From Halobacterium litoreum (GTDB lineage: Archaea > Halobacteriota > Halobacteria > Halobacteriales > Halobacteriaceae): a DNA stretch of 64,000 bases. The notes below the pieces were generated by a model. It was not told the origin of the DNA. It did not search any database and saw only the letters and a program-made list of their open reading frames with translations. The translations under genes and the position numbers were made by a program. The stretch is from NCBI RefSeq assembly GCF_021233415.1, contig NZ_CP089466.1, forward strand, positions 496,001 through 560,000. The letters run 5' to 3'. Within the stretch, counting starts at the first letter, position 1; each line of letters starts with the position of its first letter. Of this stretch, positions 1 through 64,000 are shown in pieces.

Positions 1-1
1 T

Positions 2-133
2 CGGAACCGCGTCGACGAGATTGCGGAACTGCTCTCGGACGCGCTGGCGGTCCACGACGGGGACGACCGCGTGGGGTCGCTCGTCTCGGCGGCGCGCGAC
101 ATCGCGGTGGCCGACCGCGTCGACAGCGACTAG
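2..133 (+). CDS. C-terminal fragment of an unidentified protein
   Basis: An open frame enters from the left edge and ends at TAG 131-133, giving about 43 residues. The fragment is acidic and predicted helical (DEIAELLSDAL, SLVSAARDIAV), typical of haloarchaeal coding sequence, and it stops 48 bases before the convergent SMR exporter gene. There is no motif, and the N-terminal part lies outside the window, so no function can be given. The reading frame was chosen because the alternatives are arginine-rich shadows. Confidence 0.6.
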   Translation, partial: RNRVDEIAELLSDALAVHDGDDRVGSLVSAARDIAVADRVDSD

Positions 134-181
134 TACGCGTCTCGGTGCGAGGGCGACCGCCTCGTTCGGCCCGAACGTCGG

Positions 182-511
182 TCAGCCGTGGGCGCTTGAG
201 GTCACTTGGAGGCCCGCGATTCCCACGACGACGAGGCCGATGCAGGCGACCCGCAGGAGTGACACGGACTCGTCGAAGAGGTAGACGCCGAGTATCGCCG
301 TGGAGACGGCGCCGATGCCGGTCCACACCGCGTACGCCGTCCCGACGGGGAGTTCCTGGACTGCCTGCGAGAGCAAGTAGACGGAGACGGCCATCGCGGC
401 GAGCGTGACCGCCGACGGCGCCGGTTCGGTGAAGCCGTCGGTGTACGCGAGGCCGATTGCCCACACCGCCTCGAACAGTCCCGCGACGAACAACACCAGC
501 CACGCGCTCAT
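182..511 (-). CDS. sugE: SMR-family guanidinium exporter (Gdx/SugE type)
   Basis: A 109-residue protein with four predicted membrane helices, the normal length for the small multidrug resistance family. The N-terminal GLFEAVWAIG places the essential membrane glutamate at E14, followed by W17, and PVGTAYAVWTGIGAVS is the signature of the SugE/Gdx branch rather than EmrE. Characterised Gdx proteins export guanidinium in exchange for protons; that role here is inferred from the motifs. The start ATG gives the family-typical N-terminus. It stands alone, upstream of nothing obvious, converging on the fragment at the window edge. There is no visible guanidine riboswitch in the 77-base gap before it. 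Confidence 0.9.
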   Translation of the reverse strand: MSAWLVLFVAGLFEAVWAIGLAYTDGFTEPAPSAVTLAAMAVSVYLLSQAVQELPVGTAYAVWTGIGAVSTAILGVYLFDESVSLLRVACIGLVVVGIAGLQVTSSAHG

Positions 512-588
512 GGCCGGGCCGATGGGGCCGGGCGCCGTGAAGCCGTCGGTCGGGAACGGGCAGCGAGCTCGCGGCCGTCGCTTCTCGG

Positions 589-1779
589 TCAGTTCGTGGA
601 GATGATTTCGACCACGTCCCGGGCGTCGAGTTCGTGGTCGGCGGCTATCTGGCGCTTCGCGCGGCAGTCTTTGGCGTGCAGGAAGCCGTCGCCGATGTCG
701 GAGTGGACGGCGTACGCGAAGTCCTCCGCCGTCGCGTAGTCCGGGAGCAAGAAGACGTCGGGGAGGACGCGGCCGTCCGCGGTGCCGAGGCCGTTGGCGG
801 ACCCCGGGAACACGGGCTTCACGCCGAGCGCGTCGAACAGCGCGGTCTCGATGGCGTCCTGGACGCCCGTGCCGCCGTACTCGGCGACGAACTCGCGGAT
901 GGCTTCGAGGCCGGCGCGCTGGTCGTCGCTCGGGTCGCCGACGATGTCGAACTCGCCGTCGCCCGGCCGGTACTCCACGACGTCGTTCTCCGCGGCCTGC
1001 TTGAGCGCCTTCTCGGCGTGCGCGCTCACCGGCACGAAGTCGAGGTGGTCGTAGTCGTCGTCCTCGGTGATTTCGTCCCAGTTCGCCTGTGCCTCGGGGG
1101 TGTCCATCTTGTTCGCGGCGACGACCATCGGCTTCGTGCGCTTGCGAATCTCGCGGGCGAGCGCCATCCGGTCGTCGGCCTCCCACGCGTCGGGGTCCAA
1201 GTCGAGGCCGAGGGACAGAACCACTTGCTTGATTTCGTCCTCGTTGGTGCGGAACGCGCTCATCTGCTCCGCGAGCTCGGTCTCGATGTCCGCCTCGACC
1301 ATGTGCTGGCTCTCGTAGCGCTCGATGCCTTTCTCTAAGATGTCGAGGTACCACTGGTCGAGTTCGTCCTCGAGGAAGTCGATGTCCTCGCGGGGGTCGT
1401 GGCCCTCGGTCGGTTCGCCCTCGATGTCCGTCTCGCCGGAGAAGTCGACGACGTGGACGAGCACGTCCGCCTCGTTCAGGTCAGTGAGGAACTGATTGCC
1501 GAGGCCCTTGCCCTCGTGGGCGCCCGGAATCAGGCCCGCGACGTCCACGAGTTTCGTCGGCACGAATCGCATGCCGTCCTCGCAGTACCCCGTCGACGGG
1601 GTACACTCCTCGCCGAAGTCCGGGGCCGCACACTCCACTCGCACGTACGCCTCGCCGACCGCCGGGTCGATTGTCGTGAACGGGTACGCGCCCTCCGGCA
1701 CGTCGTTCATCGTCGCCGCGTTGAAGAACGTGGACTTCCCCACCGAGGGCTTGCCCACGAGACCGATTCGGTGACTCAT
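589..1779 (-). CDS. ychF: YchF/OLA1-type translation-associated NTPase
   Basis: A 396-residue P-loop NTPase of the Obg-HflX superfamily, YchF branch. It has Walker A GKPSVGKST near residue 10, switch/G3 region VDVAGLIPGAHEGKGLGN, base-recognition motif ANKMD, and a C-terminal TGS domain ending in DARDVVEIIST. Family members bind ribosomes and often prefer ATP to GTP. The internal insertions between G4 and the TGS domain are typical of archaeal copies. A GTG codon two residues upstream (1785) could also initiate, but the ATG gives the canonical start MSHRIGLVG. It lies in a leftward run with the HAD gene but has its own 73-base upstream gap. Confidence 0.93.
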   Translation of the reverse strand: MSHRIGLVGKPSVGKSTFFNAATMNDVPEGAYPFTTIDPAVGEAYVRVECAAPDFGEECTPSTGYCEDGMRFVPTKLVDVAGLIPGAHEGKGLGNQFLTDLNEADVLVHVVDFSGETDIEGEPTEGHDPREDIDFLEDELDQWYLDILEKGIERYESQHMVEADIETELAEQMSAFRTNEDEIKQVVLSLGLDLDPDAWEADDRMALAREIRKRTKPMVVAANKMDTPEAQANWDEITEDDDYDHLDFVPVSAHAEKALKQAAENDVVEYRPGDGEFDIVGDPSDDQRAGLEAIREFVAEYGGTGVQDAIETALFDALGVKPVFPGSANGLGTADGRVLPDVFLLPDYATAEDFAYAVHSDIGDGFLHAKDCRAKRQIAADHELDARDVVEIISTN

Positions 1780-1852
1780 TGACACCGGAAACGGGCGTGT
1801 CGCCTAAACGGATTGCTACCTGTCGGCCGTCTGCGAACCCGTCGCACGCCCG

Positions 1853-2512
1853 TCAGAGGACGGTCTGGAGGTCGCGGAGGCTGTCGAGTTCGTGGTCGGG
1901 TTCGACGCCGAGGTCGTAGTCCGCGCGGTGGTCCCGCCACAGGAACGCCGAGTCAGTGCCTGCGTTGTGCGCGGCCTCCACGTCGCTCTGGCTGTCCCCG
2001 ACGAACAGCGCGTCCTCGGGCGCGACGCCCAAATCGGCGAGCGCGCGGTCGAGGTAGTGGGCGTTCGGCTTCTTCTTGTGGAGGCTCGCCGGCTCCATCT
2101 CGCGGCCGTAGTGGGTCGCGAAGTCCCCGCGAATCTCGTAGAAGTCCAGAATCGCCTCGATGGTGCGGTGCTGGTTCGTGGAGACGATGCCGCGGGGCGC
2201 GTCGATGGCCGGAACGGCGTCGTAGTCCGGGTACAGCGGCTTCTCGCCGGCCTCCATGTCCGCGATTTGCGTCCGGGAGAACGCGGCGTCGCGCTCGTAC
2301 CACAGCGTCTCGGGGTCGACGCCGTACGCGTCGCTGGCGGTCTGGAGGTCCTCGGGCGTGACGTGGAACGTCATCCGGTCCACGTGCTCGGGGGCGGGGT
2401 CCTCGACGCCGGCGGCGGCGAACCCCTCGACGGTGGCCGCTCGGAGGCGTTCGACGGGCGTCGGGTGCGTGAGCACGCCGTCGTTGTCGAAGACGACTGC
2501 GTCGTAGGTCAC
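1853..2512 (-). CDS. HAD-superfamily hydrolase, phosphoglycolate-phosphatase-like
   Basis: A 219-residue subfamily-I HAD hydrolase. Motif I is FDNDGVL (nucleophile D9 and acid D11), motif II is IVSTNQ, motif III lysine is in LHKKKPN, and motif IV is FVGDSQSD, so all catalytic elements are present. An alpha-helical cap lies between motifs I and II (about residues 20-95). The substrate is not predictable; phosphoglycolate and other small phosphate esters are usual. The start is GTG at 2512, because the consensus beta strand begins immediately after it and the frame further upstream runs through a non-coding inverted repeat. It is transcribed divergently from the cupin gene. Confidence 0.88.
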   Translation of the reverse strand: MTYDAVVFDNDGVLTHPTPVERLRAATVEGFAAAGVEDPAPEHVDRMTFHVTPEDLQTASDAYGVDPETLWYERDAAFSRTQIADMEAGEKPLYPDYDAVPAIDAPRGIVSTNQHRTIEAILDFYEIRGDFATHYGREMEPASLHKKKPNAHYLDRALADLGVAPEDALFVGDSQSDVEAAHNAGTDSAFLWRDHRADYDLGVEPDHELDSLRDLQTVL

Positions 2513-2609
2513 GTCCGGGGGTTCGCCCACTCCCCTGAAAGTCGTTTCGCGGTTCGTTGGCGTAGAAATCGGGCCGGGCGGAGCGTTGGCGTTTGCTCTC
2601 CGACTCATC

Positions 2610-2716
2610 TGCAAGCCCTCGGGACGCTCGCGTCCGCTCGCCAGCATATCGCTCACTGCGTTCCCGATAGCGGCTGGCGAGCGAACAGGCAAGCGCGAGC
2701 GCCCCTCGCCCTTGCA
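2610..2716. repeat. 107-nt nested inverted repeat between divergent genes
   Basis: The gap 2513-2828 has no credible gene. Its centre holds a nested inverted repeat: outer arms TGCAAG (2610-2615) and CTTGCA (2711-2716), middle arms CGCTCGCG (2625-2632) and CGCGAGCG (2694-2701), and perfect 11-base inner arms CGCTCGCCAGC (2635-2645) and GCTGGCGAGCG (2673-2683), with a 27-base centre. The fold could form a long hairpin or cruciform. It resembles palindromic intergenic elements scattered in haloarchaeal genomes. The rest of the gap presumably contains the two divergent promoters, but no clear TATA box is seen. Confidence 0.75.
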
Positions 2717-2828
2717 ATCCGCCAGCTTGGCGGTCGAGTCGACACGCCGACCCGGACCTGGTCGCGGCGGGCACCTGCAATCTCTCGCCGCCGAATCGAC
2801 TATGCGTGCGCCGGCCCCACGAGGGCGC

Positions 2829-3203
2829 ATGGACGCGAAATCGCTCGCCGAGGCGTTCGATTCGTTCGAGGAGACGTGGGAACCCCGGATTCTCGCGGAA
2901 CTGAACGGCCAGCACGTCAAGGTCGCGCGACTCGACGGCGAGTTCGTCTGGCACGCCCACGAGGACGCCGACGAACTGTTCTACGTCGTGGACGGCGACC
3001 TCAGCATCGAGTACCGGGACGGGGACCGGGAGGACGCGGTTCACCTCGGCCCCGGCGACCTCGCCGTCGCGCCGGCGGGCGTCGAACACCGCCCGGTCGC
3101 CCACGAGGAGACGAAGGTCCTGTTGTTCGAACCGGCGGGCACGACGAACACCGGTGACGCCGCGGACAGCGACCGCACGATAACAGAACTGGACCGCCTC
3201 TAG
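2829..3203 (+). CDS. Small single-domain cupin protein
   Basis: A 124-residue protein with one cupin barrel at about residues 30-105. The first metal-binding motif is seen as WHAHEDADELFYVVDG (H42, H44, E49) and the second as GPGDLAVAPAGVEHRP (H87). Single-domain cupins of this type bind Fe, Mn or Zn; the reaction is not predictable. The ATG at 2829 is chosen because it sits just before the helical N-terminus; frames further upstream run through the inverted repeat. The TAG stop shares a CTAG tetranucleotide with the stop of the convergent membrane protein gene. Confidence 0.88.
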   Translation: MDAKSLAEAFDSFEETWEPRILAELNGQHVKVARLDGEFVWHAHEDADELFYVVDGDLSIEYRDGDREDAVHLGPGDLAVAPAGVEHRPVAHEETKVLLFEPAGTTNTGDAADSDRTITELDRL

Positions 3204-4063
3204 ATTCGCCCGCGGACGTACCCCGTCGGCGTCTGCCGGCGGTCGCCGTCCCCTCCCACGTCGAAGTCGATGTTCTCGAAGTACTTCGGCGGCTCGTCGG
3301 TGGTGGCGTACTCGTAGAGCGCGACCTTCGCGATGCCGTTGAGCGTCGCGGCGAACACGAACAACACGACGCCGAGCGGGAGGCCGACGGCGACTGCGGT
3401 CCCCACGCCGAAGACGAAGCCGACGACGGCAGCGACGACGGCGACGCCGAGGAACGCGAGCGCGTAGACGAACCCGAGGCCGAACTCGGCGCCGAGGGAC
3501 TCGCCCCACGTGTCCCGGACGATGTCGACGCTCCGGCCGAACAGCCCGCGAATCCCCTCGTCCTCGAAGACGACGACGGGCACGGCGAAGTACGTCACGA
3601 CGGCCCACGACATGCTCAGGAGAACGCCAGCGACGACGCTCCCGATGTTGTCCGACTCCTGGAGCGCGCGGAAGACGAGGCCGACGACTGCGCTCACGAC
3701 GGCCCACGCGAGCAGCGTCCACTTGTGCTCCCACGCGCCCCGGAGGCCGCCCCGGACCGACGGCTGGCGGCCTTCGAGCGCGTCCTTCGCGGCGTACATC
3801 AGGCCCGCGGTGAACAACACCGTGACGTACGAGGTGCCGAGGTAGGCCGCCGCGAGCGCCGCCCAGACGGCTGCGTCGGGAACGTTCTCTGCGCCGACGA
3901 CGGGGACGACGCCCAGCGCCCCGCCGAGCAGGAGCGCGACGAACGCGACGCCGGCGACGCCCGCGAGCACCGGGAACCACAGGAGGTTCGGGTGGTCGCG
4001 GAGCACGTCGATGCTGTCCCGCGCGATTCGTATCCCGGTGTAGAGGCGGCGACGGAGACCCAT
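3200..4063 (-). CDS. Multi-pass membrane protein, DUF6159-like
   Basis: A 287-residue integral membrane protein with six or so hydrophobic segments (about residues 28-55, 65-90, 112-130, 140-165, 195-225 and 228-250) and a short soluble C-terminus containing YFENIDFDVGGDGD. The first cytoplasmic segment carries conserved-looking basic residues (RRRLYTGIRIARDS). It resembles haloarchaeal DUF6159 membrane proteins, but that assignment is from memory of the pattern and no function is known. It converges on the cupin gene with a 4-base overlap at a shared CTAG. Confidence 0.8.
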   Translation of the reverse strand: MGLRRRLYTGIRIARDSIDVLRDHPNLLWFPVLAGVAGVAFVALLLGGALGVVPVVGAENVPDAAVWAALAAAYLGTSYVTVLFTAGLMYAAKDALEGRQPSVRGGLRGAWEHKWTLLAWAVVSAVVGLVFRALQESDNIGSVVAGVLLSMSWAVVTYFAVPVVVFEDEGIRGLFGRSVDIVRDTWGESLGAEFGLGFVYALAFLGVAVVAAVVGFVFGVGTAVAVGLPLGVVLFVFAATLNGIAKVALYEYATTDEPPKYFENIDFDVGGDGDRRQTPTGYVRGRI

Positions 4064-4181
4064 GGGGGCGGCTACGACGCCGCCCGGTAAGTCCTTTCGC
4101 CGGCTTCGCAGGCCGCGAAACTCCCCGGCCGAGCGTGCTGACAGCGACAGGCCTTAAGCCCGGGCGGCCTACTACTCGGGC

Positions 4182-5000
4182 ATGAAACGCCGCGCGTACC
4201 TCGCCGCGAGCGGCACCGGCGCGCTCGCGGCCCTCACGGGCTGTCTGGGCGTGCTCGGGTCCGGTTCGTCGAGCGTGAACCACGTCGGGAATCTGGACGC
4301 CGACTTCGCCGCGAACGCCGACCTCCCCGCGGACGACGACCCGAGCGACGGCTACTCGCCCCAGTACGGCGACCCCGAGACTCGCTCCGTCGACGAGTCC
4401 CGGTTCGGAGCCCTCGAGGTCAACGGCGAGACGGTCACGCTCGTCCCGGTTGACGTGAGCCACTACTGGCACCAGCAGGGCGCCGCGCGGTTCGTGGACG
4501 CCCGCGGGCTCAGTCAGTACAAGAACTCCCACATCTACGGCGCCGTCAACAGCCCCGCGACGCGGAACTCGCAGGGCGGCGGCATCTCCGGGTGGAACGA
4601 AGACGACCGCGTCGTCTGTTACTGTGGCTGTCCCCACCACCTCTCCTCAATTCGCGCCGCCGGCCTCCAGAAGTCTGGGTTCTCGAACGTCTACGTCATC
4701 GACGAGGGGTTCTTCGAGTGGCGGGACCTCGGCTACCCGCTGATGGGGACTTCCTTCGAGTCGTCGGCCGCGCGCGTCATCGACGGCGAGGTCGCCGCGA
4801 GTTACGCCGGCGAGTACGCGTGGGCGACCCAGCCCGACTCCGGCCAGCAGGAGGCCGCGCCCATCGGCGAGGACGGCGCCTTCGAGATTCACCTGCGGTT
4901 CGCGGACCTCACCGACGACACGCCGATTCGGGTCGAGACGCCCGAATTCGAGGTGACGCGGCCGCTGGGCGACCTGACCGGCGGCGTCCTCACGGAGTAG
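4182..5000 (+). CDS. Secreted rhodanese-domain lipoprotein
   Basis: A 272-residue protein with a short basic N-terminus (MKRRAYLAAS) and lipobox ALTGC (C21), so it is expected to be a lipid-anchored extracytoplasmic protein. Residues 75-190 form a rhodanese domain with entry motif FVDARG and active-site loop CYCGCPHHLSS (C146, C148, C150). This loop has three cysteines where sulfurtransferases normally have one. A separate beta-rich tail (about 195-272) follows. It may move sulfur or act in extracellular thiol chemistry, which is inference. A TATA-like CCTTAAG lies 22-30 bases before the ATG. Confidence 0.87.
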   Translation: MKRRAYLAASGTGALAALTGCLGVLGSGSSSVNHVGNLDADFAANADLPADDDPSDGYSPQYGDPETRSVDESRFGALEVNGETVTLVPVDVSHYWHQQGAARFVDARGLSQYKNSHIYGAVNSPATRNSQGGGISGWNEDDRVVCYCGCPHHLSSIRAAGLQKSGFSNVYVIDEGFFEWRDLGYPLMGTSFESSAARVIDGEVAASYAGEYAWATQPDSGQQEAAPIGEDGAFEIHLRFADLTDDTPIRVETPEFEVTRPLGDLTGGVLTE

Positions 5001-5048
5001 CCGGCCGCCTCCGGGGGTTTTACGCGGTCGGCGCGCGTCGCTGTTTCT

Positions 5049-5723
5049 ATGACGACTACGGTAGCGGTGACTGGGGCGGCGGGCGGCCTCGGCGAAGCAA
5101 TCGCGAGAGCGTTCGCCGACGACGGCGCGACGGTCGCGCTCGGCGGCCGGGACCGCGACGCGATCGAGGCGCTCGCCGACGAACTCGGCGGGGTGGCGCT
5201 GCGCACCGACGTGCGCGACGAGTTCGAGGTCGAGCGCTTGCTCGAAGAGGCGTCCCGCGCGGGCGAGGAGTCCGGCGTGGACGTGGTCGTGCCCTGCGCC
5301 GCCGTCTTCCACGGCGACCCGGGGAACGCGCCCCTCGACGAGACGGCGTACAGCGCGTTCGACGACACGATGCGCACGAACCTCCGGGGCGTGTTCGCGG
5401 CCGTCCGCGAGGCCGTCCCACACATGGACGAGACCGGGCGCGTGCTGATTCCGACCGGCTCCGTCGCCCGCGAGGCGAAGGCCGGATTCGGCGCGTACGC
5501 CGTCTCGAAGGCCGCCGCCGAGGGCGCGATGCGGCAGTTCGCGGCGGACTGCGAGCAGGCCGTCGGCTGTGTCGACCCCGGCACCGTCGACACAGCCCTT
5601 CACGGGCTGGGCGGCCGCGACCCGAGCGAGGCCGCCGACCTGTTCACGTGGGCGGCGTCGGTCCCCGAGGAACTGGACGGCGAGATTCTCGGCCTGAAGG
5701 ACTGGAAGCAGGCGACTCGTTAG
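5049..5723 (+). CDS. Short-chain dehydrogenase/reductase
   Basis: A 224-residue Rossmann-fold SDR, slightly short for the classical family. The cofactor motif is TGAAGGLG (8-15), the structural asparagine is N111, and the catalytic serine, tyrosine and lysine are S138, Y150 and K154 (YAVSK). The usual NNAG motif after strand 4 is replaced by VPCAAVF, which is unusual. GGRDR after strand 2 suggests NADP(H) preference. The substrate is unknown. A TATA-like GTTTTACGC lies about 27 bases before the ATG. The gene converges on the DUF2071 gene with only nine bases between stops. Confidence 0.88.
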   Translation: MTTTVAVTGAAGGLGEAIARAFADDGATVALGGRDRDAIEALADELGGVALRTDVRDEFEVERLLEEASRAGEESGVDVVVPCAAVFHGDPGNAPLDETAYSAFDDTMRTNLRGVFAAVREAVPHMDETGRVLIPTGSVAREAKAGFGAYAVSKAAAEGAMRQFAADCEQAVGCVDPGTVDTALHGLGGRDPSEAADLFTWAASVPEELDGEILGLKDWKQATR

Positions 5724-5732
5724 ACTGTCTCG

Positions 5733-6416
5733 TCAGAGTCGTCGCGGGAGCGCGGCGGTGACGTCGACGCCCGGACTGTACAGCACGTGTGGCGCGCTCG
5801 CGGGCGTCTCGAAGCCGTTCGCGGCGAACAGGTCGTTCTCGCGGACGTCGTACTCGGCGGGCGCCAGTTCCCACGGGTCGTGGCGGACTTCGCCCCGGTA
5901 GACGCGGTTCCCGCCCGCGACGAAGAAGCGGTAGCGTTCGAGCAGGAACTCGGCGAGCGAGCGCTCGCGGGCGGGTTCGGGGTCGCCGATGGGTTCGTAG
6001 GTCGCGTCGAACGAGCAGTCGGGAGCGCCGCCGTGGGTGCGTTCGCTCTGGAAGCGGACGGCGTCGCCGTCGCGCTCGACGGTCATGTCGGCGTCGTAGT
6101 ACGGGAGTTTGAACAGCGCGCGAGCGATTCGGACGCCGACCGGGTCGTTCGCGTCGAGGTTGAAGAAGTAGATGCCCGGCCGGCCGCCTGCGGTGACGTA
6201 CGTGCGGAGGTTCAGTTCGCCGAACGTCGGGCCGACGGCGCGCGGGACGCCCCGAGGGCGCACGTCCGCCATGACGAACGGGACGACGGAGAGCCACGCC
6301 CGGCCGTCGTAGGTGTCGACCTCGACGCCGTCGGGGAGGCGGGGCGCGACGACGCCGGGGTCGACGGGCCGACTCGCGACGAGCACGTCCCGCCACGTCA
6401 TCGAGAGCACGTCCAT
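5733..6416 (-). CDS. DUF2071 (YqjF-like) protein
   Basis: A 227-residue soluble protein with the DUF2071 pattern: an N-terminal helix followed by LVASRPVDPGVVAPRLPDGVE, the beta-rich core GRAWLSVVPFVM, and GELNLRTYV...GIYFFNLDA. Members are acetoacetate-decarboxylase-like beta folds of undetermined function. The start is the ATG at 6416, where homologous N-termini begin (MDVLSMTWRDVL); the open frame extends upstream only because of base composition. It is divergent from the ZIP-like carrier with 82 bases between the starts. Confidence 0.85.
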   Translation of the reverse strand: MDVLSMTWRDVLVASRPVDPGVVAPRLPDGVEVDTYDGRAWLSVVPFVMADVRPRGVPRAVGPTFGELNLRTYVTAGGRPGIYFFNLDANDPVGVRIARALFKLPYYDADMTVERDGDAVRFQSERTHGGAPDCSFDATYEPIGDPEPARERSLAEFLLERYRFFVAGGNRVYRGEVRHDPWELAPAEYDVRENDLFAANGFETPASAPHVLYSPGVDVTAALPRRL

Positions 6417-6466
6417 GCGCGGGGTTCGGACCGCGATGCCTTCGGTGTGGCGCCCCGACCGACAGA

Positions 6467-6474
6467 TTATTAAA
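6467..6474 (+). promoter_or_regulatory. TATA box for the ZIP-like carrier
   Basis: TTATTAAA sits 25-32 bases upstream of the ATG at 6499 in an otherwise GC-rich gap. This is the spacing expected for a leaderless haloarchaeal transcript. A second AT-rich patch (TTATTAATCGA) lies just before the start codon. Confidence 0.6.
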
Positions 6475-6498
6475 AACAGATATGGTGTTATTAATCGA

Positions 6499-7359
6499 AT
6501 GTCAGTCACACAGTCAGCGGGCGTCGCCCGGACCCGGACGGTCCGCCTCGGTGCGGTCAGCGTTCTCGCGTTCGTCGCGCTGTCCGCGTACGTGCTGTAC
6601 GCCGCGTCCGCCACCAAGCTCCTCGGCATCGCGTGGGTGGCCTTCGCCGCCATGGCCGGCGCCGCCGTCCTCGGCGCGCGCGCCGACACCGAACACCCCC
6701 GCGGCCTCGTCTGGGGGTACGGACTCGCCTCCGGCGCGATGGTCACCAGTTCCGCCGCGTTCCTGCTCCCGCAGGCCATCGGCTACGCGCCCAAACCCGG
6801 CGGCTTCGGCGTCGCCGCCGGCATCCTCGTCGGGTTCGGCGCGCACACGGTCGGTCACCGCCTCACGCACCTCGACCTGCCCCTCGACCGCACCACCGCC
6901 GAACTCTCCGCGCACTCGCTGGCCGCCGGTTCCATCATCGGCGTCGTCTACACCGCGATGCCCGAACTCGGCCCGCTCCTCGGCCTCGCCATCGTCTCCC
7001 ACAAGGGCCCCGCGGGCTACGCCGCCGCGCGCCGCCTCGCCGCCGACGGCCGCTCGCCGCTGATGCTCCTGCTCCCCGCCTCCGGCGTCGGCCTCACCGC
7101 GCTCGCGGTGACGGTCTTCTCGTTCCCCACCGGCGCGACGTTCCGCGCCGTCGTCTTCGGGTTCGCCGCCGGCATCTTCCTCCACGTCGCCATGGACTTC
7201 CTCCCGCACTGCGAGACCGGGAGCGACGTCCACGCCGCCGTCACGCGCTCTGAGGACGCTCACGACCACGACCTGCTCGACGACCTCCGCCAGCAGGCCG
7301 TTCTCTCCACCGCAGTCGGCGGCGTCGCCGTCGCCGCGGCGTGGATTCTCCTGCAGTAA
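6499..7359 (+). CDS. ZIP-family-like membrane protein with altered metal site
   Basis: A 286-residue membrane protein with about eight hydrophobic helices and the ZIP layout, including a histidine-containing polar turn after each of the two core helices. The two metal-site motifs that normally read HNxPEG and HxxPEG are here AHSLAAG and SHKGPAG, so both metal-ligating glutamates are alanine. The C-terminal loop is acidic and histidine-containing (EDAHDHDLLDD). It may be a divergent transporter or may have lost Zn/Fe transport; the family call rests on topology and these motifs. It ends immediately before the convergent Nudix gene. Confidence 0.75.
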   Translation: MSVTQSAGVARTRTVRLGAVSVLAFVALSAYVLYAASATKLLGIAWVAFAAMAGAAVLGARADTEHPRGLVWGYGLASGAMVTSSAAFLLPQAIGYAPKPGGFGVAAGILVGFGAHTVGHRLTHLDLPLDRTTAELSAHSLAAGSIIGVVYTAMPELGPLLGLAIVSHKGPAGYAAARRLAADGRSPLMLLLPASGVGLTALAVTVFSFPTGATFRAVVFGFAAGIFLHVAMDFLPHCETGSDVHAAVTRSEDAHDHDLLDDLRQQAVLSTAVGGVAVAAAWILLQ

Positions 7360-7785
7360 TCAGCGACTCTCCTCGACGCCTTCCGCGTACGCCGCGACGT
7401 ACTCCGGCACGTCCGAGTGCGCGAGCAGTTCCTCGTAGCCAATCCAGAACGCGTCCGCGATTTCCTCGGGCTCCCGGACTTCCGGCTCCCCGGACTCGTA
7501 CTCGCAGCGCGCCACCACGTTCAGACAGTCGGTGCCCTCGTCGGCGACGAACGTCCCGCTCGTGACGTACTCGACGACGCCGACTTCGACCCCCGTCTCC
7601 TCTCGGACCTCGCGGCGCGCCGTCTCCTCAACAGCGTCTGCGCCCACGTCCGCCTCGACTTTCCCGCCCGGGAACGCGAGCGTCCCCGGGGCGTGGTCCT
7701 CCTCGCTGCTCCGCTCTATCACGAGATACTCGTCGCCGCGCACCACGGCGGCGTCGACGTTCACGACGAGCGCGTAGTCGTCCAT
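7360..7785 (-). CDS. Nudix hydrolase
   Basis: A 141-residue Nudix protein. The box is recognisable as GGKVEADVG...REVREETGVEV around residues 40-68, with the catalytic REVREE helix intact. The segment between the first glycine pair and the helix is about three residues longer than the standard 23-residue box. Substrates of the family are nucleoside diphosphates linked to another moiety; which one applies here cannot be told. The protein is small and has no extra domain. Its stop codon abuts the stop of the convergent ZIP-like gene. Confidence 0.88.
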   Translation of the reverse strand: MDDYALVVNVDAAVVRGDEYLVIERSSEEDHAPGTLAFPGGKVEADVGADAVEETARREVREETGVEVGVVEYVTSGTFVADEGTDCLNVVARCEYESGEPEVREPEEIADAFWIGYEELLAHSDVPEYVAAYAEGVEESR

Positions 7786-7875
7786 ACGCCCGCTGTCGGC
7801 GCTCGGAGAATCAGTGTTTCGTACGCTCGGTACGCACTCACGTGGCGACGCCCGAGCGACCCGCGTCGGTAGAAT

Positions 7876-8190
7876 CTAACTGTAGTCCCGCCAGCGCGCA
7901 CCGCACTCCTGACACTTGAAGAACCGCGTCGGCGGTTCGTCGGCGCTCCCGGTCTGCTTGATGGTGTACCACGCCTCGTCGTGGCCGCACTCGGGGCACG
8001 TCTCCTCGGCCGTCGGCTTCCCCTCGAAGTTCGCGTCCTCGCTCGTCTCGATGACGTCGCTGGTGTCCTGTTCGGCCGTCTTCACGAACCCCTCGTCGCT
8101 CTCGCTTGCGGCGCTCGCGCCGCAACTCGAACACACCATCTCGTCGCCCTGCTTGTGCATCATCGACCCGCACTCGTCGCAGAACTGCAT
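7876..8190 (-). CDS. tfs: Transcription factor S (TFIIS-like cleavage factor)
   Basis: A 104-residue archaeal TFS. The N-terminal zinc ribbon has C4, C7, C20 and C23; an acidic linker follows; and the C-terminal ribbon has C65, C68, C93 and C96. The catalytic acidic pair is D84-E85 in the GSADEPPT loop. TFS inserts this loop into RNA polymerase and stimulates cleavage of backtracked transcripts. It is the last gene of a leftward run, eight bases after the cysteine-motif protein, and so is probably co-transcribed with two or three unknown genes. Length and all eight zinc ligands match the family. Confidence 0.95.
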   Translation of the reverse strand: MQFCDECGSMMHKQGDEMVCSSCGASAASESDEGFVKTAEQDTSDVIETSEDANFEGKPTAEETCPECGHDEAWYTIKQTGSADEPPTRFFKCQECGARWRDYS

Positions 8191-8198
8191 ACCCGCGG

Positions 8199-8723
8199 CT
8201 ACTCGTCGTCGGCTGAAAAGTCACTCGCCTCCATCTCCCGGCGCTCCGCGACGACTGGGCAGTCCGCCACGCGGAACTGCTCCGTGTCGACTTCCGCCTC
8301 GATTGTCGTGCCGTCGTGCGTACAGCCGAGGTGGGGCGGGTCCGCGAAGTGCGGACAGCCGTGACAGAGGCGCTTGTCCACGACGGTCACGTCGCGGTTC
8401 GCGTCCGCCGCCGAGTCGGTCGCCGGCGCCGTCTCGACCACCGGGTCGTCGGCGGCGTCCGACAGTTCCTCCCAGACCGCGTCCTCGTCCACCTCGCCGA
8501 CGGACATCTCCGAGAACAACTCCTCGAACTCGTCGTCGTCGCGGCCGCGGCGCTCGTCGACGTCGTCCCGGAGTCCCGACAGCGGCGCGTCCTCGCCCGG
8601 CGGGCTGCTCGCCGTGCTCCCCGGCCCGACTTCGCCGGACGAGCGCTCGCCGCTCGGCGTCTCCGCGTCGTCCTCGCGGCTCTCGTCGTCGCTCGGCCGG
8701 TCCCGCGGGTCGTCCTCACTCAT
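8199..8723 (-). CDS. Acidic haloarchaeal protein with C-terminal Cys/His cluster
   Basis: A 174-residue protein I do not recognise. Residues 1-110 are a highly acidic, probably disordered region rich in D, E, S and P. The C-terminal part carries C120, C123, C134 and C155 with neighbouring histidines (CHGCPHF, GCTHDG), which looks like a metal- or cluster-binding module. The gene starts inside the end of the preceding gene (8-base overlap) and is followed eight bases later by tfs. Translational coupling and a shared function in transcription or RNA metabolism are therefore plausible but unproven. Confidence 0.8.
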   Translation of the reverse strand: MSEDDPRDRPSDDESREDDAETPSGERSSGEVGPGSTASSPPGEDAPLSGLRDDVDERRGRDDDEFEELFSEMSVGEVDEDAVWEELSDAADDPVVETAPATDSAADANRDVTVVDKRLCHGCPHFADPPHLGCTHDGTTIEAEVDTEQFRVADCPVVAERREMEASDFSADDE

Positions 8724-9699
8724 CGCGAGCCTCCTCGGTCGTCGCGTCCGCCAGTGGTTCGTCCACGTCCACGACCTCCGCTTCGGCGCGCGCCGTCGGC
8801 TCCGGGTCCGGGTCCGGCGCCACGTCGGAGTCGTCGCTCGCGCCCTCGGCGTTCTCCTCGACCATCGCCTCGAGGCTCTCCTCGTCGCCGCCGAGCCACG
8901 CGCCCTCCGACGCCTCGTCGCCGAGCCACTCGCGGCTCGCGGGCAACGCCGGCTTCGTCCCCGTCTCGAGGGTGTGAGCGCCGAACCAGCCGGTCTTCGC
9001 TTCGACGCCCTCGAAGGTCGCGCCGCAGAACGGGCACTCCGGCGCCGACAGCAACGCCACGCTCACGGACTGCTCGCAACTCTCGCAGGCCGCCACCTCG
9101 ACGCCCTCCACGTTCGCCTCGCGCTGGAGTTGCTCGGCGCGCCCGCGCTGGGCCTCCGCCGCCGCGAGCGCCCGCACCGACTCCCGCATCGACAACACCG
9201 CGGTCGCCAGCGTCGTCGTTCGGTCCCCCAACTCGTCGGTCTCGTCCCGGAGGTAGGACAATACCTCCTCGAAGTTCTCGAACCCGGCGTCGAGGCGGCC
9301 CGACATCTCCTCGACCTCCGCGGACAGCGCTTCGAACTCCGAGGCCACGCGCTCTGCCGTCTCGGCCGCGTCCTCGGCGGTCGCTTCGACGTCGGCGTGC
9401 CCGTGGTCCGCGGGCGCCTTCCCGTCGGCCTCCCGCTTCACTTGGATAACGCGCTCGCGGACGTCCTGAATCTTCTCGTCGTACTCCCCCTCGACCTCGT
9501 CCAGTCGCGAATCGAGGTCGTCCTCCGTCACGAGGCCCGCCGCGAGTTCGTCGTCCTCGACGCGCCGATACGCCGCGACGACTCGCTGTAGAAGCTCCTC
9601 GGTGCTCACGCCGAGGTCGTCGGCGCGCTCCCCCAGCCACGCCGCCGCAGGCCCCTCCAGCGTGGCGCTCTCGACACCGTCCGACGTTCCGTCGGCCAT
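8716..9699 (-). CDS. Coiled-coil protein with zinc-ribbon motif, unknown function
   Basis: A 327-residue protein. Residues 1-50 are helical (WLGERADDLGVSTEELLQRV), about 60-195 are predicted coiled coil with heptad-like acidic repeats, and CESC (205-208) with CPFC (222-225) forms a probable zinc ribbon. An acidic, proline- and alanine-rich tail follows. The start ATG at 9699 is preferred to one seven codons upstream because MADGTSDG begins the acidic N-terminus. The stop overlaps the next gene by eight bases. It belongs to the run ending in tfs. I do not recognise it as a characterised family. Confidence 0.82.
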   Translation of the reverse strand: MADGTSDGVESATLEGPAAAWLGERADDLGVSTEELLQRVVAAYRRVEDDELAAGLVTEDDLDSRLDEVEGEYDEKIQDVRERVIQVKREADGKAPADHGHADVEATAEDAAETAERVASEFEALSAEVEEMSGRLDAGFENFEEVLSYLRDETDELGDRTTTLATAVLSMRESVRALAAAEAQRGRAEQLQREANVEGVEVAACESCEQSVSVALLSAPECPFCGATFEGVEAKTGWFGAHTLETGTKPALPASREWLGDEASEGAWLGGDEESLEAMVEENAEGASDDSDVAPDPDPEPTARAEAEVVDVDEPLADATTEEARDE

Positions 9700-9742
9700 T
9701 CGTGCGGTCTTTGCACGCACCGGCCTTAACCGTTCGGCTCGA

Positions 9743-10582
9743 TTACCGGATCTTCCGCACGTCGCTCACGTCGAAGCCGGCGTCGTGAATCTCGGTCTCG
9801 AACTGCACGATGTCCTCTTCCTCCAGTCGGCTCAACACGCCCCGGAACTCGCGGACGAACATCGTCCGCACGCGCTCGTTCCCGCCGCGCTCCCAGCCGA
9901 ACTGCACGGTGCCGTCCACCGAGGTCATCAGGCTCCCGTACTCCTCGTCGGTGACGGCGTCCCGGGTCAAGTGCAGGAGGATGAGGCCGTCCCACTCGCG
10001 GGCCGCCTTCCGCAGACCCTTCAGCGTCAAGACGACGTCGCTGAACTCCATGTCCCGCTTGCGCGCGCCGATGAGGTCGGTCAGCGAGTCCACCACCACG
10101 AGGCTCCCGTGGGCGTGCTCGTCGAGATAGTCCGCGAACCGCTCCAGGACGTCCCGGCGGTCGTCGTCGGTCTGCCCGAGGTCCCGAATCGAGCGGTGTT
10201 CGCCCTCGTACCACGCCCGCGGCACGGGACTCAACTGGAAGTACTCCGGCGACAGGTCGGTGAACGTGATGGCGTCCATCCCCGCGTCCACGATCTCCTC
10301 GTCCATCGTGAACGCGATTTCGCGGCGCAGTTCGCTCGCGTCGCCCGTGAACGACACGTAGTGGATGTCCTCGGGCGGCACCGCGTTCGCGTGCAGGTCG
10401 CCGTAGTGCAAGTCGAAGAGGTCCGGCGCGGCCGAGTGCAGGGCGTTCAACATCGCGCTCGTGTAGACGAACTCCCGCGCGCCGGCGCCCGCCTCCCCCG
10501 ACAGCAACACGACGCTGCCCTCGGGCGCGCCGCCGCCGATGCGGGCGTCCAACCGCGAGATGCCGAACGGAATCGTCGCCAT
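9743..10582 (-). CDS. RAD55/KaiC-like RecA-superfamily protein with degenerate P-loop
   Basis: A 279-residue single RecA-fold domain. The N-terminal FGISRLDARIGGGAPEGSVVLL is the typical KaiC/RAD55 entry, and the Walker B strand is SLVVVDSLTDLIG. The Walker A position reads GEAGAGARE, where arginine-glutamate stand in place of the lysine and threonine, so nucleotide hydrolysis is doubtful. Haloarchaeal members of this group are often annotated HTR-like proteins. It lies 43 bases upstream of the coiled-coil zinc protein and may head the tfs cluster. The role is unknown; sensing or scaffolding is a guess. Confidence 0.83.
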   Translation of the reverse strand: MATIPFGISRLDARIGGGAPEGSVVLLSGEAGAGAREFVYTSAMLNALHSAAPDLFDLHYGDLHANAVPPEDIHYVSFTGDASELRREIAFTMDEEIVDAGMDAITFTDLSPEYFQLSPVPRAWYEGEHRSIRDLGQTDDDRRDVLERFADYLDEHAHGSLVVVDSLTDLIGARKRDMEFSDVVLTLKGLRKAAREWDGLILLHLTRDAVTDEEYGSLMTSVDGTVQFGWERGGNERVRTMFVREFRGVLSRLEEEDIVQFETEIHDAGFDVSDVRKIR

Positions 10583-10635
10583 ACCTCGGTCTCGGCGGGC
10601 CGGCGGTTATCTCTTTTGCCGTGCTCGCCCGCCGA

Positions 10636-11601
10636 CTACTCCGTCCTCGCACCCTCGTTCCGGGCCTCGACGACGCGCACGTCGCCGCCCACGCCAGCCT
10701 CGTCCAGCGCCAGCCACCCCGCTTCGGCCGCCGCGTCCGCCCGCGACGCGTCGGTCACGCCGTACACCGCCGGCCCCCACGAGGACTGCCCCGCGCCCGC
10801 GACCGCCGGATTCGACCCGAGTTCGTCCACGAGCGCGCCCGCCGGCGGCCGGTAGACGCCGCCCTGCTCGTCGGCGTACCACGCGCCGTTCAATCGACCG
10901 ACCTCCGCGACCGCCGCGCCGAACGCGTCAACGTCCCCGGTCGCCAGCGCCGGGAGGACGCGCCGCGTCACCACGCCCGAGATGCGGTCGGCGAGCGCCG
11001 GGTCCGCCGACTCCACGGTCGAGCGCATGCTCGCGTCCTCCTCGCCGTCCGCCTTCCCCGGTTCGGTGTCGGGCAACACCAACACGAACCGCCAGTCCTC
11101 GGGCACGTCGTGGCGCGCCGCCACCGGCGGCACCGCCCACTCGCCCCGCGGCGGGCGCTCGGCCGTGAACCGCTCGGTCGGGTGGCCCGCGTCGAACACG
11201 AACCCGCCGGACTCGAACGTCGCGACGCCCACGCCGCTCCGCCCGCCCCGCCCGAGGCGCGGCGCTCGCTCGCGGACTCGGGGCTCCTCGTCGTACGCCC
11301 GCGCGACCGCCGCCAGCACCGACAGCGAGAGTTGCGTCCCCGACCCGAGGCCCGTGTGAACCGGGAGTTCAGACTCGACGCGCAGGTCGACGCCCGGCAC
11401 CCCGAGCAGGTCACACGCCCGCGCCGCGTACTCTCGCGCCCGCTCGTGGTCGCAGTGCACGCCCTCCGCGCGCGACGCCTCGACCGCGACCCGCGGCTCG
11501 TCGAGTCCGACCCCGAGACTCCCGTACAGGCGCTCGCGGGCCAGCGAGAGGTTCAGGAACCCGAAGTGCAAGCGGCCCCCGGACTCCACGCGCACGCTCA
11601 T
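10636..11601 (-). CDS. GHMP-kinase-superfamily enzyme, beta-RFAP synthase family
   Basis: A 321-residue protein starting with RVESGGRLHFGFLNL, the opening characteristic of beta-ribofuranosylaminobenzene 5'-phosphate synthase-like proteins. Its GHMP ATP-binding loop is VHTGLGSGTQLSLSV (81-95). The C-terminal motif AGAGQSSWGPAVYGVTD matches the third GHMP motif. In methanogens the family makes the first committed intermediate of methanopterin from p-aminobenzoate and PRPP. In a haloarchaeon the exact product is uncertain. It is spaced 53 bases from the KaiC-like gene on the same strand. Confidence 0.87.
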   Translation of the reverse strand: MSVRVESGGRLHFGFLNLSLARERLYGSLGVGLDEPRVAVEASRAEGVHCDHERAREYAARACDLLGVPGVDLRVESELPVHTGLGSGTQLSLSVLAAVARAYDEEPRVRERAPRLGRGGRSGVGVATFESGGFVFDAGHPTERFTAERPPRGEWAVPPVAARHDVPEDWRFVLVLPDTEPGKADGEEDASMRSTVESADPALADRISGVVTRRVLPALATGDVDAFGAAVAEVGRLNGAWYADEQGGVYRPPAGALVDELGSNPAVAGAGQSSWGPAVYGVTDASRADAAAEAGWLALDEAGVGGDVRVVEARNEGARTE

Positions 11602-11691
11602 ACCCGAACAGTCGGGCGACTACTCGAAGGCGGTTGTGTCGGTGGCAAGCCTGCCCGCTATGCGAAGCCGGGGAGTGAGTGGTCTCGCTAT

Positions 11692-11862
11692 TCGCGGCTC
11701 CTGTGTCGCCGCTCTACAAGCCGTCGCCTCGCATCCGCTCGGCGACGCGCTCGCGGCTTCGCCGCTCGTCCAACCGTGGCCTCACATTCGTTCGGTCACG
11801 CGTTCGCGGCTCCTGCGTCGCCGCTCGTCTAAACGTGGTCTCGCAGTCGCTCGACCACGCGC
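11692..11862. repeat. Three tandem imperfect copies of a 53-59 nt unit, the last inside the glycosyltransferase 3' end
   Basis: Copies lie at 11692-11750 (59 nt), 11751-11803 (53 nt, missing six bases near its start) and 11804-11862 (59 nt). Each begins TCGCGGCT and runs through CGCCGCTC to a GxxCACGCG-like end. The third contains the stop codon and last codons of the glycosyltransferase gene (ERLRDHV). Read on the minus strand, the other two still encode similar tails (VAERMRGDGL, VTERM). They look like decaying duplications of the gene end. Bases 11602-11691 before them hold nothing recognisable. Confidence 0.75.
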
Positions 11863-12794
11863 TCCGCGACGACGGGCGCGCCGTTCTCGAAGTCGGGGTC
11901 GGCGGGCGGATTCGCGACGGCGTCGACGGCCTCGCTCGGCGTCTCGGCCACCGCGAACCCGGGTTCGCCGCCGCGTTCGACGAACCGCGCGACGCCGCGT
12001 TGCTCGCTCGTGAACGGGTAGACGACGCAGGGCGTGCCCGCGACGGCGGCCTCCATCACCGTCGAGTATCCCGGGCAGACGACGGCGTTCGCCTCGCGGA
12101 GCACCGGGAGCATCGACGCCACCGTCTCCCAGCCCTCGCCCCCCACGACGGTCACGTCCCGCCCCCGCTCTTCGAGTCTGTCGGCCACCTCGTCCAGCGC
12201 CGTCGAGTACGTGCTCGGCGAGATGAGCACGTCCACCTCGGGCACGTCTTCCACGGGCGCGTCCAGCGCGAGCGGCGGCACGCGTTCCACGCCCTTCGGG
12301 TCGCCATCCTGCGCGGGCCACACCGCCGGATAGTAGAACGCCTCGCTCGCCAGCACCTGCTGTTTCGTCAGGACTGCTGCGCCCGCGCGCTCCGCGAACT
12401 CGTCGTAGTACCCCGGCGTGTTGTGCGTGCAGACGAACTGCGGCACCCGAGCGAGCGTCGCCGCCATCGACGCGAACATGTCGTCGGTCACCACGCAGTC
12501 CGCGTCCACCGCCTTCAGCCACCGGCGCACGTCACGAATTCGGCGCACTGAGTCGGGAATACTCCCGGTCACCACGTCCGCCAGCGACCCGTCGCCCTGA
12601 TAGTCGCCGATGAAATCCACGACGGTCGGCACGTACTCCTCGTACCCCAGCAGTTCAACGAACCGCTCGCCCGGCCCGCCGCCCGCCAGTTCGACCGTCG
12701 CCCCGCGCTCCTCCAACTCCCGCGCGATAGCCAGCATTCGCGTCGCGTGCCCCGCGCCCTCCGGGTAATGCACGACGGCGACGGTTCTGTTCAT
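11829..12794 (-). CDS. GT-B glycosyltransferase, MGT/UGT-like
   Basis: A 321-residue protein with two Rossmann-like halves. The N-terminal motif VVHYPEGAGHATRMLAIA has the glycine-histidine pair seen in UDP-sugar transferases such as MurG and MGT enzymes. The C-terminal half contains VSPSTYSTAL-like and CPGYSTVMEAAVAGTPCVV, matching the donor-binding pattern in which a conserved Glu precedes GxPxV. The likely reaction is sugar transfer to a lipid or small molecule; donor and acceptor are unknown. The start ATG at 12794 fits the first beta strand. The 3' end is part of a tandem repeat. Confidence 0.83.
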   Translation of the reverse strand: MNRTVAVVHYPEGAGHATRMLAIARELEERGATVELAGGGPGERFVELLGYEEYVPTVVDFIGDYQGDGSLADVVTGSIPDSVRRIRDVRRWLKAVDADCVVTDDMFASMAATLARVPQFVCTHNTPGYYDEFAERAGAAVLTKQQVLASEAFYYPAVWPAQDGDPKGVERVPPLALDAPVEDVPEVDVLISPSTYSTALDEVADRLEERGRDVTVVGGEGWETVASMLPVLREANAVVCPGYSTVMEAAVAGTPCVVYPFTSEQRGVARFVERGGEPGFAVAETPSEAVDAVANPPADPDFENGAPVVAERVVERLRDHV

Positions 12795-12879
12795 AGTCTC
12801 TCCTGCTTGCTCTCCCCGCAAGGGAATTTCGGTGCTAGGCTGGGTTGGGTTCGCGTTCTACGTCTGCGCTCCCGTGAAC

Positions 12880-13310
12880 GTCTCCTCGAAAGCCCCCGGG
12901 TGCTCGGGTCGGGAGCACCGGAAGACTTGCTTCGCTCGTCTTCCGAGGTCACGCTCGGTTCCCTCGCGTGACCCTCGCTGCGCGCGTCGCTCACTCCGTT
13001 CGCTTCCGTGCTTGCGTCGGCGTGTTTCCCCGAGCACCCGGCCCCTTTCAGTCCCGGAAGACTCGCGTCGCTCGTCTTCCGACCTTCGCGGTCGCTGCGC
13101 GACCCCTCAGTCCCGCCCGTGCCGGCTGGTCAGTCGGGTGACGTTGGTCGGCTGACTGGGAGGCCGGTAACTCTGGTGGGTTGAAAGGGCGAGGCACGCT
13201 CGGCGACGGCGGCCGACGAAAGCACCGCAGGAGTGAGCGAAGCGAACGACGAGGAGCGCATGGAGGCCCCCGAGCCGAGCGTTCCGAGGGCTTTCAGGAG
13301 TGATTGCTGA
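12880..13310. repeat. Gene-free region of hairpins and inverted repeats
   Basis: The 721-nt gap 12795-13515 has no convincing gene. Its first part contains two copies of a hairpin with arms GGAAGAC/GTCTTCC (12920-12944 and 13056-13080). The inverted pair GGGTGCTCGGG (12898-12908) and CCCGAGCACCC (13029-13039) encloses the first hairpin, and a third related block at 13264-13298 again ends in CTTTCAGG. The GAAAGCCC/GGGCTTTC edges recur in both orientations. The pattern resembles haloarchaeal intergenic palindromic elements. Short open frames here are arginine-rich and lack protein-like character. Confidence 0.65.
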
Positions 13311-13340
13311 CGACGACAGGGGCAGCGTCTGAGTTCCACA

Positions 13341-13482
13341 CCGGCAACATCTGTTCGGTCGATTCCGGTGGGCCGCCTCCACCGTCGTTCCGGCGGGCCA
13401 CCGGCAGCATCTGTTCGGTCGATTCCGGCGAGCAGGTCGCGCCGTCGCGCTCCCAGTCGCCGGCAACATCTGTTCGGTCGAT
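13341..13482. repeat. Three direct repeats with 59-60 nt period upstream of ilvD
   Basis: Near-identical units occur at 13341-13368, 13401-13428 and 13460-13482. All share CCGGC(A/G)(A/G)CATCTG followed by TTCGGTCGAT; the first two continue into TCCGG, so each is bounded by CCGG. Copies one and two differ at one base. Starts are spaced 60 and 59 bases. The intervening 32-36 base segments are unrelated. The third copy runs directly into the TATA-like element of ilvD. These may be operators or upstream activating sites. Confidence 0.8.
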
Positions 13483-13490
13483 ACACCTTA
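13481..13490 (+). promoter_or_regulatory. TATA-like element of ilvD
   Basis: ATACACCTTA lies 26-35 bases before the ATG at 13516, as expected for a leaderless transcript, and overlaps the last two bases of the third upstream repeat. A protein bound to that repeat would sit over the BRE region. Confidence 0.5.
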
Positions 13491-13515
13491 ACACGCACAG
13501 CCCCCTCGAACGTGC

Positions 13516-15222
13516 ATGGACCACGAGAAGGACCCGAGCCTCCCGAGCAACGAGGTGACGGAGGGCGTAGAGCGAGCGCCCCACCGAGCGATGTTCCGGG
13601 CGATGGGGTACGACGACGCGGACTTCTCCTCGCCGATGGTCGGCGTGGCGAATCCGGCGGCGGACATCACGCCGTGTAACGTCCACTTGGACGACGTGGC
13701 GGCGGGCGCAATCGACGGCGTCGAGGACGGCGATGGGATGCCAATCGAGTTCGGCACCATCACCATCTCGGACGCGATTTCGATGGGGACCGAGGGGATG
13801 CGGGCGTCCCTGATATCCCGCGAGGTCATCGCTGACTCCGTGGAACTGGTGGCGTTCGGGGAGCGCATGGACGCGCTCGTGACGGTCGCGGGCTGCGACA
13901 AGAACCTCCCGGGGATGATGATGGCCGCGATTCGCACCGACCTGCCGTCGGTCTTCCTCTACGGCGGCTCGATAATGCCGGGCGAACACGAGGGCCGCGA
14001 AATCACCGTCCAGAACGTCTTCGAGGGCGTCGGTGCGGTGGCGTCCGGGGACATGAGCGAGGACGAACTCGAGGAGATGGAGCGCCACGCGTGCCCCGGC
14101 GCCGGCTCCTGTGGCGGGATGTTCACGGCGAACACGATGGCCTCGATTTCCGAGGCGCTCGGGCTCGCGCCGCTCGGGTCGGCGAGCGCGCCCGCGGAGA
14201 GCGACGAGCGGTACGCGGTCGCCGAGCGCGCTGGCGACCTCGCGGTCGAGTGCGTGCGCGAGGACCGCCGGCCCTCCGACGTGCTCTCGCGGGGGTCCTT
14301 CGAGAACGCCATCGCGGTGCAGGTGGCACTCGGCGGGTCGACGAACGCCGTCCTGCACTTGCTCGCGCTCGCGGCGGAGGCCGGCGTCGACCTCGACGTC
14401 GAGGACTTCAATGAAATCAGCGACCGCACGCCGAAAATCGCGAACCTCCAGCCCGGCGGCTCGCGCGTGATGAACGACCTCCACGAGGTCGGCGGCGTCC
14501 CGGTCGTGCTCGCGCGCCTGCTCGACGCCGGCCTCGTTCACGGCGACGCGCTGACGGTCACCGGGCGCACCGTCGCCGAAGAATTGGAGCACCTCGGCGT
14601 GGACGGCTCCGTGGACGAGGACGTGGATTTCCTGCGCCCGGTCTCGGACCCGTTCCACGAGACGGGCGCCATCACCGTGCTCACGGGGAATCTCGCGCCC
14701 GACGGCGCCGTGCTCAAGGTCACCGGGAAAGACGAGACCCAGCACACGGGGCCGGCGCGCGTCTTCGAGAGCGAGGAGGACGCGATGGCGTACGTCCAGG
14801 AGGGGCGCATCGAGTCCGGTGACGTCATCGCCATCCGGAACGAGGGGCCGCGGGGCGGGCCGGGGATGCGTGAGATGCTCGGCGTCACCGCCGCCGTCGT
14901 CGGGCAGGGACACGAGGACGACGTGGCGCTCCTCACCGACGGCCGGTTCTCGGGGGCGACCCGCGGCCCGATGGTCGGGCACGTCGCGCCCGAGGCCGCG
15001 GTCGGCGGCCCAATCGCCCTCCTCGAAGACGGCGACGAGGTGACCGTGGACGTGCCGAACCGCGAACTCTCGGTCGACGTGAGCGACGACGAACTCGCCG
15101 CGCGCCGCGACGACTGGGAGGAACCGGAACCGCGGTACGACGCGGGCGTCCTCCGGAAGTACGGCGACCAGTTCGCGTCCGCCGCGGACGGCGCGGTCAC
15201 GAACCCGGGCGCGAAGGAGTAG
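13516..15222 (+). CDS. ilvD: Dihydroxy-acid dehydratase
   Basis: A 568-residue IlvD/Edd-family enzyme, which converts 2,3-dihydroxy acids to 2-keto acids in isoleucine, valine and pantothenate synthesis. The iron-sulfur cluster and Mg-binding motifs are clear: TPCNVHLDD (first Cys), VAGCDKNLPG (second Cys and the carbamylated Lys region) and ACPGAGSCGGMFTANTM (third Cys). The C-terminal GRFSGATRGPMVGHVAPEA is intact. Length is normal. The start is the ATG just after the TATA-like element. No other ilv gene is nearby. The three repeats upstream suggest dedicated control. Confidence 0.97.
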   Translation: MDHEKDPSLPSNEVTEGVERAPHRAMFRAMGYDDADFSSPMVGVANPAADITPCNVHLDDVAAGAIDGVEDGDGMPIEFGTITISDAISMGTEGMRASLISREVIADSVELVAFGERMDALVTVAGCDKNLPGMMMAAIRTDLPSVFLYGGSIMPGEHEGREITVQNVFEGVGAVASGDMSEDELEEMERHACPGAGSCGGMFTANTMASISEALGLAPLGSASAPAESDERYAVAERAGDLAVECVREDRRPSDVLSRGSFENAIAVQVALGGSTNAVLHLLALAAEAGVDLDVEDFNEISDRTPKIANLQPGGSRVMNDLHEVGGVPVVLARLLDAGLVHGDALTVTGRTVAEELEHLGVDGSVDEDVDFLRPVSDPFHETGAITVLTGNLAPDGAVLKVTGKDETQHTGPARVFESEEDAMAYVQEGRIESGDVIAIRNEGPRGGPGMREMLGVTAAVVGQGHEDDVALLTDGRFSGATRGPMVGHVAPEAAVGGPIALLEDGDEVTVDVPNRELSVDVSDDELAARRDDWEEPEPRYDAGVLRKYGDQFASAADGAVTNPGAKE

Positions 15223-15233
15223 GTTCGGGACGC

Positions 15234-15941
15234 TCAGGTGCGTCTCGCGATGCCGTCGCCGCCGCCCGTCTTCGCCGTGAGCCACGCGTCGCCGTCGCCG
15301 AGGACGCCCCGCACGTAGCCCGCGGACTTCGCGGCGAGTTCGTCGAACGTCTGCGGGGACGCCGCCACGTCCCCGCCCTGCACGGACAGTTCGACGGTGG
15401 CGTCGAGGTCGTCGGCGAGCGTCAGCGTCGCGTCGCCGTCGGCGGTCTCGACGGTGGCGTGGTCGGGCAGGCGGCAAATCGAGACGTCCACGTCGCCGCT
15501 CCCCGTTCGAACCGCCGCGACGCCGTCGGTGCCGCGAACCGATACGTTTCCGCGGCCGGTCTCCACCACGGGAGTCCCGGCGACGCCTTCGACGCTCACC
15601 GCGCCACAGCCGGTCGACGCGGAGCCGAGGCTGACGCCCGCGGGGAGCGTTAGTTCGACGTATACGCGGCGGTCGTGGTCGCGTTCCACGGCGACGTTCA
15701 GGCCGCCGTCCTCGCGCCACGTGCGAATCGAGAACGGGTCGCGGCTGGCTGCCGCCACGCGCGCGTCCCCGCCCCGCTCGACGCTGACCGCGCCGTCCGG
15801 CGTGTGGACCGACACGCGGTCGTTCGTCGCCACGGACAACTCCCGCGTGCGGGAGTCCAACGCTACGCACGGGTGGTGGAGACAGCCGGACACCGACGCC
15901 TCGCCGCGCTCGCTCCCCTCGTCCATGTCGTTCTCCCTCAT
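15234..15941 (-). CDS. DUF4097-like beta-solenoid protein
   Basis: A 235-residue protein without signal peptide or membrane segment. From about residue 30 to 220 it has repeated short strands of the type VSVHTPDGAVSVERGG, GAVSVEGVAGTPVVETGRGNVSVRG and AAVRTGSGDVDVSI, the pattern of DUF4097 putative adhesin or polyserine-like beta helices. The N-terminus has a short cysteine-containing segment (SGCLHHPCVALD). Function is unknown. It converges on ilvD with 11 bases between stops and lies 24 bases before the stop of the 146-residue protein, on the same strand as the KaiC-like pair. Confidence 0.75.
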   Translation of the reverse strand: MRENDMDEGSERGEASVSGCLHHPCVALDSRTRELSVATNDRVSVHTPDGAVSVERGGDARVAAASRDPFSIRTWREDGGLNVAVERDHDRRVYVELTLPAGVSLGSASTGCGAVSVEGVAGTPVVETGRGNVSVRGTDGVAAVRTGSGDVDVSICRLPDHATVETADGDATLTLADDLDATVELSVQGGDVAASPQTFDELAAKSAGYVRGVLGDGDAWLTAKTGGGDGIARRT

Positions 15942-15965
15942 GCCGAACGGTTAAGAATCTAACTA

Positions 15966-16406
15966 TTACTTGCGGGAGAGGAACTCCGGGAGCCGCAGCC
16001 GTGCGAGGTCGTCGCGGTCCAGCGCGTCGAGGTCGATGTGGTAGAGGAACTCCGGCAGATCGTCCCGGTCGCGGCCGCCGCCCGCCGTCTCGAACTCGCC
16101 GCCGCTCTCCTCGCGGTACGTGATGAGTTTCGACCACACCGCCTTCTCGCGGGACGGGAAGTCACTCGCGTCCTCGTCGGCGGCGCCCGACGCGATGCGG
16201 CTGTCGAGGTCCGCCGCCGAACTCTTCCCCTCGTCGTAGGCCATCTCCACGAGCGACCGCCCGGTCGCCGCCACCAACTCCCGGTACTCCTCGGGGTTGG
16301 TCTCGCCGAGCGCCGCGGAGACGCCGAGCGCGTACGCCCGCCAGATGGCCTCCTCGCGGTCTAACTCCTCGCCGTCCCAGTCCGTGGAAAACGACTCCTC
16401 GTACAT
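15966..16406 (-). CDS. Small acidic protein coupled to KaiC-like ATPase, unknown function
   Basis: A 146-residue soluble acidic protein I do not recognise. It is mostly helical, with the segment EEAIWRAYALGVSAALGE near residue 20 and a C-terminal segment alternating D, L and R that ends RLPEFLSRK. There is no motif or cofactor site. Its ATG overlaps the TGA of the preceding KaiC-like gene by one base (TGATG), so translation is almost certainly coupled. The two products may form a complex, with this protein as partner or output of the ATPase. Confidence 0.82.
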   Translation of the reverse strand: MYEESFSTDWDGEELDREEAIWRAYALGVSAALGETNPEEYRELVAATGRSLVEMAYDEGKSSAADLDSRIASGAADEDASDFPSREKAVWSKLITYREESGGEFETAGGGRDRDDLPEFLYHIDLDALDRDDLARLRLPEFLSRK

Positions 16407-17095
16407 CACTGCGGCCGGACTTTCCGTCCAGGGTCGACCTGCAGCCCCGAGCCCGTGAACGTCACGTCCCGGATGTCGCAGTCGATGTTCGTCCCACGCA
16501 TCTTCACCAACTGGATGCCCCGCGTCATCCCGCCCTCCTCGAGGAAGTTGTGGAGGAAGACGACGCCGTGTGCGAGGTAGTGTTCCTCCGCGTACGCGCT
16601 CGGGTCGGTCATCTCCGAGATCAGGAGCACCGTCGCGTCCGTCTGCTTGAGCCCCGTCGCGAAGTGCGTGACCTCGGTGTCCGCGTCCTCCGCGAAGTGG
16701 TCTAACAGCATCGTGGAGTCGACGACCACGCGGTCGTAGTCCTCCTGGCGAATCATCGACGCCAGCCGCGAGGACAGCCCCGACTCGCGGCCGTACTGCG
16801 TGAGCGACCGGCGCGCGCGCTCCATCGTGAGATTCAGGAACTCGAATCGGTCGGAGTTCGCCGCGCGGTCGAACCCGAACTCGTAGTTCGCCATGTCCTC
16901 GACGAGTTCGTTGCGCGTCTCGTGCATCGTCACGTACAGCACGTCCTCGCCGCTCCGGATGCCCTCGGTGACGTACTGGGACGCGAGCGTGGTCTTCCCG
17001 CTGCCCGGCGGCCCGCTCAGCGTGTACAGCCGGCGCGCCGGCAGCCCGCCGTCGAGGAGGCTGTCGAGTCCGGAGACGCCAGTCGATATCCTCAT
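16406..17095 (-). CDS. KaiC/RAD55-family ATPase, single RecA domain
   Basis: A 229-residue protein with the KaiC-like opening [20 protein letters not shown], an intact Walker [10 protein letters not shown] (28-36), the glutamate pair in [10 protein letters not shown], and Walker B strand [11 protein letters not shown]. It is a single-domain RecA fold, so it is not a circadian double-domain KaiC. Archaeal relatives act in signalling, motility control or recombination mediation; which one applies is unknown. The gene is leaderless with a TATA box about 28 bases upstream, and is translationally coupled to the 146-residue protein. Confidence 0.88.
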
Positions 17096-17118
17096 CGCCG
17101 GAAGCCACGCGGTCGAGC

Positions 17119-17128
17119 CTTAATATTC
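17119..17128 (-). promoter_or_regulatory. TATA box of the KaiC-like gene
   Basis: On the minus strand GAATATTAAG lies 24-33 bases before the ATG at 17095, indicating a leaderless transcript. The 194-base divergent gap also carries the cold-shock gene promoter. Confidence 0.65.
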
Positions 17129-17253
17129 TCTCGGGGTCGGCGCTCGCCGCCGGACGGCGCCGCGAAATACGGCACAGCGCACTCTTCGCCGTCGTTCTCG
17201 CGGGGTTCGAGGCAGACCCCCAGGTCGCGGGTCGTGCTAGTCCGCCACGCGCA

Positions 17254-17264
17254 AGTGTTATCCG
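17254..17264 (+). promoter_or_regulatory. Probable promoter of the cold-shock gene
   Basis: AGTGTTATCCG lies 26-36 bases before the ATG at 17290. It is a weak TATA match but the only AT-rich element at the right distance. Confidence 0.4.
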
Positions 17265-17289
17265 TGTACCGGGCTTGTGTACACTCGCA

Positions 17290-17484
17290 ATGGCAGAAGG
17301 GAAGGTTGACTTCTTCAACGACACTGGCGGTTACGGTTTCATCGAGACTGAGGACGCGGACGAGGACGTTTTCTTCCACATGGAGGACGTTGGCGGTCCG
17401 GACCTCGAGGAAGGGCAGGAAGTGGAGTTCGACATCGAGCAGGCCGACAAGGGCCCGCGCGCGACGAACCTCACCCGCCTGTAA
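17290..17484 (+). CDS. cspA: Cold-shock domain protein
   Basis: A 64-residue protein forming a single cold-shock beta barrel that binds single-stranded RNA or DNA. RNP1 is GGYGFIE and RNP2 is DVFFH, preceded by the usual GKVDFFND start and followed by [19 protein letters not shown]. It is more acidic than bacterial Csp proteins, as expected in a halophile. The start ATG gives the canonical length; an in-frame codon upstream would add five atypical residues. It is a monocistronic gene between a divergent KaiC-like gene and a convergent unknown gene. Confidence 0.95.
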
Positions 17485-17518
17485 GGCGGTCTTCCGTAGA
17501 CGAACCGACTACTCACCG

Positions 17519-17527
17519 AAATTTTTG
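17519..17527 (+). terminator. Possible terminator after the cold-shock gene
   Basis: A short T-run (AAATTTTTG, five T at 17522-17526) follows the cspA stop by about 38 bases in GC-rich surroundings. Archaeal terminators are typically T-rich tracts without an obligatory hairpin; none is seen here. Confidence 0.4.
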
Positions 17528-17575
17528 CGCGACGCGACGCCCCGTAGCGACGCGTGTCGTCTGACGCGCCGAGTC

Positions 17576-17962
17576 TCAGTCGGACTGCTCACCGACGTGT
17601 ACGAGCAGGTCCCCGCGCACTTCCGCGACGATGGCGGCGTCCGGGCGGCGCTGTAACTGCCGTCGGTCGACTTCGTGTGACTTCCGCGTGAAGACGTGGC
17701 CGCCGTCCGTCTCGACGGTGCCGACCTTCACGAGGTTGTGTGGTTTGACGTACTCGTAGACGGCACCGAGGTCGTCCGAGGTGTCGACGGCGACTGTGCC
17801 GATGGTGGCGGCGCGCAGTCGGTCGGCGTCGGTGAGTTCCGCGGCGTGGACGTTCACGCGCTGGCCGAACTTCTGGGAGAGCGCGGGGAGGACACTCTCC
17901 TGTGTTTCGGCCGACGGTCGGGTCTCCGTCGACCGGAGTTCGAGCCGGAACGTCACGGTCAT
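17576..17962 (-). CDS. Haloarchaeal protein of unknown function
   Basis: A 128-residue protein that I cannot assign. It is predicted alpha/beta, starting MTVTFRLELRSTE, with SVLPALSQKFGQRVNVHAAEL in the first half and EYVKPHNLVKVGTVETDGGHVF in the second. Codon use and an amphipathic pattern support a real gene, though it is less acidic than its neighbours. An ATG five codons upstream (17977) is also possible; 17962 gives the more natural first strand. It converges on cspA. No domain, membrane segment or metal motif is visible. Confidence 0.65.
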   Translation of the reverse strand: MTVTFRLELRSTETRPSAETQESVLPALSQKFGQRVNVHAAELTDADRLRAATIGTVAVDTSDDLGAVYEYVKPHNLVKVGTVETDGGHVFTRKSHEVDRRQLQRRPDAAIVAEVRGDLLVHVGEQSD

Positions 17963-18071
17963 GCCTCGCGCTCGCATACGGACGGACTTCAGTCTAGGTG
18001 TGTGAGTATCACGCGTGAAATTTGGGCCGAGCGGCCGCCTCGACGCCGTCCCCGATTCGGCTCGTGGCCGG

Positions 18072-18338
18072 TCAGGTCCGGTCGTCGAGGTCTTCGACGG
18101 CGAGTTCGTCGTCGAGGAACGCCCGCCCGCGGTCGGTGAGTCGGTATCCCGCGATTGGTTCGGAGTGGCGTTCGAGGAACTCGTGGTCTGCGAGCCGCCG
18201 ACAGCGGGTCGCGACGTGTCGTTGCGTGTAGGGGACGTTCAGGCCGAGCGTGGCCGGTTTCACCCATCCGCCGTACTCGCGTATCTCTACGAGTATCGGT
18301 CGGTCGGAGGGTTTCAGCCACGCCACCTGTCGGTGCAT
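18072..18338 (-). CDS. PhiH1-repressor-like winged helix-turn-helix protein
   Basis: An 88-residue DNA-binding protein of the small haloarchaeal winged-helix group related to phage PhiH1 repressor. It opens WLKPSDRPILVEIREYGGWVKPATLGLN, has the recognition helix in YTQRHVATRCRRLADHEFLERH, and ends with the wing YRLTDRGRAFLDDEL. The target is unknown; autoregulation of its AT-rich upstream region is plausible. The ATG at 18338 is chosen over one 12 codons upstream because a TATA box is correctly placed for a leaderless transcript from it. Confidence 0.82.
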   Translation of the reverse strand: MHRQVAWLKPSDRPILVEIREYGGWVKPATLGLNVPYTQRHVATRCRRLADHEFLERHSEPIAGYRLTDRGRAFLDDELAVEDLDDRT

Positions 18339-18365
18339 GCACTTCTCTCGAACGGCCACAGGCAG

Positions 18366-18375
18366 ATATATCAAA
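18366..18375 (-). promoter_or_regulatory. TATA box of the winged-helix gene
   Basis: On the minus strand TTTGATATAT lies 28-37 bases before the ATG at 18338. The region 18365-18450 is markedly AT-rich and contains the short palindrome CTACGTTACCGTAG at 18416-18429, a candidate operator. Confidence 0.6.
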
Positions 18376-18518
18376 TGGATTTCTAAAGTATAATTACTGT
18401 ATTGACGGTTCTGGACTACGTTACCGTAGGTAAATATTAAGTACGACTGTCGTCACGGTTGACACGGAGGCACACGGAGGCACAGCGACCGGCGGCCGGT
18501 GTCCTCGCGTCCACCCCT

Positions 18519-19001
18519 TCACAGGTCTCGCGCCGCGGCGTACACCGCGCCGAGGACGACGCCGTACGCGAGGTGCCCGAGCAGACTCGTGTAACTCACG
18601 TTCGGGAGCGGCGGGTTCGCGGGCGACCCGACGGCGTCCAACCACACCGGCATCACCAGCACGGCCAACACCACCCACAGCACCACGCCGTACGCCAACC
18701 CCGCGCCGGCGAGCGTCGCCGACGACCGCTCCCCCCACCCCGCCACGTCGACGACGGCCGCGAACACCACGCCCAGCACCGCCGCGTGGCTCATGTGGAC
18801 GACCCAGCCGAGCGTCCCGTTCGCGGGCGGCGCCAGCGCGTACAGCGACGGAATCGCGACCTCGATGACGGCGGTCGCCATCACGGACAGCACCGCACCG
18901 AACACGAGGCCGCCGGCGAGTCCGCCGACGACGCCCGCCCGCCAGTTTCCGGAGAGCGTCTCGGCCGCTACCTCTCGTTGTGCGCCGGTCTCTGTGGCCA
19001 T
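18519..19001 (-). CDS. Four-helix membrane protein (DUF6789-like)
   Basis: A 160-residue membrane protein with a cytoplasmic N-terminus (about 20 residues) and four hydrophobic helices at roughly 22-52, 62-85, 93-118 and 138-157. GGLAGGLVFGAVLSVMATAV and HMSHAAVLGVVFAAV show the glycine-rich packing and histidine seen in haloarchaeal DUF6789-type proteins; that family name is a memory-based guess. Function is unknown. A TATA-like AAATTACTTTC lies upstream on the minus strand at about 19030-19040. Confidence 0.78.
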   Translation of the reverse strand: MATETGAQREVAAETLSGNWRAGVVGGLAGGLVFGAVLSVMATAVIEVAIPSLYALAPPANGTLGWVVHMSHAAVLGVVFAAVVDVAGWGERSSATLAGAGLAYGVVLWVVLAVLVMPVWLDAVGSPANPPLPNVSYTSLLGHLAYGVVLGAVYAAARDL

Positions 19002-19143
19002 AGTCGCCCGACCGTACGCGACGAGCGCGGAAAGTAATTTGCAGCGTACCGCGGCTGTACGGCCGGGTTACGTCAATATCGCCGGGCTTACTGACGCACG
19101 GGCGTCGGCTTCACTTCGGGTGCCGCCGCCGACACGACCGGGC

Positions 19144-19923
19144 TTACCGACGAGCGCTCTCGACGACGGTCACGTCGTCGCCGACGCGAATCGTCTTCCC
19201 GCGGTCGGCCTCGGGCACGCTCGCGAGCAACATCACCACGTAGAAGTGGTCGAAGGCGTCCCGGTCGACCCACTCGGGGAGGGTCTCGCGGCGCCGCTCG
19301 ACGAACCGCTCGCGGAACCCCGGGAGCGGGTCGCCGGTGTCCGGGTCGCGGGTCGGGACGACGCAGCGACCGCAGGGTTTCACGCCATCGACGCGGACGC
19401 CGCCCGCCTCGAACGCGGGCGCGTCGTCGCCGAGGAACCGGTCCTCCCAGAACGCCTCGACGCCGCCGACCTCGACGTTCGCGCGGAGGCGCCGGCGCAC
19501 GCCGGCTGTCGTGAGGTCGTCGAACCACGACGCCACCGCTTCGAGAGTCGCCGTGCTGACCACGGACGGCCCGATTTCCGGTCGGTCGACGAAGCCGCGC
19601 TCGGCGTCCCGTTCGAGCGAGAGGTCGGCGCCGACGTGCTCGGAGAACCACGCCGACGCCGCCGTCCGGTCGTCGCGGAGGGCGAACGTCCGCGAGTCGC
19701 GACCGGGCGCCTCGACAGACAGTTCGCCGGTTTCGGGGTCGAAGTCGGCGTCGACCTCGTGGAGGCTCGGCGCCTGCTTGGCGTTGATTACGCTGTCCCC
19801 GTCGACCAGTGCGAACTCGCGGTCGCCGGCGAGCGTGCCGCCCGCGCCGACCGTCGCCGCCTCGATGTCGACGCCGTCCAGTCCTTTCACCGGGTACACG
19901 CGGAGCCCCTCGACTCGCGCCAT
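19144..19923 (-). CDS. MOSC-domain protein
   Basis: A 259-residue protein with an N-terminal MOSC beta-barrel domain (VEGLRVYPVKGLDGVDIEAA, about 1-90) and a C-terminal MOSC domain containing the conserved cysteine in KPCGRCVVPTRDPDTG. This architecture is shared with the mARC/YcbX enzymes, which use molybdenum cofactor to reduce N-hydroxylated compounds. No ferredoxin domain follows here, unlike YcbX. The start is the ATG at 19923 that begins MARVEGLRVYPVKG. It is divergent from the bacterio-opsin-activator-type regulator. Confidence 0.88.
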   Translation of the reverse strand: MARVEGLRVYPVKGLDGVDIEAATVGAGGTLAGDREFALVDGDSVINAKQAPSLHEVDADFDPETGELSVEAPGRDSRTFALRDDRTAASAWFSEHVGADLSLERDAERGFVDRPEIGPSVVSTATLEAVASWFDDLTTAGVRRRLRANVEVGGVEAFWEDRFLGDDAPAFEAGGVRVDGVKPCGRCVVPTRDPDTGDPLPGFRERFVERRRETLPEWVDRDAFDHFYVVMLLASVPEADRGKTIRVGDDVTVVESARR

Positions 19924-20014
19924 CACTCGCCCGGAGTCGCGCGCGCCGTATATCTGTTCGCAAGTGACGTGTGGCAACACGCAACGTAAGTCCGTGCGTT
20001 TCCTACGCCGCCCC

Positions 20015-20728
20015 ATGAGCAGAGGCACGTCCGCGACGGGCACGCGACTGACTCTCGACCTCTGGCATCCGGACTGCTGGGCGATTCAGGCGACCGAAGA
20101 CAACCCCGGCGGGATACTCGCACACGCGGTCTACGACTCGCCGACGAGCGGCGAGTGCTCCGTGAACAGCCTGTTCACCGCGTACGGCGAGACAGAGTCG
20201 GAGGTCGAGGCGCTCCTCGACAGCATCGACGAGTCGCCGCTCACGGAGACGGTTCGGGAACTCCACACGCAACTCGACACCCGGACCGACCCGGTAGCCC
20301 CGGGCGAGGTCTCCCGCGAGTTCTTCCTCGAACACGACCCGACGGACATGATCTGTCCGCTGTTGCTCGAACACGGCTTCGTCCACAGTTCGCCGGGCCG
20401 CATCGAGGGCGGCCGCGAGTACTGGAACGTCAGGTACGCCGGCGAACGCGGGGACATCGAGGACGAACTGGCGAGCATCGAGAAGCAGGCCAACGCGGAC
20501 ATCGACATCGAGCGCATCGGGTCGGTGGGCCGGGAGACGCGGGACGCCAACCGGCTCGACGCGCTCACGCCGAGTCAGCGCGAGGCGTTCGAGCTCGCGC
20601 GCGAGCGCGGCTACTACGAGTGGCCGCGGGAGGCTTCGACGCGGGAGTTGGCGTCGGAACTCGACGTGTCGAAGACGACGCTCCTCGAACACCTCCGGAA
20701 GGCCGAAGCGAAACTGTTAGACCCCTAA
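20015..20728 (+). CDS. Bacterio-opsin-activator-type HTH regulator
   Basis: A 237-residue haloarchaeal transcription regulator. Residues 1-165 form the N-terminal domain typical of this group (TLDLWHPDCWAIQATEDNPGGILAHAVY), with no recognised ligand motif. The C-terminus (about 180-235) is an HTH_10 domain: LTPSQREAFELARERGYYEWP followed by STRELASELDVSKTTLLEHLRKAEAKLL. Such proteins often control nearby metabolic genes. It lies 93 bases upstream of the livKHMGF operon on the same strand, so control of that transporter is a reasonable inference. Confidence 0.88.
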   Translation: MSRGTSATGTRLTLDLWHPDCWAIQATEDNPGGILAHAVYDSPTSGECSVNSLFTAYGETESEVEALLDSIDESPLTETVRELHTQLDTRTDPVAPGEVSREFFLEHDPTDMICPLLLEHGFVHSSPGRIEGGREYWNVRYAGERGDIEDELASIEKQANADIDIERIGSVGRETRDANRLDALTPSQREAFELARERGYYEWPREASTRELASELDVSKTTLLEHLRKAEAKLLDP

Positions 20729-20786
20729 CTTCTGTCGACGGCGCCACGACCGCCGAACGGCGACGTCCCTACCATGGTCGGGACGA

Positions 20787-20794
20787 GGTATTTG
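20787..20794 (+). promoter_or_regulatory. TATA-like element before the liv operon
   Basis: GGTATTTG lies 28-35 bases before the ATG at 20822. A purine-rich AAGGAGAA (20801-20808) follows it and could act as a ribosome site if the transcript has a short leader. Confidence 0.5.
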
Positions 20795-20821
20795 TCCCTC
20801 AAGGAGAACCAGTATAGAGTC

Positions 20822-22117
20822 ATGGTATCAGATGGCACGAACGGTCTCGACCGGCGGACGTTCCTCAAGATTACGGGCGGCGGCGGCCTCGCGGCCACCG
20901 CCGGCTGTATCGGCCTCGGCGGCGGCGGAAGCGGTGGCGACATCGTCATCGGACAGCCCGCCGCACAGACCGGCCAGTGGGACTTCCTCCAGCCCGGCGT
21001 CACCGCCGCGACGGACGTGGCGATTCAACACATCAACGACGCGGGCGGCCCCCTCGACCGCGAAATCGACCTACAGCGCCGCGACACCGCGGTGAATCCG
21101 AACGAGGCGCGCACGGTCGTCACCCAACTCATCGAGAACGACGACGCCGTCGCGCTCCTCGGCCTGTTCTCCAGCGAAATCAACCCCCTCTTCGAGTTCC
21201 TCCAAGAACAGGAGACGCCCGTCGTCACGCCGTGGCCGGGGTCGAACTTCCTCGACACCCGCGGCGGCGACAAGGGGACGCCCGACGACCTCTCCGACGA
21301 CGGCTGGGTGTGGCGCACCGTCATCAGCGACACCGTCCACACCGCGGGCGCGGCGCTCCGCGCGCTCGACCAGGACCACGAGACGGTCGGCGTCATCAAC
21401 GGCAACACCGAGGGCGCGCGCAGTTGGGCGGACGGCTTCATCAACGCCTACGAGTCCAACGGCGGCACCATCGCCGAGCGCGTCGAAGTCAGTCAGGGCG
21501 CGGCCAGTTACCAGTCCGCGCTCGACCGGCTGTTCGGCAACGACTTCTCCGCGTTCGCGGTGAGCCTCCCCCTGGAGGACGCCATCACGATGATGAGCGA
21601 CTGGGCGGACGGCAACTACGGCAGCCAACCCATCCTCTCGGACCCGCTCGCCCAACAGGACCTCGTCGACCAGGTCGGTGACCCCCTGAACGGCGCGTGG
21701 GCCGCCAGCCCCGGCGAATCCGGCCCGAACTACGACGCGTTCGAGAGCGCGTACAACGACGCCGGGAAGGAAGCCACCATCAACGCGTGGACGCCGCCCG
21801 CGTGGGACGCCACGATGGTCACCGCGCTCGCCATCGAGCGCGCCGGCGAAGCCACCGCGGAAGCCGTCGAGCAGAACCTCGGCCCGGTGAGCCGCGGCCC
21901 CGGCACCGAAGTCGCGACGTTCCAGGAGGGCAAGGAAGCCCTCAACAACGGCGACGAAATCAACTACCAGGGCGCCGCCACGGACGTGACGTTCACCGAC
22001 TTCGGGAACGTCGTCGGCTCCGTCGTCATCAACCAAGTCCAGGACGGCGAGTTCACGCAAGTCGAGACCATCTCGGCCGAGGAACTCCGCCAGTTCGTGC
22101 CGGAGGGCGAGTACTAG
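20822..22117 (+). CDS. livK: ABC transporter substrate-binding lipoprotein, branched-chain amino acid/amide type
   Basis: A 431-residue periplasmic-binding-protein type I. The N-terminus has a twin-arginine signal (RRTFLK at 11-16) and lipobox TAGC (C29), so it is exported folded through Tat and lipid-anchored, as is usual in haloarchaea. A glycine-rich linker leads to the two-lobed domain opening IVIGQPAAQTGQWDFLQPGV, typical of LivK/AmiC/UrtA. The ligand could be branched-chain amino acids, amides or urea. An ATG 16 codons upstream is in frame but would bury the Tat motif. It is the first gene of livKHMGF. Confidence 0.93.
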   Translation: MVSDGTNGLDRRTFLKITGGGGLAATAGCIGLGGGGSGGDIVIGQPAAQTGQWDFLQPGVTAATDVAIQHINDAGGPLDREIDLQRRDTAVNPNEARTVVTQLIENDDAVALLGLFSSEINPLFEFLQEQETPVVTPWPGSNFLDTRGGDKGTPDDLSDDGWVWRTVISDTVHTAGAALRALDQDHETVGVINGNTEGARSWADGFINAYESNGGTIAERVEVSQGAASYQSALDRLFGNDFSAFAVSLPLEDAITMMSDWADGNYGSQPILSDPLAQQDLVDQVGDPLNGAWAASPGESGPNYDAFESAYNDAGKEATINAWTPPAWDATMVTALAIERAGEATAEAVEQNLGPVSRGPGTEVATFQEGKEALNNGDEINYQGAATDVTFTDFGNVVGSVVINQVQDGEFTQVETISAEELRQFVPEGEY

Positions 22118-22120
22118 GCA

Positions 22121-23029
22121 ATGGGTCTGGTACAGAACGTCGTCTTCGGACTGGTTCAGGGGTCGTACATCGCCATCGCGGCCATCGGGTTCACGATGAT
22201 TTACGGCATCGTGAACATGATCAACTTCGCGTACGGCGAGTACCTCACCATCGGCGCGTTCGTCGGCGTGATAGCCGCGGGGCTGTTCCCGCTCCCGGTC
22301 GCCGCGCTCGTCGCGATGGTGGGCGCGGGCGTCGCGAGCATCGTGCTCGCGAAGCTGTTCTTCACGCCCATCAACGAGACCGGGCCCGTCCCGATGCTGT
22401 TGACGTCCATCGGCCTCGGCCTCGTGTTGCGGAACGTCATCCGGCTCACCGCCGGGCGGAGCGCGCGGTACTACGACACGCAGACCACGACCTACGAGTT
22501 CACGGGCATCCCGGACGTGCCGGTCGGCTCCGTCGACCTGTTCGGGAACTTCTTCGTCACGTCCGAACACCTCGTCGTGGTCGCGTGCGCCGTCGCCGTC
22601 TTCGCCATCCTGCACACGCTGTTGACGCGCACCGACGTCGGCATCGCGATGCGCGCGATGAGCGACGACGAGGACCTCGCGCGCGTCCGCGGCATCGACA
22701 CCCAGATGATTCGGAACAGCGTCTGGATTCTCGCGGGCGTGCTCGCCGGCCTCGCCGGCGTCCTCATCGGCATCCAGACGAACGTCAGCGTCACCACGGG
22801 TTTCAGCCAGATTCTCCAGATACTCGCCGCCGCGATTCTCGGCGGCGCGGGGAGCCCCTACGGCGCCATCGCGGGGTCGTACATCATCGGTCTCGTGCTC
22901 GCGCTGTCCACGGCGTTCCTCCCGCCGTCGATGACCGGCATCTCGTCGGCAATCGCGTTTCTCGTGCTCGTCGGCGTGTTGCTGGTGAAACCGAGCGGTA
23001 TCGCCGGTCAGGAGGTGCGTGAAGCGTGA
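22121..23029 (+). CDS. livH: ABC transporter permease LivH
   Basis: A 302-residue inner-membrane permease with about eight helices. It has the LivH signature FGLVQGSYIAIAAIGFTMIYGIVNMINFAYGE at the N-terminus and the coupling segment MRAMSDDEDLARVRGID, followed by LGGAGSPYGAIAGSYIIG. It pairs with LivM to form the channel for the LivK-delivered substrate. It follows livK after three bases, and its TGA overlaps the GTG start of livM (GTGA). Confidence 0.95.
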   Translation: MGLVQNVVFGLVQGSYIAIAAIGFTMIYGIVNMINFAYGEYLTIGAFVGVIAAGLFPLPVAALVAMVGAGVASIVLAKLFFTPINETGPVPMLLTSIGLGLVLRNVIRLTAGRSARYYDTQTTTYEFTGIPDVPVGSVDLFGNFFVTSEHLVVVACAVAVFAILHTLLTRTDVGIAMRAMSDDEDLARVRGIDTQMIRNSVWILAGVLAGLAGVLIGIQTNVSVTTGFSQILQILAAAILGGAGSPYGAIAGSYIIGLVLALSTAFLPPSMTGISSAIAFLVLVGVLLVKPSGIAGQEVREA

Positions 23030-24069
23030 GCGTCGTCGACCGCATCCGGGACGGCGACGGCACGCTCGCGGGCGTCGCGGGCGTCGTCGCCGTCGCCGCC
23101 GCGTTACTGTTCGCGGTGTCGCCGCTCACCGCCAGCGTCCCCGGCGAATTCAGCGTGTTCGTGGACGTCGGCATCCTCTTCGGGCTGTACGCCATCCTCG
23201 TCCTCGGCCTCGACCTGCAGTACGGCCACACGGGACTGGTGAACTTCGGGCACGTCGTGTTCTTCGCGGTGGGCGCGTACACGGTCGCCATCCTCGCCGC
23301 GCAGGACTCCTTCGCCGGCACGAGCCTGGGCTACCCGTGGCCGCTCGCGCTCGTCGCGGGCGTCCTCGTCGCGGCGGTCGTCGGCGCCGTCGTCGGCGCC
23401 ACGTCGCTGCGGCTGCGCGACGACTTCCTCGCCATCGCGACGCTCGCCACCGCCGAAATCTTCCACACCGTCACGGTGAACTTCACGGACACGTTCGGCG
23501 GGAACACCGGCATCCTCGGCATTCCACAGCCGGTCTCGAACCTCGCGGGGAGCTTCGAGAAGACGATGCTCGCGACGCTCGTGTTGTTCCTCGGGCTGGC
23601 CGCGCTCACGTACGCCGCCGTCACGCGACTCACGGAAGCGCCGTACGGTCGCGTGCTGCGCGCGATTCGCTCCGACGAACTCGTGACGCGGTCGGTCGGC
23701 AAGTCGACGTTCCGGTACAAGATGCAGGCGTTCGTCTACGGCGCCGCGCTCGCCGGCCTCGCCGGCGGGCTGTTCGCGCTGTACAACGGCGCCGTCGCGC
23801 CGAGTTACTTCACGATTCAGGTGACGGTCACCGTCTGGATCGGGATGCTGTTGGGCGGCGCGTCGAACCACCGGGCGGTGCTCGGCGGCCTCGCGGTCAT
23901 CATGGGCCTCCGGCTGTTCTCCCGGTTCGCGAACGACTACGCGCCCGTCACGTCGGGCGAGTTCGCCTCGGTTCGGCTCATCGTGGTCGGGATGATTCTC
24001 GTGTTGGTCATCCGGTACCGGCCCGCGGGCATCTGGGGCGACGCCGAAGAACTGGGGGTGGACACGTGA
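23026..24069 (+). CDS. livM: ABC transporter permease LivM
   Basis: A 347-residue permease with about nine helices. The characteristic LivM segments are LGLDLQYGHTGLVNFGHVVFFAVGAY, LRLRDDFLAIATLATAEIF and LRAIRSDELVTRSVGKSTFRYKMQAFV. The start is GTG at 23026, overlapping the livH stop and preceded by a good Shine-Dalgarno-like AGGAGGTG, so translation is coupled. The TGA in turn overlaps the livG GTG. The acidic C-terminal tail WGDAEELGVDT is typical of haloarchaeal versions. Confidence 0.95.
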   Translation: MSVVDRIRDGDGTLAGVAGVVAVAAALLFAVSPLTASVPGEFSVFVDVGILFGLYAILVLGLDLQYGHTGLVNFGHVVFFAVGAYTVAILAAQDSFAGTSLGYPWPLALVAGVLVAAVVGAVVGATSLRLRDDFLAIATLATAEIFHTVTVNFTDTFGGNTGILGIPQPVSNLAGSFEKTMLATLVLFLGLAALTYAAVTRLTEAPYGRVLRAIRSDELVTRSVGKSTFRYKMQAFVYGAALAGLAGGLFALYNGAVAPSYFTIQVTVTVWIGMLLGGASNHRAVLGGLAVIMGLRLFSRFANDYAPVTSGEFASVRLIVVGMILVLVIRYRPAGIWGDAEELGVDT

Positions 24070-24821
24070 CCCTCCTAGACGTCGACGGCGTCGTCAAGGA
24101 GTTCGGTGGCTTGCTCGCCATCGACGACCTCTCGGTGTCCGTCGACCGCGGCGAACTGGTCGGCGTGATGGGGCCGAACGGCGCCGGGAAGTCGACGTTC
24201 TTCAACTGCGTCAGCGGCGTCGTGAAGCCGGACGCCGGCACCGTCACGTTCGACGGCGACGACGTCACCGGCGAGCAGCCGGAGACGCTCGCGCGCCGCG
24301 GGCTCGTGCGGACGTTCCAGCACACCCGCCAACTCGACACGATGACCGTCCGCGAGAACGTCCGGCTCGCCGCGCCCGACCAGCCCGGCGAGCGCACGAT
24401 TCCAGCGCTCGTTCGCTCGGACGGCATGCAGTCCGTCGAGCGCGACGTGGCCGAGCGCGCGGACGAACTCATCGAGGCGTTCGAACTCGACCACCTCGCC
24501 GACGAGTACGCGAGCAACCTCTCCGGTGGCCAGCGCAAACTCCTGGAGATGGCGCGCGTGCTGATGCTCGACCCCGACATGCTGCTGTTGGACGAGCCGT
24601 TCGCGGGCGTCAATCCGACGCTCACGAACGACATCGCCGACCGCATTCGGGACTTGAACGACGACGGCATGACCGTCGTCGTCATCGAGCACGAACTGGA
24701 GACGCTCACCGAGTTGGTCGACCGCCTCGTGGTGCTCCAGCAGGGCAGCGTGCTCGTGGACGACGACCCGGAGACCGTACTGAACGACGAACGCGTCATC
24801 GAAGCCTACCTCGGTGAGTGA
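24066..24821 (+). CDS. livG: ABC transporter ATPase LivG
   Basis: A 251-residue ABC ATPase with Walker A GPNGAGKST, Q-loop RTFQHTRQLD, signature LSGGQRKLLEMAR, Walker B MLLLDEP and H-loop VIEHE. The segment LLDEPFAGVNPTLT and the long region between the Q-loop and the signature identify it as LivG rather than LivF. The GTG start at 24066 overlaps the livM stop (GTGA). An upstream in-frame extension is a shadow of livM. It provides one half of the ATP-hydrolysing dimer with LivF. Confidence 0.95.
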   Translation: MTLLDVDGVVKEFGGLLAIDDLSVSVDRGELVGVMGPNGAGKSTFFNCVSGVVKPDAGTVTFDGDDVTGEQPETLARRGLVRTFQHTRQLDTMTVRENVRLAAPDQPGERTIPALVRSDGMQSVERDVAERADELIEAFELDHLADEYASNLSGGQRKLLEMARVLMLDPDMLLLDEPFAGVNPTLTNDIADRIRDLNDDGMTVVVIEHELETLTELVDRLVVLQQGSVLVDDDPETVLNDERVIEAYLGE

Positions 24822-24823
24822 CG

Positions 24824-24910
24824 ATGCAGGAAACACTACGCTACGACGACACCGCGACGCGCGACGAGCCGACGGACAGCGACCCGATGGTCGCGGAGGT
24901 GGAGCGGTGA
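24824..24910 (+). CDS. 28-residue acidic ORF between livG and livF
   Basis: ATG at 24824, two bases after the livG stop, opens a 28-codon frame whose TGA overlaps the livF GTG (GTGA). The peptide starts MQETLRYDDTATRDEP and ends MVAEVER. It is acidic (eight D/E against four K/R) and so resembles haloarchaeal coding sequence more than random GC-rich DNA. The overlap architecture is identical to that of its neighbours. It may be a real micro-protein or a coupling device; no homolog is recognised. Confidence 0.5.
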   Translation: MQETLRYDDTATRDEPTDSDPMVAEVER

Positions 24911-25611
24911 CGCTCCTCGACGTCTCCCAGTTGGACGCCGGCTACGGCGACCTGCGGGTTCTCACGGACGTGGACCTGCACGTCGACGACGGCGAGTACG
25001 TCACCATCGTCGGGCCGAACGGCGCCGGGAAGTCCACCGCGATGAAGTCGGTGTTCGGGCTCGCCGACCGCTTCGACGGCACCATCTCGTTCGCGGGCGA
25101 CGACATCACGGACCTCCAGCCCGAGGAGGTCATCCACGAGGGGATGAGTTACGTCCCGCAGACGGAGAACGTCTTCCCGTCGCTGACCGTCGAGGAGAAC
25201 CTCCGACTCGGCGCGTACATCCTCGACGACGTGCCCGAGGAGCGCAAGCAGGCGGTGTTCGACCGCTTCCCGGTGCTCGCCGACCGACTCGACGAGAACG
25301 CCGGCACGCTCTCGGGCGGCCAACAGCAGATGCTCGCGATGGGGTGTGCGCTGATGCTCGACCCCGACCTGCTGTTGTTGGACGAGCCCTCGGCGGGCCT
25401 CGCGCCCGACCTCGTCGACGAGATGTTCGACCGCGTCGACGACGTGAACGACGCCGGCACGTCGATTCTGATGGTCGAACAGAACGCGAAAGAGGCGCTC
25501 CGCCGGTGCGACCGCGGCTACGTCCTCTCGCAGGGCGAGAACCGCTACGAGGGCGCGGGCGACGAACTCCTCGACGACGAGGAGGTCCGCCAGCAGTTCC
25601 TCGGCGGCTAG
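24907..25611 (+). CDS. livF: ABC transporter ATPase LivF
   Basis: A 234-residue ABC ATPase with Walker A GPNGAGKST, Q-loop YVPQTENVFPSLTVEENL, signature LSGGQQQMLAMG, Walker B LLLLDEPSAGLAPDLV and H-loop replaced by VEQNAKEAL, the usual LivF form. The GTG at 24907 gives the canonical beginning (TLLDVSQLDAGYGDL). A longer in-frame start 31 codons upstream would add an arginine-rich, non-haloarchaeal segment and is rejected. Its TAG shares CTAG with the convergent ornithine-cyclodeaminase-family gene. Confidence 0.94.
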   Translation: MTLLDVSQLDAGYGDLRVLTDVDLHVDDGEYVTIVGPNGAGKSTAMKSVFGLADRFDGTISFAGDDITDLQPEEVIHEGMSYVPQTENVFPSLTVEENLRLGAYILDDVPEERKQAVFDRFPVLADRLDENAGTLSGGQQQMLAMGCALMLDPDLLLLDEPSAGLAPDLVDEMFDRVDDVNDAGTSILMVEQNAKEALRRCDRGYVLSQGENRYEGAGDELLDDEEVRQQFLGG

Positions 25612-26582
25612 AACGACTGGTCGCTTCCCAGTTCTCTCTCTGTTGCCTTCTCGTACACGTGAGTGGCGGCGGCCACGTCCATCACGGCCGACCCGACGCT
25701 CTTCACGACGAGAATCTCGTCGTCGCTCTCGCGCCCCTCCTCGCCCGTGAACGCCGTCGAGAAGTCGAGTAAGTCGTCCTCGTCGAGGTCGGTCGCGGTG
25801 AGGTCGCCGACCGCCGCGACCTCCTCGGGGACGTCCGCGAACACGCGCGCGGCGCGGTCGAACACCGCTGGTTCGAGTTCCTGCATCTCCGCCGTGTACG
25901 CGCCCACCGCGACCACGAGCGCGCCCTCGGCGAGCGCGTCGACGGAGAACACCGGTTCGGTGCTGGTGGTCGCGGTGACCACGACGTTCGCGCCCGACAC
26001 CGCTTCCTCGGGCGAGTCCACGGCGGTCGCATCGATGCCGTGGTCGCGGAGGTCGCTCGCGCAGTCCTCCCTCGAGTCGCTGGGCGAGTAGACCCGAACC
26101 GAATCGAGGTCGGCGAGCGCGTCGATTGCCCGCGTCTGCCAGCGCGCCTGCGCGCCCGACCCGAGCACGCCCAGCGTCACCGAGTCGCCGGCGGCGAGGT
26201 CGCGGGCCGCCAGCCCGCCGACACAGCCCGTTCGCGCGTTCGTGATTCGAGAGCCGTCGAGGAAGGAGACGGGCTGGCCCGTTCTCGCGTCCGCGAGCAC
26301 GATTTGCGCGTGAATCGTCGGGAGGCCGCGCTCGGCGTTGCCGTCGTGGACGCCGACCAGTTTCGTCGCGAAGTAGTCGTCGCCGTGAACGTACGCTGGC
26401 ATCGCCAGCCCCGTCCCGAGCGGGTCCTCGCCCTCGATGCCCTCACCGACCGGGTAGTGCGGGCGCTCCGGGCGCTCGACGTCGCCCGCGCCCTGCTTGA
26501 CGAGCGCGCGCTCCACGACCGGCGCCAGTTCCGCGAGGTCGACGACTTCGCGCACGTCCGCGTCACTCAGTACCAGGACCAT
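25608..26582 (-). CDS. Ornithine cyclodeaminase / mu-crystallin family protein
   Basis: A 324-residue NAD(P)-binding enzyme. The N-terminal dimerisation half contains GTGLAMPAYV and the substrate lysine region FATKLVGVHDGN, then FLDGSRITNARTGCVGGLAA. The Rossmann motif is LGVLGSGAQARWQT, the conserved ADP-binding form. The family includes ornithine cyclodeaminase, archaeal alanine dehydrogenase and ketimine reductases; the exact reaction is unresolved. Its position tail-to-tail with the liv operon and head-to-head with a DAO-type FAD enzyme suggests amino-acid catabolism. Confidence 0.9.
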   Translation of the reverse strand: MVLVLSDADVREVVDLAELAPVVERALVKQGAGDVERPERPHYPVGEGIEGEDPLGTGLAMPAYVHGDDYFATKLVGVHDGNAERGLPTIHAQIVLADARTGQPVSFLDGSRITNARTGCVGGLAARDLAAGDSVTLGVLGSGAQARWQTRAIDALADLDSVRVYSPSDSREDCASDLRDHGIDATAVDSPEEAVSGANVVVTATTSTEPVFSVDALAEGALVVAVGAYTAEMQELEPAVFDRAARVFADVPEEVAAVGDLTATDLDEDDLLDFSTAFTGEEGRESDDEILVVKSVGSAVMDVAAATHVYEKATERELGSDQSF

Positions 26583-26645
26583 ACTCGGGGGTGTCGCTCC
26601 ACCGTGTTAGGTGTTCGCCGGGCCGTCACGGTTGCCGGGACCGTA

Positions 26646-26653
26646 GACTTATC
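26646..26653 (+). promoter_or_regulatory. TATA-like element of the FAD oxidase gene
   Basis: ACTTATCT lies 27-34 bases before the ATG at 26680, in the 97-base gap between divergent genes. Confidence 0.5.
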
Positions 26654-26679
26654 TCCCCTCGGGCGTGTGTTTCACTACC

Positions 26680-27828
26680 ATGAACGTGGTCGTCGTCGGG
26701 GGCGGCATCGTCGGCCTCTCCTCGGCCTACTACCTCGCGGACCGCGGCGCGGACGTCACGCTCTGCGAGCAGGGAACGCTCGGCAACCAGAGCACCGCGC
26801 GGTCCGCGGGCGGCATCCGCAGTCAGTTCTCCACCGCCGTCAACGTCGACCTCTCGGTCGCCAGCCGCGAGGTCTGGGACGACTTCGAGGCCGACTTCGG
26901 CGTCGACATCGCGTACCGCAAACCCGGCTACCTCTTCCTCGCGCGCGACGACGAGACGGCCGCCCAGTTCCGGGAGAACGTCGCGATGCAGAACGACCGC
27001 GGCGTCCCCAGCCAGTTCCTCGACCCCGGCGACGCCACCGAATTCTGTCCCGGCCTCCGCCACGAGAAGTTCGTCGCCGCGACGTACAACGCCGAGGACG
27101 GCTTCGCCGACCCGAACCTCGCCGTGCAGGGGTACAGCGCCGCCGCCCGCGAGGCCGGCGCGGACATCCGAACCAAGACCGCGGTGACGGACGTGCGAAC
27201 CGAGGACGGCGCGGTCGTCGGCGTCGAGACGGAGGACGCCAGTCTGGACGCCGACTTCGTCGTGAACGCCGCCGGCGCGTGGGCGGGGCGCCTCGCCGAC
27301 CTCGCGGGCGTCTCGCTCCCAATCGAGCCCCGCCGCCGACAGGTCGCCGTCGTCGACCCCAGCCAGTCGCTCCCCGAGTCGGTCCCGCTCACCATCGACC
27401 TCGACACGGGGTCGTACTTCCGGCCCGAACGCGACGGCGCCGCGCTCGTCGGCGGACACTTCGGTGGCGACGACCCCGCGGTCGACCCCGACCGGTACTC
27501 CGAGTCCATGGACATCGACTGGGCGGCCACCGCCGTCGAGCGCGCCGCCGACTACACCACGTACTTCGACGGCGACTCCCGCATCAAGCGCGGGTGGGCC
27601 GGCCTCTACGCCGTCACGCCCGACCACCACCCGATTATCGAGGAGACGACGCCGGGCCTCGTCACCGCCGCCGGCTTCTCCGGGCACGGCTTCCAGCACG
27701 CGCCCGCCACCGGCAAACTCGTCGCCGAGCGCGTCCTCGACGGCGACTTCTCGCTCGTCGACGTCTCCGCGCTCGCCAGCGACCGCTTCGAGGACGGCGA
27801 CGACCTCGTCGAGCAGAACGTCGCGTGA
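26680..27828 (+). CDS. FAD-dependent oxidoreductase, DAO family (DadA/sarcosine-oxidase-like)
   Basis: A 382-residue flavoprotein. The dinucleotide-binding motif is VVVGGGIVGLSSAYYLADRG at the N-terminus, with the adenine-ribose acid in VTLCEQG. STARSAGGIRSQF is the DAO-family motif near the flavin, and the C-terminal GFSGHGFQHAPATGKLVAE closes the FAD site. Family substrates include D-amino acids, sarcosine, glycine and proline. The ATG at 26680 lies five codons into the open frame and starts exactly at the first beta strand. Neighbours suggest oxidation of an imported amine or amino acid. Confidence 0.92.
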   Translation: MNVVVVGGGIVGLSSAYYLADRGADVTLCEQGTLGNQSTARSAGGIRSQFSTAVNVDLSVASREVWDDFEADFGVDIAYRKPGYLFLARDDETAAQFRENVAMQNDRGVPSQFLDPGDATEFCPGLRHEKFVAATYNAEDGFADPNLAVQGYSAAAREAGADIRTKTAVTDVRTEDGAVVGVETEDASLDADFVVNAAGAWAGRLADLAGVSLPIEPRRRQVAVVDPSQSLPESVPLTIDLDTGSYFRPERDGAALVGGHFGGDDPAVDPDRYSESMDIDWAATAVERAADYTTYFDGDSRIKRGWAGLYAVTPDHHPIIEETTPGLVTAAGFSGHGFQHAPATGKLVAERVLDGDFSLVDVSALASDRFEDGDDLVEQNVA

Positions 27829-27903
27829 CCGAGTGAACGCGACGCGAGTGGCCTCGCGTGTCACAAACATTAACAAGACCGATTCCCGTCGTGTGTCCGG
27901 GCC

Positions 27904-28278
27904 ATGGCAGACTTCGATATCGAAGCCGACAGTTCACAGAATCGACTTCACATGAAACTCGCCGGGTCACTCGACGAATCCCAAGCGAGCGCCGCCGTCG
28001 ACCGCGTGGAGAGCGAGGCCGCGAAACTCTCCCCCGGATTCGGCGTCATAAACGACATCTCGGAGTTCAAACCGCTCTCGCAGGACGTCGCCGACACTAT
28101 CGCCGACGGCAAGGAGATTCTCGCCAGCGAAGGCGCCGGCGCGCTCGTCCGCGTCACCGGCGACTCCGCGCTCGGCGACATGCAGTTCGACCGCGTCGGC
28201 GGCGCCGAAGGGTACCAGGTCGCGAAGGCCGAGACGGTCTCGGAAGCCGAACAGATGCTCGCCGACCTCGACGACTGA
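27904..28278 (+). CDS. STAS/SpoIIAA-like small protein
   Basis: A 124-residue acidic protein with an alternating beta-alpha pattern: NRLHMKLAGSLDESQASAAVDRV, then FGVINDISEFKPLS and ALVRVTGDSALGDMQFDRV. This resembles SpoIIAA-like/STAS folds, which carry a phosphorylatable serine or bind regulators, but the match is by pattern only. It lies 75 bases after the FAD oxidase with its own TATA-like AAACATTAACAA about 28-39 bases before the ATG. It ends 12 bases before the convergent histidine kinase stop. Confidence 0.7.
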   Translation: MADFDIEADSSQNRLHMKLAGSLDESQASAAVDRVESEAAKLSPGFGVINDISEFKPLSQDVADTIADGKEILASEGAGALVRVTGDSALGDMQFDRVGGAEGYQVAKAETVSEAEQMLADLDD

Positions 28279-28290
28279 CGCCCTCGACTC

Positions 28291-30441
28291 TCACTCGTCG
28301 CTTTCGTTCGTCTCGCCGTCCGCGGCGTGGAGCCGAACCACGAAGACGCTCCCCCACTCCTCGGGCGACTCGTGGTCCAGGTCGCCGCCGTAGTCGTCCA
28401 CGACCGACCGCACCAGCCACAGACCGAAGCCGGTGCCGTGGGTCAACTGCGTGCGCTCCTCGCCGGTCGTGATGCCGGCCAGCTCCGACTTCGGAACGCC
28501 CGGCCCCTCGTCGGCCACCCGGACGGCGACGCCGTCGTCCGTCTCCGCTGCGAACACCGCCACCGTCGGCTCCTCGCAGTCCGCGTGCGCCACCGCGTTC
28601 TCCAGTAAGTGTCGGAACACCACGGTCAGCCGCCAGTCCGCGCGCACGGCGTAACTCGCGTCCTCGGGCAACCGAATCGACGCCGACGGGTACTCCTCGC
28701 GCACGTCCGCCGCCGCCGACGACAGCGCCGAATCGAGGGCGACGGGACGCCGGTCGCCCTCCGCCTCGATGACCACCTTCGACAGTTCGTGTGCCGTCTC
28801 GCTCAACTCGATGAGGCTCCGGGACGCCCCGAGAATCTCGTCCAGTTGGCTCGCCAGCGCCTCGTCGGCCAACTGGCTGCGCACGTAATCCGCGTTCCCG
28901 TCGATGACCGTCAGCTTGTTCCGGAGGTTGTGCCGCAGGAACCGGTGGAGGACCTTCAGGTGGCGCTCGCGTTGCTTCAACTCTGAGATGAGCCGTCCCT
29001 CCGGGATGAGCAACGTCACGTCGCCCTGTTCGTCCACCACCGGTCGCACCGAGAAGTCGATGATTTCCGTGTCCTCGTTCCCTCGGACCGTCGTCTCTTC
29101 GCGGTACAACTCGCCCTCCCGTGCCACCGACACCGCCTCCCGCGCCGTCTCCCGGCTCTCCTCGTCGACCCGGAACCAGAACGTCTCCCAGAGCTTCTGC
29201 CCGAGGACGTCCTCCCGGTCGACGCCAGCGAACTCGATTGCCGACTCGTTGGCCTCCACGAGCGTCCCGTCCGGCTCCATCAACCCCGTGAACTGGTAGG
29301 TGTTGTCGAACACCGCCTCGAAGCGCCGCTGGCGCTCCTTGCGCTCCGAGACGTCCCGCCCGATACCCACCAGTCCGAGCGTCTCGCCGTCGCTGTCGGT
29401 CATCTCCGCGCCCGTGAACTCGTAGGGCACGCGTTCCCCGTCTTTCGTCACGAAATCCGCTTCCACCGTGACCGCCGTCCCCTCTTCGACGACCGTCGTG
29501 ATGGCCTCAAACACCGCCTCGCGGTCCTCCGGCGCGACGAAGTCCGCGGGATGCATATCCGTGATTTCGTCGTCGCCGTACCCCGTCACCTCGAGCAAGC
29601 GGTCGTTCCACCGGAGGAAGTTCCCGTTCCGGTCGAACGCGTAGAACACGTCCGGCAGCGCCGCGAACACGCTCTCGGTCAACGCCCGCTCCGCCGCGAG
29701 CGCCTCCTCGCGTTCCTTCCGCTCGGTCACGTCCCACGAGTTCACCACCACGCCTTCGATGGCGGGGTCGTCGAGGCAGTTCTGCCCCCGGGCCTCGACC
29801 CACCGCCACTCCCCGTCCGCGCTCCGGAATCGGTACTCCGTCTCGTACGTGGCCTCGGGGTCCGACAGAATCGCCTCGAACGTCTCCCGCACCGCCGCGC
29901 GGTCCTCCGGGTGGATGTACTCGAAACTCGCCGTCCCCACCAGTTCCGACGGCGCGTACCCCATCGTCCGCTCCACCGCCGGACTCGCGAACACGTACCG
30001 GCCGTCCTCGTCGAGGACGCTCAAGCGGTCCGTCGAGTACGCCATCAACGACTGCAGGGCGCGGTCGCGGCCCGTCGCCACCGGCGTCGACCCAGTCTCC
30101 TCGACGGCGCTCTCGACGCGGTGGCACAGCACCGCCGCGGCCGCGTCCCGGCGAACCACCGCCGCCGCACCCGCCTCCAACGCCGCTTCGAACCCGCCGC
30201 CGTCGCCGTACACCACGACGGGGCCGCACGCCCGAGCGTCCCGTAGCCGGCCCACTGCTCCGGCGACGTCGTCCAGCGCGGCCTCGTCGACGAGGACGCA
30301 ATCCGGCGCCGCCACCGCCTCGTCCACACTTTCGACCACCGTCGTCGTCACTCGGTCGACGCCCGCCTCCAACGTCGCGGCCGCGTCGGCGACGCGCTCA
30401 CCGCCCACGCAACAGACCGACACGCCCTCTCCGTCCGTCAC
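28291..30441 (-). CDS. Multi-PAS sensor histidine kinase with degenerate receiver-like N-terminus
   Basis: A 716-residue soluble kinase. Residues 1-115 have a receiver-like fold but lack the N-terminal acidic pair (CCVGGE) and the conserved lysine (VVRRDA). Three PAS domains follow at about 125-255, 265-380 and 385-500, the first two ending in DVTERKERE and DVSERKERQ. The phospho-acceptor helix is FLRHNLRNKLTVIDG with H504. The ATPase has N box LLENAVAHAD, G1 DEGPGVP and G2 GTGFGLWLV. No membrane helix is seen. The start is taken as GTG at 30441; a TTG 27 codons upstream would add basic residues. Confidence 0.88.
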   Translation of the reverse strand: MTDGEGVSVCCVGGERVADAAATLEAGVDRVTTTVVESVDEAVAAPDCVLVDEAALDDVAGAVGRLRDARACGPVVVYGDGGGFEAALEAGAAAVVRRDAAAAVLCHRVESAVEETGSTPVATGRDRALQSLMAYSTDRLSVLDEDGRYVFASPAVERTMGYAPSELVGTASFEYIHPEDRAAVRETFEAILSDPEATYETEYRFRSADGEWRWVEARGQNCLDDPAIEGVVVNSWDVTERKEREEALAAERALTESVFAALPDVFYAFDRNGNFLRWNDRLLEVTGYGDDEITDMHPADFVAPEDREAVFEAITTVVEEGTAVTVEADFVTKDGERVPYEFTGAEMTDSDGETLGLVGIGRDVSERKERQRRFEAVFDNTYQFTGLMEPDGTLVEANESAIEFAGVDREDVLGQKLWETFWFRVDEESRETAREAVSVAREGELYREETTVRGNEDTEIIDFSVRPVVDEQGDVTLLIPEGRLISELKQRERHLKVLHRFLRHNLRNKLTVIDGNADYVRSQLADEALASQLDEILGASRSLIELSETAHELSKVVIEAEGDRRPVALDSALSSAAADVREEYPSASIRLPEDASYAVRADWRLTVVFRHLLENAVAHADCEEPTVAVFAAETDDGVAVRVADEGPGVPKSELAGITTGEERTQLTHGTGFGLWLVRSVVDDYGGDLDHESPEEWGSVFVVRLHAADGETNESDE

Positions 30442-30854
30442 TGACGCCCCCCGCGTGCGGACGCACGCACCTCTCGATCTCGCGCTCGCTCGCACTCGCC
30501 GAACTGCCCGACCGCCACCCAAGCGGACCGGCCACCCGAAACCGGCCCGGTACCCGAGCCCTTCCAGCGCATGACCCGACCAAACGCCCCCGGCCCTTGA
30601 AAAAGTTACAGTACCGCCGCTACTCGCAGTACGAACGTAGTGGCGCGGTCAAGCACGTACTCGGTGACTTCGCCGGCCGTGGCGAGACTCACGCCGACCA
30701 CCCTGGAAAACTGACTTCCTTCCAGTTCTGGAAAGAAGTAATTTGGATTGATGGCGCTGCTACCGCTAAGTGTGTAGAAGCAGTACGAAAGTGAGTGGGG
30801 CCGTCGAGGTCGCCCGCTGGCCGCCCTCGTGGTCCACTTTCGCGTCGCGAGAAG
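30442..30854. other. 413-nt gene-free gap with low-GC patch beside tRNA-Pro
   Basis: No convincing gene is seen. Bases 30442-30595 are GC-rich upstream sequence of the kinase; 30597-30790 are distinctly lower in GC (AAAAAGTTAC, GAAAGAAGTAATTTGG). A near-palindromic patch (CCAGAACTGG partner of ACTGACTTCC) lies around 30707-30733. At 30795-30808 GTGGGGCCGTCGAG repeats 13 of 14 bases of the tRNA-Pro 3' end. Open frames through the patch exist on both strands but encode nothing I recognise. A remnant of an element integrated at the tRNA is possible. Confidence 0.5.
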
Positions 30855-30925
30855 TGGGACCGTCGAGATTCGAACTCGAGTCCGACGCACCCCATGCGCC
30901 GAGGATACCGCTACCCCACGGTCCC
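30855..30925 (-). tRNA. tRNA-Pro(GGG)
   Basis: A 71-nt cloverleaf on the minus strand. The acceptor stem is GGGACCG with CGGTCCC, the D arm is GGGTAGCGGTATCCT, the anticodon stem is GGCGC/GCGTC with loop ATGGGGT (anticodon GGG), and the T arm is TCGAG-TTCGAAT-CTCGA. The discriminator is A and CCA is not encoded. No intron is present. It reads CCC and CCU proline codons. Confidence 0.95.
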
Positions 30926-30977
30926 GCACTCGGACAGACACGGGTTCCGGCATTAAGGCCTTCGTTTCGCAGACGGC

Positions 30978-31871
30978 CTAGACGAGGACGCGTTCGAGGT
31001 CGACGACCGTGCCGGAGTCGGCGTCGGGGTCGCCGACGAGGCGGCCGAGGCAGACCGCGGCGCCGTCGGGGGTGTAGCACGCGACGAGGGCGTCGCGGTC
31101 GGCGTCGTCGGCTTCGAGGACGCCGGGGGCGTAGACGGGTGCGCCGTCGGCGATTTCGCGGGCGGCGGAGCGCGCGACGGTGACGCTCGGGAGGTGTTCG
31201 AGCGCGCGCTCGGCGGGCTGAATCGCGTCGCGGAGCGCGGCCTCGGGGTCGCCTTCCGGGGGTTCGGTGTCGTCCTCGTCGCGGTACCACGCGAGGGCGT
31301 CCGAGAGGTCGTGGAGGGTGACGAGGTCGGTGTCGTCGAACGGCGTGGTAGCCGTCCGGCGGAGGTGGCCCATGTGGGCGCCGGTGCCGAGCGCGCGACC
31401 GAGGTCGTGACAGAGTTTCCGGATGTAGGTGCCGGACTCGCAGGTGATGCGCAGGAGTGCTTGCCGGTCCCGTACTTCGAGCACGTCGAGGGCGTAGATT
31501 TCGCGGACGCGCAGGCGGCGGGACACCGCGGACTTCCGCGGCGGCTTCTGGTAGGTCGGGCCCTCGAACTCCTCGACTACGGATTCGAGATTCGCGGGCG
31601 GGTCAGCGTGGAGTTCGAGGACGGAGACGTACTCCTTCGGGCCTTCGAGGAGCGCGGGCGCGAGGCGGGTCGCTGCGCCCGTGAGGACGGGGAGACAGCC
31701 CGTCACTTTGGGGTCGAGCGTGCCGGCGTGCGCGGCTTTCTCGACGCCGACCATGTCCCGCACCCACGCCGACACCTGGTGGGCGGAGGGGCCGGGCGGC
31801 TTGTCGAGGTTCACCACGCCGAACTCGAAGAGGGCGTCCGGGTCGCGGTCCTCGGGCGCGTCGCGGAGCAT
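30978..31871 (-). CDS. cbf5: Archaeal Cbf5/TruB-type tRNA/rRNA pseudouridine synthase
   Basis: A 297-residue pseudouridine synthase. The catalytic motif is AGTLDPKVTGCLPV with the nucleophilic aspartate at D53; other TruB-family motifs are VNLDKPPGPSAHQV, CESGTYIRKLCHDLG and HMGHLRRT. A C-terminal PUA domain spans about 225-297. Archaeal Cbf5 modifies rRNA guided by H/ACA RNAs with Nop10, Gar1 and L7Ae, and can act on tRNA U55 alone. The ATG two bases after cmk gives the normal start. It is the last gene of the adk-DUF106-cmk-cbf5 series. Confidence 0.95.
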   Translation of the reverse strand: MLRDAPEDRDPDALFEFGVVNLDKPPGPSAHQVSAWVRDMVGVEKAAHAGTLDPKVTGCLPVLTGAATRLAPALLEGPKEYVSVLELHADPPANLESVVEEFEGPTYQKPPRKSAVSRRLRVREIYALDVLEVRDRQALLRITCESGTYIRKLCHDLGRALGTGAHMGHLRRTATTPFDDTDLVTLHDLSDALAWYRDEDDTEPPEGDPEAALRDAIQPAERALEHLPSVTVARSAAREIADGAPVYAPGVLEADDADRDALVACYTPDGAAVCLGRLVGDPDADSGTVVDLERVLV

Positions 31872-31873
31872 CC

Positions 31874-32452
31874 TCAGAACTGGTACCGGACGTCCTCGAT
31901 TGGCGCCGGTCCCTCGTCGCTGGACGGCTCGTAGGAGTCCACGGCGTACAACACGATGTCGGTGACGGCGTCCGGCCCCCACCGCGCGGTGTTCACGGAG
32001 AGGTCGTAGATGGTGAGGTCGTCGAAGTCGATGCCGTAGTATTCGGCGTAGCGCGCCGTCTCGGACTCCTCGCGTTTCTCGGTCTCCGCGCGTGCCGCCG
32101 CAGGCGTCTTGTCCTCGCGCTCGGCGATGCGGCGCGCGCGAACGCCGAGCGGGGCGTCGAGCCAAATCTTGATGTCGGCGTACTCGCCCGCCATCCAGCC
32201 GGCGAGCCGCGATTCGAGCACGACGTCGTCGCGGTCGCGGGCCGTCTCCCGGAGTTGTCGGTCGAGGTCCTTGTCTATCTGGGGGTCCTCCTCGGCGAGC
32301 TCGTTGAACTCTTCGAGGGAGAGCCCGCGCTCGTCGGCGAGCCCGCGGAAGATGTCACCGCCCGAGATGTGGTCGTATTCGAGGTGGTCGGCGAGCGCCG
32401 AGGCGACGGTGCTCTTCCCGCTGCCCGGCGGCCCGGAGATGGTGACTAACAT
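31874..32452 (-). CDS. cmk: Archaeal cytidylate kinase
   Basis: A 192-residue P-loop kinase phosphorylating CMP (and dCMP). Walker A is [22 protein letters not shown] is the archaeal Cmk CMP-binding pattern, and [11 protein letters not shown] with [17 protein letters not shown] provides the lid arginines. The C-terminal [22 protein letters not shown] is also family-typical. It is followed after two bases by cbf5, a common archaeal pairing. A TATA-like TCAAAACC lies about 30-37 bases before its ATG, so it may start its own transcript, separate from DUF106. Confidence 0.94.
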
Positions 32453-32650
32453 ATCCGTGCTGGGGCCGGCGACGACAAAGAGGTTTTGAAGCGCTCGCGT
32501 TCGCGTTCGGTAGCGGCGGCCGCACAGCGTTCGCGCGAGCGAAGCGAGCGCGATTCACTCCGCGAACGTAGTGAGCGGAGGCCGACGACTGAACGGAGCG
32601 CCGCAGGCGCGAAGTGAAGGAGGAGTGCTTTTTCCGCAAGTTTTTGCCGA

Positions 32651-32692
32651 GTGAGGGGCGCGCGGAGCGCGCCCATCACGCAGCGCAAAAAG
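32651..32692 (-). terminator. T-run and strong hairpin downstream of the DUF106 gene
   Basis: In the 245-base gap 32453-32697, the minus strand reads out of the DUF106 gene into a T5 run (32687-32691) and then a hairpin with 13-base arms, GTGAGGGGCGCGC and GCGCGCCCATCAC (32651-32663 and 32667-32679). Further inverted repeats follow, such as CTCCGC/GCGGAG around 32559-32581. Two more T5 runs on the plus strand (about 32630-32646) flank it. This probably ends DUF106 transcription; the rest of the gap is palindromic filler plus the cmk promoter. Confidence 0.5.
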
Positions 32693-32697
32693 TGCGT

Positions 32698-33576
32698 CTA
32701 TGTGGGCGTCGTCTGGATGTTCAGCGCTTTGCGGATGATGTTCGAGAAGCTAAAGGAGCAGAGCATGTACCAGATGACCCACGTCGGGAAGACGAGCGCG
32801 CGGCCGCTCTTGAGGTTCACGTCGCCCATGAGCGGGAGGACCATGTTGAGTTCCTCGTCCGGGACCTGGCCGGACCCGAGCTTCCAGTACATCCAGAGGA
32901 ACACCGGGATGGTGAGGAGCATGATCCACACCATCGGCCGGAACTGCTCTTTGAGCATGCCGGCCTGGTCGCCGAACGCCTCCATCTGTTCCTCGCGCAG
33001 GCGCTCGATTTCGGCTTCGTCGCCGCGGTCTTTCGCGTCCTGCATGCGGTCTTGGAGGTCTTTCGCGCGCTCCTGGTACTTCGACATCTTCTCCATGTCC
33101 GTGAGGTTCGCTTGCAGGAGCGTGGAGTAGAGGCCGGTGAGGACGGCGAGGACCATCACGACGGCGTAGAACGGCAGCATCGCGTCGAGCGGGCCGACGA
33201 GCAACTCGACGGCGCCACCGACGGCTTCCTTGATGGGTTGGACGCTGTACCCGATCATCGCGCCGACCGCGCCGACGCCGGCGAGTTTGTCCCACGTCGA
33301 CCACGAGGTCGATTCGGGCGCGTCCTCGTCGTCGCCGCGCTCCTCGTCCGGTTCGAGTCCCTGCTCGACGCCCTCGGGGTCGGCGAACTCGAACCCCTCG
33401 TCGGCCTCGACGAGGATGTCTTTCTCTAGGAGGCGACCCCACTGGCCGCTGGAGACGTCGTCTTTGACGTCCCGCCAGCGGATCTCGCCGTCGTGAGCGA
33501 GGAGGTCGTCGAGTATGGTGGCCATCTCGGGGTCCTCGCGGACCAGCGAGCGGACCTTCTCCGCGGTTCGTGCCAT
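32698..33576 (-). CDS. DUF106 membrane protein (archaeal YidC/EMC3-related insertase)
   Basis: A 292-residue protein. Residues 1-60 are a soluble helical region, 60-90 an acidic stretch, then three or four membrane helices (about 97-117, 133-155, 213-233 and 258-280). A charged coiled coil lies between helices two and three (MEKMSKYQERAKDLQDRMQDAKDRG). This is the layout of the archaeal DUF106 family, related to YidC, EMC3 and TMCO1, which inserts membrane proteins. Position between adk and cmk downstream of secY is conserved in archaea and fits a role at the translocon. Confidence 0.9.
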   Translation of the reverse strand: MARTAEKVRSLVREDPEMATILDDLLAHDGEIRWRDVKDDVSSGQWGRLLEKDILVEADEGFEFADPEGVEQGLEPDEERGDDEDAPESTSWSTWDKLAGVGAVGAMIGYSVQPIKEAVGGAVELLVGPLDAMLPFYAVVMVLAVLTGLYSTLLQANLTDMEKMSKYQERAKDLQDRMQDAKDRGDEAEIERLREEQMEAFGDQAGMLKEQFRPMVWIMLLTIPVFLWMYWKLGSGQVPDEELNMVLPLMGDVNLKSGRALVFPTWVIWYMLCSFSFSNIIRKALNIQTTPT

Positions 33577-33718
33577 TGCGTGACTGTTTGCAGTGACCGC
33601 TTGAACCTCTTACGGAACGCGGAACCCCGGAAGTCGGGCGCGTGCGTTCGGCCGGTCGCGGTGCTGGCGGCGCTGCTGGCGCGTACTCGGGAACTGAGAG
33701 AAGCGACGTCGCGAGTCG

Positions 33719-34366
33719 TTACGCGCGCTCGGCGACGGCGTCGCGGACGTCGTCCCAGACCTCGTCGGGGGTCTGTTCGCCGTCGATTTCGACGAGCACG
33801 CCCTTCTCGCGGAAGTAGTCGACGACCGGCTGGGTGTTCTCCTCGTAGACGTTGATGCGCTCGCGGGCGGTCTCCTCGGTGTCGTCCTCGCGCTGGTAGA
33901 GGTCGCCGCCACAGTCGTCGCAGACGCCGGCTTCCGCCGGCGGGTCGAAGTCGACGTGGTAGGTGGCGCCGCAGTCCTCGCAGACGCGGCGGCCCGTGAG
34001 CCGACCCACGAGTTCGTCGTCGGCCACGTCGAGGTAGAGGACGACGTCGAGGTCGGTGATGGAGTCGAGGTACTCCGTCTGGCTCTCGTTGCGCGGGTAG
34101 CCGTCGAGGACGTAGCCGTCGGCGTCGTTGAGGGCCTTTTTCACGATCTCGTTCACGACGGGGTCCGGGACGAGTTCGCCGGCGTCCATGTACTCGCCGG
34201 GGGTGTCGTACTCCAGGTCGAGATGGCTGATGTCCATCTCCTTGTTCCCTCGGAGCGCGTCGCCGGTCGTGACGTGTTCGATGCCGAACTCCTCGGTGAG
34301 TCGTCGGCTCTGCGTGCCCTTCCCGGCACCCGGCGCGCCGAGCAGCAACACGTTCGGACTGGACAT
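33719..34366 (-). CDS. adk: Adenylate kinase with zinc-type lid
   Basis: A 215-residue long-type adenylate kinase interconverting ATP, ADP and AMP. Walker A is [10 protein letters not shown], the AMP site is TTGDALRGN, and [13 protein letters not shown] follows. The lid has a four-cysteine knuckle ([11 protein letters not shown] and [11 protein letters not shown]). The ATG at 34366 fits the first strand NVLLLGAPG and lies 21-29 bases downstream of a TATA box. In many archaea adk directly follows secY; here the two are 11 kb apart. The 142 bases after it contain no gene. Confidence 0.96.
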
Positions 34367-34386
34367 ACGAATTGATTCAGCGGCCG

Positions 34387-34395
34387 CTATTAAGG
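34387..34395 (-). promoter_or_regulatory. TATA box of adk
   Basis: Minus-strand CCTTAATAG lies 21-29 bases before the adk ATG at 34366, so adk has its own leaderless promoter instead of read-through from secY. Confidence 0.6.
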
Positions 34396-34479
34396 GCGTG
34401 TCGTTCCCGGCCGAATCCTCGTTCCCGCTCGTCGCTCGCACACCCCGCCTGATTAGTGCGCGGGCCGCGAAGGCCGGGT

Positions 34480-34890
34480 ATGACTCGCTTCGACGCCGAC
34501 ACGGAAGCCGACCGCATCGACCTCGTCGCGGACGCCATCGCCGCCCACCGCGAGCGCGACAGCGCGTTCTGCACGCTGGAGGCCGACGAGGACCCGAGTG
34601 GCGACCCCGAGTTCCTGCCGCCGTGGGTGCAGTTCGCGGACGGCACGCTGAATCTGGACTGCACGGACGACGAACTCGACGCGCTCAGCGACGTGGTGAG
34701 TCGGTTCGGCGCGTTCACGATCGTCGAACGAGAGACGATTCCGGCGGAGATGGCCGACGAGGACCCCGGGACGAACGTCCGCGTCGAGGCGCAGACCGAC
34801 GACGACCGCGTCGCGCAGTTCGTCGAAGCCGCCTTCCGGGACGCGTACGGTCTCTCCGAGGACTTCCGGCTGTGGGCGGTCGAAATCTGA
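34480..34890 (+). CDS. Acidic haloarchaeal protein of unknown function
   Basis: A 136-residue acidic protein that I cannot assign. It is predicted alpha/beta: an N-terminal helix ([22 protein letters not shown]), a central strand pair ([22 protein letters not shown]), and a C-terminal helix ending [20 protein letters not shown]. No signal, membrane segment or metal motif. The ATG at 34480 is preferred to one eight codons upstream on composition. It is divergent from adk with 113 bases between starts and stands alone. Confidence 0.78.
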
Positions 34891-34972
34891 ACCGGGGCAC
34901 GCCGCCCGGCGCCCGCCGGCCCCGGAGTCGTCCCGCGGGCCGACTGCCCGAACGCGGATACGACGAGTCGAA

Positions 34973-34980
34973 GTTATAAG
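34973..34980 (+). promoter_or_regulatory. TATA box upstream of the UspA gene
   Basis: GTTATAAG is a strong TATA match. It is placed 25-32 bases before an ATG at 35005, not before the uspA ATG at 35078, implying either an approximately 70-base leader or a leaderless upstream ORF. Confidence 0.65.
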
Positions 34981-35004
34981 TCCCTCCGGGCCGGACGGTC
35001 GGGT

Positions 35005-35085
35005 ATGATTCCTGTACGCAGAACCCAGTCAGCCACCGGTGTCCCGACAGCCACGCTCGAACCCGGAGGTGGGCCACATGGGTGA
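35005..35085 (+). CDS. Possible 26-codon upstream ORF overlapping uspA
   Basis: ATG at 35005 coincides with the transcription start predicted from the TATA box. The frame encodes 26 residues (starting MIPVRRTQSATGVP) and stops at TGA 35083-35085, eight bases inside uspA. The peptide is basic and not haloarchaeal in composition, so if translated it is more likely a regulatory leader than a working protein. A good GGAGGTG ribosome site for uspA lies within it at about 35065-35071. Confidence 0.3.
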   Translation: MIPVRRTQSATGVPTATLEPGGGPHG

Positions 35086-35515
35086 CCTCCTCTCCCGTGT
35101 CGTCCTCCCGGTCGCGAGCGAGGGGGACGCTCGCGCGACCTGCCGCGCCGCGCTCCCGCACGTCGCCGAGGCCGGCGGCGAGGTAATCGCCGTCCACGTC
35201 ATCGAGAAGGCCGGCGGCGGCATCGACAAAGCGGGCGTCGAACAGCGCGAGGAGTTCGCCGACGACGTCTTCGCCATCGTCGAGGACGCCTGCGCCGACG
35301 CTGGCGTCCCCGTCGAGACCGACCTCCGATTCGACACCGACGTCGAGGACGCCATCTTCGACGCCGCCCGAGACCACGACGCCACCGCCGTCGCGTTCAC
35401 GCCCCGCGGGGGCAGTCGGTGGTTCGACCTCCTCACCGGTGACCACGCACGCGACATCGTGAAGCAGGCCGACATCCCGGTCGTCGTGTTCCCGGCGGAG
35501 GACGACGATGAGTGA
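35078..35515 (+). CDS. Universal stress protein UspA family
   Basis: A 145-residue UspA domain. It opens SRVVLPVASEGDARATCRAAL, continues AGGEVIAVHVIEKAG, and ends with the phosphate-loop region FTPRGGSRWFDLLTGDHARDIVKQADIPVVVF. The usual GxxGxxxxxxGS ATP motif is altered to PRGGSRWFDLLTG, so ATP binding is uncertain. The ATG at 35078 is preceded by GGAGGTG. The gene overlaps the APC-UspA transporter by eight bases, so the free UspA protein probably works with that transporter. Confidence 0.9.
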   Translation: MGDLLSRVVLPVASEGDARATCRAALPHVAEAGGEVIAVHVIEKAGGGIDKAGVEQREEFADDVFAIVEDACADAGVPVETDLRFDTDVEDAIFDAARDHDATAVAFTPRGGSRWFDLLTGDHARDIVKQADIPVVVFPAEDDDE

Positions 35516-37736
35516 CGAGGAACTCGCGAAGGACCTCGGACCGCTCGCCGCGCTGACAATCGGCGTCGGGACGATGATCGGCGCCGGCATCTTCGTGTTG
35601 CCGCGGCAAGCCATCACGGACGCCGGGTCGTTCGCCATCCTCTCGTTCCTGCTCGGGGGCGGCATCGCGTTGCTCACGGCGCTGTCCGCGAGCGAACTCG
35701 GCACCGCGATGCCCAAATCCGGCGGCGCGTACTACTACGTCAACCACGCGCTCGGGCCGCTGTTCGGTTCCATCGCCGGCTGGTCGAACTGGCTCGGCCT
35801 CGCGTTCGCGTCCGCGTTCTACATGGTCGGCTTCGGGAAGTACATCCAGAACATCGTCGGCCTCCCGGACGCGTACGTCGTCGCTGGCGTGACGCTGCCG
35901 TCGGTCAAGGTCGTCGCGTTGCTCGGCGCCGCGCTGTTCATCGCGGTGAACTACGTCGGCGCGAAGGAGACCGGCCGCCTCCAGAACGTCATCGTGGTCG
36001 TCCTCGTCGCCATCCTCGCGGTGTTCACGGCGTTCGGCGCGATGAACGCCGAGACCGCGAACCTCCCCGACAGCAAGGGCTTCGGACCGATGCTCACCAC
36101 CACCGGCATCATCTTCGTCTCGTATCTCGGGTTCGTCCAGATTACGAGCGTCGCAGAGGAAATCAAGAACCCCGGCCGGAACCTCCCGCGTGCGGTCATC
36201 GGGAGCGTCCTCCTCGTCACCGTCATCTACGCGCTCGTCCTCGTGGCGATGAGCGCCGCGGTCGAACCCGGCTTCATCGGGGGGCTGACCACCGACCAAA
36301 TCGCGGTCGTGGAGGTGGCGAAACTCCTCATCGGGCCGATAGGCGGCGCCGCCCTCCTGTTCGGCGGCCTGCTCGCGACGGCGTCGTCGGCGAACGCGTC
36401 GATTCTCGCGTCCTCGCGCATCAACTTCGCGATGGGCCGGGACAACATCGTCACGCCCGACCTGAACGAGATTCACCCCCGGTTCTCCACGCCGTACCGC
36501 TCCATTGCGGTGACCGGCGCCCTCATCCTCGCGTTCATCGCCGCCGGCACCGTCGAGGCGCTCGCGACGATGGGGAGCGTGCTCCACCTCGTCATCTACG
36601 GGCTGTTGAACGTCGCGCTCGTCGTGATGCGCGAAGCCGACCCCGCGGGCTACGACCCGGACTACGAGGTGCCGTTCTACCCCGTCACGCCGATTCTCGG
36701 GATGCTCACGTCGTTCGCGCTCATCGCGTTCATCGACGGAGTCATCATCGCGTTGAGTTTCGCGCTCGTCGTCGGCGCCATCCTCTGGTACTTCGTCTAC
36801 GCCCGCGAACGCACCACCAAACAGGGCATCCTCGGTGAGTACGTCCTCTCGCGCTCCGAGGAGATGCCCGACGCCGCCGTCTCCGCGGCGAGCGGCGTCC
36901 AGCCGGACGGCGGCGAGTACCGCGTCGTCGTCCCGCTCGCGAACCCCGAGACCGAGAAAGACCTCATCTCGCTGGCGGCGGCCGCCGCGAAGGCCAACGA
37001 CGGCCGCGTCGTCGCGGTCCACGTCGTGCAGGTGCCCGACCAGACGAGCCTGGAGTACGGCGCCGAACACGTCGACGAAATCGACGCCGAGAGCGAGGGA
37101 CTGCTCGCGCGAGCGAAGGCGGACGCCGAGGACTTCGGCGTCCCCGTCGAGACCCACACCATCCTCTCGCATCGCTCCTTCGAGGAGGTGTTCGACGCCG
37201 CCGAGTCCCACGACGCCGACATGCTCGTGATGGGGTGGGGCGAGGACGCCCACGGGTCGCCCGGACGCGCCGAGTCCGCCATCGAGGAACTGTCCGGCGA
37301 CCTGCCATACGACGTGCTCGTGATGAAAGACCGCGGGTTCGACCCCTCGCACGTCGTGTTGCCGACCGCGGGCGGCCCGGACACCGAACTCGGCGCCGCC
37401 GTCGCGCGCTACCTCCGCGACCAGTACGACAGCGAGGTCACCCTCCTGCACGTCGCCGACGACGTCGAGGAGGGCGAGGCGTTCCTCGACGAGTGGGCGA
37501 GCGCCCAGGGCCTGCCGGACGCCGAGCGCCGCGTCGAGACCGGCGACGTGGAGGCCGCCATCGAGGCCGCCGCGGCGGACGCGTCGATGCTCGTCGTCGG
37601 CGCGACCGAACGCGGCCTGCTCGGTCGCCTCGTCACCGGGTCGCTCGTCCTCGACGTCGTGGACGACGTGGACTGCTCGGTCGTCCTCGCGGAGAAACAG
37701 CGCTCCAAGTCGCTTCGAGAGCGCCTGTTCGGGTAG
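35508..37736 (+). CDS. APC-superfamily transporter fused to two UspA domains
   Basis: A 742-residue protein. Residues 1-430 are an amino-acid/polyamine/organocation permease of about 12 helices with the entry motif GVGTMIGAGIFVLP and KSGGAYYYVNHALG. Residues 465-605 and 605-735 are two UspA domains (EYRVVVPLANPETEKDL; DPSHVVLPTAGGPDTEL), the second ending in the loop VVGATERGLLGRLVTGSLVLDVVDDVDCSVV. Cytoplasmic UspA domains on APC carriers probably regulate transport by nucleotide sensing, which is inference. Substrate unknown. It overlaps the free UspA gene by eight bases. Confidence 0.92.
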   Translation: MSDEELAKDLGPLAALTIGVGTMIGAGIFVLPRQAITDAGSFAILSFLLGGGIALLTALSASELGTAMPKSGGAYYYVNHALGPLFGSIAGWSNWLGLAFASAFYMVGFGKYIQNIVGLPDAYVVAGVTLPSVKVVALLGAALFIAVNYVGAKETGRLQNVIVVVLVAILAVFTAFGAMNAETANLPDSKGFGPMLTTTGIIFVSYLGFVQITSVAEEIKNPGRNLPRAVIGSVLLVTVIYALVLVAMSAAVEPGFIGGLTTDQIAVVEVAKLLIGPIGGAALLFGGLLATASSANASILASSRINFAMGRDNIVTPDLNEIHPRFSTPYRSIAVTGALILAFIAAGTVEALATMGSVLHLVIYGLLNVALVVMREADPAGYDPDYEVPFYPVTPILGMLTSFALIAFIDGVIIALSFALVVGAILWYFVYARERTTKQGILGEYVLSRSEEMPDAAVSAASGVQPDGGEYRVVVPLANPETEKDLISLAAAAAKANDGRVVAVHVVQVPDQTSLEYGAEHVDEIDAESEGLLARAKADAEDFGVPVETHTILSHRSFEEVFDAAESHDADMLVMGWGEDAHGSPGRAESAIEELSGDLPYDVLVMKDRGFDPSHVVLPTAGGPDTELGAAVARYLRDQYDSEVTLLHVADDVEEGEAFLDEWASAQGLPDAERRVETGDVEAAIEAAAADASMLVVGATERGLLGRLVTGSLVLDVVDDVDCSVVLAEKQRSKSLRERLFG

Positions 37737-37739
37737 CGG

Positions 37740-40067
37740 CTACTCGCCGAGTTTCCGCAGGTACCGGTACGCCGGGAACAGGAACTCCGTGGCGCGCCCG
37801 ACGACGCCCGTCTCCTCCGCGTACACGAGGACGGGAACGTCGCGGCGCCGCGCCGCCTGCGCGGCGCGGTCGGTCGTGCTCCCGAACAGCCACCGGCGGA
37901 GCGCGCGCGTCCGCGTCGCGCCGACGAGCAGTGTGGCGTCCTCGTCGGCGGCTCGCGCGACCAGCGTGTCGGCGATTTGCTCGGACTCCTCCTCGTGGAT
38001 TTCGACCGACACCGAGTCGTCGAGCGCGGCGAGCGTGTCCTCGATTGCTTCCCGCGTGCCGTGCTCGCCGGTCGGCGTCACGCGAACGACGTGGACGGTC
38101 GACCCCTGTCGCCCGAGCCCGTTCACGAGCGGGAGGAGCGCGCGGTGGTGCGGGCCGCCGCCCGCGCCGACACACAGCGTGTCGAGTGCGTCCGCGTCCT
38201 CGAAGCCGTCGGCGAACACCACGTCGCAGGGCGCGCCGAACTGCACGCCCTCGGCGACGTCCGCGCTCTCCTGCGGGTACCCCATCAGCACGCGGTCGGC
38301 GTCGCAGGCGCGCGCCGTCTCCACGATGTCGAAGGTGACGTCCCGACAGAGGTGGCCCGCGACCTCGTAGTCGACTGGGAGGTCGGCGTCCGCGAGTGCC
38401 GACTCGATGGCGTCGACGCGGCCCTCGGCGGCGTCGCGCGCGACCTCGTTCGGCGTCTGGTCGGGGAGTTGCGTGATGGTGAGGACGCGGACCACCGCGT
38501 CGCCGTCGGTCGCGTCGGCGAGCCGCGCCGCGACCGAGACGTGGCCGACGGCGTTGTCCGGGTGCGCGATGGGCACGAGGACGGTGTGGCGCTCCTCGTT
38601 GGCCTCCGTAGCCGTCGGTTCGACGACCGCCTCGCGGAGTTCCTCGCTCTCGGGCGCGCCGCCCCACGACTCGTAGACGGCGACCGCGAGCACCGCCACG
38701 AGGACGCCGACTGCGACGCCCGACGGCGGCAGATTCGTGATGAGCGCGAGATTCGCGACGACGCCGAGCGCCGGCACTAGCGGCACGAGGGGCACCGTCA
38801 GCGGGCGGTCGAGGTCGGGTTTCGTGCGCCGCGAGTAGACGAGCGCGACGTTCACCACCGACAGCGGGAGGAGCAGATTGAACGTCGCGAACCCGGTGAG
38901 CGCGTCCAACCCGAGGTTCGGGGTGAGCGACAGCGTGACGCCGAACACTTCCGTCGACGCGACGCTGACGCCGGCGAGCAGGCCGTGCTGGGAGAACACG
39001 CCGACGAACCCGACGACGAGCGCAACGATGGTGCCCGTCACCGCCACGACGCTCCAGAACGGCGTGCCGTAGTCGGGGTGGATGCGCGAGAACGGCCGCG
39101 GCGCCTGCCCGCGGTCGCCCATCAGCGAACCGATGCCCGACGCCGCGAGCACCGAGGCGTTCGACGCTGACACCATCGAGAACACCGCGCCGGCGACGAT
39201 GAGCGCCTGCCCCCACGACCCGAGGAAGGAGGCGGCGACCGTCCCCATCGCCGTCTCGCCGGCGCGCAGCACCGACTCGCCGACCGGCGCGTTCACCATC
39301 GCGACGATGACGAACGTGTAGAGGACGGTGACGGTGAGGATGCTCGCCGCGATTGCCTTGGGCACCGTCTTCCGCGGTTCGATGATTTCGCCCGCGCTCG
39401 CCGCGATTGCGGAGAATCCGAAGAACGTGATGAACGCGAGCGCCGCCACGGAGACGATGCCCGCGACGTCCGTCGAGAACTGGGTCGCGAACTCGCCGGC
39501 CGCCGCCGTCGGGCCGGTGTACGCGAACGCGCCGCCGACGAACGCGAACAACACGGCGACCTTCGCGCCCGTCACGATGACCTGGAAACTCCCGCTCTCC
39601 TCGGTTCCCTGCGCGTTCAGCGCACCGAGCAGGACGGCTGCGAGCACGCCGACGCTCCCGTGCGGGAGCGCCGAGTGCAGGTGGAGCGTCGTCCCCGCGA
39701 CCCGCAGCGTCTCCGGGATGATGAACGCGAAGAACCACTCGTCCATCGTCGCGAGGTAGAACGCCGTCGTGCCCGTGTACCCCAAGAAGAGCGTCGCGCC
39801 GACGAAGTACGTCAGGAGGTCGTGGTCGAACGTCCGTGAGGAGAACAGGTAACCGCCGCCGTTCTCCGAGTAGATAGAGGCGAACTCGGAGTACGACGCC
39901 GCGGTGATGGACGCCACGACTGCGGCGAGGACGAACGCGACGACGGCGCTCGACCCGATGCGCGCGACCGCCAGCCCCGACAGCGAGAAGATGCCCGCTG
40001 CAATCATCGTCCCCAGCCCCATCGCGTACGCGACCGTGAACCCAAGCGAACGGGTGTGCTCTACCAT
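37740..40067 (-). CDS. Second APC-superfamily transporter with UspA domains
   Basis: A 775-residue paralog of the preceding protein on the opposite strand. Twelve or so helices cover residues 1-470, with motifs AMGLGTMIAAGIFSLSG and SENGGGYLFSSRTF. Two UspA domains follow at about 490-625 (RHTVLVPIAHPDNAVGHVSV) and 630-755 (VGATRTRALRRWLFGSTTDRAAQ, then VPVLVYAEE). The last 20 residues (ATEFLFPAYRYLRKLGE) are an extra tail. It lies tail-to-tail with the first fusion, three bases between stops, and heads left toward nothing until trkH behind it. Confidence 0.92.
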   Translation of the reverse strand: MVEHTRSLGFTVAYAMGLGTMIAAGIFSLSGLAVARIGSSAVVAFVLAAVVASITAASYSEFASIYSENGGGYLFSSRTFDHDLLTYFVGATLFLGYTGTTAFYLATMDEWFFAFIIPETLRVAGTTLHLHSALPHGSVGVLAAVLLGALNAQGTEESGSFQVIVTGAKVAVLFAFVGGAFAYTGPTAAAGEFATQFSTDVAGIVSVAALAFITFFGFSAIAASAGEIIEPRKTVPKAIAASILTVTVLYTFVIVAMVNAPVGESVLRAGETAMGTVAASFLGSWGQALIVAGAVFSMVSASNASVLAASGIGSLMGDRGQAPRPFSRIHPDYGTPFWSVVAVTGTIVALVVGFVGVFSQHGLLAGVSVASTEVFGVTLSLTPNLGLDALTGFATFNLLLPLSVVNVALVYSRRTKPDLDRPLTVPLVPLVPALGVVANLALITNLPPSGVAVGVLVAVLAVAVYESWGGAPESEELREAVVEPTATEANEERHTVLVPIAHPDNAVGHVSVAARLADATDGDAVVRVLTITQLPDQTPNEVARDAAEGRVDAIESALADADLPVDYEVAGHLCRDVTFDIVETARACDADRVLMGYPQESADVAEGVQFGAPCDVVFADGFEDADALDTLCVGAGGGPHHRALLPLVNGLGRQGSTVHVVRVTPTGEHGTREAIEDTLAALDDSVSVEIHEEESEQIADTLVARAADEDATLLVGATRTRALRRWLFGSTTDRAAQAARRRDVPVLVYAEETGVVGRATEFLFPAYRYLRKLGE

Positions 40068-40115
40068 CGACGCTCCTGTTTTCCGGACGAACCGTTAAAA
40101 CCTGTTGCCGGCGGG

Positions 40116-41681
40116 CTACGACCGCCAGTAGGCGTCCGTCAGTAACACGAGTACGGGCAGGATTTCGAGACGTCCGATCCACATCAAGCCGACCATCAGG
40201 AGTTTCGACGCGTCCGTGAACGGCTGGTAGTTGTTCATCGGGCCGACGACGCCGAACCCCGGCCCGACGTTCCCGACGGTCGCCGCGACGGCGCTCATCC
40301 CTTCGAGGATGCTGAAGTTCTGGATGTGCGTCGAGTCGAGGACGACGAACGCGGTGCCGAAGACGAAACACGCGAAGTAGACGGCGGTGAACGCGTAGAT
40401 GCCGCGAATCGCCTGCTCGTCGACCGGATTCCCGCCGAGGCGCACCGGCTCGACGGCGTCCGGGTGGACGGTCGTGAACAACTCGCGTTTCAGCGCCTTC
40501 GCGATGACCACCCAGCGCACGATTTTCACTGCGCCGCCGGTGCTCCCCGCGCTCCCGCCGATGAACATCGCGACGAACAACACGAACTGGGCGTCGACGC
40601 CCCACGCGGTGAAATCGAGGCTCGCGTACCCCGTGGTCGTCACGATGGCCGCGGCCTGGAACGCCGCGTGCCGGAGCGCCGGTTCGAGGTGCCCCGAAAT
40701 CGGTGCGAGCGCCTCGCCGAGGCCGAGTTCGGGGCCGGTGAACAGCAGCGCCGCGAGCGCCGCGGTGACGACGCCGACGGCGCCGACGTACGCCCGGAAC
40801 TCGCCGTCCTCGAAGAGGTGGTCGTGCTCCCCCTGGAGGACGTGCCAGAACAGCGCGAAGTTCGTCCCCGCCGCCACCATGAACGGGATGATGAGCCACT
40901 GCACCGCCGCGGAGAACGCCTCGATGGAGCGCGCTTCGGGGCTGAAACCGCCCGTCGACAGCGTCGTCAGGCCGTGGGCGACGGCGTTGTACAGCCCCAT
41001 GTTCGGCGCGAGACCGCCGACGTGGAGGCCGTACAGCAACACGATTTCGAGCGCGGTAATGCCCGCGTACGCCAGCCAGAGCGCGCGCGCCGTCTCCGCG
41101 ATGCGCGGCGTGAGTTTCTGGATGCCCGGCCCCGGCGCCTCGGCGTCCATCAGTTGCGCGCCACCCACGGACAACTCGGGGAGGATGGCGACGGCCAGCA
41201 CCACGATACCCATGCCGCCGAGCCACTGCGTGAGTTGCCGCCACAGCAGGATGGCGTGGGAGTGCGTGTCGAAGGAGATAGACTCCATCACCGTCGCGCC
41301 GGTCGTCGTGAACCCGCTCATCGTCTCGAACAGCGCGTCCACGGGGTGGCCGAGCGCCGACGACGGCGCGCTCGCTTCGACGACGCCCGGAACGCCGTGG
41401 GCCGCGAACAGGTACGGGAGCGCGCCCACGAGACTCACCGCGAACCACGTCGCCGCCACCATCAGGAACCCCTCGCGGGCGCCCATGTCCTCGACGTCCC
41501 CGACGGATTCCAGGGCCGCACCGGCGGCGTACGCCACGACGATGGTCGCCGCGAACGCCGCGATGCCGCCGTCCCCGTAGTAGACCGCCACGAGGAGCGG
41601 TGCGACCAGTGGCACGGACAGCCACTTCACGACGGTGCCGACGAGCGCGAAACTCGCGCGGTAGTCCACGCGCAGGGTCAT
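40116..41681 (-). CDS. trkH: Potassium uptake channel subunit TrkH
   Basis: A 521-residue TrkH/KtrB-type channel with four pore repeats. The selectivity-filter loops are visible as SGFTTTGATV, TTLSTGGFS, TTTGYASLD and TVGNVGPGFG. Between them are the expected pairs of helices and the intramembrane GGSAGSTGGAVKIVR. The true start is the ATG at 41681, which overlaps the trkA stop (ATGA); the frame stays open far upstream only because of composition. TrkH imports K+ under control of cytoplasmic TrkA, a key function in salt-in halophiles. Confidence 0.95.
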   Translation of the reverse strand: MTLRVDYRASFALVGTVVKWLSVPLVAPLLVAVYYGDGGIAAFAATIVVAYAAGAALESVGDVEDMGAREGFLMVAATWFAVSLVGALPYLFAAHGVPGVVEASAPSSALGHPVDALFETMSGFTTTGATVMESISFDTHSHAILLWRQLTQWLGGMGIVVLAVAILPELSVGGAQLMDAEAPGPGIQKLTPRIAETARALWLAYAGITALEIVLLYGLHVGGLAPNMGLYNAVAHGLTTLSTGGFSPEARSIEAFSAAVQWLIIPFMVAAGTNFALFWHVLQGEHDHLFEDGEFRAYVGAVGVVTAALAALLFTGPELGLGEALAPISGHLEPALRHAAFQAAAIVTTTGYASLDFTAWGVDAQFVLFVAMFIGGSAGSTGGAVKIVRWVVIAKALKRELFTTVHPDAVEPVRLGGNPVDEQAIRGIYAFTAVYFACFVFGTAFVVLDSTHIQNFSILEGMSAVAATVGNVGPGFGVVGPMNNYQPFTDASKLLMVGLMWIGRLEILPVLVLLTDAYWRS

Positions 41682-43021
41682 AGTTTCGACGTGACTTCGT
41701 CGAGGGCGTTCGCGCGAACGAACGCGACGACGTGGTCGCCGACCTCGACGACCGTATCGCCGCGCGGCGTGACGTACTCGCCGTTCCGCGTGATGGCGCC
41801 GACGACGACGCCTTCCGGGAGGTCCTCGACGACGTCCCGAATCGGGCGCCCGGCGAGGACGCTCTCGTCGTCGACCTCCACCTCCAGCACCTCCGCGCCG
41901 CCCGGCTCGATGATGGCGACGTTCTCCGCGCGGCGCTCGCGCGTGAACCGCGTAATCTCCTCGGCGGTGACCTCTCGGGGGTTCACCGCGACGTCGACGC
42001 CGACCGTCTCGAAGAGGTCGACGTACCGCGGCTGTTCGACGACGGCGATGGCGCGCGTCGCGCCGGCGCGCTTGGCGAGCAGCGCCACCAAAAGCGAGCG
42101 CTCGTCGCTCCCGAGTGTCGCCACCACCACGTCGGCGTCCGCTACGTGTTCGCGCGCGAGGAACTCGGGGTCGGTCGCGTCGTGAGAGAGGACGGTCGCC
42201 GCCGGCACGCGCTCGGCGAGGTCCCGCGCACGCCCGTCGTCGAGTTCGACGATGCGCGGCGTGATGCCGCGTTCGGCGAGCAACTCGGCGGTGAGCGCGC
42301 CGGTGGTCGACCCGCCGACGATGACCGCGTCCTCCACCTCGTCGACGGCGTGGTCGGGGTCGATGGCGCGCGCGAACTCGCGGACGCTCGGTGGCTGACC
42401 GACGACGACGACCCGGGACGAACCCTCGATGAGGGTGTCGCCACGCGGTACTTCCGCGCAGTCGGCGCCGTCCGGGATGACCGCGACGAAGGTCAGTTCG
42501 TCGAACCGGTCGGCTTCGGCGACGGTCTGGCCCGCAATCGGGCTGTCGGCCGGCACCTCGAACTCCGCCATCTGCACGCTCCCGTCCGCGAACGGGTCGA
42601 CGTCGCGGGCGGTCGGCAGGTCGATGACGCGCACGATGGCTTGGGCCGCGAGCAAGTCCGTGCAGACGAGGAAGTCCGCGCCGAACGCCCCGCGGTGACG
42701 CCGCCACGTCTCCAGGTAGGTGGTGTTCTTCACGCGCGCGATGGTGAACGCGTCGCTCACCGTCTTCACCGTGCCACACGTCGCGAGGTTCGTCTCGTCG
42801 TCGTCCGTGCTCGCGATGACGACGTCCGCGCGCTCGACCTCGGCGTCGATCAGGTCGTCGAGGTCGGTGCCGTCGCCGGTCAACGCGAGGACGTCGTGGG
42901 CGTACTGGAGGGACTCCACGCGCTCGCCGTCGATGTCCAAGACGACGATTTCGTGGGCGTCCGCGAGGCTCGCTGCGATGCTCGACCCGACCTCGCCGGC
43001 GCCGACGATGAGGATGCGCAT
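41678..43021 (-). CDS. trkA: Potassium uptake regulatory subunit TrkA
   Basis: A 447-residue tandem protein with two RCK_N/RCK_C units. The first NAD-binding motif is ILIVGAGEVGSSIAASLAD, the second VIVGGSTTGALTAELLAERG. RCK_C parts lie at about 140-220 (MAEFEVPADSPIAGQTVAE) and 370-445 (LEVEVDDESVLAGRPIRDV). It gates TrkH in response to NADH or ATP. Its stop and the trkH start overlap in ATGA, so the pair is translationally coupled with trkA first. It is divergent from the 871-residue histidine kinase. Confidence 0.95.
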   Translation of the reverse strand: MRILIVGAGEVGSSIAASLADAHEIVVLDIDGERVESLQYAHDVLALTGDGTDLDDLIDAEVERADVVIASTDDDETNLATCGTVKTVSDAFTIARVKNTTYLETWRRHRGAFGADFLVCTDLLAAQAIVRVIDLPTARDVDPFADGSVQMAEFEVPADSPIAGQTVAEADRFDELTFVAVIPDGADCAEVPRGDTLIEGSSRVVVVGQPPSVREFARAIDPDHAVDEVEDAVIVGGSTTGALTAELLAERGITPRIVELDDGRARDLAERVPAATVLSHDATDPEFLAREHVADADVVVATLGSDERSLLVALLAKRAGATRAIAVVEQPRYVDLFETVGVDVAVNPREVTAEEITRFTRERRAENVAIIEPGGAEVLEVEVDDESVLAGRPIRDVVEDLPEGVVVGAITRNGEYVTPRGDTVVEVGDHVVAFVRANALDEVTSKL

Positions 43022-43095
43022 TCAGTTCGTGCCCCCAATTTGCATGTCCGGGCCCTCTCGCTCCCCGGTCAATAGCCCTTCGGATGCGACTGCAA

Positions 43096-43106
43096 CGTTT
43101 ATTGTC
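43096..43106 (+). promoter_or_regulatory. TATA box of the receiver-PAS kinase gene
   Basis: CGTTTATTGTC lies 23-33 bases before the ATG at 43129, consistent with a leaderless transcript. The 107-base divergent gap also serves trkA. Confidence 0.6.
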
Positions 43107-43128
43107 TATGATTACACATTGAGCGCAA

Positions 43129-45744
43129 ATGACGATGGGAGGAGGGTCCTCGATTCGCGTGTTGCTCGTCGAGGACGACGACGCGCTCGCCGACCTCACA
43201 GTCGAGTTCCTCGAACGCGAGGACGACGCATTCGAGGTTGAGACGCGCGACGCGGCCGAATCGGCGCTCGACCGCCTCGACGACGCCGCCGTCGACTGCG
43301 TCGTCTCCGACCACGACATGCCGGGGATGAACGGCCTGGAGTTCCTCGGCGAGGTCCGGGACACCCACCCGGAGCTCCCGTTCGTGTTGTTCACCGGGAA
43401 GGGAAGCGAGGAGATAGCCAGCGACGCCATCTCCGCCGGCGTCACCGACTACCTCCAGAAGGGAACCGGCACTGACCAGTACACGGTGCTCGCGAACCGC
43501 GTGCGAAACGCCGTCGAGAAGCGACGCTCCCAGCAGGCGCTCCGCGAGGAGAAACACCTCCTCGAACAGGTGCTGGCGACCACTCCGGGGTCGGTCGTCT
43601 TCGACGCGGACGGCCGCGTCGCGTCGGCCACGGACCGCGCGAAAGCGACGCTCGGCCTCGCGGGCGAAACGCTCCCCGTCGACCCCGACTGGGCGTTCGC
43701 GACCCTCGACGGCGACCCGCTCCCGCCGGAAGACCACCCCGCGAGGAAGGTCGCGCGCACCGGCCAGTCGCTGCACGGCGAACGCCTCGCGGTCGTGTGG
43801 CCGGACGGCTGGGAGAAGTACCTCGTGATGCACTGCGCGCCGCTGTTCGACGAAGCCGGCGACGTCGACCGCGTCGTCGCGTCGTTCACGGACGTCACCG
43901 ACCGCGTCGAACACGAACACGAGATAGAGCGCGTGCAGACCGTCGTGCAGGCCGTCGGCGACGCCGTCTACACGCTCGACGAGGACGGCGTGTTCACGTT
44001 CGTCAACGACGCCTTCGAGGAACTGACGGGCCGCAAAAACCTCGAAGGCGAACACTGCTCGGTCGTACTCACCGAGGACGACATCGACGAGGGCGAACGC
44101 CTGATTGCCGGCCTCGTGAGCGGCGACGACGAGACCGCGGTCCTCGAAATCGATGCCGACGACTGGGCCGACGACGTCGAACACGTCGAAGCCCACATCG
44201 CGTTGCTCCCCTACGACGTCCAGTTCAACGGCACCGCGGGCGTCGTCAGGGACGTCACCGAACGCGAGCGACGCCAGCGGAAACTCCGTGAGAGCGAGGA
44301 GAAGTACGCCACCGTCGTTGAGGAGGCCAGCGACGCCGTCCTCGTCGCCCAAGACGACCGCCTGAAGTTCGCCAACCAGCAAGCCGCCAGCATCCTCGAC
44401 GCCGACCCCGGCGACATCGAAGGGACGCCCGTCGCGGACGTGATTGCGCCCGAGGACCGGGACACTGTCGTCTCACGGCTCCGCCGGCGCCTCGACGGGG
44501 ACGCCCCCGAACGCCGCTACGAGTTCACCGCCCAGACCGTCGACGGCGACCGCGTCCCCATCGAGTTCAGCGCGTCCACCATCACGTACCGCGGCGACCC
44601 CGCCGTCCTCGCCATCTGCCGGGACGTCAGCGACCGGCGGCGGCGCGACCGGGAGCGCCGCCAGTACGAGACAATCGTCGAGACGGCGCCCGACGGCGTG
44701 TTCATCGTCGACGAGAACGCCAACTACGTCAGCGGCAACGAACAGATAGCGCGACTCACGGGCTACTCGCAGGCCGAACTCGCCGAGATGAGCGTCACCG
44801 ACCTCGTCGCCGAGGGCGTCTTCGACCCCGAAGTCGTCCCCCGGTACGAGGACACCGTCGCGACCCTGTTGTCCTCGCGGGCTGACGACGCCAAGGGGAA
44901 ATTCGAGTTCCACGTCTACCCGCGGGACGGCGACGACGAACGCGTCTTCGAGTGCCACCTCGCGCTCCGCCCGCACGACGGCGAGTTCCGCGGGAGCATC
45001 GGCGTCCTCCGGGACGTCACCGAACGCAAGCGCCGCGAGCGCGAACTCGAAGCCCAGAACGAGCGCTTAGACGAGTTCGCGAGCGTCGCGAGCCACGACC
45101 TCCGCAGCCCGCTGAACGTCGCCACCGGGTGGCTCGAACAGTACCGCGAGACCCGCGACGACGACGCGCTCGACCGCGTCGAGGACTCACTCTACCGGAT
45201 GGACGAGATTCTGGAGGAACTCCTCACGCTCGCGCGAAGCGGGACGACCGCCCGTGAGACGACGGAAGTCCCGCTCCAAGTCGCCGCCATCTCGGCGTGG
45301 GACTCCGTCGACACCGGCGAAGCGGTCCTCGGCCTCGACCTGGAGGGCGTCACCGTCGACGCGGTCCGCGGACGCCTCCAGGAGTTACTCGAGAACCTCT
45401 TCCGGAACGCCGTCGAACACGCCCCCGCGAGGGCCGCACGCACCCGCCCGGACAGCGCCGTCGCGGACACCGGGTCGGAACTCCAGATACGCGTCTGTCC
45501 GCTGACCGACCGCGAGGGCTTTTTCGTCGCCGACGACGGCACCGGCATCCCGGAGTGCGAACGCGAGGACGTCTTCGAGATGGGACACACCAGCACCGAG
45601 GACGGCACCGGGTTCGGCCTCGCCATCGTCGAGAACGTCGCCGAGAACCACGGCTGGCGCGTCGAACTCACCGAGAGCGAGGACGGCGGCGCGCGCTTCG
45701 AGTTCGAGACCGAGCCGCCGGAGTCGCCGACGCGAAACCGCTGA
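43129..45744 (+). CDS. Receiver-PAS hybrid sensor histidine kinase
   Basis: An 871-residue cytoplasmic kinase. Residues 1-125 are a complete receiver domain with acidic pair E15/D16, phospho-acceptor D61 (SDHDMPGMNG), T89 and K111. Four PAS-type sensor domains follow (about 140-265, 270-385, 390-510, 515-635), joined by DVTDRVEHE, DVTERERRQ, DVSDRRRRD and DVTERKRRE. The kinase core has H656 (SVASHDLRSPLN), N box LLENLFRNAVEHA, G1 DDGTGIP and G2 GTGFGLAIV. No transmembrane segment. A receiver at the N-terminus suggests input from another kinase. It is divergent from trkA. Confidence 0.93.
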   Translation: MTMGGGSSIRVLLVEDDDALADLTVEFLEREDDAFEVETRDAAESALDRLDDAAVDCVVSDHDMPGMNGLEFLGEVRDTHPELPFVLFTGKGSEEIASDAISAGVTDYLQKGTGTDQYTVLANRVRNAVEKRRSQQALREEKHLLEQVLATTPGSVVFDADGRVASATDRAKATLGLAGETLPVDPDWAFATLDGDPLPPEDHPARKVARTGQSLHGERLAVVWPDGWEKYLVMHCAPLFDEAGDVDRVVASFTDVTDRVEHEHEIERVQTVVQAVGDAVYTLDEDGVFTFVNDAFEELTGRKNLEGEHCSVVLTEDDIDEGERLIAGLVSGDDETAVLEIDADDWADDVEHVEAHIALLPYDVQFNGTAGVVRDVTERERRQRKLRESEEKYATVVEEASDAVLVAQDDRLKFANQQAASILDADPGDIEGTPVADVIAPEDRDTVVSRLRRRLDGDAPERRYEFTAQTVDGDRVPIEFSASTITYRGDPAVLAICRDVSDRRRRDRERRQYETIVETAPDGVFIVDENANYVSGNEQIARLTGYSQAELAEMSVTDLVAEGVFDPEVVPRYEDTVATLLSSRADDAKGKFEFHVYPRDGDDERVFECHLALRPHDGEFRGSIGVLRDVTERKRRERELEAQNERLDEFASVASHDLRSPLNVATGWLEQYRETRDDDALDRVEDSLYRMDEILEELLTLARSGTTARETTEVPLQVAAISAWDSVDTGEAVLGLDLEGVTVDAVRGRLQELLENLFRNAVEHAPARAARTRPDSAVADTGSELQIRVCPLTDREGFFVADDGTGIPECEREDVFEMGHTSTEDGTGFGLAIVENVAENHGWRVELTESEDGGARFEFETEPPESPTRNR

Positions 45745-45796
45745 CGGCACTGTCGGCACTCCAGGACTCGCGAACCGCAGAAAGCGGGTGGTGGCG

Positions 45797-47260
45797 TCAG
45801 TCGCCGCCGCCGAACATGTCCCGCATCATCGGGTGCATCTCCATCATCTGCTCCTCGGCGATCTCCTCGTACAGTTTGTACGTGATTGAGATCGTGAGCA
45901 ACAGACCCGTTCCGGTGACGTCACCGATGGTGCCGAGCATGTTCGCCATCACGGCGAGCAAGCCGACCAGCGCGCCACCGATTACGGTGACCTGCGGGAT
46001 GTACCGCTCCATCACCTTCTCGATGACGCCGAGGTTCTTCCGGAACCCGGGAATCTGCATCCCCGAATTCTGAATCTGTTTCGCGGTCGCCTCCGGGCCC
46101 ATGTCCGCAGTCTCGACCCAGAAGATCGCGAAGATGGCACCGCCGATGATCATGAACGTCAGGTCGACGGCCACCCGAATCAACACCTGCCACGGCTCGG
46201 CCGACGTCCCGGCCGTCCACCACATCCACGCCTGCCGATTGTAGATCGGCGCGAGGTAGTAGAAGAACCCGCTGACGGGTTGGCCGTTCGCGTACACGCC
46301 GAGCCACGCCGGCATGTTGATGGTGTTGTTCAGAATCTGCCCGAGGAACTGGATGTTCGCCTGCAGCGCGCGAACGAGAATCATGGGCAACACACTCGCG
46401 TAGATGAGCTTCACCGGGAAGCGGCCCCGAGCGCCCTTCACGCGAGCGTGAGACAGCGGAATCTCGACGCGTACGCTCTCTGCGTACACGACCACGACGT
46501 AGATGAACACGGTCGTGATGAGCCCGAGGATTCCGGCCTGCATCAACAGATAACTCACGCCGTCGCCCGACAGCAGCGGCGGGATGTTCGTGACGTTCCC
46601 GATGGCGATGTCGAACCACGTCGGAATCAAGCCCTGATTGCCGACGCCGCCCTCCCAGTAGAACAGGCCACCGACGAGCCGCTGGCTCACGCCGGCCACG
46701 ATGAAGAGGCCGATACCGGAGCCGACGCCCCACTTCGAGATGACCTCGTCCATGAACAACAGGAGGAGGCCACCGGCGGCTATCTGGGCGAACAACAGCA
46801 CCCGGACGCCGAACAGGCCGACGCCCAGACTCGACGCGAGCGCCGAACTCGGCTGGAGGAAGTTGCCGAGGAACACCATCGGCAGCCCGGTCAGCACGAT
46901 CATCACCAACACCAGGAACTTCTGGAGACCCTGGTAGATGGCCTGATCACGCGGGTCGTTGGTGTCCAGCCCCAGCAGGTTCGCGCCGCCGAGCAACTGC
47001 AACACGATGCTCGCCGTGACGATCGGACCGATACCCAACTGGAGTACCGTCCCCTGACCGCCGGCGAGCAGACTCCGGAACTGTCCGAAGAAGTCGTCGC
47101 CCCCGGCCAGCCCCCAGAGCGTGACGTTCGTCAGGAAGAAGTACAGAATCAGGACGCCGGCCGTCCAGTACATCTTCCGACGGAACGGCACGTGCCCCTC
47201 CGGACGCTGCACTGCGGGCATCCGCGTGAGGACCGGCGCAGCAGCCTCCTTCCATCCCAT
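45797..47260 (-). CDS. secY: Protein translocase subunit SecY
   Basis: A 487-residue translocon channel of ten membrane helices. The first half contains the plug and TM2 region (LLAGGQGTVLQLGIGPIVTASIVLQLL, quoted here as the segment from about residue 65 with key motif GIGPIVTA), and the second half the ribosome-docking loops around RVEIPLSHARVKGARGR and KQIQNSGMQIPGFRKN. The C-terminus EEQMMEMHPMMRDMFGG is cytoplasmic. It is the last gene of the ribosomal superoperon, three bases after L15. No adk follows it here; the next gene leftward, beyond 52 bases, is the convergent kinase. Confidence 0.97.
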   Translation of the reverse strand: MGWKEAAAPVLTRMPAVQRPEGHVPFRRKMYWTAGVLILYFFLTNVTLWGLAGGDDFFGQFRSLLAGGQGTVLQLGIGPIVTASIVLQLLGGANLLGLDTNDPRDQAIYQGLQKFLVLVMIVLTGLPMVFLGNFLQPSSALASSLGVGLFGVRVLLFAQIAAGGLLLLFMDEVISKWGVGSGIGLFIVAGVSQRLVGGLFYWEGGVGNQGLIPTWFDIAIGNVTNIPPLLSGDGVSYLLMQAGILGLITTVFIYVVVVYAESVRVEIPLSHARVKGARGRFPVKLIYASVLPMILVRALQANIQFLGQILNNTINMPAWLGVYANGQPVSGFFYYLAPIYNRQAWMWWTAGTSAEPWQVLIRVAVDLTFMIIGGAIFAIFWVETADMGPEATAKQIQNSGMQIPGFRKNLGVIEKVMERYIPQVTVIGGALVGLLAVMANMLGTIGDVTGTGLLLTISITYKLYEEIAEEQMMEMHPMMRDMFGGGD

Positions 47261-47263
47261 GAG

Positions 47264-47725
47264 TTACTCCTCGCTGTCCTCTTCGGCTCGCTCGGAGACG
47301 ACGGCGTCCCCGCCCTCGCCCTCGATGAGCTCCACGGCGCCCGCGGAGAACGCGTCCGCCGTGACTTCGAGTTGTTCGTACACCTGTCCGCCACCGAGCA
47401 CCTTCACCACGTCGGCGTCCCAGCCGTCCTCGGCGACGTCACGGGCGTCGACGCGGTACCCGAAGTCGGTCTCCTCCGCGACGCCGTCCGCGACGAGGAG
47501 CGCGATGTCCTCGTCGAGCTTCTGGACGGACACCTCGCGGACGTCCTCCTCGGTCTTCTCCGGGCGCTTGAACCCGGACTTGCCGACGTCCTCGTAGTTG
47601 TGCTGTTCGTGCTTCTTGCGACCGGCGCGTCCGCGACCGCCGCGGTGACCGGCGCCGCGACGGTTCTTGTGGGAACCGCCGCCGTGCGTGCGCGAACCGC
47701 GCTGTCGTCGTTTCTTGCTCGTCAT
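47264..47725 (-). CDS. rpl15: Ribosomal protein L15 (uL15)
   Basis: A 153-residue large-subunit protein. The N-terminus is the strongly basic, glycine-rich rRNA-binding segment typical of uL15 (KKRRQRGSRTHGGGSHKNRR), followed by HRGGRGRAGRKKHEQHNYEDVGKSGFKRPE cut into the usual motifs, and a globular acidic C-terminal half. The last dozen residues (SERAEEDSEE) are an acidic haloarchaeal tail. It is placed two bases after L30 and three before SecY in the spc-type operon. Confidence 0.97.
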   Translation of the reverse strand: MTSKKRRQRGSRTHGGGSHKNRRGAGHRGGRGRAGRKKHEQHNYEDVGKSGFKRPEKTEEDVREVSVQKLDEDIALLVADGVAEETDFGYRVDARDVAEDGWDADVVKVLGGGQVYEQLEVTADAFSAGAVELIEGEGGDAVVSERAEEDSEE

Positions 47726-47727
47726 GG

Positions 47728-48192
47728 TTAGCGCATGTCGGTGAGGAGACTGTCGATCTCCTCGGTGGTGTGTTTGCCGAGTTCGCCCTTCTCGCTGACC
47801 GGCTGCTTGATGCCGTCGTGACCGCCACGCGGCGGGTGCAGGCGGAGCACGGGCGCGAGGCCCGCGTCGCGGAGCGTCGTCTCGTCGTCGAGCAGCGCGC
47901 CGACGAGGTCGGCGACGTCGCTGTACTCGGTGTTCTCGGCGACCCACTCATCGTCGACGTCCGCGGACCCCTCGAGGGGTTCGGCGCGACGCTCGACGAG
48001 TTCGGTCAACACGTCCTCGCTCGGCTCGCCGAACGCGACGTAGTCGTTGACCTTCGCGACCATCCCGGAGTACGTGTCCGTCTCCGGGACGAGCGCGCAG
48101 TGGTTCACGCTGTGGATGTTCAGCATCTCCAGCGTGTCCGAGACGTCCTCGCTCATGTTCACTTCGCCGCGAACCTGAACGACCGCCTTCAT
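47728..48192 (-). CDS. rpl30: Ribosomal protein L30 (uL30)
   Basis: A 154-residue archaeal L30, longer than the approximately 60-residue bacterial protein because of the archaeal/eukaryotic C-terminal extension. The ferredoxin-like core opens KAVVQVRGEVNMSEDVSDTL and continues HCALVPETDTYSGMVAKVNDYV. The extension includes RLHPPRGGHDGIKQPVSEKGELGKH. The ATG at 48192 overlaps the S5 TGA by one base; the GTG codon before it is an alternative but unnecessary start. Confidence 0.96.
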   Translation of the reverse strand: MKAVVQVRGEVNMSEDVSDTLEMLNIHSVNHCALVPETDTYSGMVAKVNDYVAFGEPSEDVLTELVERRAEPLEGSADVDDEWVAENTEYSDVADLVGALLDDETTLRDAGLAPVLRLHPPRGGHDGIKQPVSEKGELGKHTTEEIDSLLTDMR

Positions 48193-48830
48193 CACTCGAT
48201 CACCTCACGCTCTTCCCGAGCGTGCTGGGGGACGCGGGCCTCCGCGGTGTTCCGGAGCGCGTTGAACGTCGCCTTCGCGAAGTTCACGGTCGTCCGGGTC
48301 TTCCCCGAGGAGCGCGTCCAGATGTCGTCGATGCCCGCGAGTTCGAGCACGTTCCGGACCGTCTCGCCGCCCGCGAGGCCGAGGCCGCGCGGCGCGGGAA
48401 TCAGTTCTACCTCGACGCTGCCCGCCTTGCCGGTCGAACGGAGCGCGACGGTGTGGGGTCGCCCACAGCCACACTCCCACGACCCACAGCCGCGGGACAC
48501 GTCGATGATGTTCAGTTTCGCTACCTCGATCGCCTTCTGGATGGCGCCGCCGACCTGGTCGTCGCGACCTTCGGCGTACCCCACGTAGCCGTCGCGGTTG
48601 CCGATGGCGACGACGCAGCGGAACTTCACGCGTCGACCGGAGTCGGTCATGCGCTGGACCATGTTGATGTCCAGAACCTCGTCTTCCATCCCCGGAATGA
48701 GGTGGTCGACGATCTCCGGCTCCTTCAGCGGGAGTCCGCTCTCGAGGGCGGCGGACATGTCTTCGATCTCGCCGTCCTGAACGAGGCGACCCAGGCGCGT
48801 CTTCGGTTGCCAGGTGTCGTCGTAGCTCAT
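48192..48830 (-). CDS. rps5: Ribosomal protein S5 (uS5)
   Basis: A 212-residue small-subunit protein. The double-stranded RNA-binding domain is seen around [34 protein letters not shown], with the archaeal insertion [15 protein letters not shown] containing three cysteines and a histidine. The C-terminal domain has [22 protein letters not shown]5 lies at the entry of the mRNA channel and affects decoding fidelity. It is placed three bases after L18 and coupled to L30 through TGATG. Confidence 0.97.
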
Positions 48831-48833
48831 GTG

Positions 48834-49385
48834 TTAGTCCTCCATGATGGCTTCCCGCGTCTCGTCGAAGTGCTCGGGAAGCTCCGTTGCGTCGAACTCG
48901 CCGCTGTACAGCGGGTCGTCGAGTTGCTCTGCGTACTCCGCGATGTGTTCGCCGCGCGTGCGCGACCAGTCCGCGAGGACCGAGTCGTTGTGCGGGATGT
49001 CGAGGCCGGCGTCGATGGCCCCCTCCTGCACTGCGAACACCTTCGAACCGGGCGTCGCGGTGTTGAGGCCGATGTCGAGGACGGCCTCCTCCGCGCCCGC
49101 TTCGACTGCGCGCTGTCCAGCGAGCAGGCCGGTGAGGTACGCGCTCGGGAGGTTGCCCGTCGGGGCGTCCCAGCCGTACTCGGCCAAGTCACTGGAGTGT
49201 GCGCTCGCGATAGTCTCGTCGCCGTCGGCTCCGGTCGCGACCAGCTGCGCCGTGACGTGCTTGTTGCTCTTCCGGGCAACGAGCCGAGGTTTCCCTGACT
49301 TCAGGAGGCGCAACCTCTGATGGTAGTCAGTCCGGACCTCGCGGCGTCGCCGCATCGGAACCTTGTATCGTGGTCCTGTCGCCAT
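48834..49385 (-). CDS. rpl18: Ribosomal protein L18 (uL18)
   Basis: A 183-residue 5S-rRNA-binding protein of archaeal length. The basic N-terminus includes RYKVPMRRRREVRTDYHQRLRLL split over the usual two helices and SGKPRLVARKSNKHVTAQLV, followed by the globular domain with LPSAYLTGLLAGQRAVEAG. The C-terminal acidic segment (PEHFDETREAIMED) is haloarchaeal. Its ATG overlaps the L19e TAA by one base. Confidence 0.96.
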   Translation of the reverse strand: MATGPRYKVPMRRRREVRTDYHQRLRLLKSGKPRLVARKSNKHVTAQLVATGADGDETIASAHSSDLAEYGWDAPTGNLPSAYLTGLLAGQRAVEAGAEEAVLDIGLNTATPGSKVFAVQEGAIDAGLDIPHNDSVLADWSRTRGEHIAEYAEQLDDPLYSGEFDATELPEHFDETREAIMED

Positions 49386-49834
49386 TAGCTGTCACCGTAG
49401 TTTTCCGCGATGTAGTTCTTGAGGCGTCGGACGCTGTCGAACTCGCCACCGTTGGCCATGTTGTACAGCTCGCGGTACTCGCTGGGCGAGAGCTCGCCCT
49501 CGTCGCGGAGTTCGCGGAGCGTCCGTCGCTGCGCTCGGATGCGGGCCTGGTAGGACTCCTTGTCGTCCTGCCGGGCGCCCGCCTTCCCCTTGCGGTTGCC
49601 GGCACCCTTCTGGTGGCCGTACGACCGCTTCTGGTCGCGCTCTCGTGCGCGACCGCGGGAGTTACCGCGCGCGTCCTCTGCCTGAATCGTGCCCTCGTCG
49701 ACGAGCTCGCGGATGTCCTCTCGGGTAATCGCTTCCGCGATGTCGCCCTGGGCCTCGGGGTCGAACCAGACGCGGTTCTCGCCGACGTCGAGGACGTCGG
49801 CCGCGAGCCGCTTCTGTGCGCTCAAGTCACTCAT
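49385..49834 (-). CDS. rpl19e: Ribosomal protein L19e (eL19)
   Basis: A 149-residue archaeal/eukaryotic-specific large-subunit protein. It opens [20 protein letters not shown], continues with [19 protein letters not shown], and has the long basic helix and [12 protein letters not shown] loop contacting rRNA; the C-terminal half is helical ([20 protein letters not shown]). It overlaps the end of L32e by eight bases. No bacterial homolog exists, confirming the archaeal origin of the operon. Confidence 0.96.
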
Positions 49835-50546
49835 TGTCTTCGACCTCCACTTCGACGTACGTCGGGTTCAGAACACGGATGCCGTCGGACTCGGCCTGCT
49901 CCTCGATTCGCTCGCGCTTGCGTGCGCCAACCTTCGAGGCGATGCGGGCCGCCTCCGTGTCCGGGTCGATGTCGTCGAGGTCGTCCGCGTTGTGTACGCG
50001 GACCTCCTCGAAGCCGCTCGGGTGCTTGCCCCGAACCGCCTTCGGCGTTCGGAAGCCGGCCTCGACCGTGTCGCCCTTCCCCTTGATGCCGCGGCGCTGC
50101 TTCGACAGCGTGCCCTTCGGGCGTCGCCACGACTTCGGGGTGCGCTTTTTCTTGTGGTAGTCCTGCCGATTGAACTGAGGTTTGCCGACGCGGCGACGCT
50201 TCTGGAGGAGCCGCTCCTCCTCGTCGCTCAGGTCGGGCGTCTTCTCGGTGAGGCCGCGGGGACGGAGCTCCGTCTCCACGTCCTCCTCGGCTTCTTCGTC
50301 CTCGGTCTCCTCGGGTTCGGCCTCCTCGACCTCCGCCTCGGTCTCGTCTTCGACTTCGAGACCGCCGACGTCGGCCTTCACGCGGGCCGCGAGCGCGTTC
50401 CCGATGCCGTCGACGTCCGCGAGTTCGCTCTGGCTCGCTGCCTTCACGTCCTCGACGGATTCGTAGCCGGCGTCGCGGAGCGCTTCCGCCTTCGACGGGC
50501 CGACGCCCGAGATGTCCTCGAGTTCCTGGGGTTCTTCGTCTGCCAT
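49827..50546 (-). CDS. rpl32e: Ribosomal protein L32e (eL32) with N-terminal helix-hairpin-helix extension
   Basis: A 239-residue protein. The C-terminal half (about 105-239) is eL32: [35 protein letters not shown] in the usual order of basic motifs, ending [18 protein letters not shown]. Residues 1-60 are an extra domain with two helix-hairpin-helix motifs ([20 protein letters not shown] and [18 protein letters not shown]), followed by a very acidic linker (about 62-90). The typical eL32 is about 130 residues, so the HhH module is a haloarchaeal addition that may bind RNA or DNA. It overlaps L19e by eight bases. Confidence 0.95.
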
Positions 50547-50549
50547 CTA

Positions 50550-51086
50550 TCAGGCACCTCCCTTCGTCGGTTTCTCGACGATGTACACGCCGTCCTGGAA
50601 CACGCGAGTGTCCTTGTCAGTGACGCGCGTGAGCTGTTCGATGTCGGCCGCCGTCTGGCCGACGTCCTCGATACTCGGGCCGCTGAGGACGACCTCTTCC
50701 TCTTCGATGCTGACGTCCGTGTCGCCGCGAACGGGCGTGCGACGCGGCGCCTTCTCGCCGAGGAAGTTCTGGATGACGACTTCGTCGCCCTCCAGGTCGA
50801 CCTGCATCGGGAAGTGAGAGTAGTGGACCTGCAGTCGGTACTCCCAGCCCTCGGTGACCCCGTGAAGCATGTTGTTCACGTGGCTCTCGAAGGTCCCGAC
50901 GGTCGCGTTCGTCTTCGCGTCCTCGGCTTCGCTCTCGATGGCGACGACGCCGTCCTCGACGGTGACTTTCACGTCGGGGAACCAGAGGCGTCGCGTCACG
51001 GAGCCCTCGGGGCCGTCGACGGTGAGGTCGAGGTGGTCGACCTCGGCCGTCACGTCGTCCGGAATCTCGATTTCGATTCGTTGCAT
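50550..51086 (-). CDS. rpl6: Ribosomal protein L6 (uL6)
   Basis: A 178-residue protein with two related beta-alpha domains. The first opens IEIEIPDDVTAEVDHLDLTV and carries GSVTRRLWFP; the second contains HFPMQVDLEGDEVVIQNFLGEKAPRR, the archaeal L6 signature near the sarcin-ricin loop contact. The C-terminus is VFQDGVYIVEKPTKGGA. The start is the ATG at 51086, two bases after S8; the open frame further upstream is a shadow. Confidence 0.96.
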   Translation of the reverse strand: MQRIEIEIPDDVTAEVDHLDLTVDGPEGSVTRRLWFPDVKVTVEDGVVAIESEAEDAKTNATVGTFESHVNNMLHGVTEGWEYRLQVHYSHFPMQVDLEGDEVVIQNFLGEKAPRRTPVRGDTDVSIEEEEVVLSGPSIEDVGQTAADIEQLTRVTDKDTRVFQDGVYIVEKPTKGGA

Positions 51087-51088
51087 GG

Positions 51089-51481
51089 TCAGTATACGTA
51101 GGCGATGACTTGGCCACCGACGCCCTCTTCGCGGGCCTCGTAGTGGCTCATGATTCCGTGACTCGTCGTGACGACGAGCGCGCCGTAGTCTCGAGCCGGG
51201 AGGTAGCGTTTCTCCCACTGCTCGAAGTCGTCGGCGCCCACGGAGTACCGTGGGTTCACGGGGCCACACTCGTTGATGGCACCTTTCAGTTCGACCTCGA
51301 ACTCGCCGGCTTTCCCGTCGTCGACGAACTCGAAGCCGTCGATGTACCCGCGGTCGTAGAAGACCTCGAGCACGGAGCCGACCATGTTGGAGGCGGGCGA
51401 TACCGTGTGCGTGAGATGCCCGACGCTCTCGGCGTTGTCGAGGCCGGAGAGTGCGTCGGACAGGGGGTCGTTCGCAGTCAT
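51089..51481 (-). CDS. rps8: Ribosomal protein S8 (uS8)
   Basis: A 130-residue protein with two alpha/beta domains. The N-terminal half is NDPLSDALSGLDNAESVG and VLEVFYDRGYIDGFEFVDDG; the C-terminal half has RYLPARDYGALVVTTSHGIMSHYEARE, the conserved S8 signature binding helix 21 of 16S rRNA. It is two bases after S14 and two before L6. Length is normal for archaea. Confidence 0.96.
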   Translation of the reverse strand: MTANDPLSDALSGLDNAESVGHLTHTVSPASNMVGSVLEVFYDRGYIDGFEFVDDGKAGEFEVELKGAINECGPVNPRYSVGADDFEQWEKRYLPARDYGALVVTTSHGIMSHYEAREEGVGGQVIAYVY

Positions 51482-51483
51482 GT

Positions 51484-51645
51484 TTAGCTGTACTTCTTGA
51501 AGCCCATCGAACGGGCGATCTCTCGGAAGCACTGTCGACACAGCCAGATGTCGTACTTGCCGACGAGGCCCTGACTGCGGCCACAGCGCCGACACTCGTG
51601 TGTCTGGCCGGTCTCTGTCTCGTGTTCCTGTTCCGTCTCGCTCAT
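51484..51645 (-). CDS. rps14: Ribosomal protein S14 (uS14), zinc-ribbon type
   Basis: A 53-residue protein between L5 and S8, easily missed because of its size. After an acidic N-terminus it has a zinc motif CRRCGR (C18, C21) and CRQCFREIA (C36, C39), then ends [10 protein letters not shown], the invariant uS14 C-terminus. It belongs to the assembly of the 30S head. The ATG overlaps the L5 stop in ATGA, and its TAA is two bases before the S8 start. Confidence 0.96.
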
Positions 51646-52160
51646 TCGTTGACCTCCACGTCGAAGTTGGCTTCGAGGAACGCCACCGCGTCCTCGGTGT
51701 TGAGTCGGTGGTTCGACGGAATCTGTCGCGTGACCTGGTCGCGCTTCGCGACCCGGTAGCCCGGGCGCACGAGGTTGACGGTCACGTCGAGCCCGTAGAT
51801 CCCGACGTTCGGGTCGTACTCCTGACTCGGGAAGTCCGTGTGTTCTTCGACGCCGAAGCTCACGTTCCCGGTCTTGTCGAACTGGCGCTCCGCGAGGTCC
51901 GCGAGCGGGAGCGCGCGGTCGAGGAAGTCCTCCGCGTCGTCGGCCCGCAGGGTGACCTTCGCACCGATCGGGTCGCCCTCGCGGATGCCGAACTCGGGGT
52001 CGGTCTGCGTCGCCTGCGTGCGGACGGTGTCCTGACCCGTAATCTCGCCGAGAATCTCCTCGGCGTTCTGGAGGTCGACCCCACCGCGACCGACGCCCAT
52101 GTGGACGACGACCTTCTCGATGCGCGGTTCGCGCATCTCGTGGAAGTCCGCCTCACTCAT
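51642..52160 (-). CDS. rpl5: Ribosomal protein L5 (uL5)
   Basis: A 172-residue 5S-rRNA-binding protein. Motifs are [38 protein letters not shown] and the loop [21 protein letters not shown] that contacts tRNA in the P site; [22 protein letters not shown] follows. The C-terminus is the acidic strand [12 protein letters not shown]. It starts within the S4e stop (ATGA) and ends within the S14 start (ATGA). Confidence 0.97.
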
Positions 52161-52858
52161 TCGTCGTCACCTCCGACGAAGTTCTCGTCGATGACGACCA
52201 CGTAGTCCTCGACGGTCTCGAACTCGCCGTCCTCGGTCTCCACGCGGACGGTGTTGTCCGCGCTGCCCGGCTGGACGGAAATCTCCGCGATTTCGCCGAT
52301 GTCGCCGGCGTGCTGGCCGGCGACCGCGGTGACGAGCGCGCCCTCGCCGTACTCGAAGTGAGCGACGACCTCGTTGGTCTCGTTGTCGACGACGACGGAG
52401 TCGTTCCCCGCGTACTCGTCGTCTTCCACGATGAGGTTCGACCCGTCGTGGAAGTTGAGCTGCGTGCGCCCACCGGAGACGGTGGTCTTGTCGGTGACTT
52501 TGTTCAGCTTGCTACCCGCCGAGTCCGCGTCGATCTGCGTGAGTCCGAGGCGGCCGCCCTCGTCCGGGAAGACCCGGTAGTACTCGTCGCGGTCCGGGAA
52601 CGCCAGGATGTCGAACATCCCGATGGGGCGGTTGACGTCGCCGACCGAGCCGCCGTTGACGAGCACGCCGTCAGTGTTGATGGCGTACTGCGCCTCGCTC
52701 GAGTCGTCGACGTAGCCCAGCACGTCCCGGAGCACGACGACGAGCGGAACGCCCGACTCGCCGTGCGGACCGGCCCCGGCCTTCGCGGTGAACGTCTCCG
52801 TCTTCCGCTCGACCGGCCAGGACTTCGGTACCGAGAGTCGCTTCTGGTGTCGCGTCAT
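52157..52858 (-). CDS. rps4e: Ribosomal protein S4e (eS4)
   Basis: A 233-residue archaeal/eukaryotic-specific small-subunit protein. It has the basic start [20 protein letters not shown], an S4-like RNA-binding region around [20 protein letters not shown], the central S4e domain ([22 protein letters not shown]) and a KOW motif near [16 protein letters not shown]. The C-terminal strand [12 protein letters not shown] is acidic. Overlaps with L24 and L5 are both ATGA. Confidence 0.96.
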
Positions 52859-53211
52859 TCGTTGTCAGCCTCCAATCGCTCGGCTCGCACGTCGTCTTCG
52901 AGGTCGAGGTCGGTGACGCGGAGGTTGCTCGCGTCCAGCGGACGCAGCACTTCCTCGCCGTCCGACTTCTCGACGACTACGTCCTCGACGAACACCGACG
53001 CGTCGCGGAGGTCGACCTCCGCGACTTCGCCTTCCTCGCCGGCGTAGTCGCCGCGCATGACTTCCACGGTGTCGCCGGCGTTCACGCGGACGCTCCGCTT
53101 GCCGTACTCCTCGTGGAGGTCTTCCGAGAGGTGCGCTTGCACCTGGTCGTGGCGCTCGTGCAGCGACGCGTTCTCCGTGCGATTTCGCTGTTTGTGTGGT
53201 TGCTCAGTCAT
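52855..53211 (-). CDS. rpl24: Ribosomal protein L24 (uL24)
   Basis: A 118-residue KOW-domain protein. The archaeal N-terminal region ([25 protein letters not shown]) precedes [25 protein letters not shown], the KOW motif, and [20 protein letters not shown]. The C-terminal tail is acidic ([16 protein letters not shown]), unlike the basic tail of non-halophile versions. It is one of the first proteins to bind 23S rRNA. It is three bases after L14. Confidence 0.96.
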
Positions 53212-53214
53212 TGT

Positions 53215-53613
53215 CTATACGATCATCGTCGCGGTACTCGCGATGGTACCGTACCGTTCGGCCACTTCGCGCGAAATCGGGCCCTTGATCTCGGTCCCGC
53301 GAGGCTCGCCGAGGTCGTCGATGATGACGGCGGCGTTGTCCTCGAACTTCACGCGCGTGCCGTCCGGGCGACGGATGGACTTACGCTGGCGGACGATGAC
53401 AGCCTCCAGTACCTGGCGGCGCATCTCCGGCGTGCCCTTGGTCACCGAGACGGTGACCATGTCGCCCAGCCCGGCCTTCGGGTGGCGGTTCTTCGTTCCC
53501 TGGTACCCGTGAACGCTCGTGATTTTGAGTTCGCGAGCGCCCGTGTTGTCGGCACACGTGACGAGCGAACCCTTCTCCAAGCCCTGCGTGACGTCGGCCT
53601 TGATGGCTTCCAT
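53215..53613 (-). CDS. rpl14: Ribosomal protein L14 (uL14)
   Basis: A 132-residue five-stranded barrel at the subunit interface. Recognisable parts are [54 protein letters not shown], split over the two central strands, and [20 protein letters not shown] at the C-terminus. The ATG overlaps the S17 TGA by one base (TGATG). Length and motif order are normal. Confidence 0.97.
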
Positions 53614-53942
53614 CAGGCGTCACCTCCGTCGGTGACTTCCACGACGGCGTGGTTCTTGGTCTTCGAGAGCGGTCGGGTCTCTGCGATACTAACCGTGTCG
53701 CCGACTTCGATGTCGAAGCACTCCGGCGCGTGGGCCGGCACTCGGGACCGCCGTTTCATGTAGCGGTCGTACTTCGGCACGAATACGTCGTATTCGCGCT
53801 CGACGACGATGGTTTTGTCCATGTCGGTGGAGGCAACTTCACCCTCGAGAACCTGGCCGCGCACGGAAAGACTCCCGTGGAACGGACAGTTCTCGTCGGA
53901 GCACGTACCCTCCGGTTCTGTTACGTTCAGTCCTAGCGCCAT
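53613..53942 (-). CDS. rps17: Ribosomal protein S17 (uS17)
   Basis: A 109-residue OB-fold protein. The archaeal N-terminal extension has the cysteine pair and histidine of [16 protein letters not shown]; the core is [20 protein letters not shown], followed by [22 protein letters not shown] and the signature [20 protein letters not shown]. It binds 16S helix 11. It starts ten bases inside the end of Rnp1, which indicates coupled translation. Confidence 0.96.
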
Positions 53943-54352
53943 TTCGAATCAACTCCTGTTTCGGAGCGAAGAGCGGGTCGTGAGAGCAACGCGACCCCAT
54001 CCACCGTAACGTAGGCCACGCCCTCGCCAGTGGTTTGGCCGGAGCCACCTGCAGGTTTGGACGCGGTCCCGGTCTCCTTCGCGGGGTGTCGGTTGGAAGC
54101 CGACACGCCGCCAGACTGCGTCTGACGGAAGACCGCAGCTTCATCTGTGAGTTCGAACTCGAATCTCGCTCCTCGCTTGGGTATCTGCGTGACACCCGAG
54201 TCGGTCGAGTGTGACTCGACCAGCAGGGTCTGCATCGTCTCGTCGACGACGCGACCTTCGATGCCTACCCGCGACTGGTCGGTCGACTCGACGACCCGCA
54301 CGTGCAGGCCGACGAGTTCGTGTCGCGGTAGCGTCTCGGGTGTCAGTGTCAT
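53933..54352 (-). CDS. rnp1: RNase P protein component 1 (Rnp1/Pop4-Rpp29)
   Basis: A 139-residue Sm-like barrel subunit of archaeal RNase P, which matures tRNA 5' ends. The core is LPRHELVGLHVRVVESTDQS, IEGRVVDETMQTLLVE and ITQIPKRGARFEFEL-like (seen as VTQIPKRGARFEF). Between the last core strands it carries a polar insert of about 35 residues (SASNRHPAKETGTASKPAGG and more), making it longer than the usual 90-100 residues. The start ATG lies four bases after L29. Its place in the S10/spc operon is conserved in archaea. Confidence 0.93.
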   Translation of the reverse strand: MTLTPETLPRHELVGLHVRVVESTDQSRVGIEGRVVDETMQTLLVESHSTDSGVTQIPKRGARFEFELTDEAAVFRQTQSGGVSASNRHPAKETGTASKPAGGSGQTTGEGVAYVTVDGVALLSRPALRSETGVDSKWR

Positions 54353-54356
54353 CTGT

Positions 54357-54572
54357 TTAGCTCTCGTCTTCGAGGTCGCCTTCCTCGCGCTGAATCGTCT
54401 TGATTCGCGCGACGGTGCGGCGAAGCTCGCCGATGCGGCCCGGATTCTCCGGGGCGCCACCGGCGGCCTTCACTGCCTTCGCGTTCAGCAGCTCAGTGCG
54501 GATGTCCTCGAGTTCCGCCTCTCGCTCGGCGGGGGTCATGTCGCGAATCTCTTGCGTGTGGAGAATCGCCAT
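54357..54572 (-). CDS. rpl29: Ribosomal protein L29 (uL29)
   Basis: A 71-residue two-helix protein at the exit tunnel. It has the archaeal start [20 protein letters not shown], then [20 protein letters not shown] and [20 protein letters not shown]. The final residues (EGDLEDES) are an acidic tail. Its ATG overlaps the S3 TAA by one base. L29 together with L23 forms the docking site for SRP and the translocon. Confidence 0.95.
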
Positions 54573-55504
54573 TACTCCTCACCCTCCTCGGATTCGTCGT
54601 CTTCCATCTCTTCGAGGAGTTCCTCGGCGGTCTCCTCGGCTTCCGAGTCGACGTCCTCGAACTCCTCGTCCTCGACTTCCGCAGCGAGTTCGTCGAGTTC
54701 CTCCTCGACGTCCTCGTCGGTCGCCACTTCGGCCTCCTCGGCCTCGACGGCTTCCTCGACGAGTTCCTCGGCGGCCGCGTCGGACGCCTCGGACGTCTCG
54801 GTCTCCTCGTCGGCGTCGGCGACTTCCTCGTCGTCGCCCTCGCCCTCGAGGAGCTCTTCGAGTTCCTCCGCGGACTCCTCTTCGTCCACGACGAGGTCCT
54901 CGATGTCGGCTTCCTCCTGAATCTCGAAGTCGTCGGGGAGTTCGGCGTTCGGCGGGATGATCTTCACGTTCACGCCGATGGTGCCGAGTTTCATCACGGC
55001 GACGCCCTTGCCGTGGTCGACGATCTCCTCTGCGGGTTCGCCGTTGTGCTTGATGTAGCCGCGGTTGAACTTCTCGACGCGGCCGCGGTTGCCGGTGACC
55101 TTCCCGCTCAGGACGATTTCGGCGCCCAGTGCGCCGGCTTCCATGATGCGGTCGATGGTCGTGTGACCGGCCTTCCGGAAGTACCAGCCGCGCTCGAGCG
55201 CGTTCGCGAGGCGGTCCGCGACGATCTGTGCGTTCAGGTCGGGTTCGTCGACCTCCTGCACGTCGATCTGCGGGTCCTCGAGGTCGAATCGCTCCTCGAG
55301 CTGGGTCGTGATCTTCCGGATGTTCTTCCCGCCCTTCCCGATGACCATCCCGGGCTTCTCGGCCTTCAGGACGATCTGCATGCCCATCGGGGTGGGAGCG
55401 AGTTCCATGCCGCCGTAGCCGGCTCGCGCCAGTTCCTCGGCGAAGAACTCGTCGATCTGGGAGCGCTGGAGGCCCTGCTCGATGAATTCGAGTTCGTCGG
55501 CCAT
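54572..55504 (-). CDS. rps3: Ribosomal protein S3 (uS3) with long acidic tail
   Basis: A 310-residue protein. Residues 1-200 are uS3: KH domain with the loop [20 protein letters not shown] and the C-domain with [20 protein letters not shown]. Residues after about 200 are an approximately 105-residue, almost purely acidic tail of E, D, A and V (for example [19 protein letters not shown]). S3 forms the mRNA entry helicase region of the 30S. The tail is typical of haloarchaea in kind, and here it makes a third of the protein. Confidence 0.95.
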
Positions 55505-55974
55505 TAGGCGCTCACCTCCTCGGTCTCCGTCACGACGAGTTCCACGTCACAGAGCGTGGTGTTCCACGGGTCCGCCTTCCCCATCGCGCGGGGCTTGCGG
55601 CCGCGGCTCTCGTCCACCTTGTGGGGTGCGACGTGTTCGATGACCATCTCGTCCGCGTCGAAGCCCTGCTGGCTCGCGTTGTTCGACACGTTCGAGAGGA
55701 GCTTCAGGAAGTCCTTCGAGGCCTTCTCCGGGTAGCGCCCGGCGTCCCAGCCCTCGATGTCGTTCCGGTGGCCGACGCCGCTGTTGTGCTGCTTGAACGG
55801 CACCGACTGCTCCTCGTCGACGACGGCCTGGAGGTACTCCTTGGCGTCGGCGACGGTCTCGCCCTTGATCTGGCGAGCGATGGCTTTGCTGTGCTTCAGG
55901 CTGATGGGTCGCTCCCGGAGCATCGCTTTCGCGGAGGTGTCCGGGTCGACGTCCACGCTGTAGCTGATTCCCAT
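55504..55974 (-). CDS. rpl22: Ribosomal protein L22 (uL22)
   Basis: A 156-residue protein lining the exit tunnel. It begins ISYSVDVDPDTSAKAMLRER, has the archaeal segment KHSKAIARQIKGETVADAKEYL, and the tunnel hairpin region EHVAPHKVDESRGRKPRAMGKADPWNT within the C-terminal half, where RKPRAMGKADPW is the tip. Its ATG is three bases after the S19 gene and its TAA overlaps the S3 start. Confidence 0.96.
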   Translation of the reverse strand: MGISYSVDVDPDTSAKAMLRERPISLKHSKAIARQIKGETVADAKEYLQAVVDEEQSVPFKQHNSGVGHRNDIEGWDAGRYPEKASKDFLKLLSNVSNNASQQGFDADEMVIEHVAPHKVDESRGRKPRAMGKADPWNTTLCDVELVVTETEEVSA

Positions 55975-55977
55975 GGT

Positions 55978-56400
55978 TTACTTGAGCGGCACGAACTTCG
56001 AGGAGCGGGTCGCGCCGATACCCGCCTGCCCGTGTTCGACCGACGTTCGGGTGAGCTGGAACTCGCCGAGGTAGTGCCCGATCATCTCGGGCTGGACCTC
56101 GACGCGCTCGAACTCCTGTCCGCTGTAGACCGCGAACGTCAGACCGACGAACTCCGGCAGCACCGGCATGTCGCGCAGGTGCGTCCGAATCGGGTTGTTG
56201 GCCGTCTCTTCGGCGGTCGCGTCGCGGGCCTCCTCGAGCACCTTGTGGTGCTCGTCGGACAGGCCACGGGTGATGGTTCGCCGCGCGCGGGCGGGAAGCA
56301 GTTCCGCGACGTCCTCCAGGCTCATGTCCTGCAGTTCGTCGAGGTCGTAGCCGCGGTAGGTGAACTCACCTTCGCGGCCGGTTCGGTATTCCGTACTCAT
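55978..56400 (-). CDS. rps19: Ribosomal protein S19 (uS19)
   Basis: A 140-residue protein of the 30S head. The archaeal N-terminal extension ([20 protein letters not shown]) precedes the core [20 protein letters not shown], and the signature is [20 protein letters not shown] then [20 protein letters not shown]. The basic end [11 protein letters not shown] is conserved. It is two bases after L2 and three before L22. Confidence 0.96.
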
Positions 56401-56402
56401 GG

Positions 56403-57125
56403 TTACTTGTTCCCTCCGCGGCCGGTTCGCTTCGACGCGATGTCACCGACCTTGCGGCCCGGCGGCGCGTTCTTGGACACGCTCTTCGGGCGACCGGGGT
56501 GCTGGCGGCCACCGCCACCGAAGGGGTGGTCGACGGCGTTCATCGCGACACCACGCACGCGCGGCCACTTCGTGCCTCGCGCCTTCATCTTGTGGTGTTT
56601 GTTCCCGGCTTTGACGTGGGGTTTCTCGGTGCGGCCGCCGCCGGCGACCACGCCGATGGTGGCGCGACAATCCGGGGAGAGCCGCTTCATCTCGCCGCTC
56701 GGCAGCTGGACGACCGCGGCGTCGCGCTCGTGGGTCACGAGGTCCGCGTTGACCCCGCTCGCGCGAGCGAACTTGCCGCCGTCGCCGGGCTGGCTCTCGA
56801 CGTTACAGACCGGGACGCCCTCGGGAATCTCCGCGAGCGGGAGGGTGTTGCCCTCCTCGATGCTCGCCGAGATGCCGACTTCGACGGTGTCGCCGACGCC
56901 GGTGCCCTCGCTGGCGAGGACGAGACGCTGGTCGCCGTCCTCGAACTTGACGTTCGCGACGGGCGCGCTGCGCGCGGGGTCGTGTTCGATGTCGACGACC
57001 TCGCCCGCGAGCACGTCCGTGTCCTCGGTCTTCCGGTGTGACAGTTCTGCTTTGTATCGGTGCGACGGCGCTCGGAACGTCGACGTCCCGCGCCCGCGTC
57101 GCTGGCCTTGGATTCTGCGTCCCAT
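56403..57125 (-). CDS. rpl2: Ribosomal protein L2 (uL2)
   Basis: A 240-residue protein essential for subunit joining and peptidyl-transferase assembly. Motifs are [19 protein letters not shown], the central barrel with [19 protein letters not shown], and the C-terminal signature [20 protein letters not shown] containing the histidine (residue about 205) near the active centre. The end [18 protein letters not shown] is basic. Two-base gaps separate it from L23 and S19. Confidence 0.97.
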
Positions 57126-57127
57126 GG

Positions 57128-57382
57128 TCAGAACACCCCGATGCGGGAGGCGACGTCCTGTGCGTCGTCCTCCTCGGAGAGCGTGACCGTCGCCTTCTTC
57201 TCGCCGCCCGGCGTCACCTGCGTGTTCACGTTGGTGATGGTCACGTCGTACTCGTTCTCGATGCTCTCGCGAATCTCGGGCTTCGCGGCGTCGAGGTCGA
57301 CGATGAACTGGAGCTTGTTGTCGAAGTCCATCTCGTCCATCGCCTTCTCCGTCACGAGGGGGTAGTCGATGATACCGCTCAT
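57128..57382 (-). CDS. rpl23: Ribosomal protein L23 (uL23)
   Basis: An 84-residue protein at the tunnel exit. It begins SGIIDYPLVTEKAMDEMDFD, continues KLQFIVDLDAAKPEIRESIE and has the loop ITNVNTQVTPGGEKKATVTL. It is of compact archaeal length and lacks the bacterial hydrophobic loop. The ATG overlaps the L4 TGA (ATGA). Confidence 0.96.
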   Translation of the reverse strand: MSGIIDYPLVTEKAMDEMDFDNKLQFIVDLDAAKPEIRESIENEYDVTITNVNTQVTPGGEKKATVTLSEEDDAQDVASRIGVF

Positions 57383-58131
57383 CGCTGTGCCACCTCCTCG
57401 ACTGCGCTCTCGGTCCAGACCGTCAGTCGGCCCGGCTCCGTGCCCGGTGCGAGGTCTTCGGTGTTCACCTCTCGCCCGGTCGCCACGTCGACGCCCGCGA
57501 GGTTGCGCGCGGCCTTCGACGGCCCGCTCTCGCTGGAGGTGACGAACAGAATCGAGGTCGGTTCCTTGTACTTCCGGCCGCGGAGTTTCCCTTGGCCGGC
57601 ACGGACGGTCTTGCCGTCGTCCGCGCGCTCGACGTCAGCGTGGACGCCGAGCGCTTCGAGGAACGCGACGACCTCCTTGGTCTTCACGAGGCCCTCGAAC
57701 TCGTCGTCGACGACGAGCGGGAGTTCGATGTCGTCCTCGAACTGGTGGCCGCGGTCGGCCACGAGGTCGCCGTCCGTCGTCGCCGCGACGGCGCTCCGGG
57801 TGGCGGCCTTCCGCTCCTTGTCGTTGAGGTCGAGACCGTGGTCTTTCTCGGCTTTCGGCGGGTGCGCTTTCCGGCCGCCGACCGTCTGCGGGACGCGAGC
57901 CCCACGCCCGTTCGTCTTCGGGACGTGAGCCATACCGCGGCCGCTGCCTTGGGATTCGGCGGAGGTGCGCAGGCCCGCGTACTCGTCGGAGCCGTACTCC
58001 TGTGTTCGATTGGCCTGAGCGGCGAGGACGGCACGCTTGATGAGGTCCGGCCGGACGGGTTCTGAGAACACGTCTGGCAGGTCCAGCGTCCCGGATTCGT
58101 CGCCGTTCAGGTCGCGTACGGTTGCCTGCAT
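57379..58131 (-). CDS. rpl4: Ribosomal protein L4 (uL4)
   Basis: A 250-residue archaeal-type L4. The N-terminal strand ATVRDLNGDESGTLDLPDVF is followed by the tunnel-constriction loop (GSGRGMAHVPKTNGRGARVPQTVGG region, with RGMAHVPK as core), and the archaeal insertion KAHPPKAEKDHGLDLNDKER. The C-terminal half contains RKYKEPTSILFVTSSESGPS and ARNLAGVDVATGREVNTEDL. It is two bases after L3. Confidence 0.96.
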   Translation of the reverse strand: MQATVRDLNGDESGTLDLPDVFSEPVRPDLIKRAVLAAQANRTQEYGSDEYAGLRTSAESQGSGRGMAHVPKTNGRGARVPQTVGGRKAHPPKAEKDHGLDLNDKERKAATRSAVAATTDGDLVADRGHQFEDDIELPLVVDDEFEGLVKTKEVVAFLEALGVHADVERADDGKTVRAGQGKLRGRKYKEPTSILFVTSSESGPSKAARNLAGVDVATGREVNTEDLAPGTEPGRLTVWTESAVEEVAQR

Positions 58132-58133
58132 GG

Positions 58134-59141
58134 TTATCCTTGGTTAGATGCGGTACTCACGTAGCGCACCTCGGGGTCGAGGCGCGGCGACTCGCTCGGC
58201 CGGACGGCCGGGCGGAACCGCACCAGTCGTTGCTCCGGACCGGGAACCGAGCCCTTCACGAGCGTGTACGGGCCGTCGACTTCGCCGTAGTTCGGGAAGC
58301 CGCCGTCCGCGTTCACGTCGTCGCCCTCACCGAAGTCGATGAGGCGCTTGTTGAGTTCGGTGCGCTGGTGGTAGCCGGTCTGCCCCAGCTGGGGGACCGT
58401 CGAGCGCACACGGCTCGGGTTCCACGGGCCGAGGTTACCGATTCGGCGCCGCCAGCCCTGGCGGGCGTGCTTGCCTTTCCGCTTTTGCACGCCCCAGCGC
58501 TTGACGGGACCCTGGGTACCCTTGCCCTTCGTGACGCCGGCGACGTCGGTGAACTCGCCGGCTCGGAAGACGTCGCCGAACTCGTGGACGCCGCCGTCCT
58601 CGATGAGTTCGGCCGCGAAGTCGGCGCGGTCCCGGAGGGAACCGCCGCCGACGCGCGTCTCCATCACGTCGGGTTTCTTCTTCGGGACGCTCGCGACGTC
58701 GCCGGGCACCGTGTGCGTGATGACGCGGATGTCGGCGATGTCCTCGGATTCGAGCGCCTCGGTCAGTTCGTCTGTGTCTCCGCCCGCTTCGGGGACGGAG
58801 AGCGTGCGGTCGAGTTCCTCGTGGACGTCGTCTGCCCAGACTTCCGTGAGCGGCTTCTTGCCGTACGGCGTGTCTTCGTAGAGGCGGACGGCCGCCGCCC
58901 GCATGGGCGGCGTCTCGACGACGGTCACGGGGACCGTCGTCTCCATGCCCTCCGTGGGCGAGTTGGCCTGGTCGTCGACGAGGACGACGTGGGACATCCC
59001 GGCCTTGTAGCCGGCGAAGCCCTGCAGACCGACTTGCCCGTCGTCGGCGGGCCACGAGTTGAAGCGCGGCACTTCACTCTCCGCGCGCTTGCGGGGACTG
59101 AACCCCATCGAGCCTTTTCGTGGTCGGTTTGGCTGTGGCAT
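58134..59141 (-). CDS. rpl3: Ribosomal protein L3 (uL3)
   Basis: A 335-residue archaeal L3. It begins PQPNRPRKGSMGFSPRKRAE and has QGFAGYKAGMSHVVLVDD, the basic central extension KGKGTQGPVKRWGVQKRKGK with HARQGWRRRIGNLGPWNPSR, and the C-terminal strand YTLVKGSVPGPEQRLVRFRP. The extension reaches the peptidyl-transferase centre. It is the first ribosomal gene of the operon, four bases after the SPOUT methyltransferase, so both probably share one promoter. Confidence 0.97.
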   Translation of the reverse strand: MPQPNRPRKGSMGFSPRKRAESEVPRFNSWPADDGQVGLQGFAGYKAGMSHVVLVDDQANSPTEGMETTVPVTVVETPPMRAAAVRLYEDTPYGKKPLTEVWADDVHEELDRTLSVPEAGGDTDELTEALESEDIADIRVITHTVPGDVASVPKKKPDVMETRVGGGSLRDRADFAAELIEDGGVHEFGDVFRAGEFTDVAGVTKGKGTQGPVKRWGVQKRKGKHARQGWRRRIGNLGPWNPSRVRSTVPQLGQTGYHQRTELNKRLIDFGEGDDVNADGGFPNYGEVDGPYTLVKGSVPGPEQRLVRFRPAVRPSESPRLDPEVRYVSTASNQG

Positions 59142-59145
59142 CGTA

Positions 59146-59994
59146 TCACTCCGTGAGCGTTAGGCAGCCGAGCGTCGCGAACAGAGCTTCCTCCGTTCGA
59201 ACGACCTCGCTGCCTTGCGACGGGATGGTGTTGAGCCAGGCGTCGAATCCCGCGGGAGCGTCGGATGAAGTGGTGGCACTCTCCCTGACGTCGTCTTCGC
59301 TCACTCCGAGCATGGGCGGGAGCCCACGCCCCGGCGAGCCGAAGGCGACGGTCAGTCCGTCCCGGGCGGTGCGTTCGACGTACCCCCCGAGGGAGGCCGC
59401 GGAAAGCGGCGTCCCGTGGCGGGAGGTGGCGATGCGAACGCCCGCGTCGGGGCGGTCGAGAGCGTCACCGAGGTCCACGCGTTCGACCGAGAACCCCGGG
59501 AGGGGTTCGTCGACCAGCTTTGCGCGGACCGGTCGTCGCGAAGAGACCCTGATGGTCACGCGCTCCCCCTCCTCGACCTCCATACCGGGAGGCGTGTGGA
59601 GGGAGATCGGGTGTTGCATTCCGCAATTGACCCGAACGCGCCCTTCAGATCCGACCTGGGTCACGATTCCCTGTCGTATCGACCCAGACCCGCTCGAGTC
59701 TGAGCCGGTCCATGACGAGAGACGGAGCGGCGGCAGGACACCCACGTACTCCAGTTCGTCGCGGGTTTCGAAGGCCTCCTTTCGGAGGTACGGTGGCGTT
59801 GCGGCGTACCGCAACACCGTTTCGACGAACCCGCCGCCCCACTTCCGCTCGCCGTCTTCGTCGGGGAAGACGCCGAGTCGGTCCATCCGGAACACCGCCG
59901 CCGCGCGGGCGACGTAACCGAGTTTGCGAGTTGCCTCGCGTTTGTCCTCGGCTTCCCGGACGAGGGACGACGGCACGAGTACGGTCCGTGTCAT
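59146..59994 (-). CDS. SPOUT-fold RNA methyltransferase (COG2106/DUF171 type)
   Basis: A 282-residue protein. The N-terminal SPOUT half begins RTVLVPSSLVREAEDKREAT and contains KLGYVARAAAVFRMDRLGVF. A middle OB-like insert (about 110-160) has QGIVTQVGSEGRVRVNCGMQ, and the C-terminal knot includes FGSPGRGLPPML (the SAM-binding GSP..G loop) and FDAWLNTIPSQGSEVVRTEE. Eukaryotic relatives (SPOUT1 type) are RNA-linked; the target base here is unknown, with rRNA likely given the operon. It leads the S10-type operon, with a TATA box about 55-66 bases upstream. Confidence 0.88.
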   Translation of the reverse strand: MTRTVLVPSSLVREAEDKREATRKLGYVARAAAVFRMDRLGVFPDEDGERKWGGGFVETVLRYAATPPYLRKEAFETRDELEYVGVLPPLRLSSWTGSDSSGSGSIRQGIVTQVGSEGRVRVNCGMQHPISLHTPPGMEVEEGERVTIRVSSRRPVRAKLVDEPLPGFSVERVDLGDALDRPDAGVRIATSRHGTPLSAASLGGYVERTARDGLTVAFGSPGRGLPPMLGVSEDDVRESATTSSDAPAGFDAWLNTIPSQGSEVVRTEEALFATLGCLTLTE

Positions 59995-60048
59995 GCCGTG
60001 TCGCGTCCGTGTCTCGTCACGAGACTGTAGGGTAGATACAGACCTCTC

Positions 60049-60060
60049 CGTAAAAAGGGT
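60049..60060 (-). promoter_or_regulatory. TATA box of the ribosomal superoperon
   Basis: Minus-strand ACCCTTTTTACG lies 55-66 bases before the SPOUT gene ATG, predicting an approximately 30-base leader. The gap 59995-60291 (297 bases) otherwise holds only this and the tRNA-Gly promoter. Confidence 0.5.
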
Positions 60061-60252
60061 GGCGTTTCGGATGCGGGCCTGTGGCGCCCTCGCACGCCGG
60101 ATATCGGCCGATTCGTGTGCGACTAGTTGTCAGCCGACGCGGCGAGTGGGCGAATCGCCTACTTGCGACCGTCGCGGCCCGTGGAAACCGGGATACGGCG
60201 TCGCGGAGACGCGGCCTGCGGTGAGTTCGCACACTCGGTCGCAAAGAACGGA

Positions 60253-60260
60253 TTTATATA
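60253..60260 (+). promoter_or_regulatory. TATA box of tRNA-Gly
   Basis: TTTATATA is a near-perfect archaeal TATA box 32-39 bases before the first base of the tRNA, giving a short 5' leader for RNase P to remove. Confidence 0.75.
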
Positions 60261-60291
60261 CAACCGTGCCGTTGAATCGAATGCGAAGCAC

Positions 60292-60362
60292 GCGTTGGTA
60301 GTGTAGTGGTATCACGTGACCTTGCCATGGTCACAACCTGGGTTCAAATCCCAGCCAACGCA
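60292..60362 (+). tRNA. tRNA-Gly(GCC)
   Basis: A 71-nt cloverleaf. The acceptor stem is GCGTTGG with CCAACGC, the D arm is GTGTAGTGGTATCAC, the anticodon stem is TGACC/GGTCA with loop TTGCCAT (anticodon GCC), and the T arm is CTGGG-TTCAAAT-CCCAG. The discriminator is A and CCA is not encoded. No intron. Confidence 0.96.
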
Positions 60363-60450
60363 CTTCTCTCGATACTCTCACCGGTCAGCGACGGTTCTGT
60401 CGCGTCCTTCTCGTCCTGGTAGTGACCGCTCGCGCTCTCGCGCGTGCGGT

Positions 60451-60627
60451 CTACAGCCTGTCTCGGAGTGTACTGCCGACGGCGAGTGCGACGGCGACGA
60501 GGGCGATGGCGACCGCGGCGGGGTCGGTGTCGCCGCCGAACCGCCAGCCGAGGGCGACGTAGCCGACGACGGCGACGAGGGCGAACGCGATACCGACGCG
60601 CGGGAGCTGTCCGGATTTGCCGGGCAT
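60451..60627 (-). CDS. Small two-helix membrane protein
   Basis: A 58-residue protein with two hydrophobic helices (VGIAFALVAVVGYVALGW at about 11-28 and AAVAIALVAVALAVGS at about 37-52), separated by a short GGDTDP loop, and a basic C-terminus. There are many similar tiny haloarchaeal membrane proteins without known function. The ATG at 60627 gives the shortest sensible form. It converges on tRNA-Gly. The 232 bases to its right hold no gene, only the MFS promoter. Confidence 0.65.
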   Translation of the reverse strand: MPGKSGQLPRVGIAFALVAVVGYVALGWRFGGDTDPAAVAIALVAVALAVGSTLRDRL

Positions 60628-60859
60628 GGCTGTACGTCCGTCGACCAGCGGGTAAAGTGTTGTAGTCACTCGCACGCGATGCGACTTCCCGGACATATCA
60701 CTTTCTGTACTGTAACAATTTTCACTAACTCCGGGTCGGATGGCGTGGCAGAACACTCACGAGAGGGACAGAGGGGCGGTTCTGCAGACATCAGCGTGGT
60801 ATTGTGTCGCACTCTCTCGGTGGTTATTTGTCGGATGCCGATAATTGTCTCGTGTCCCC

Positions 60860-62146
60860 ATGAGCCGTCTCTCGAAGTCTGCGGTCATCCGGCGGTACTA
60901 CCTCTACCGCGCGACAGCGCGGCCCGGATTCCACTACCCAATCTACACGTTCTTCCTGCTGTTCAACGGCCTGAGTTACACCCAAATCGGCCTCATCGCC
61001 TCGATTCAGTCCGTCGTCATCGTCACCTCCGAGGTGCCCACGGGGTACGTCGGCGACCGCATCGGGCGGCGGAACAGCCTCGCGGTCGGCGCGTTCATCA
61101 TGCTCATCTCGAACGCAAGTTACCTCGTCGCGACCGACTTCGCCGGGTTCGCGTTCACGTTCATCTCGCTGTCCTTCGGCGGCACGTTCATCTCCGGGAG
61201 CGGCAGCGCGTGGCTCTACGACACGCTCCAGGAGCACGGCATCGAGGACGAGTTCACTCGCGTGAGCGGTCGCGGGCGCGCCATCGGTCTCTACGTCGGC
61301 GCGGCGGGCTGTCTGCTCGGCGCGGTCCTCTACACGGTCAACCGACTCTACCCGTTCTACGCGGGTATCGCCGTGGCGGTGCTGTCGCTCGCGTTCGTCC
61401 TGCGACTCCCGCAGAACGAGGCCTACGACGAGGACAGCGACCACGAGCAAGAGCGCATCGGGATGCGAGAGGCGCTTCCCGTGGTCTTCGACCAGATAAA
61501 GACCCCTCAGCTCCGGTGGTTCGTCGTCTACCTCGCGCTGTTCAGCGGCGCGCTCTGGACGATGGACATGTGGATTCAGCCGATAGCGCGCAGCGCCATC
61601 GAGGAGACGTTCCTCCCGACGCTGAAGCGCCTGCCCATCGAGCGCCCCGAGATACTCTTCATCGGGCTACTGTACGGCGCGTTCCGGTTGCTGTCGGCGG
61701 TCGCGAGCGACTACTCGAGCAACCTCCGGGACCTGCTCGGCGTCCGGAAAGCCATCATGCTGGTCCCCGGAATAATCGCGGTCACGTACGTGGTCGCCGC
61801 GTTCGAGCCGCTGATGGTGTTCGTGATGCTGTTCGCGATGAAGGGCGGGGGTGCGATGCTCGGCCCGATTCAGAACCAGTACCTCAACGACCACGTCCAG
61901 TCGGTCGGGCGCGCGACGCTGCTGTCGTCGGTCGCGATGCTCCGGCAAGTGGCCGGCATCCCGTTCCGTCTGGGGAGTGGCGTCCTCGCCGACGCGTACT
62001 CGACTATCGACGCCGTCGCCATCCTCGGGGCCGTCTTCCTCGTGGCGTCGTTCCTGCTGTGGACGTTCCGCTCGCCCGTGGAACGCGATTACGAGCCCTC
62101 GTCGACCACCAAGTCGGCGCCGGAATCGGGCGCCGCGGAGGACTGA
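60860..62146 (+). CDS. Major facilitator superfamily transporter
   Basis: A 428-residue protein with 12 predicted helices. The loop 2-3 motif is GYVGDRIGRRNSLAVGA, the classical MFS GxxxDRxGRR signature, and FHYPIYTFFLLFNGLSYTQIG is the first helix. A longer cytoplasmic loop (about 195-225, EAYDEDSDHEQERIG) separates the two halves, and an additional polar loop (TLKRLPIERPEIL) lies in the second half. The C-terminus is polar. The substrate is unknown. The ATG at 60860 has a TATA-like GTTATTTG 30-37 bases upstream. Confidence 0.92.
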   Translation: MSRLSKSAVIRRYYLYRATARPGFHYPIYTFFLLFNGLSYTQIGLIASIQSVVIVTSEVPTGYVGDRIGRRNSLAVGAFIMLISNASYLVATDFAGFAFTFISLSFGGTFISGSGSAWLYDTLQEHGIEDEFTRVSGRGRAIGLYVGAAGCLLGAVLYTVNRLYPFYAGIAVAVLSLAFVLRLPQNEAYDEDSDHEQERIGMREALPVVFDQIKTPQLRWFVVYLALFSGALWTMDMWIQPIARSAIEETFLPTLKRLPIERPEILFIGLLYGAFRLLSAVASDYSSNLRDLLGVRKAIMLVPGIIAVTYVVAAFEPLMVFVMLFAMKGGGAMLGPIQNQYLNDHVQSVGRATLLSSVAMLRQVAGIPFRLGSGVLADAYSTIDAVAILGAVFLVASFLLWTFRSPVERDYEPSSTTKSAPESGAAED

Positions 62147-62198
62147 CGCGACCGTCGACCGAACTATTTTTCACACAGAGAAGTAGGAATACTGTGGC

Positions 62199-62615
62199 GT
62201 GAAACGCGCTCACCGGTTCGGACTGCTGGTCGTCATCGGCGTCGCAGTCGCCGCCGTCGGCGTCGTCGGCGCGCCGTCCTGTCAGGACACGACTTCGCTG
62301 CTCGCGGACTCGACCGACTCGACCGGCGGTTCCGTCACCGCGTTGGAGAACGTCTCCGCGAACGTCCGTCCGACTGTCGAGGCCGCAGCGACGTCTGGGC
62401 GCGCGACACTGGAGCCCTCGCACATCGGCGACCTGCCGGGCGACGTGCGAGTGAACGGCACCCGGTACGCGCTCACGGTGTACGACGAGGGCTGTCGGGG
62501 CGACAGGCAGTGGTTCGTGGTGACGTTCGGGGGTGCGATGACGGCGGTGCTCGGGTTCGCGGGCGTGGTCCACGCGACGATCGGTGGATTCACGGCCGGC
62601 GCGCGCCGGTACTGA
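62199..62615 (+). CDS. Exported or membrane-anchored protein of unknown function
   Basis: A 138-residue protein starting with GTG. The N-terminus is a basic-hydrophobic signal or anchor (KRAHRFGLLVVIGVAVAAVG), followed by a cysteine at GAPSCQD. A soluble middle part with NGTRYALTVYDEGCRGDRQW precedes a hydrophobic helix (FVVTFGGAMTAVLGFAGVV) and a short basic end. This gives an extracellular domain between two anchors. I do not recognise the family. An AT-rich patch (ACTATTTTT) lies about 30 bases upstream and could be its TATA or the MFS terminator. Confidence 0.65.
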   Translation: MKRAHRFGLLVVIGVAVAAVGVVGAPSCQDTTSLLADSTDSTGGSVTALENVSANVRPTVEAAATSGRATLEPSHIGDLPGDVRVNGTRYALTVYDEGCRGDRQWFVVTFGGAMTAVLGFAGVVHATIGGFTAGARRY

Positions 62616-62651
62616 GAAACCTCTTGTGTGGGGGCGCCGAATCCGACGAGC

Positions 62652-63587
62652 ATGGACAGTCTCAACCGGATGGCGCTGGAGCTCGCCGACGAGGCGTTGG
62701 AGTTCACCGAGGAACTGGACGTCGGCGCGTTCGAGTTGGAGAACGGCGCGACGGTCATCGACTTCGGCGTGGAGCACCGCGGCGGTCTCGAGGCCGGCCT
62801 GTTGCTCGCCGAACTGCAGACGGCGGGGCTCGCGACCGTACAGACGCGCGTCGACGAGGTGGCCGGGGCGACGTTCCCGCACGTCGAACTCGCCTGTGAC
62901 CGCCCCGCGGTCTCCCTGCTCGGCGCGCAGAAGGCCGGCTGGGAGCTCTCGGTCGACGACTACGAGGGGCTCGGGAGCGGGCCGGCTCGCGCGCTCGTCG
63001 CTCGCGAGGGCGAGTTTCAGGCCATCGACTACGTGGACGCCTTCGAGTTCGCGGTGCTCGCACTGGAGAGTGACGCGCTCCCGACGGAGGCCGCGGCCGG
63101 GCAGGTCGCCGACCTCTCGGACGTGAACACCGAGAGCGTCTTCCTGCCGACGTACCGCACGGCGAGCGTCGCGGGGAGCGTCACGGCGGCGGCTCGCGCG
63201 GCGGAACTCGCGATGTTCCGCCTGTACGAACTCGGCTACGACCCGACGAACGTCCTCACGGCCAGCGGGAGCGCACCGGTCGCGCCCGTCGCCGGCGACG
63301 AGGAGACGGCCATCGGGCGGACGAACGACGCGCTCGCGTACGGCGGGCGCGTCCACCTCACCGTCGAGGAGGACTTCGACGGGTTCGCGGCGGTGCCGTC
63401 GTCGGCGGCCGAGCGCTACGACGCGCCGTTCGCCGAAATCTTCGGGGACGCCGACTGGGACGTCGGCGACGTGGACGAGGGCGTGTTCGGGCCGGCGCAG
63501 GTCACCGTGAACGTCGTCGGCGGGCCGACGTACTCGCTCGGCGAGGTCCACGAGGACCTGCTCGCCGAGGGCTTCGACGTGGCGTAA
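62652..63587 (+). CDS. mch: Methenyltetrahydromethanopterin cyclohydrolase
   Basis: A 311-residue Mch-family enzyme, which interconverts methenyl- and formyl-carriers of the pterin C1 pathway. It begins SLNRMALELADEALEFTEEL, continues ATVIDFGVEHRGGLEAGLLL, and has SVTAAARAAELAMFRLYELG and VLTASGSAPVAPVAGDEETA, then AYGGRVHLTV, the order typical of Mch. The ATG at 62652 lies eight codons inside the open frame, just before the conserved helix. It lies 36 bases after the preceding gene, so co-transcription is possible. In haloarchaea the carrier is probably a folate-type pterin. Confidence 0.93.
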   Translation: MDSLNRMALELADEALEFTEELDVGAFELENGATVIDFGVEHRGGLEAGLLLAELQTAGLATVQTRVDEVAGATFPHVELACDRPAVSLLGAQKAGWELSVDDYEGLGSGPARALVAREGEFQAIDYVDAFEFAVLALESDALPTEAAAGQVADLSDVNTESVFLPTYRTASVAGSVTAAARAAELAMFRLYELGYDPTNVLTASGSAPVAPVAGDEETAIGRTNDALAYGGRVHLTVEEDFDGFAAVPSSAAERYDAPFAEIFGDADWDVGDVDEGVFGPAQVTVNVVGGPTYSLGEVHEDLLAEGFDVA

Positions 63588-63640
63588 CCGCTGTCGGGCG
63601 CCGACCGCGGGTCGTCGTTTCAGCCCGCCGGAAGGTGGCG

Positions 63641-63648
63641 TTTTATCT
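63641..63648 (+). promoter_or_regulatory. TATA box of the phytoene-desaturase-like gene
   Basis: TTTTATCT lies 24-31 bases before the ATG at 63672, consistent with a leaderless transcript. Confidence 0.6.
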
Positions 63649-63671
63649 ACCGTCCGTCCCACGTTTCGGGC

Positions 63672-64000
63672 ATGCAACCGCTCTCGGGTCGGTCGGTCGC
63701 CGTCGTCGGGTCTGGCTTCGGCGGGCTCTCCACTGCGTGTCACCTCGCGGACGCGGGCGCGGACGTGACCGTCGTGGAGAAAAACGAGCAGGTCGGCGGG
63801 CGCGCGAGTTCGCTGGAGCGCGACGGCTTCACGTTCGACATGGGGCCGTCGTGGTACCTGATGCCGGACGTCTTCGAGCGCTTCTTCGCCGAGTTCGACC
63901 GGGAGCCGACGGACTACTACGGCCTCACTCACCTCGACCCGCACTACCGCATCTTCTTCAAGGATAACGAGGGGCGGCGTCCGGGGCGCGCGCCGCCCGG
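63672..64000 (+). CDS. crtI: Phytoene desaturase family FAD protein, N-terminal part
   Basis: The first 109 codons of a carotenoid desaturase, cut by the window edge. The FAD motif is VAVVGSGFGGLSTACHLADA, followed by the conserved EKNEQVGGRASSLERDGFTF and FDMGPSWYLMPDVFERFFAE, then YYGLTHLDPHYRIFFKD. This matches haloarchaeal CrtI, which desaturates phytoene towards lycopene for bacterioruberin and retinal. The last 11 residues (NEGRRPGRAPP) do not look like the usual continuation, so a sequence break near the edge is possible. CrtD-type desaturases are the alternative. Confidence 0.85.
   Translation, partial: MQPLSGRSVAVVGSGFGGLSTACHLADAGADVTVVEKNEQVGGRASSLERDGFTFDMGPSWYLMPDVFERFFAEFDREPTDYYGLTHLDPHYRIFFKDNEGRRPGRAPP

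Follow-up and report, generated by a model that had tools for sequence, protein, structure and literature searches.

Among the described systems closest to the one reported here is ArlH (FlaH), a component of the archaellum motor; we know of no equivalent of it for PilB3-type pili. In Methanomicrobia, the KaiC families arCOG01172 and arCOG01173 may share transcripts with VirB11/TadC genes, and in Helicobacter pylori the protein HP0958, made of a coiled coil and a zinc ribbon, is linked to a surface filament (PMC4858521). The switching on and off of archaeal type IV pili is little understood (PMC4858521). Here we describe a three-gene cassette, KAI-CC-CH, located in a window of 64,000 nucleotides of Halobacterium litoreum DNA (the whole stretch analysed; contig NZ_CP089466.1, positions 496,001 to 560,000). 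A literature search found no published title or abstract opening describing this cassette. We think it fairly probable that the cassette encodes an accessory module for type IV pili of the PilB3 type, the euryarchaeal adhesion pili, in which a ring of dead and live KaiC subunits would gate the motor. The link of the cassette to the pilus is well supported; its mechanism we infer.

Four genes at positions 7876-10582 of the window follow one another on the minus strand in the order KAI (9743..10582, 279 aa), CC (8716..9699, 327 aa), CH (8199..8723, 174 aa) and TFS (7876..8190, 104 aa), with spacings of 43, -8 and 8 bp. These coordinates and spacings reproduce the preliminary description of this DNA, which had reported four packed leftward genes with a 43-base gap, an 8-base overlap and an 8-base gap. 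Its naming of the last gene as transcription factor S also holds, as the product scores 74.7 bits against a TIGR01384 cut-off of 64.75, and so does its account of two acidic middle proteins with CxxC motifs: both are Asp/Glu-rich by eye, CC carrying C205xxC208 and C222xxC225, and CH C120xxC123. Directly upstream of KAI, on the same strand, lies a flanking gene for a beta-RFAP synthase family protein (RFAP; 10636..11601), which matches TIGR00144 at 170.3 bits (cut-off 113.5) and stays below the stricter NF040726 cut-off of 328. This gene is part of the same conserved string and had been left out of the earlier cluster description.

Comparing neighbourhoods across Halobacteria, as had been suggested, we found the gene order conserved across the class. 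Within the fetched loci of a 145-genome sample, CC and CH lie on one strand and less than 600 bp apart in 120 of the 121 genomes with both genes, KAI and CC in 105/121, and CH and TFS in 94/112; RFAP and KAI are adjacent in 91/96. Because this pair adjacency recurs across the sample, the grouping exceeds what chance would give. The KAI-CC-CH cassette is an intact unit, which in most sampled Halobacteria sits between beta-RFAP synthase and TFS. Among 105 near pairs of CC and CH, start and stop overlap in 88; gene starts in the overlap and promoter analyses were script-assigned, so that these spacings are approximate. For the counts of gene-order pattern, residue conservation, Cys modules, overlap and promoters, up to four named loci (L007-L010) were added to the 145-genome sample. 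The structure and profile alignments comprised, after identity and length filters, 85 CC, 70 KAI and 60 CH sequences, the last taken from 90 that passed the filter.

KAI had been described as a RecA/KaiC fold whose Walker A reads GEAGAGARE instead of ending in GK(T/S), and sequence and alignment confirm this degenerate P-loop at residues 29-37 (10472..10498, minus strand). KAI matches PF06745 (39.2 bits, cut-off 26.6), and its predicted model is of the KaiC/RecA-like fold, aligning with cyanobacterial or circadian-type KaiC structures with Z up to 22.8 (over 216 residues) and with FlaH/ArlH chains with Z of 21.6-21.8. ArlH is also its best NCBIfam match by score, at 47.2 bits, far under the NF052589 cut-off of 215. 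KAI differs from circadian-type KaiC in being a single domain that has lost the P-loop Lys and the catalytic Glu pair, and from ArlH in lacking this Lys, in its distribution across genomes and in being encoded separately from Halobacterium litoreum's own ArlH (G000:C1:1380757).

Whether the loss of the lysine is fixed in the clade had been raised as a check. Lys occurs at its own position in 0/122 halobacterial and 0/20 methanogen-side KAI, and Thr/Ser at the next position in 0/142, so that GxxGxGK(T/S) is not found. In the 122 Halobacteria, the Lys position holds Ala (100), Ser (15) or Gly (7) and the Thr/Ser position Arg (121) or Pro (1); one methanogen-side KAI (L254) has a Lys one position past the usual site, i.e. 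at the Thr/Ser position. The catalytic Glu pair is missing as well, its first position being T117/S3/I1/A1 in Halobacteria and T17/S2/gap1 on the methanogen side, and its second mostly A/D/S/T and R/K, respectively. The Walker B Asp is retained (121/122 Halobacteria, 18/20 methanogen side), and Arg247 (9842..9844, minus strand) aligns with the trans-acting Arg of the K-x-R motif of KaiC_arch_3, a position at which Arg is found in 118/122 halobacterial KAI, 14/20 methanogen-side KAI and 28/28 KaiC_arch_3 sequences. KAI, which has lost the P-loop Lys and the catalytic Glu, is a KaiC-fold pseudo-ATPase. KaiC_arch_3 (TIGR03880), against whose cut-off of 249.45 KAI scores 14.9 bits, differs in retaining the Lys, the Thr/Ser, the trans K-x-R and mostly the catalytic Glu pair (E22/D6 and E24/Q3/S1). 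The earlier idea of a degenerate ATPase acting as a scaffold or sensor fits these findings.

CC combines an RHH-like N-terminus, a coiled coil, a four-Cys zinc ribbon and an acidic tail. All four Cys of the ribbon (C205/C208/C222/C225; 9025..9087, minus strand) are present in 120/123 sequences. A second motif, D-x-R-x-R...KAP-x-DH-x-H at residues 79-101 (9397..9465, minus strand), is conserved in the 85-row alignment, with D79 and R83 invariant and R81, A95, H99 and H101 each at 90% or more. Upstream of the gene lies a promoter-like element, CCGAACGGTTAAGG (9724..9737, minus strand), with TTAA at -30 to -27; a TATA-like 4-mer is found at -38 to -21 of CC in 96/123 loci, vs 8/123 in the control. 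The coiled coil and zinc ribbon recall the filament-linked HP0958, by analogy only, and CC differs from it by its RHH-like head and by its restriction to Halobacteria (0/163 genomes outside the class at E 1e-8, the best 12 candidates per genome being scored). The CC matches of G014 and G066 (L228, L229) lie off-locus and were taken as paralogues or remnants; CC remnants were also found in G119 (123 residues) and in G025 and G091 (about 60 residues). Matches of CC to NCBIfam SMC/Rad50-like families and to Tropomyosin, Apolipoprotein, FlaC and DUF7310 (17/85) were judged to be coiled-coil background.

The RHH-like part of CC (about residues 9-53; 9541..9675, minus strand) is proposed from weak profile matches and model helices. 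In the AlphaFold2 monomer model (mean pLDDT 80.8, pTM 0.45), helices 17-29 and 33-53 fall in this stretch, and the N-terminus weakly matches the RHH antitoxins EndoAI (E 0.0064), VapB26 and MazE6; a Foldseek search with the model gave no match with E <1, its weak list including the RHH proteins CopG, MatP and Arc. These antitoxin matches, the RHH_1 match of 8/85 CC members and the zinc ribbon with its acidic tail would suit a CC-CH pair that regulates transcription of pilin or pil genes under the control of KAI and KaiC_arch_3, with no contact with the motor. However, a simple RHH-like signature is present in just 32/85 rows, the RHH matches are weak and the CC of the window itself matches no Pfam family at E 0.01, and we consider such a regulator somewhat unlikely.

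CH consists of an acidic N-terminal part and a C-terminal module, C120-x2-C123...PP...C134...C155-P (8259..8366, minus strand), whose four Cys are present in 124/124 sequences. Up to E 1, CH matches nothing in Pfam or NCBIfam, and an assignment as ribosomal eL42 was rejected as not significant (E 0.16). NNH1 is matched by 1/60 CH members (E 0.044). Outside Halobacteria, CH was found in 0/124 genomes at E 1e-4, the best 23 candidates per genome being scored.

We showed that KAI is co-inherited with PilB3 and KaiC_arch_3. KAI is present in 122/145 Halobacteria genomes, instead of 123, because a match in G134 (E 7e-4), which covers 28 residues within the ArlH gene of that genome, was counted as absent. 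Set against a strong PilB3_C match, defined by a gap in the best-per-genome bit scores (at least 53.5 vs at most 44.6) and not from a tree, the genomes with both, KAI only, the other only and neither number 121/1/1/22 (Fisher p 9e-24; concordance 143/145); with KaiC_arch_3 above its curated cut-off they number 120/2/1/22 (p 1e-22; 142/145 concordant), and with ArlH, the looser control, 103/19/10/13 (p 8e-5), all p values ignoring the shared ancestry of the 145 genomes. An archaellum link via ArlH was set aside, its match to KAI presence being looser than that of PilB3. In a tree of 106 genomes built from RFAP and TFS, which excludes the 39 with RFAP or TFS missing from the fetched loci, the 17 KAI-less tips amount to 9 Fitch changes (shuffled-label mean 15.9) and fall in 12 absent-only clades. 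The two genomes discordant for PilB3 are G121, whose locus runs off the contig end, and G144, in which the cassette is complete and both PilB3 and KaiC_arch_3 are absent. G066 combines PilB3 with a KAI that carries an in-frame insertion of ~80 codons, but lacks KaiC_arch_3 and has no CC at the locus. In Halobacterium litoreum, the cassette lies ~1 Mb from pilB3 and is not next to KaiC_arch_3 either; in G021, KAI (39% identical) directly precedes KaiC_arch_3.

On the methanogen side, the lysine-less KaiC is linked to both KaiC_arch_3 and PilB/PilC-like genes. In 19/20 loci it adjoins an intact KaiC that is matched by the KaiC_arch_3 query at E 1e-40, and in the twentieth, L253, there is a KaiC assigned by its membership of the same blastp cluster. 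Upstream, on the opposite strand, 17/20 loci carry PilB-like (T2SSE with PilB3_C) and PilC-like (T2SSF) families, named from one representative each; L250, L252 and L254 show no PilB/PilC-like neighbour. KAI and KaiC_arch_3 share a gene cluster there, and this cluster may be of the type in which arCOG01172/01173 lie near VirB11/TadC genes (PMC4858521). Outside Halobacteria, 54/56 KAI-positive and 63/107 KAI-negative genomes, some of them less complete, have a PilB3_C match; because of these 63, KAI is not required for every PilB3_C pilus.

The same data bear on a general KaiC signalling hub for timing, growth phase and cell shape, with pili in its regulon and a non-physical PilB3 link reflecting shared lifestyle. 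Such a hub would be in line with the effect of the KaiC homologue CirA on Haloferax motility and cell shape, reported in PMC13286277, and with the mild association of KAI loss with ArlH loss; it is unlikely, as the PilB3 match is far tighter than the ArlH match and KAI and KaiC_arch_3 adjoin pilB/pilC-like genes in methanogen-side genomes.

TFS is judged to be a flanking gene outside the module. It is matched in 145/145 Halobacteria genomes, cassette present or not, and its D84 and E85, an Asp-Glu dipeptide in the C-terminal ribbon which we take to be the catalytic pair, are at 1.00 in 120 sequences. In many genomes the cassette is gone from between RFAP and TFS with TFS kept; indeed, in 14 of the 23/145 genomes without KAI, the flanking genes are now 66-514 bp apart. 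An internal promoter isolating TFS, named in the preliminary description as evidence against its reading, is indicated at the sequence level by a promoter-like element, TTTT (8216..8219, minus strand), which covers -29 to -26 relative to TFS and falls within the 3' end of CH; a TATA-like 4-mer lies upstream of TFS in 81/120 loci vs 3/120 in a control interval. Neither co-retention of the cassette with TFS nor a shared transcription unit, as judged from sequence, was found. The RNA-polymerase- or RNA-linked complex first proposed, in which CC, with its RpoP-like zinc ribbon and RHH-like head, would act together with CH and TFS, draws on the frequent CH-TFS adjacency, on the CC-CH-TFS order kept in 11 loci where KAI moved away and on the weak likeness of the CC ribbon to RNAP subunit P (E 0.008), but it is highly improbable and was rejected as the main reading, since TFS is retained with or without the cassette and has its own promoter-like element, CH-TFS are non-adjacent in 18/112 genomes vs 1/121 for CC-CH, and co-inheritance tracks PilB3 instead. 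Co-inheritance and co-loss with a type IV pilus motor mean that the cassette most likely contributes to the running or regulation of adhesion pili, not of RNA polymerase.

For the accessory module of the PilB3 pilus, we can propose the following mechanism. KAI and the intact KaiC_arch_3, encoded elsewhere on the chromosome in Halobacteria and next door in methanogens, would most likely assemble as a mixed ring or a ring pair, in which KaiC_arch_3 would bind and hydrolyse ATP and KAI would contribute interface residues. This ring may dock on and gate the PilB3-PilC3 motor, like ArlH with ArlI-ArlJ; KAI, as a protein of the KaiC type, would then be paired with a PilB/ArlI-type ATPase and a PilC/ArlJ-type platform. 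CC and CH, a probably translationally coupled pair of Halobacteria-specific partners, could serve as a coiled-coil/zinc adaptor, or provide a transcriptional output by way of the RHH-like head that CC carries. The Haloferax mutants in adhesion and motility given in the parts of PMC5198076 consulted include none in a gene described as KaiC.

More tentatively, and with some doubt, we suggest that an overlooked control ring of the PilB3 pilus, made of a dead and a live KaiC, may predate the split between Halobacteria and methanogens, and that Halobacteria may have added CC-CH and moved the dead subunit between beta-RFAP synthase and TFS; a KaiC switch would then control pilus assembly as ArlH does in the archaellum. 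Altogether, these results speak against the tempting connection with RNA polymerase, give a likely context to two uncharacterised protein families in most sampled Halobacteria, and name five co-inherited proteins, KAI, CC, CH, KaiC_arch_3 and PilB3, that are jointly testable.

The four leftward genes at 7876-10582 have the arrangement and spacings given in the preliminary description, and two of its family assignments are borne out. The first gene, KAI (9743-10582, minus strand), encodes a KaiC fold: its PF06745 score lies above the cut-off and its AlphaFold2 model (mean pLDDT 88.3, pTM 0.87) has KaiC (Z 22.8) and FlaH (Z 21.8) as top structural matches. The last, TFS (7876-8190, minus strand), is genuinely transcription factor S according to Pfam and NCBIfam matches. 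The two in between, the coiled-coil zinc protein CC (8716-9699, minus strand) and the four-Cys protein CH (8199-8723, minus strand), score below cut-off for every Pfam and NCBIfam family. Among the matches listed for 85 individually scanned CC relatives (first 25 of 165 families), coiled-coil families predominate, with RHH_1 and the DZR_2 zinc ribbon in 8/85 each; 60 CH relatives gave a single weak match. The genome has three TFS-like matches (C1:1937783-1938085, 503882-504187 and 2377902-2378210), of which two exceed the family cut-off and the window's TFS ranks second; used as a query, the latter finds 1-5 matches per genome in other Halobacteria.

We searched 145 Halobacteria genomes with each protein and cut out the loci. 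KAI was found at E 1e-3 in 123/145, or 122 after exclusion of the match in G134, a piece of the archaellum component ArlH. The named relatives that carry KAI are Halobacterium, Halorussus, Haloparvum, Halolamina and Haloarcula. CC and CH are each present in 121/145 and TFS in 145/145. The fetched loci show the string RFAP-KAI-CC-CH-TFS, RFAP being a beta-RFAP synthase family gene (10636-11601, minus strand), with all four junctions below 600 bp in 58 genomes and the three from KAI to TFS in 82. The neighbourhood proposed in the preliminary description is thus conserved across Halobacteria: where both genes lie in the fetched loci, RFAP-KAI is kept in 91/96 genomes, KAI-CC in 105/121, CC-CH in 120/121 and CH-TFS in 94/112, CC-CH being the near-unbreakable pair.

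The KAI-CC-CH cassette is also lost as a block. In the 23 genomes without KAI, CC and CH are gone too, with these exceptions: G119 retains 123 residues of CC, G014 has a CC-like gene at another site, and G121 has CH at the end of a contig. RFAP and TFS then lie 66-514 bp apart in 14/23 (514 bp in G119, with the CC remnant in between) and 730-1959 bp apart in three more; in 6/23 no RFAP was detected in the retrieved stretch. In a 106-genome RFAP+TFS tree, built from 424 columns, the 17 tips without KAI group into 12 absent-only clades, and KAI absence takes 9 Fitch changes versus 15.9 on average when labels are shuffled. By taxonomy labels, KAI states are mixed within four genera (g7, g9, g30, g46) and within one family (f8). 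In two genomes (G091, G025) KAI and CH flank a CC of only ~60 residues, which may be a stage of decay; congeners have lost the entire cassette. CC-like genes also occur away from the cassette in G014 and G066, with second CC-like matches in other genomes of family f4, and may form a paralogous coiled-coil/zinc family. Eight genomes of genus g10 encode a second KAI-like protein elsewhere (31-33% identity).

An AT peak lies 25-28 nt before the start codons of KAI (80% AT), CC (61%) and TFS (69%) and is absent upstream of CH (33%). Within -38 to -21, TATA-like 4-mers are found upstream of 38/126 KAI, 96/123 CC, 81/120 TFS and 0/123 CH, versus 9, 8, 3 and 2 in the control interval, and CH overlaps CC in 88/105 near pairs, all with script-assigned start codons. 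On this sequence evidence, the end of CH probably harbours a separate promoter for TFS, and CC and CH probably form one transcription unit; an internal promoter of this kind, here predicted, counts against the transcription-linked cluster of the preliminary description. Elsewhere in the window, three ~49-nt direct copies spaced 59-60 nt apart lie at 13339-13506 (relative to the first copy, the second is 82% and the third 65% identical; the core reads GGCA[AG]CATCTGTTCGGTCGAT), and two 29-nt copies, 93% identical and starting CCGGAAGACT, lie at 12918-12946 and 13054-13082.

The distribution of KAI follows that of the type IV pilus ATPase PilB3. Best PilB3_C hits reach at least 53.5 bits in 122 of the 145 Halobacteria and are at most 44.6 bits or missing in 23; genomes with a strong hit can also contain weaker matches, in open frames of ~620 and ~1,000-1,500 codons. 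KaiC_arch_3, an intact KaiC paralogue, is above cut-off in 121/145, the next best match anywhere scoring 137.6 bits. KAI presence is concordant with PilB3 in 143/145, with KaiC_arch_3 in 142/145 and with ArlH in 116/145, the Fisher tests of co-occurrence taking no account of ancestry. The disagreement comes from G121, where the cassette meets the end of a contig, from G144, which has the cassette but neither PilB3 nor KaiC_arch_3, and from G066, which has PilB3, lacks KaiC_arch_3, has no CC at the locus and carries an in-frame insertion of ~80 codons in KAI.

A KAI profile search of the phylum recovered 84/196 genomes at E 1e-15, of which 56 are not Halobacteria. PilB3_C is found in 54/56 of these and in 63/107 non-halobacterial genomes without KAI; therefore KAI implies PilB3, and PilB3 does not imply KAI. 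Some of the 56 are presumably methanogens, hence our term methanogen-side for 20 KAI loci outside Halobacteria. In all 20, KAI adjoins a KaiC of one blastp cluster, a representative of which is KaiC_arch_3 (332.8 bits, cut-off 249.45); 19/20 have an intact P-loop and match KaiC_arch_3 at E 1e-40. Upstream, on the opposite strand, 17/20 carry two further families, one PilB-like and one PilC-like; Pfam, run on one representative of each, names them T2SSE with PilB3_C and T2SSF, respectively. In G021, KAI (39% identity) lies 9 bp ahead of KaiC_arch_3, and the sample-wide protein searches found neither CC nor CH in this genome. Thus, KAI and KaiC_arch_3 appear to have been paired before the cassette arose, with CC-CH apparently added within Halobacteria. 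Seven halobacterial KaiC_arch_3 open frames are long (at least 332 codons, stop to stop); the one read has an acidic N-terminal extension, and the one methanogen-side protein read has none.

The P-loop lysine noted as missing from KAI is absent from all halobacterial sequences examined (0/122). With the 20 methanogen-side KAI included, none has Lys at that position and none has Thr/Ser at the next, a single methanogen-side sequence having Lys at the usual Thr/Ser position. The substitution is itself conserved in halobacterial KAI (R after the Lys position in 121/122, then E in 119 and F in 122), and the catalytic Glu pair is substituted. Retained are the Walker B Asp (121/122 halobacterial, 18/20 methanogen-side) and the Arg of the K-x-R motif (118/122 and 14/20). 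In contrast to KAI, with the P-loop Lys in 0/142, KaiC_arch_3 keeps it in 28/28 (19 from methanogen-side loci, 9 halobacterial), together with the Walker B Asp, trans Lys and trans Arg. In KaiC and related rings the trans Arg has an established role, and we infer that KAI uses this residue as well.

PMC4858521 states that, in Methanomicrobia, VirB11/TadC genes may share transcripts with KaiC families arCOG01172 and arCOG01173, and that the PilA-based pili of Haloferax depend on the PilB3 locus; PMC13286277 ties the KaiC-like CirA to motility and shape. None of the Haloferax motility/adhesion mutants in the passages and tables of PMC5198076 examined here is described as KaiC. Altogether, we consider it likely that the cassette belongs with the PilB3 pilus, and we lean, less strongly, towards a combined reading in which this membership goes with a KaiC ring on the motor and CC-CH as adaptor or output. 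As a mechanism in its own right the ring is a tentative proposal, to which we give somewhat less than even weight: dead KAI and live KaiC_arch_3 would together work on the PilB3 motor, and CC-CH may serve as the adaptor or output of that ring.
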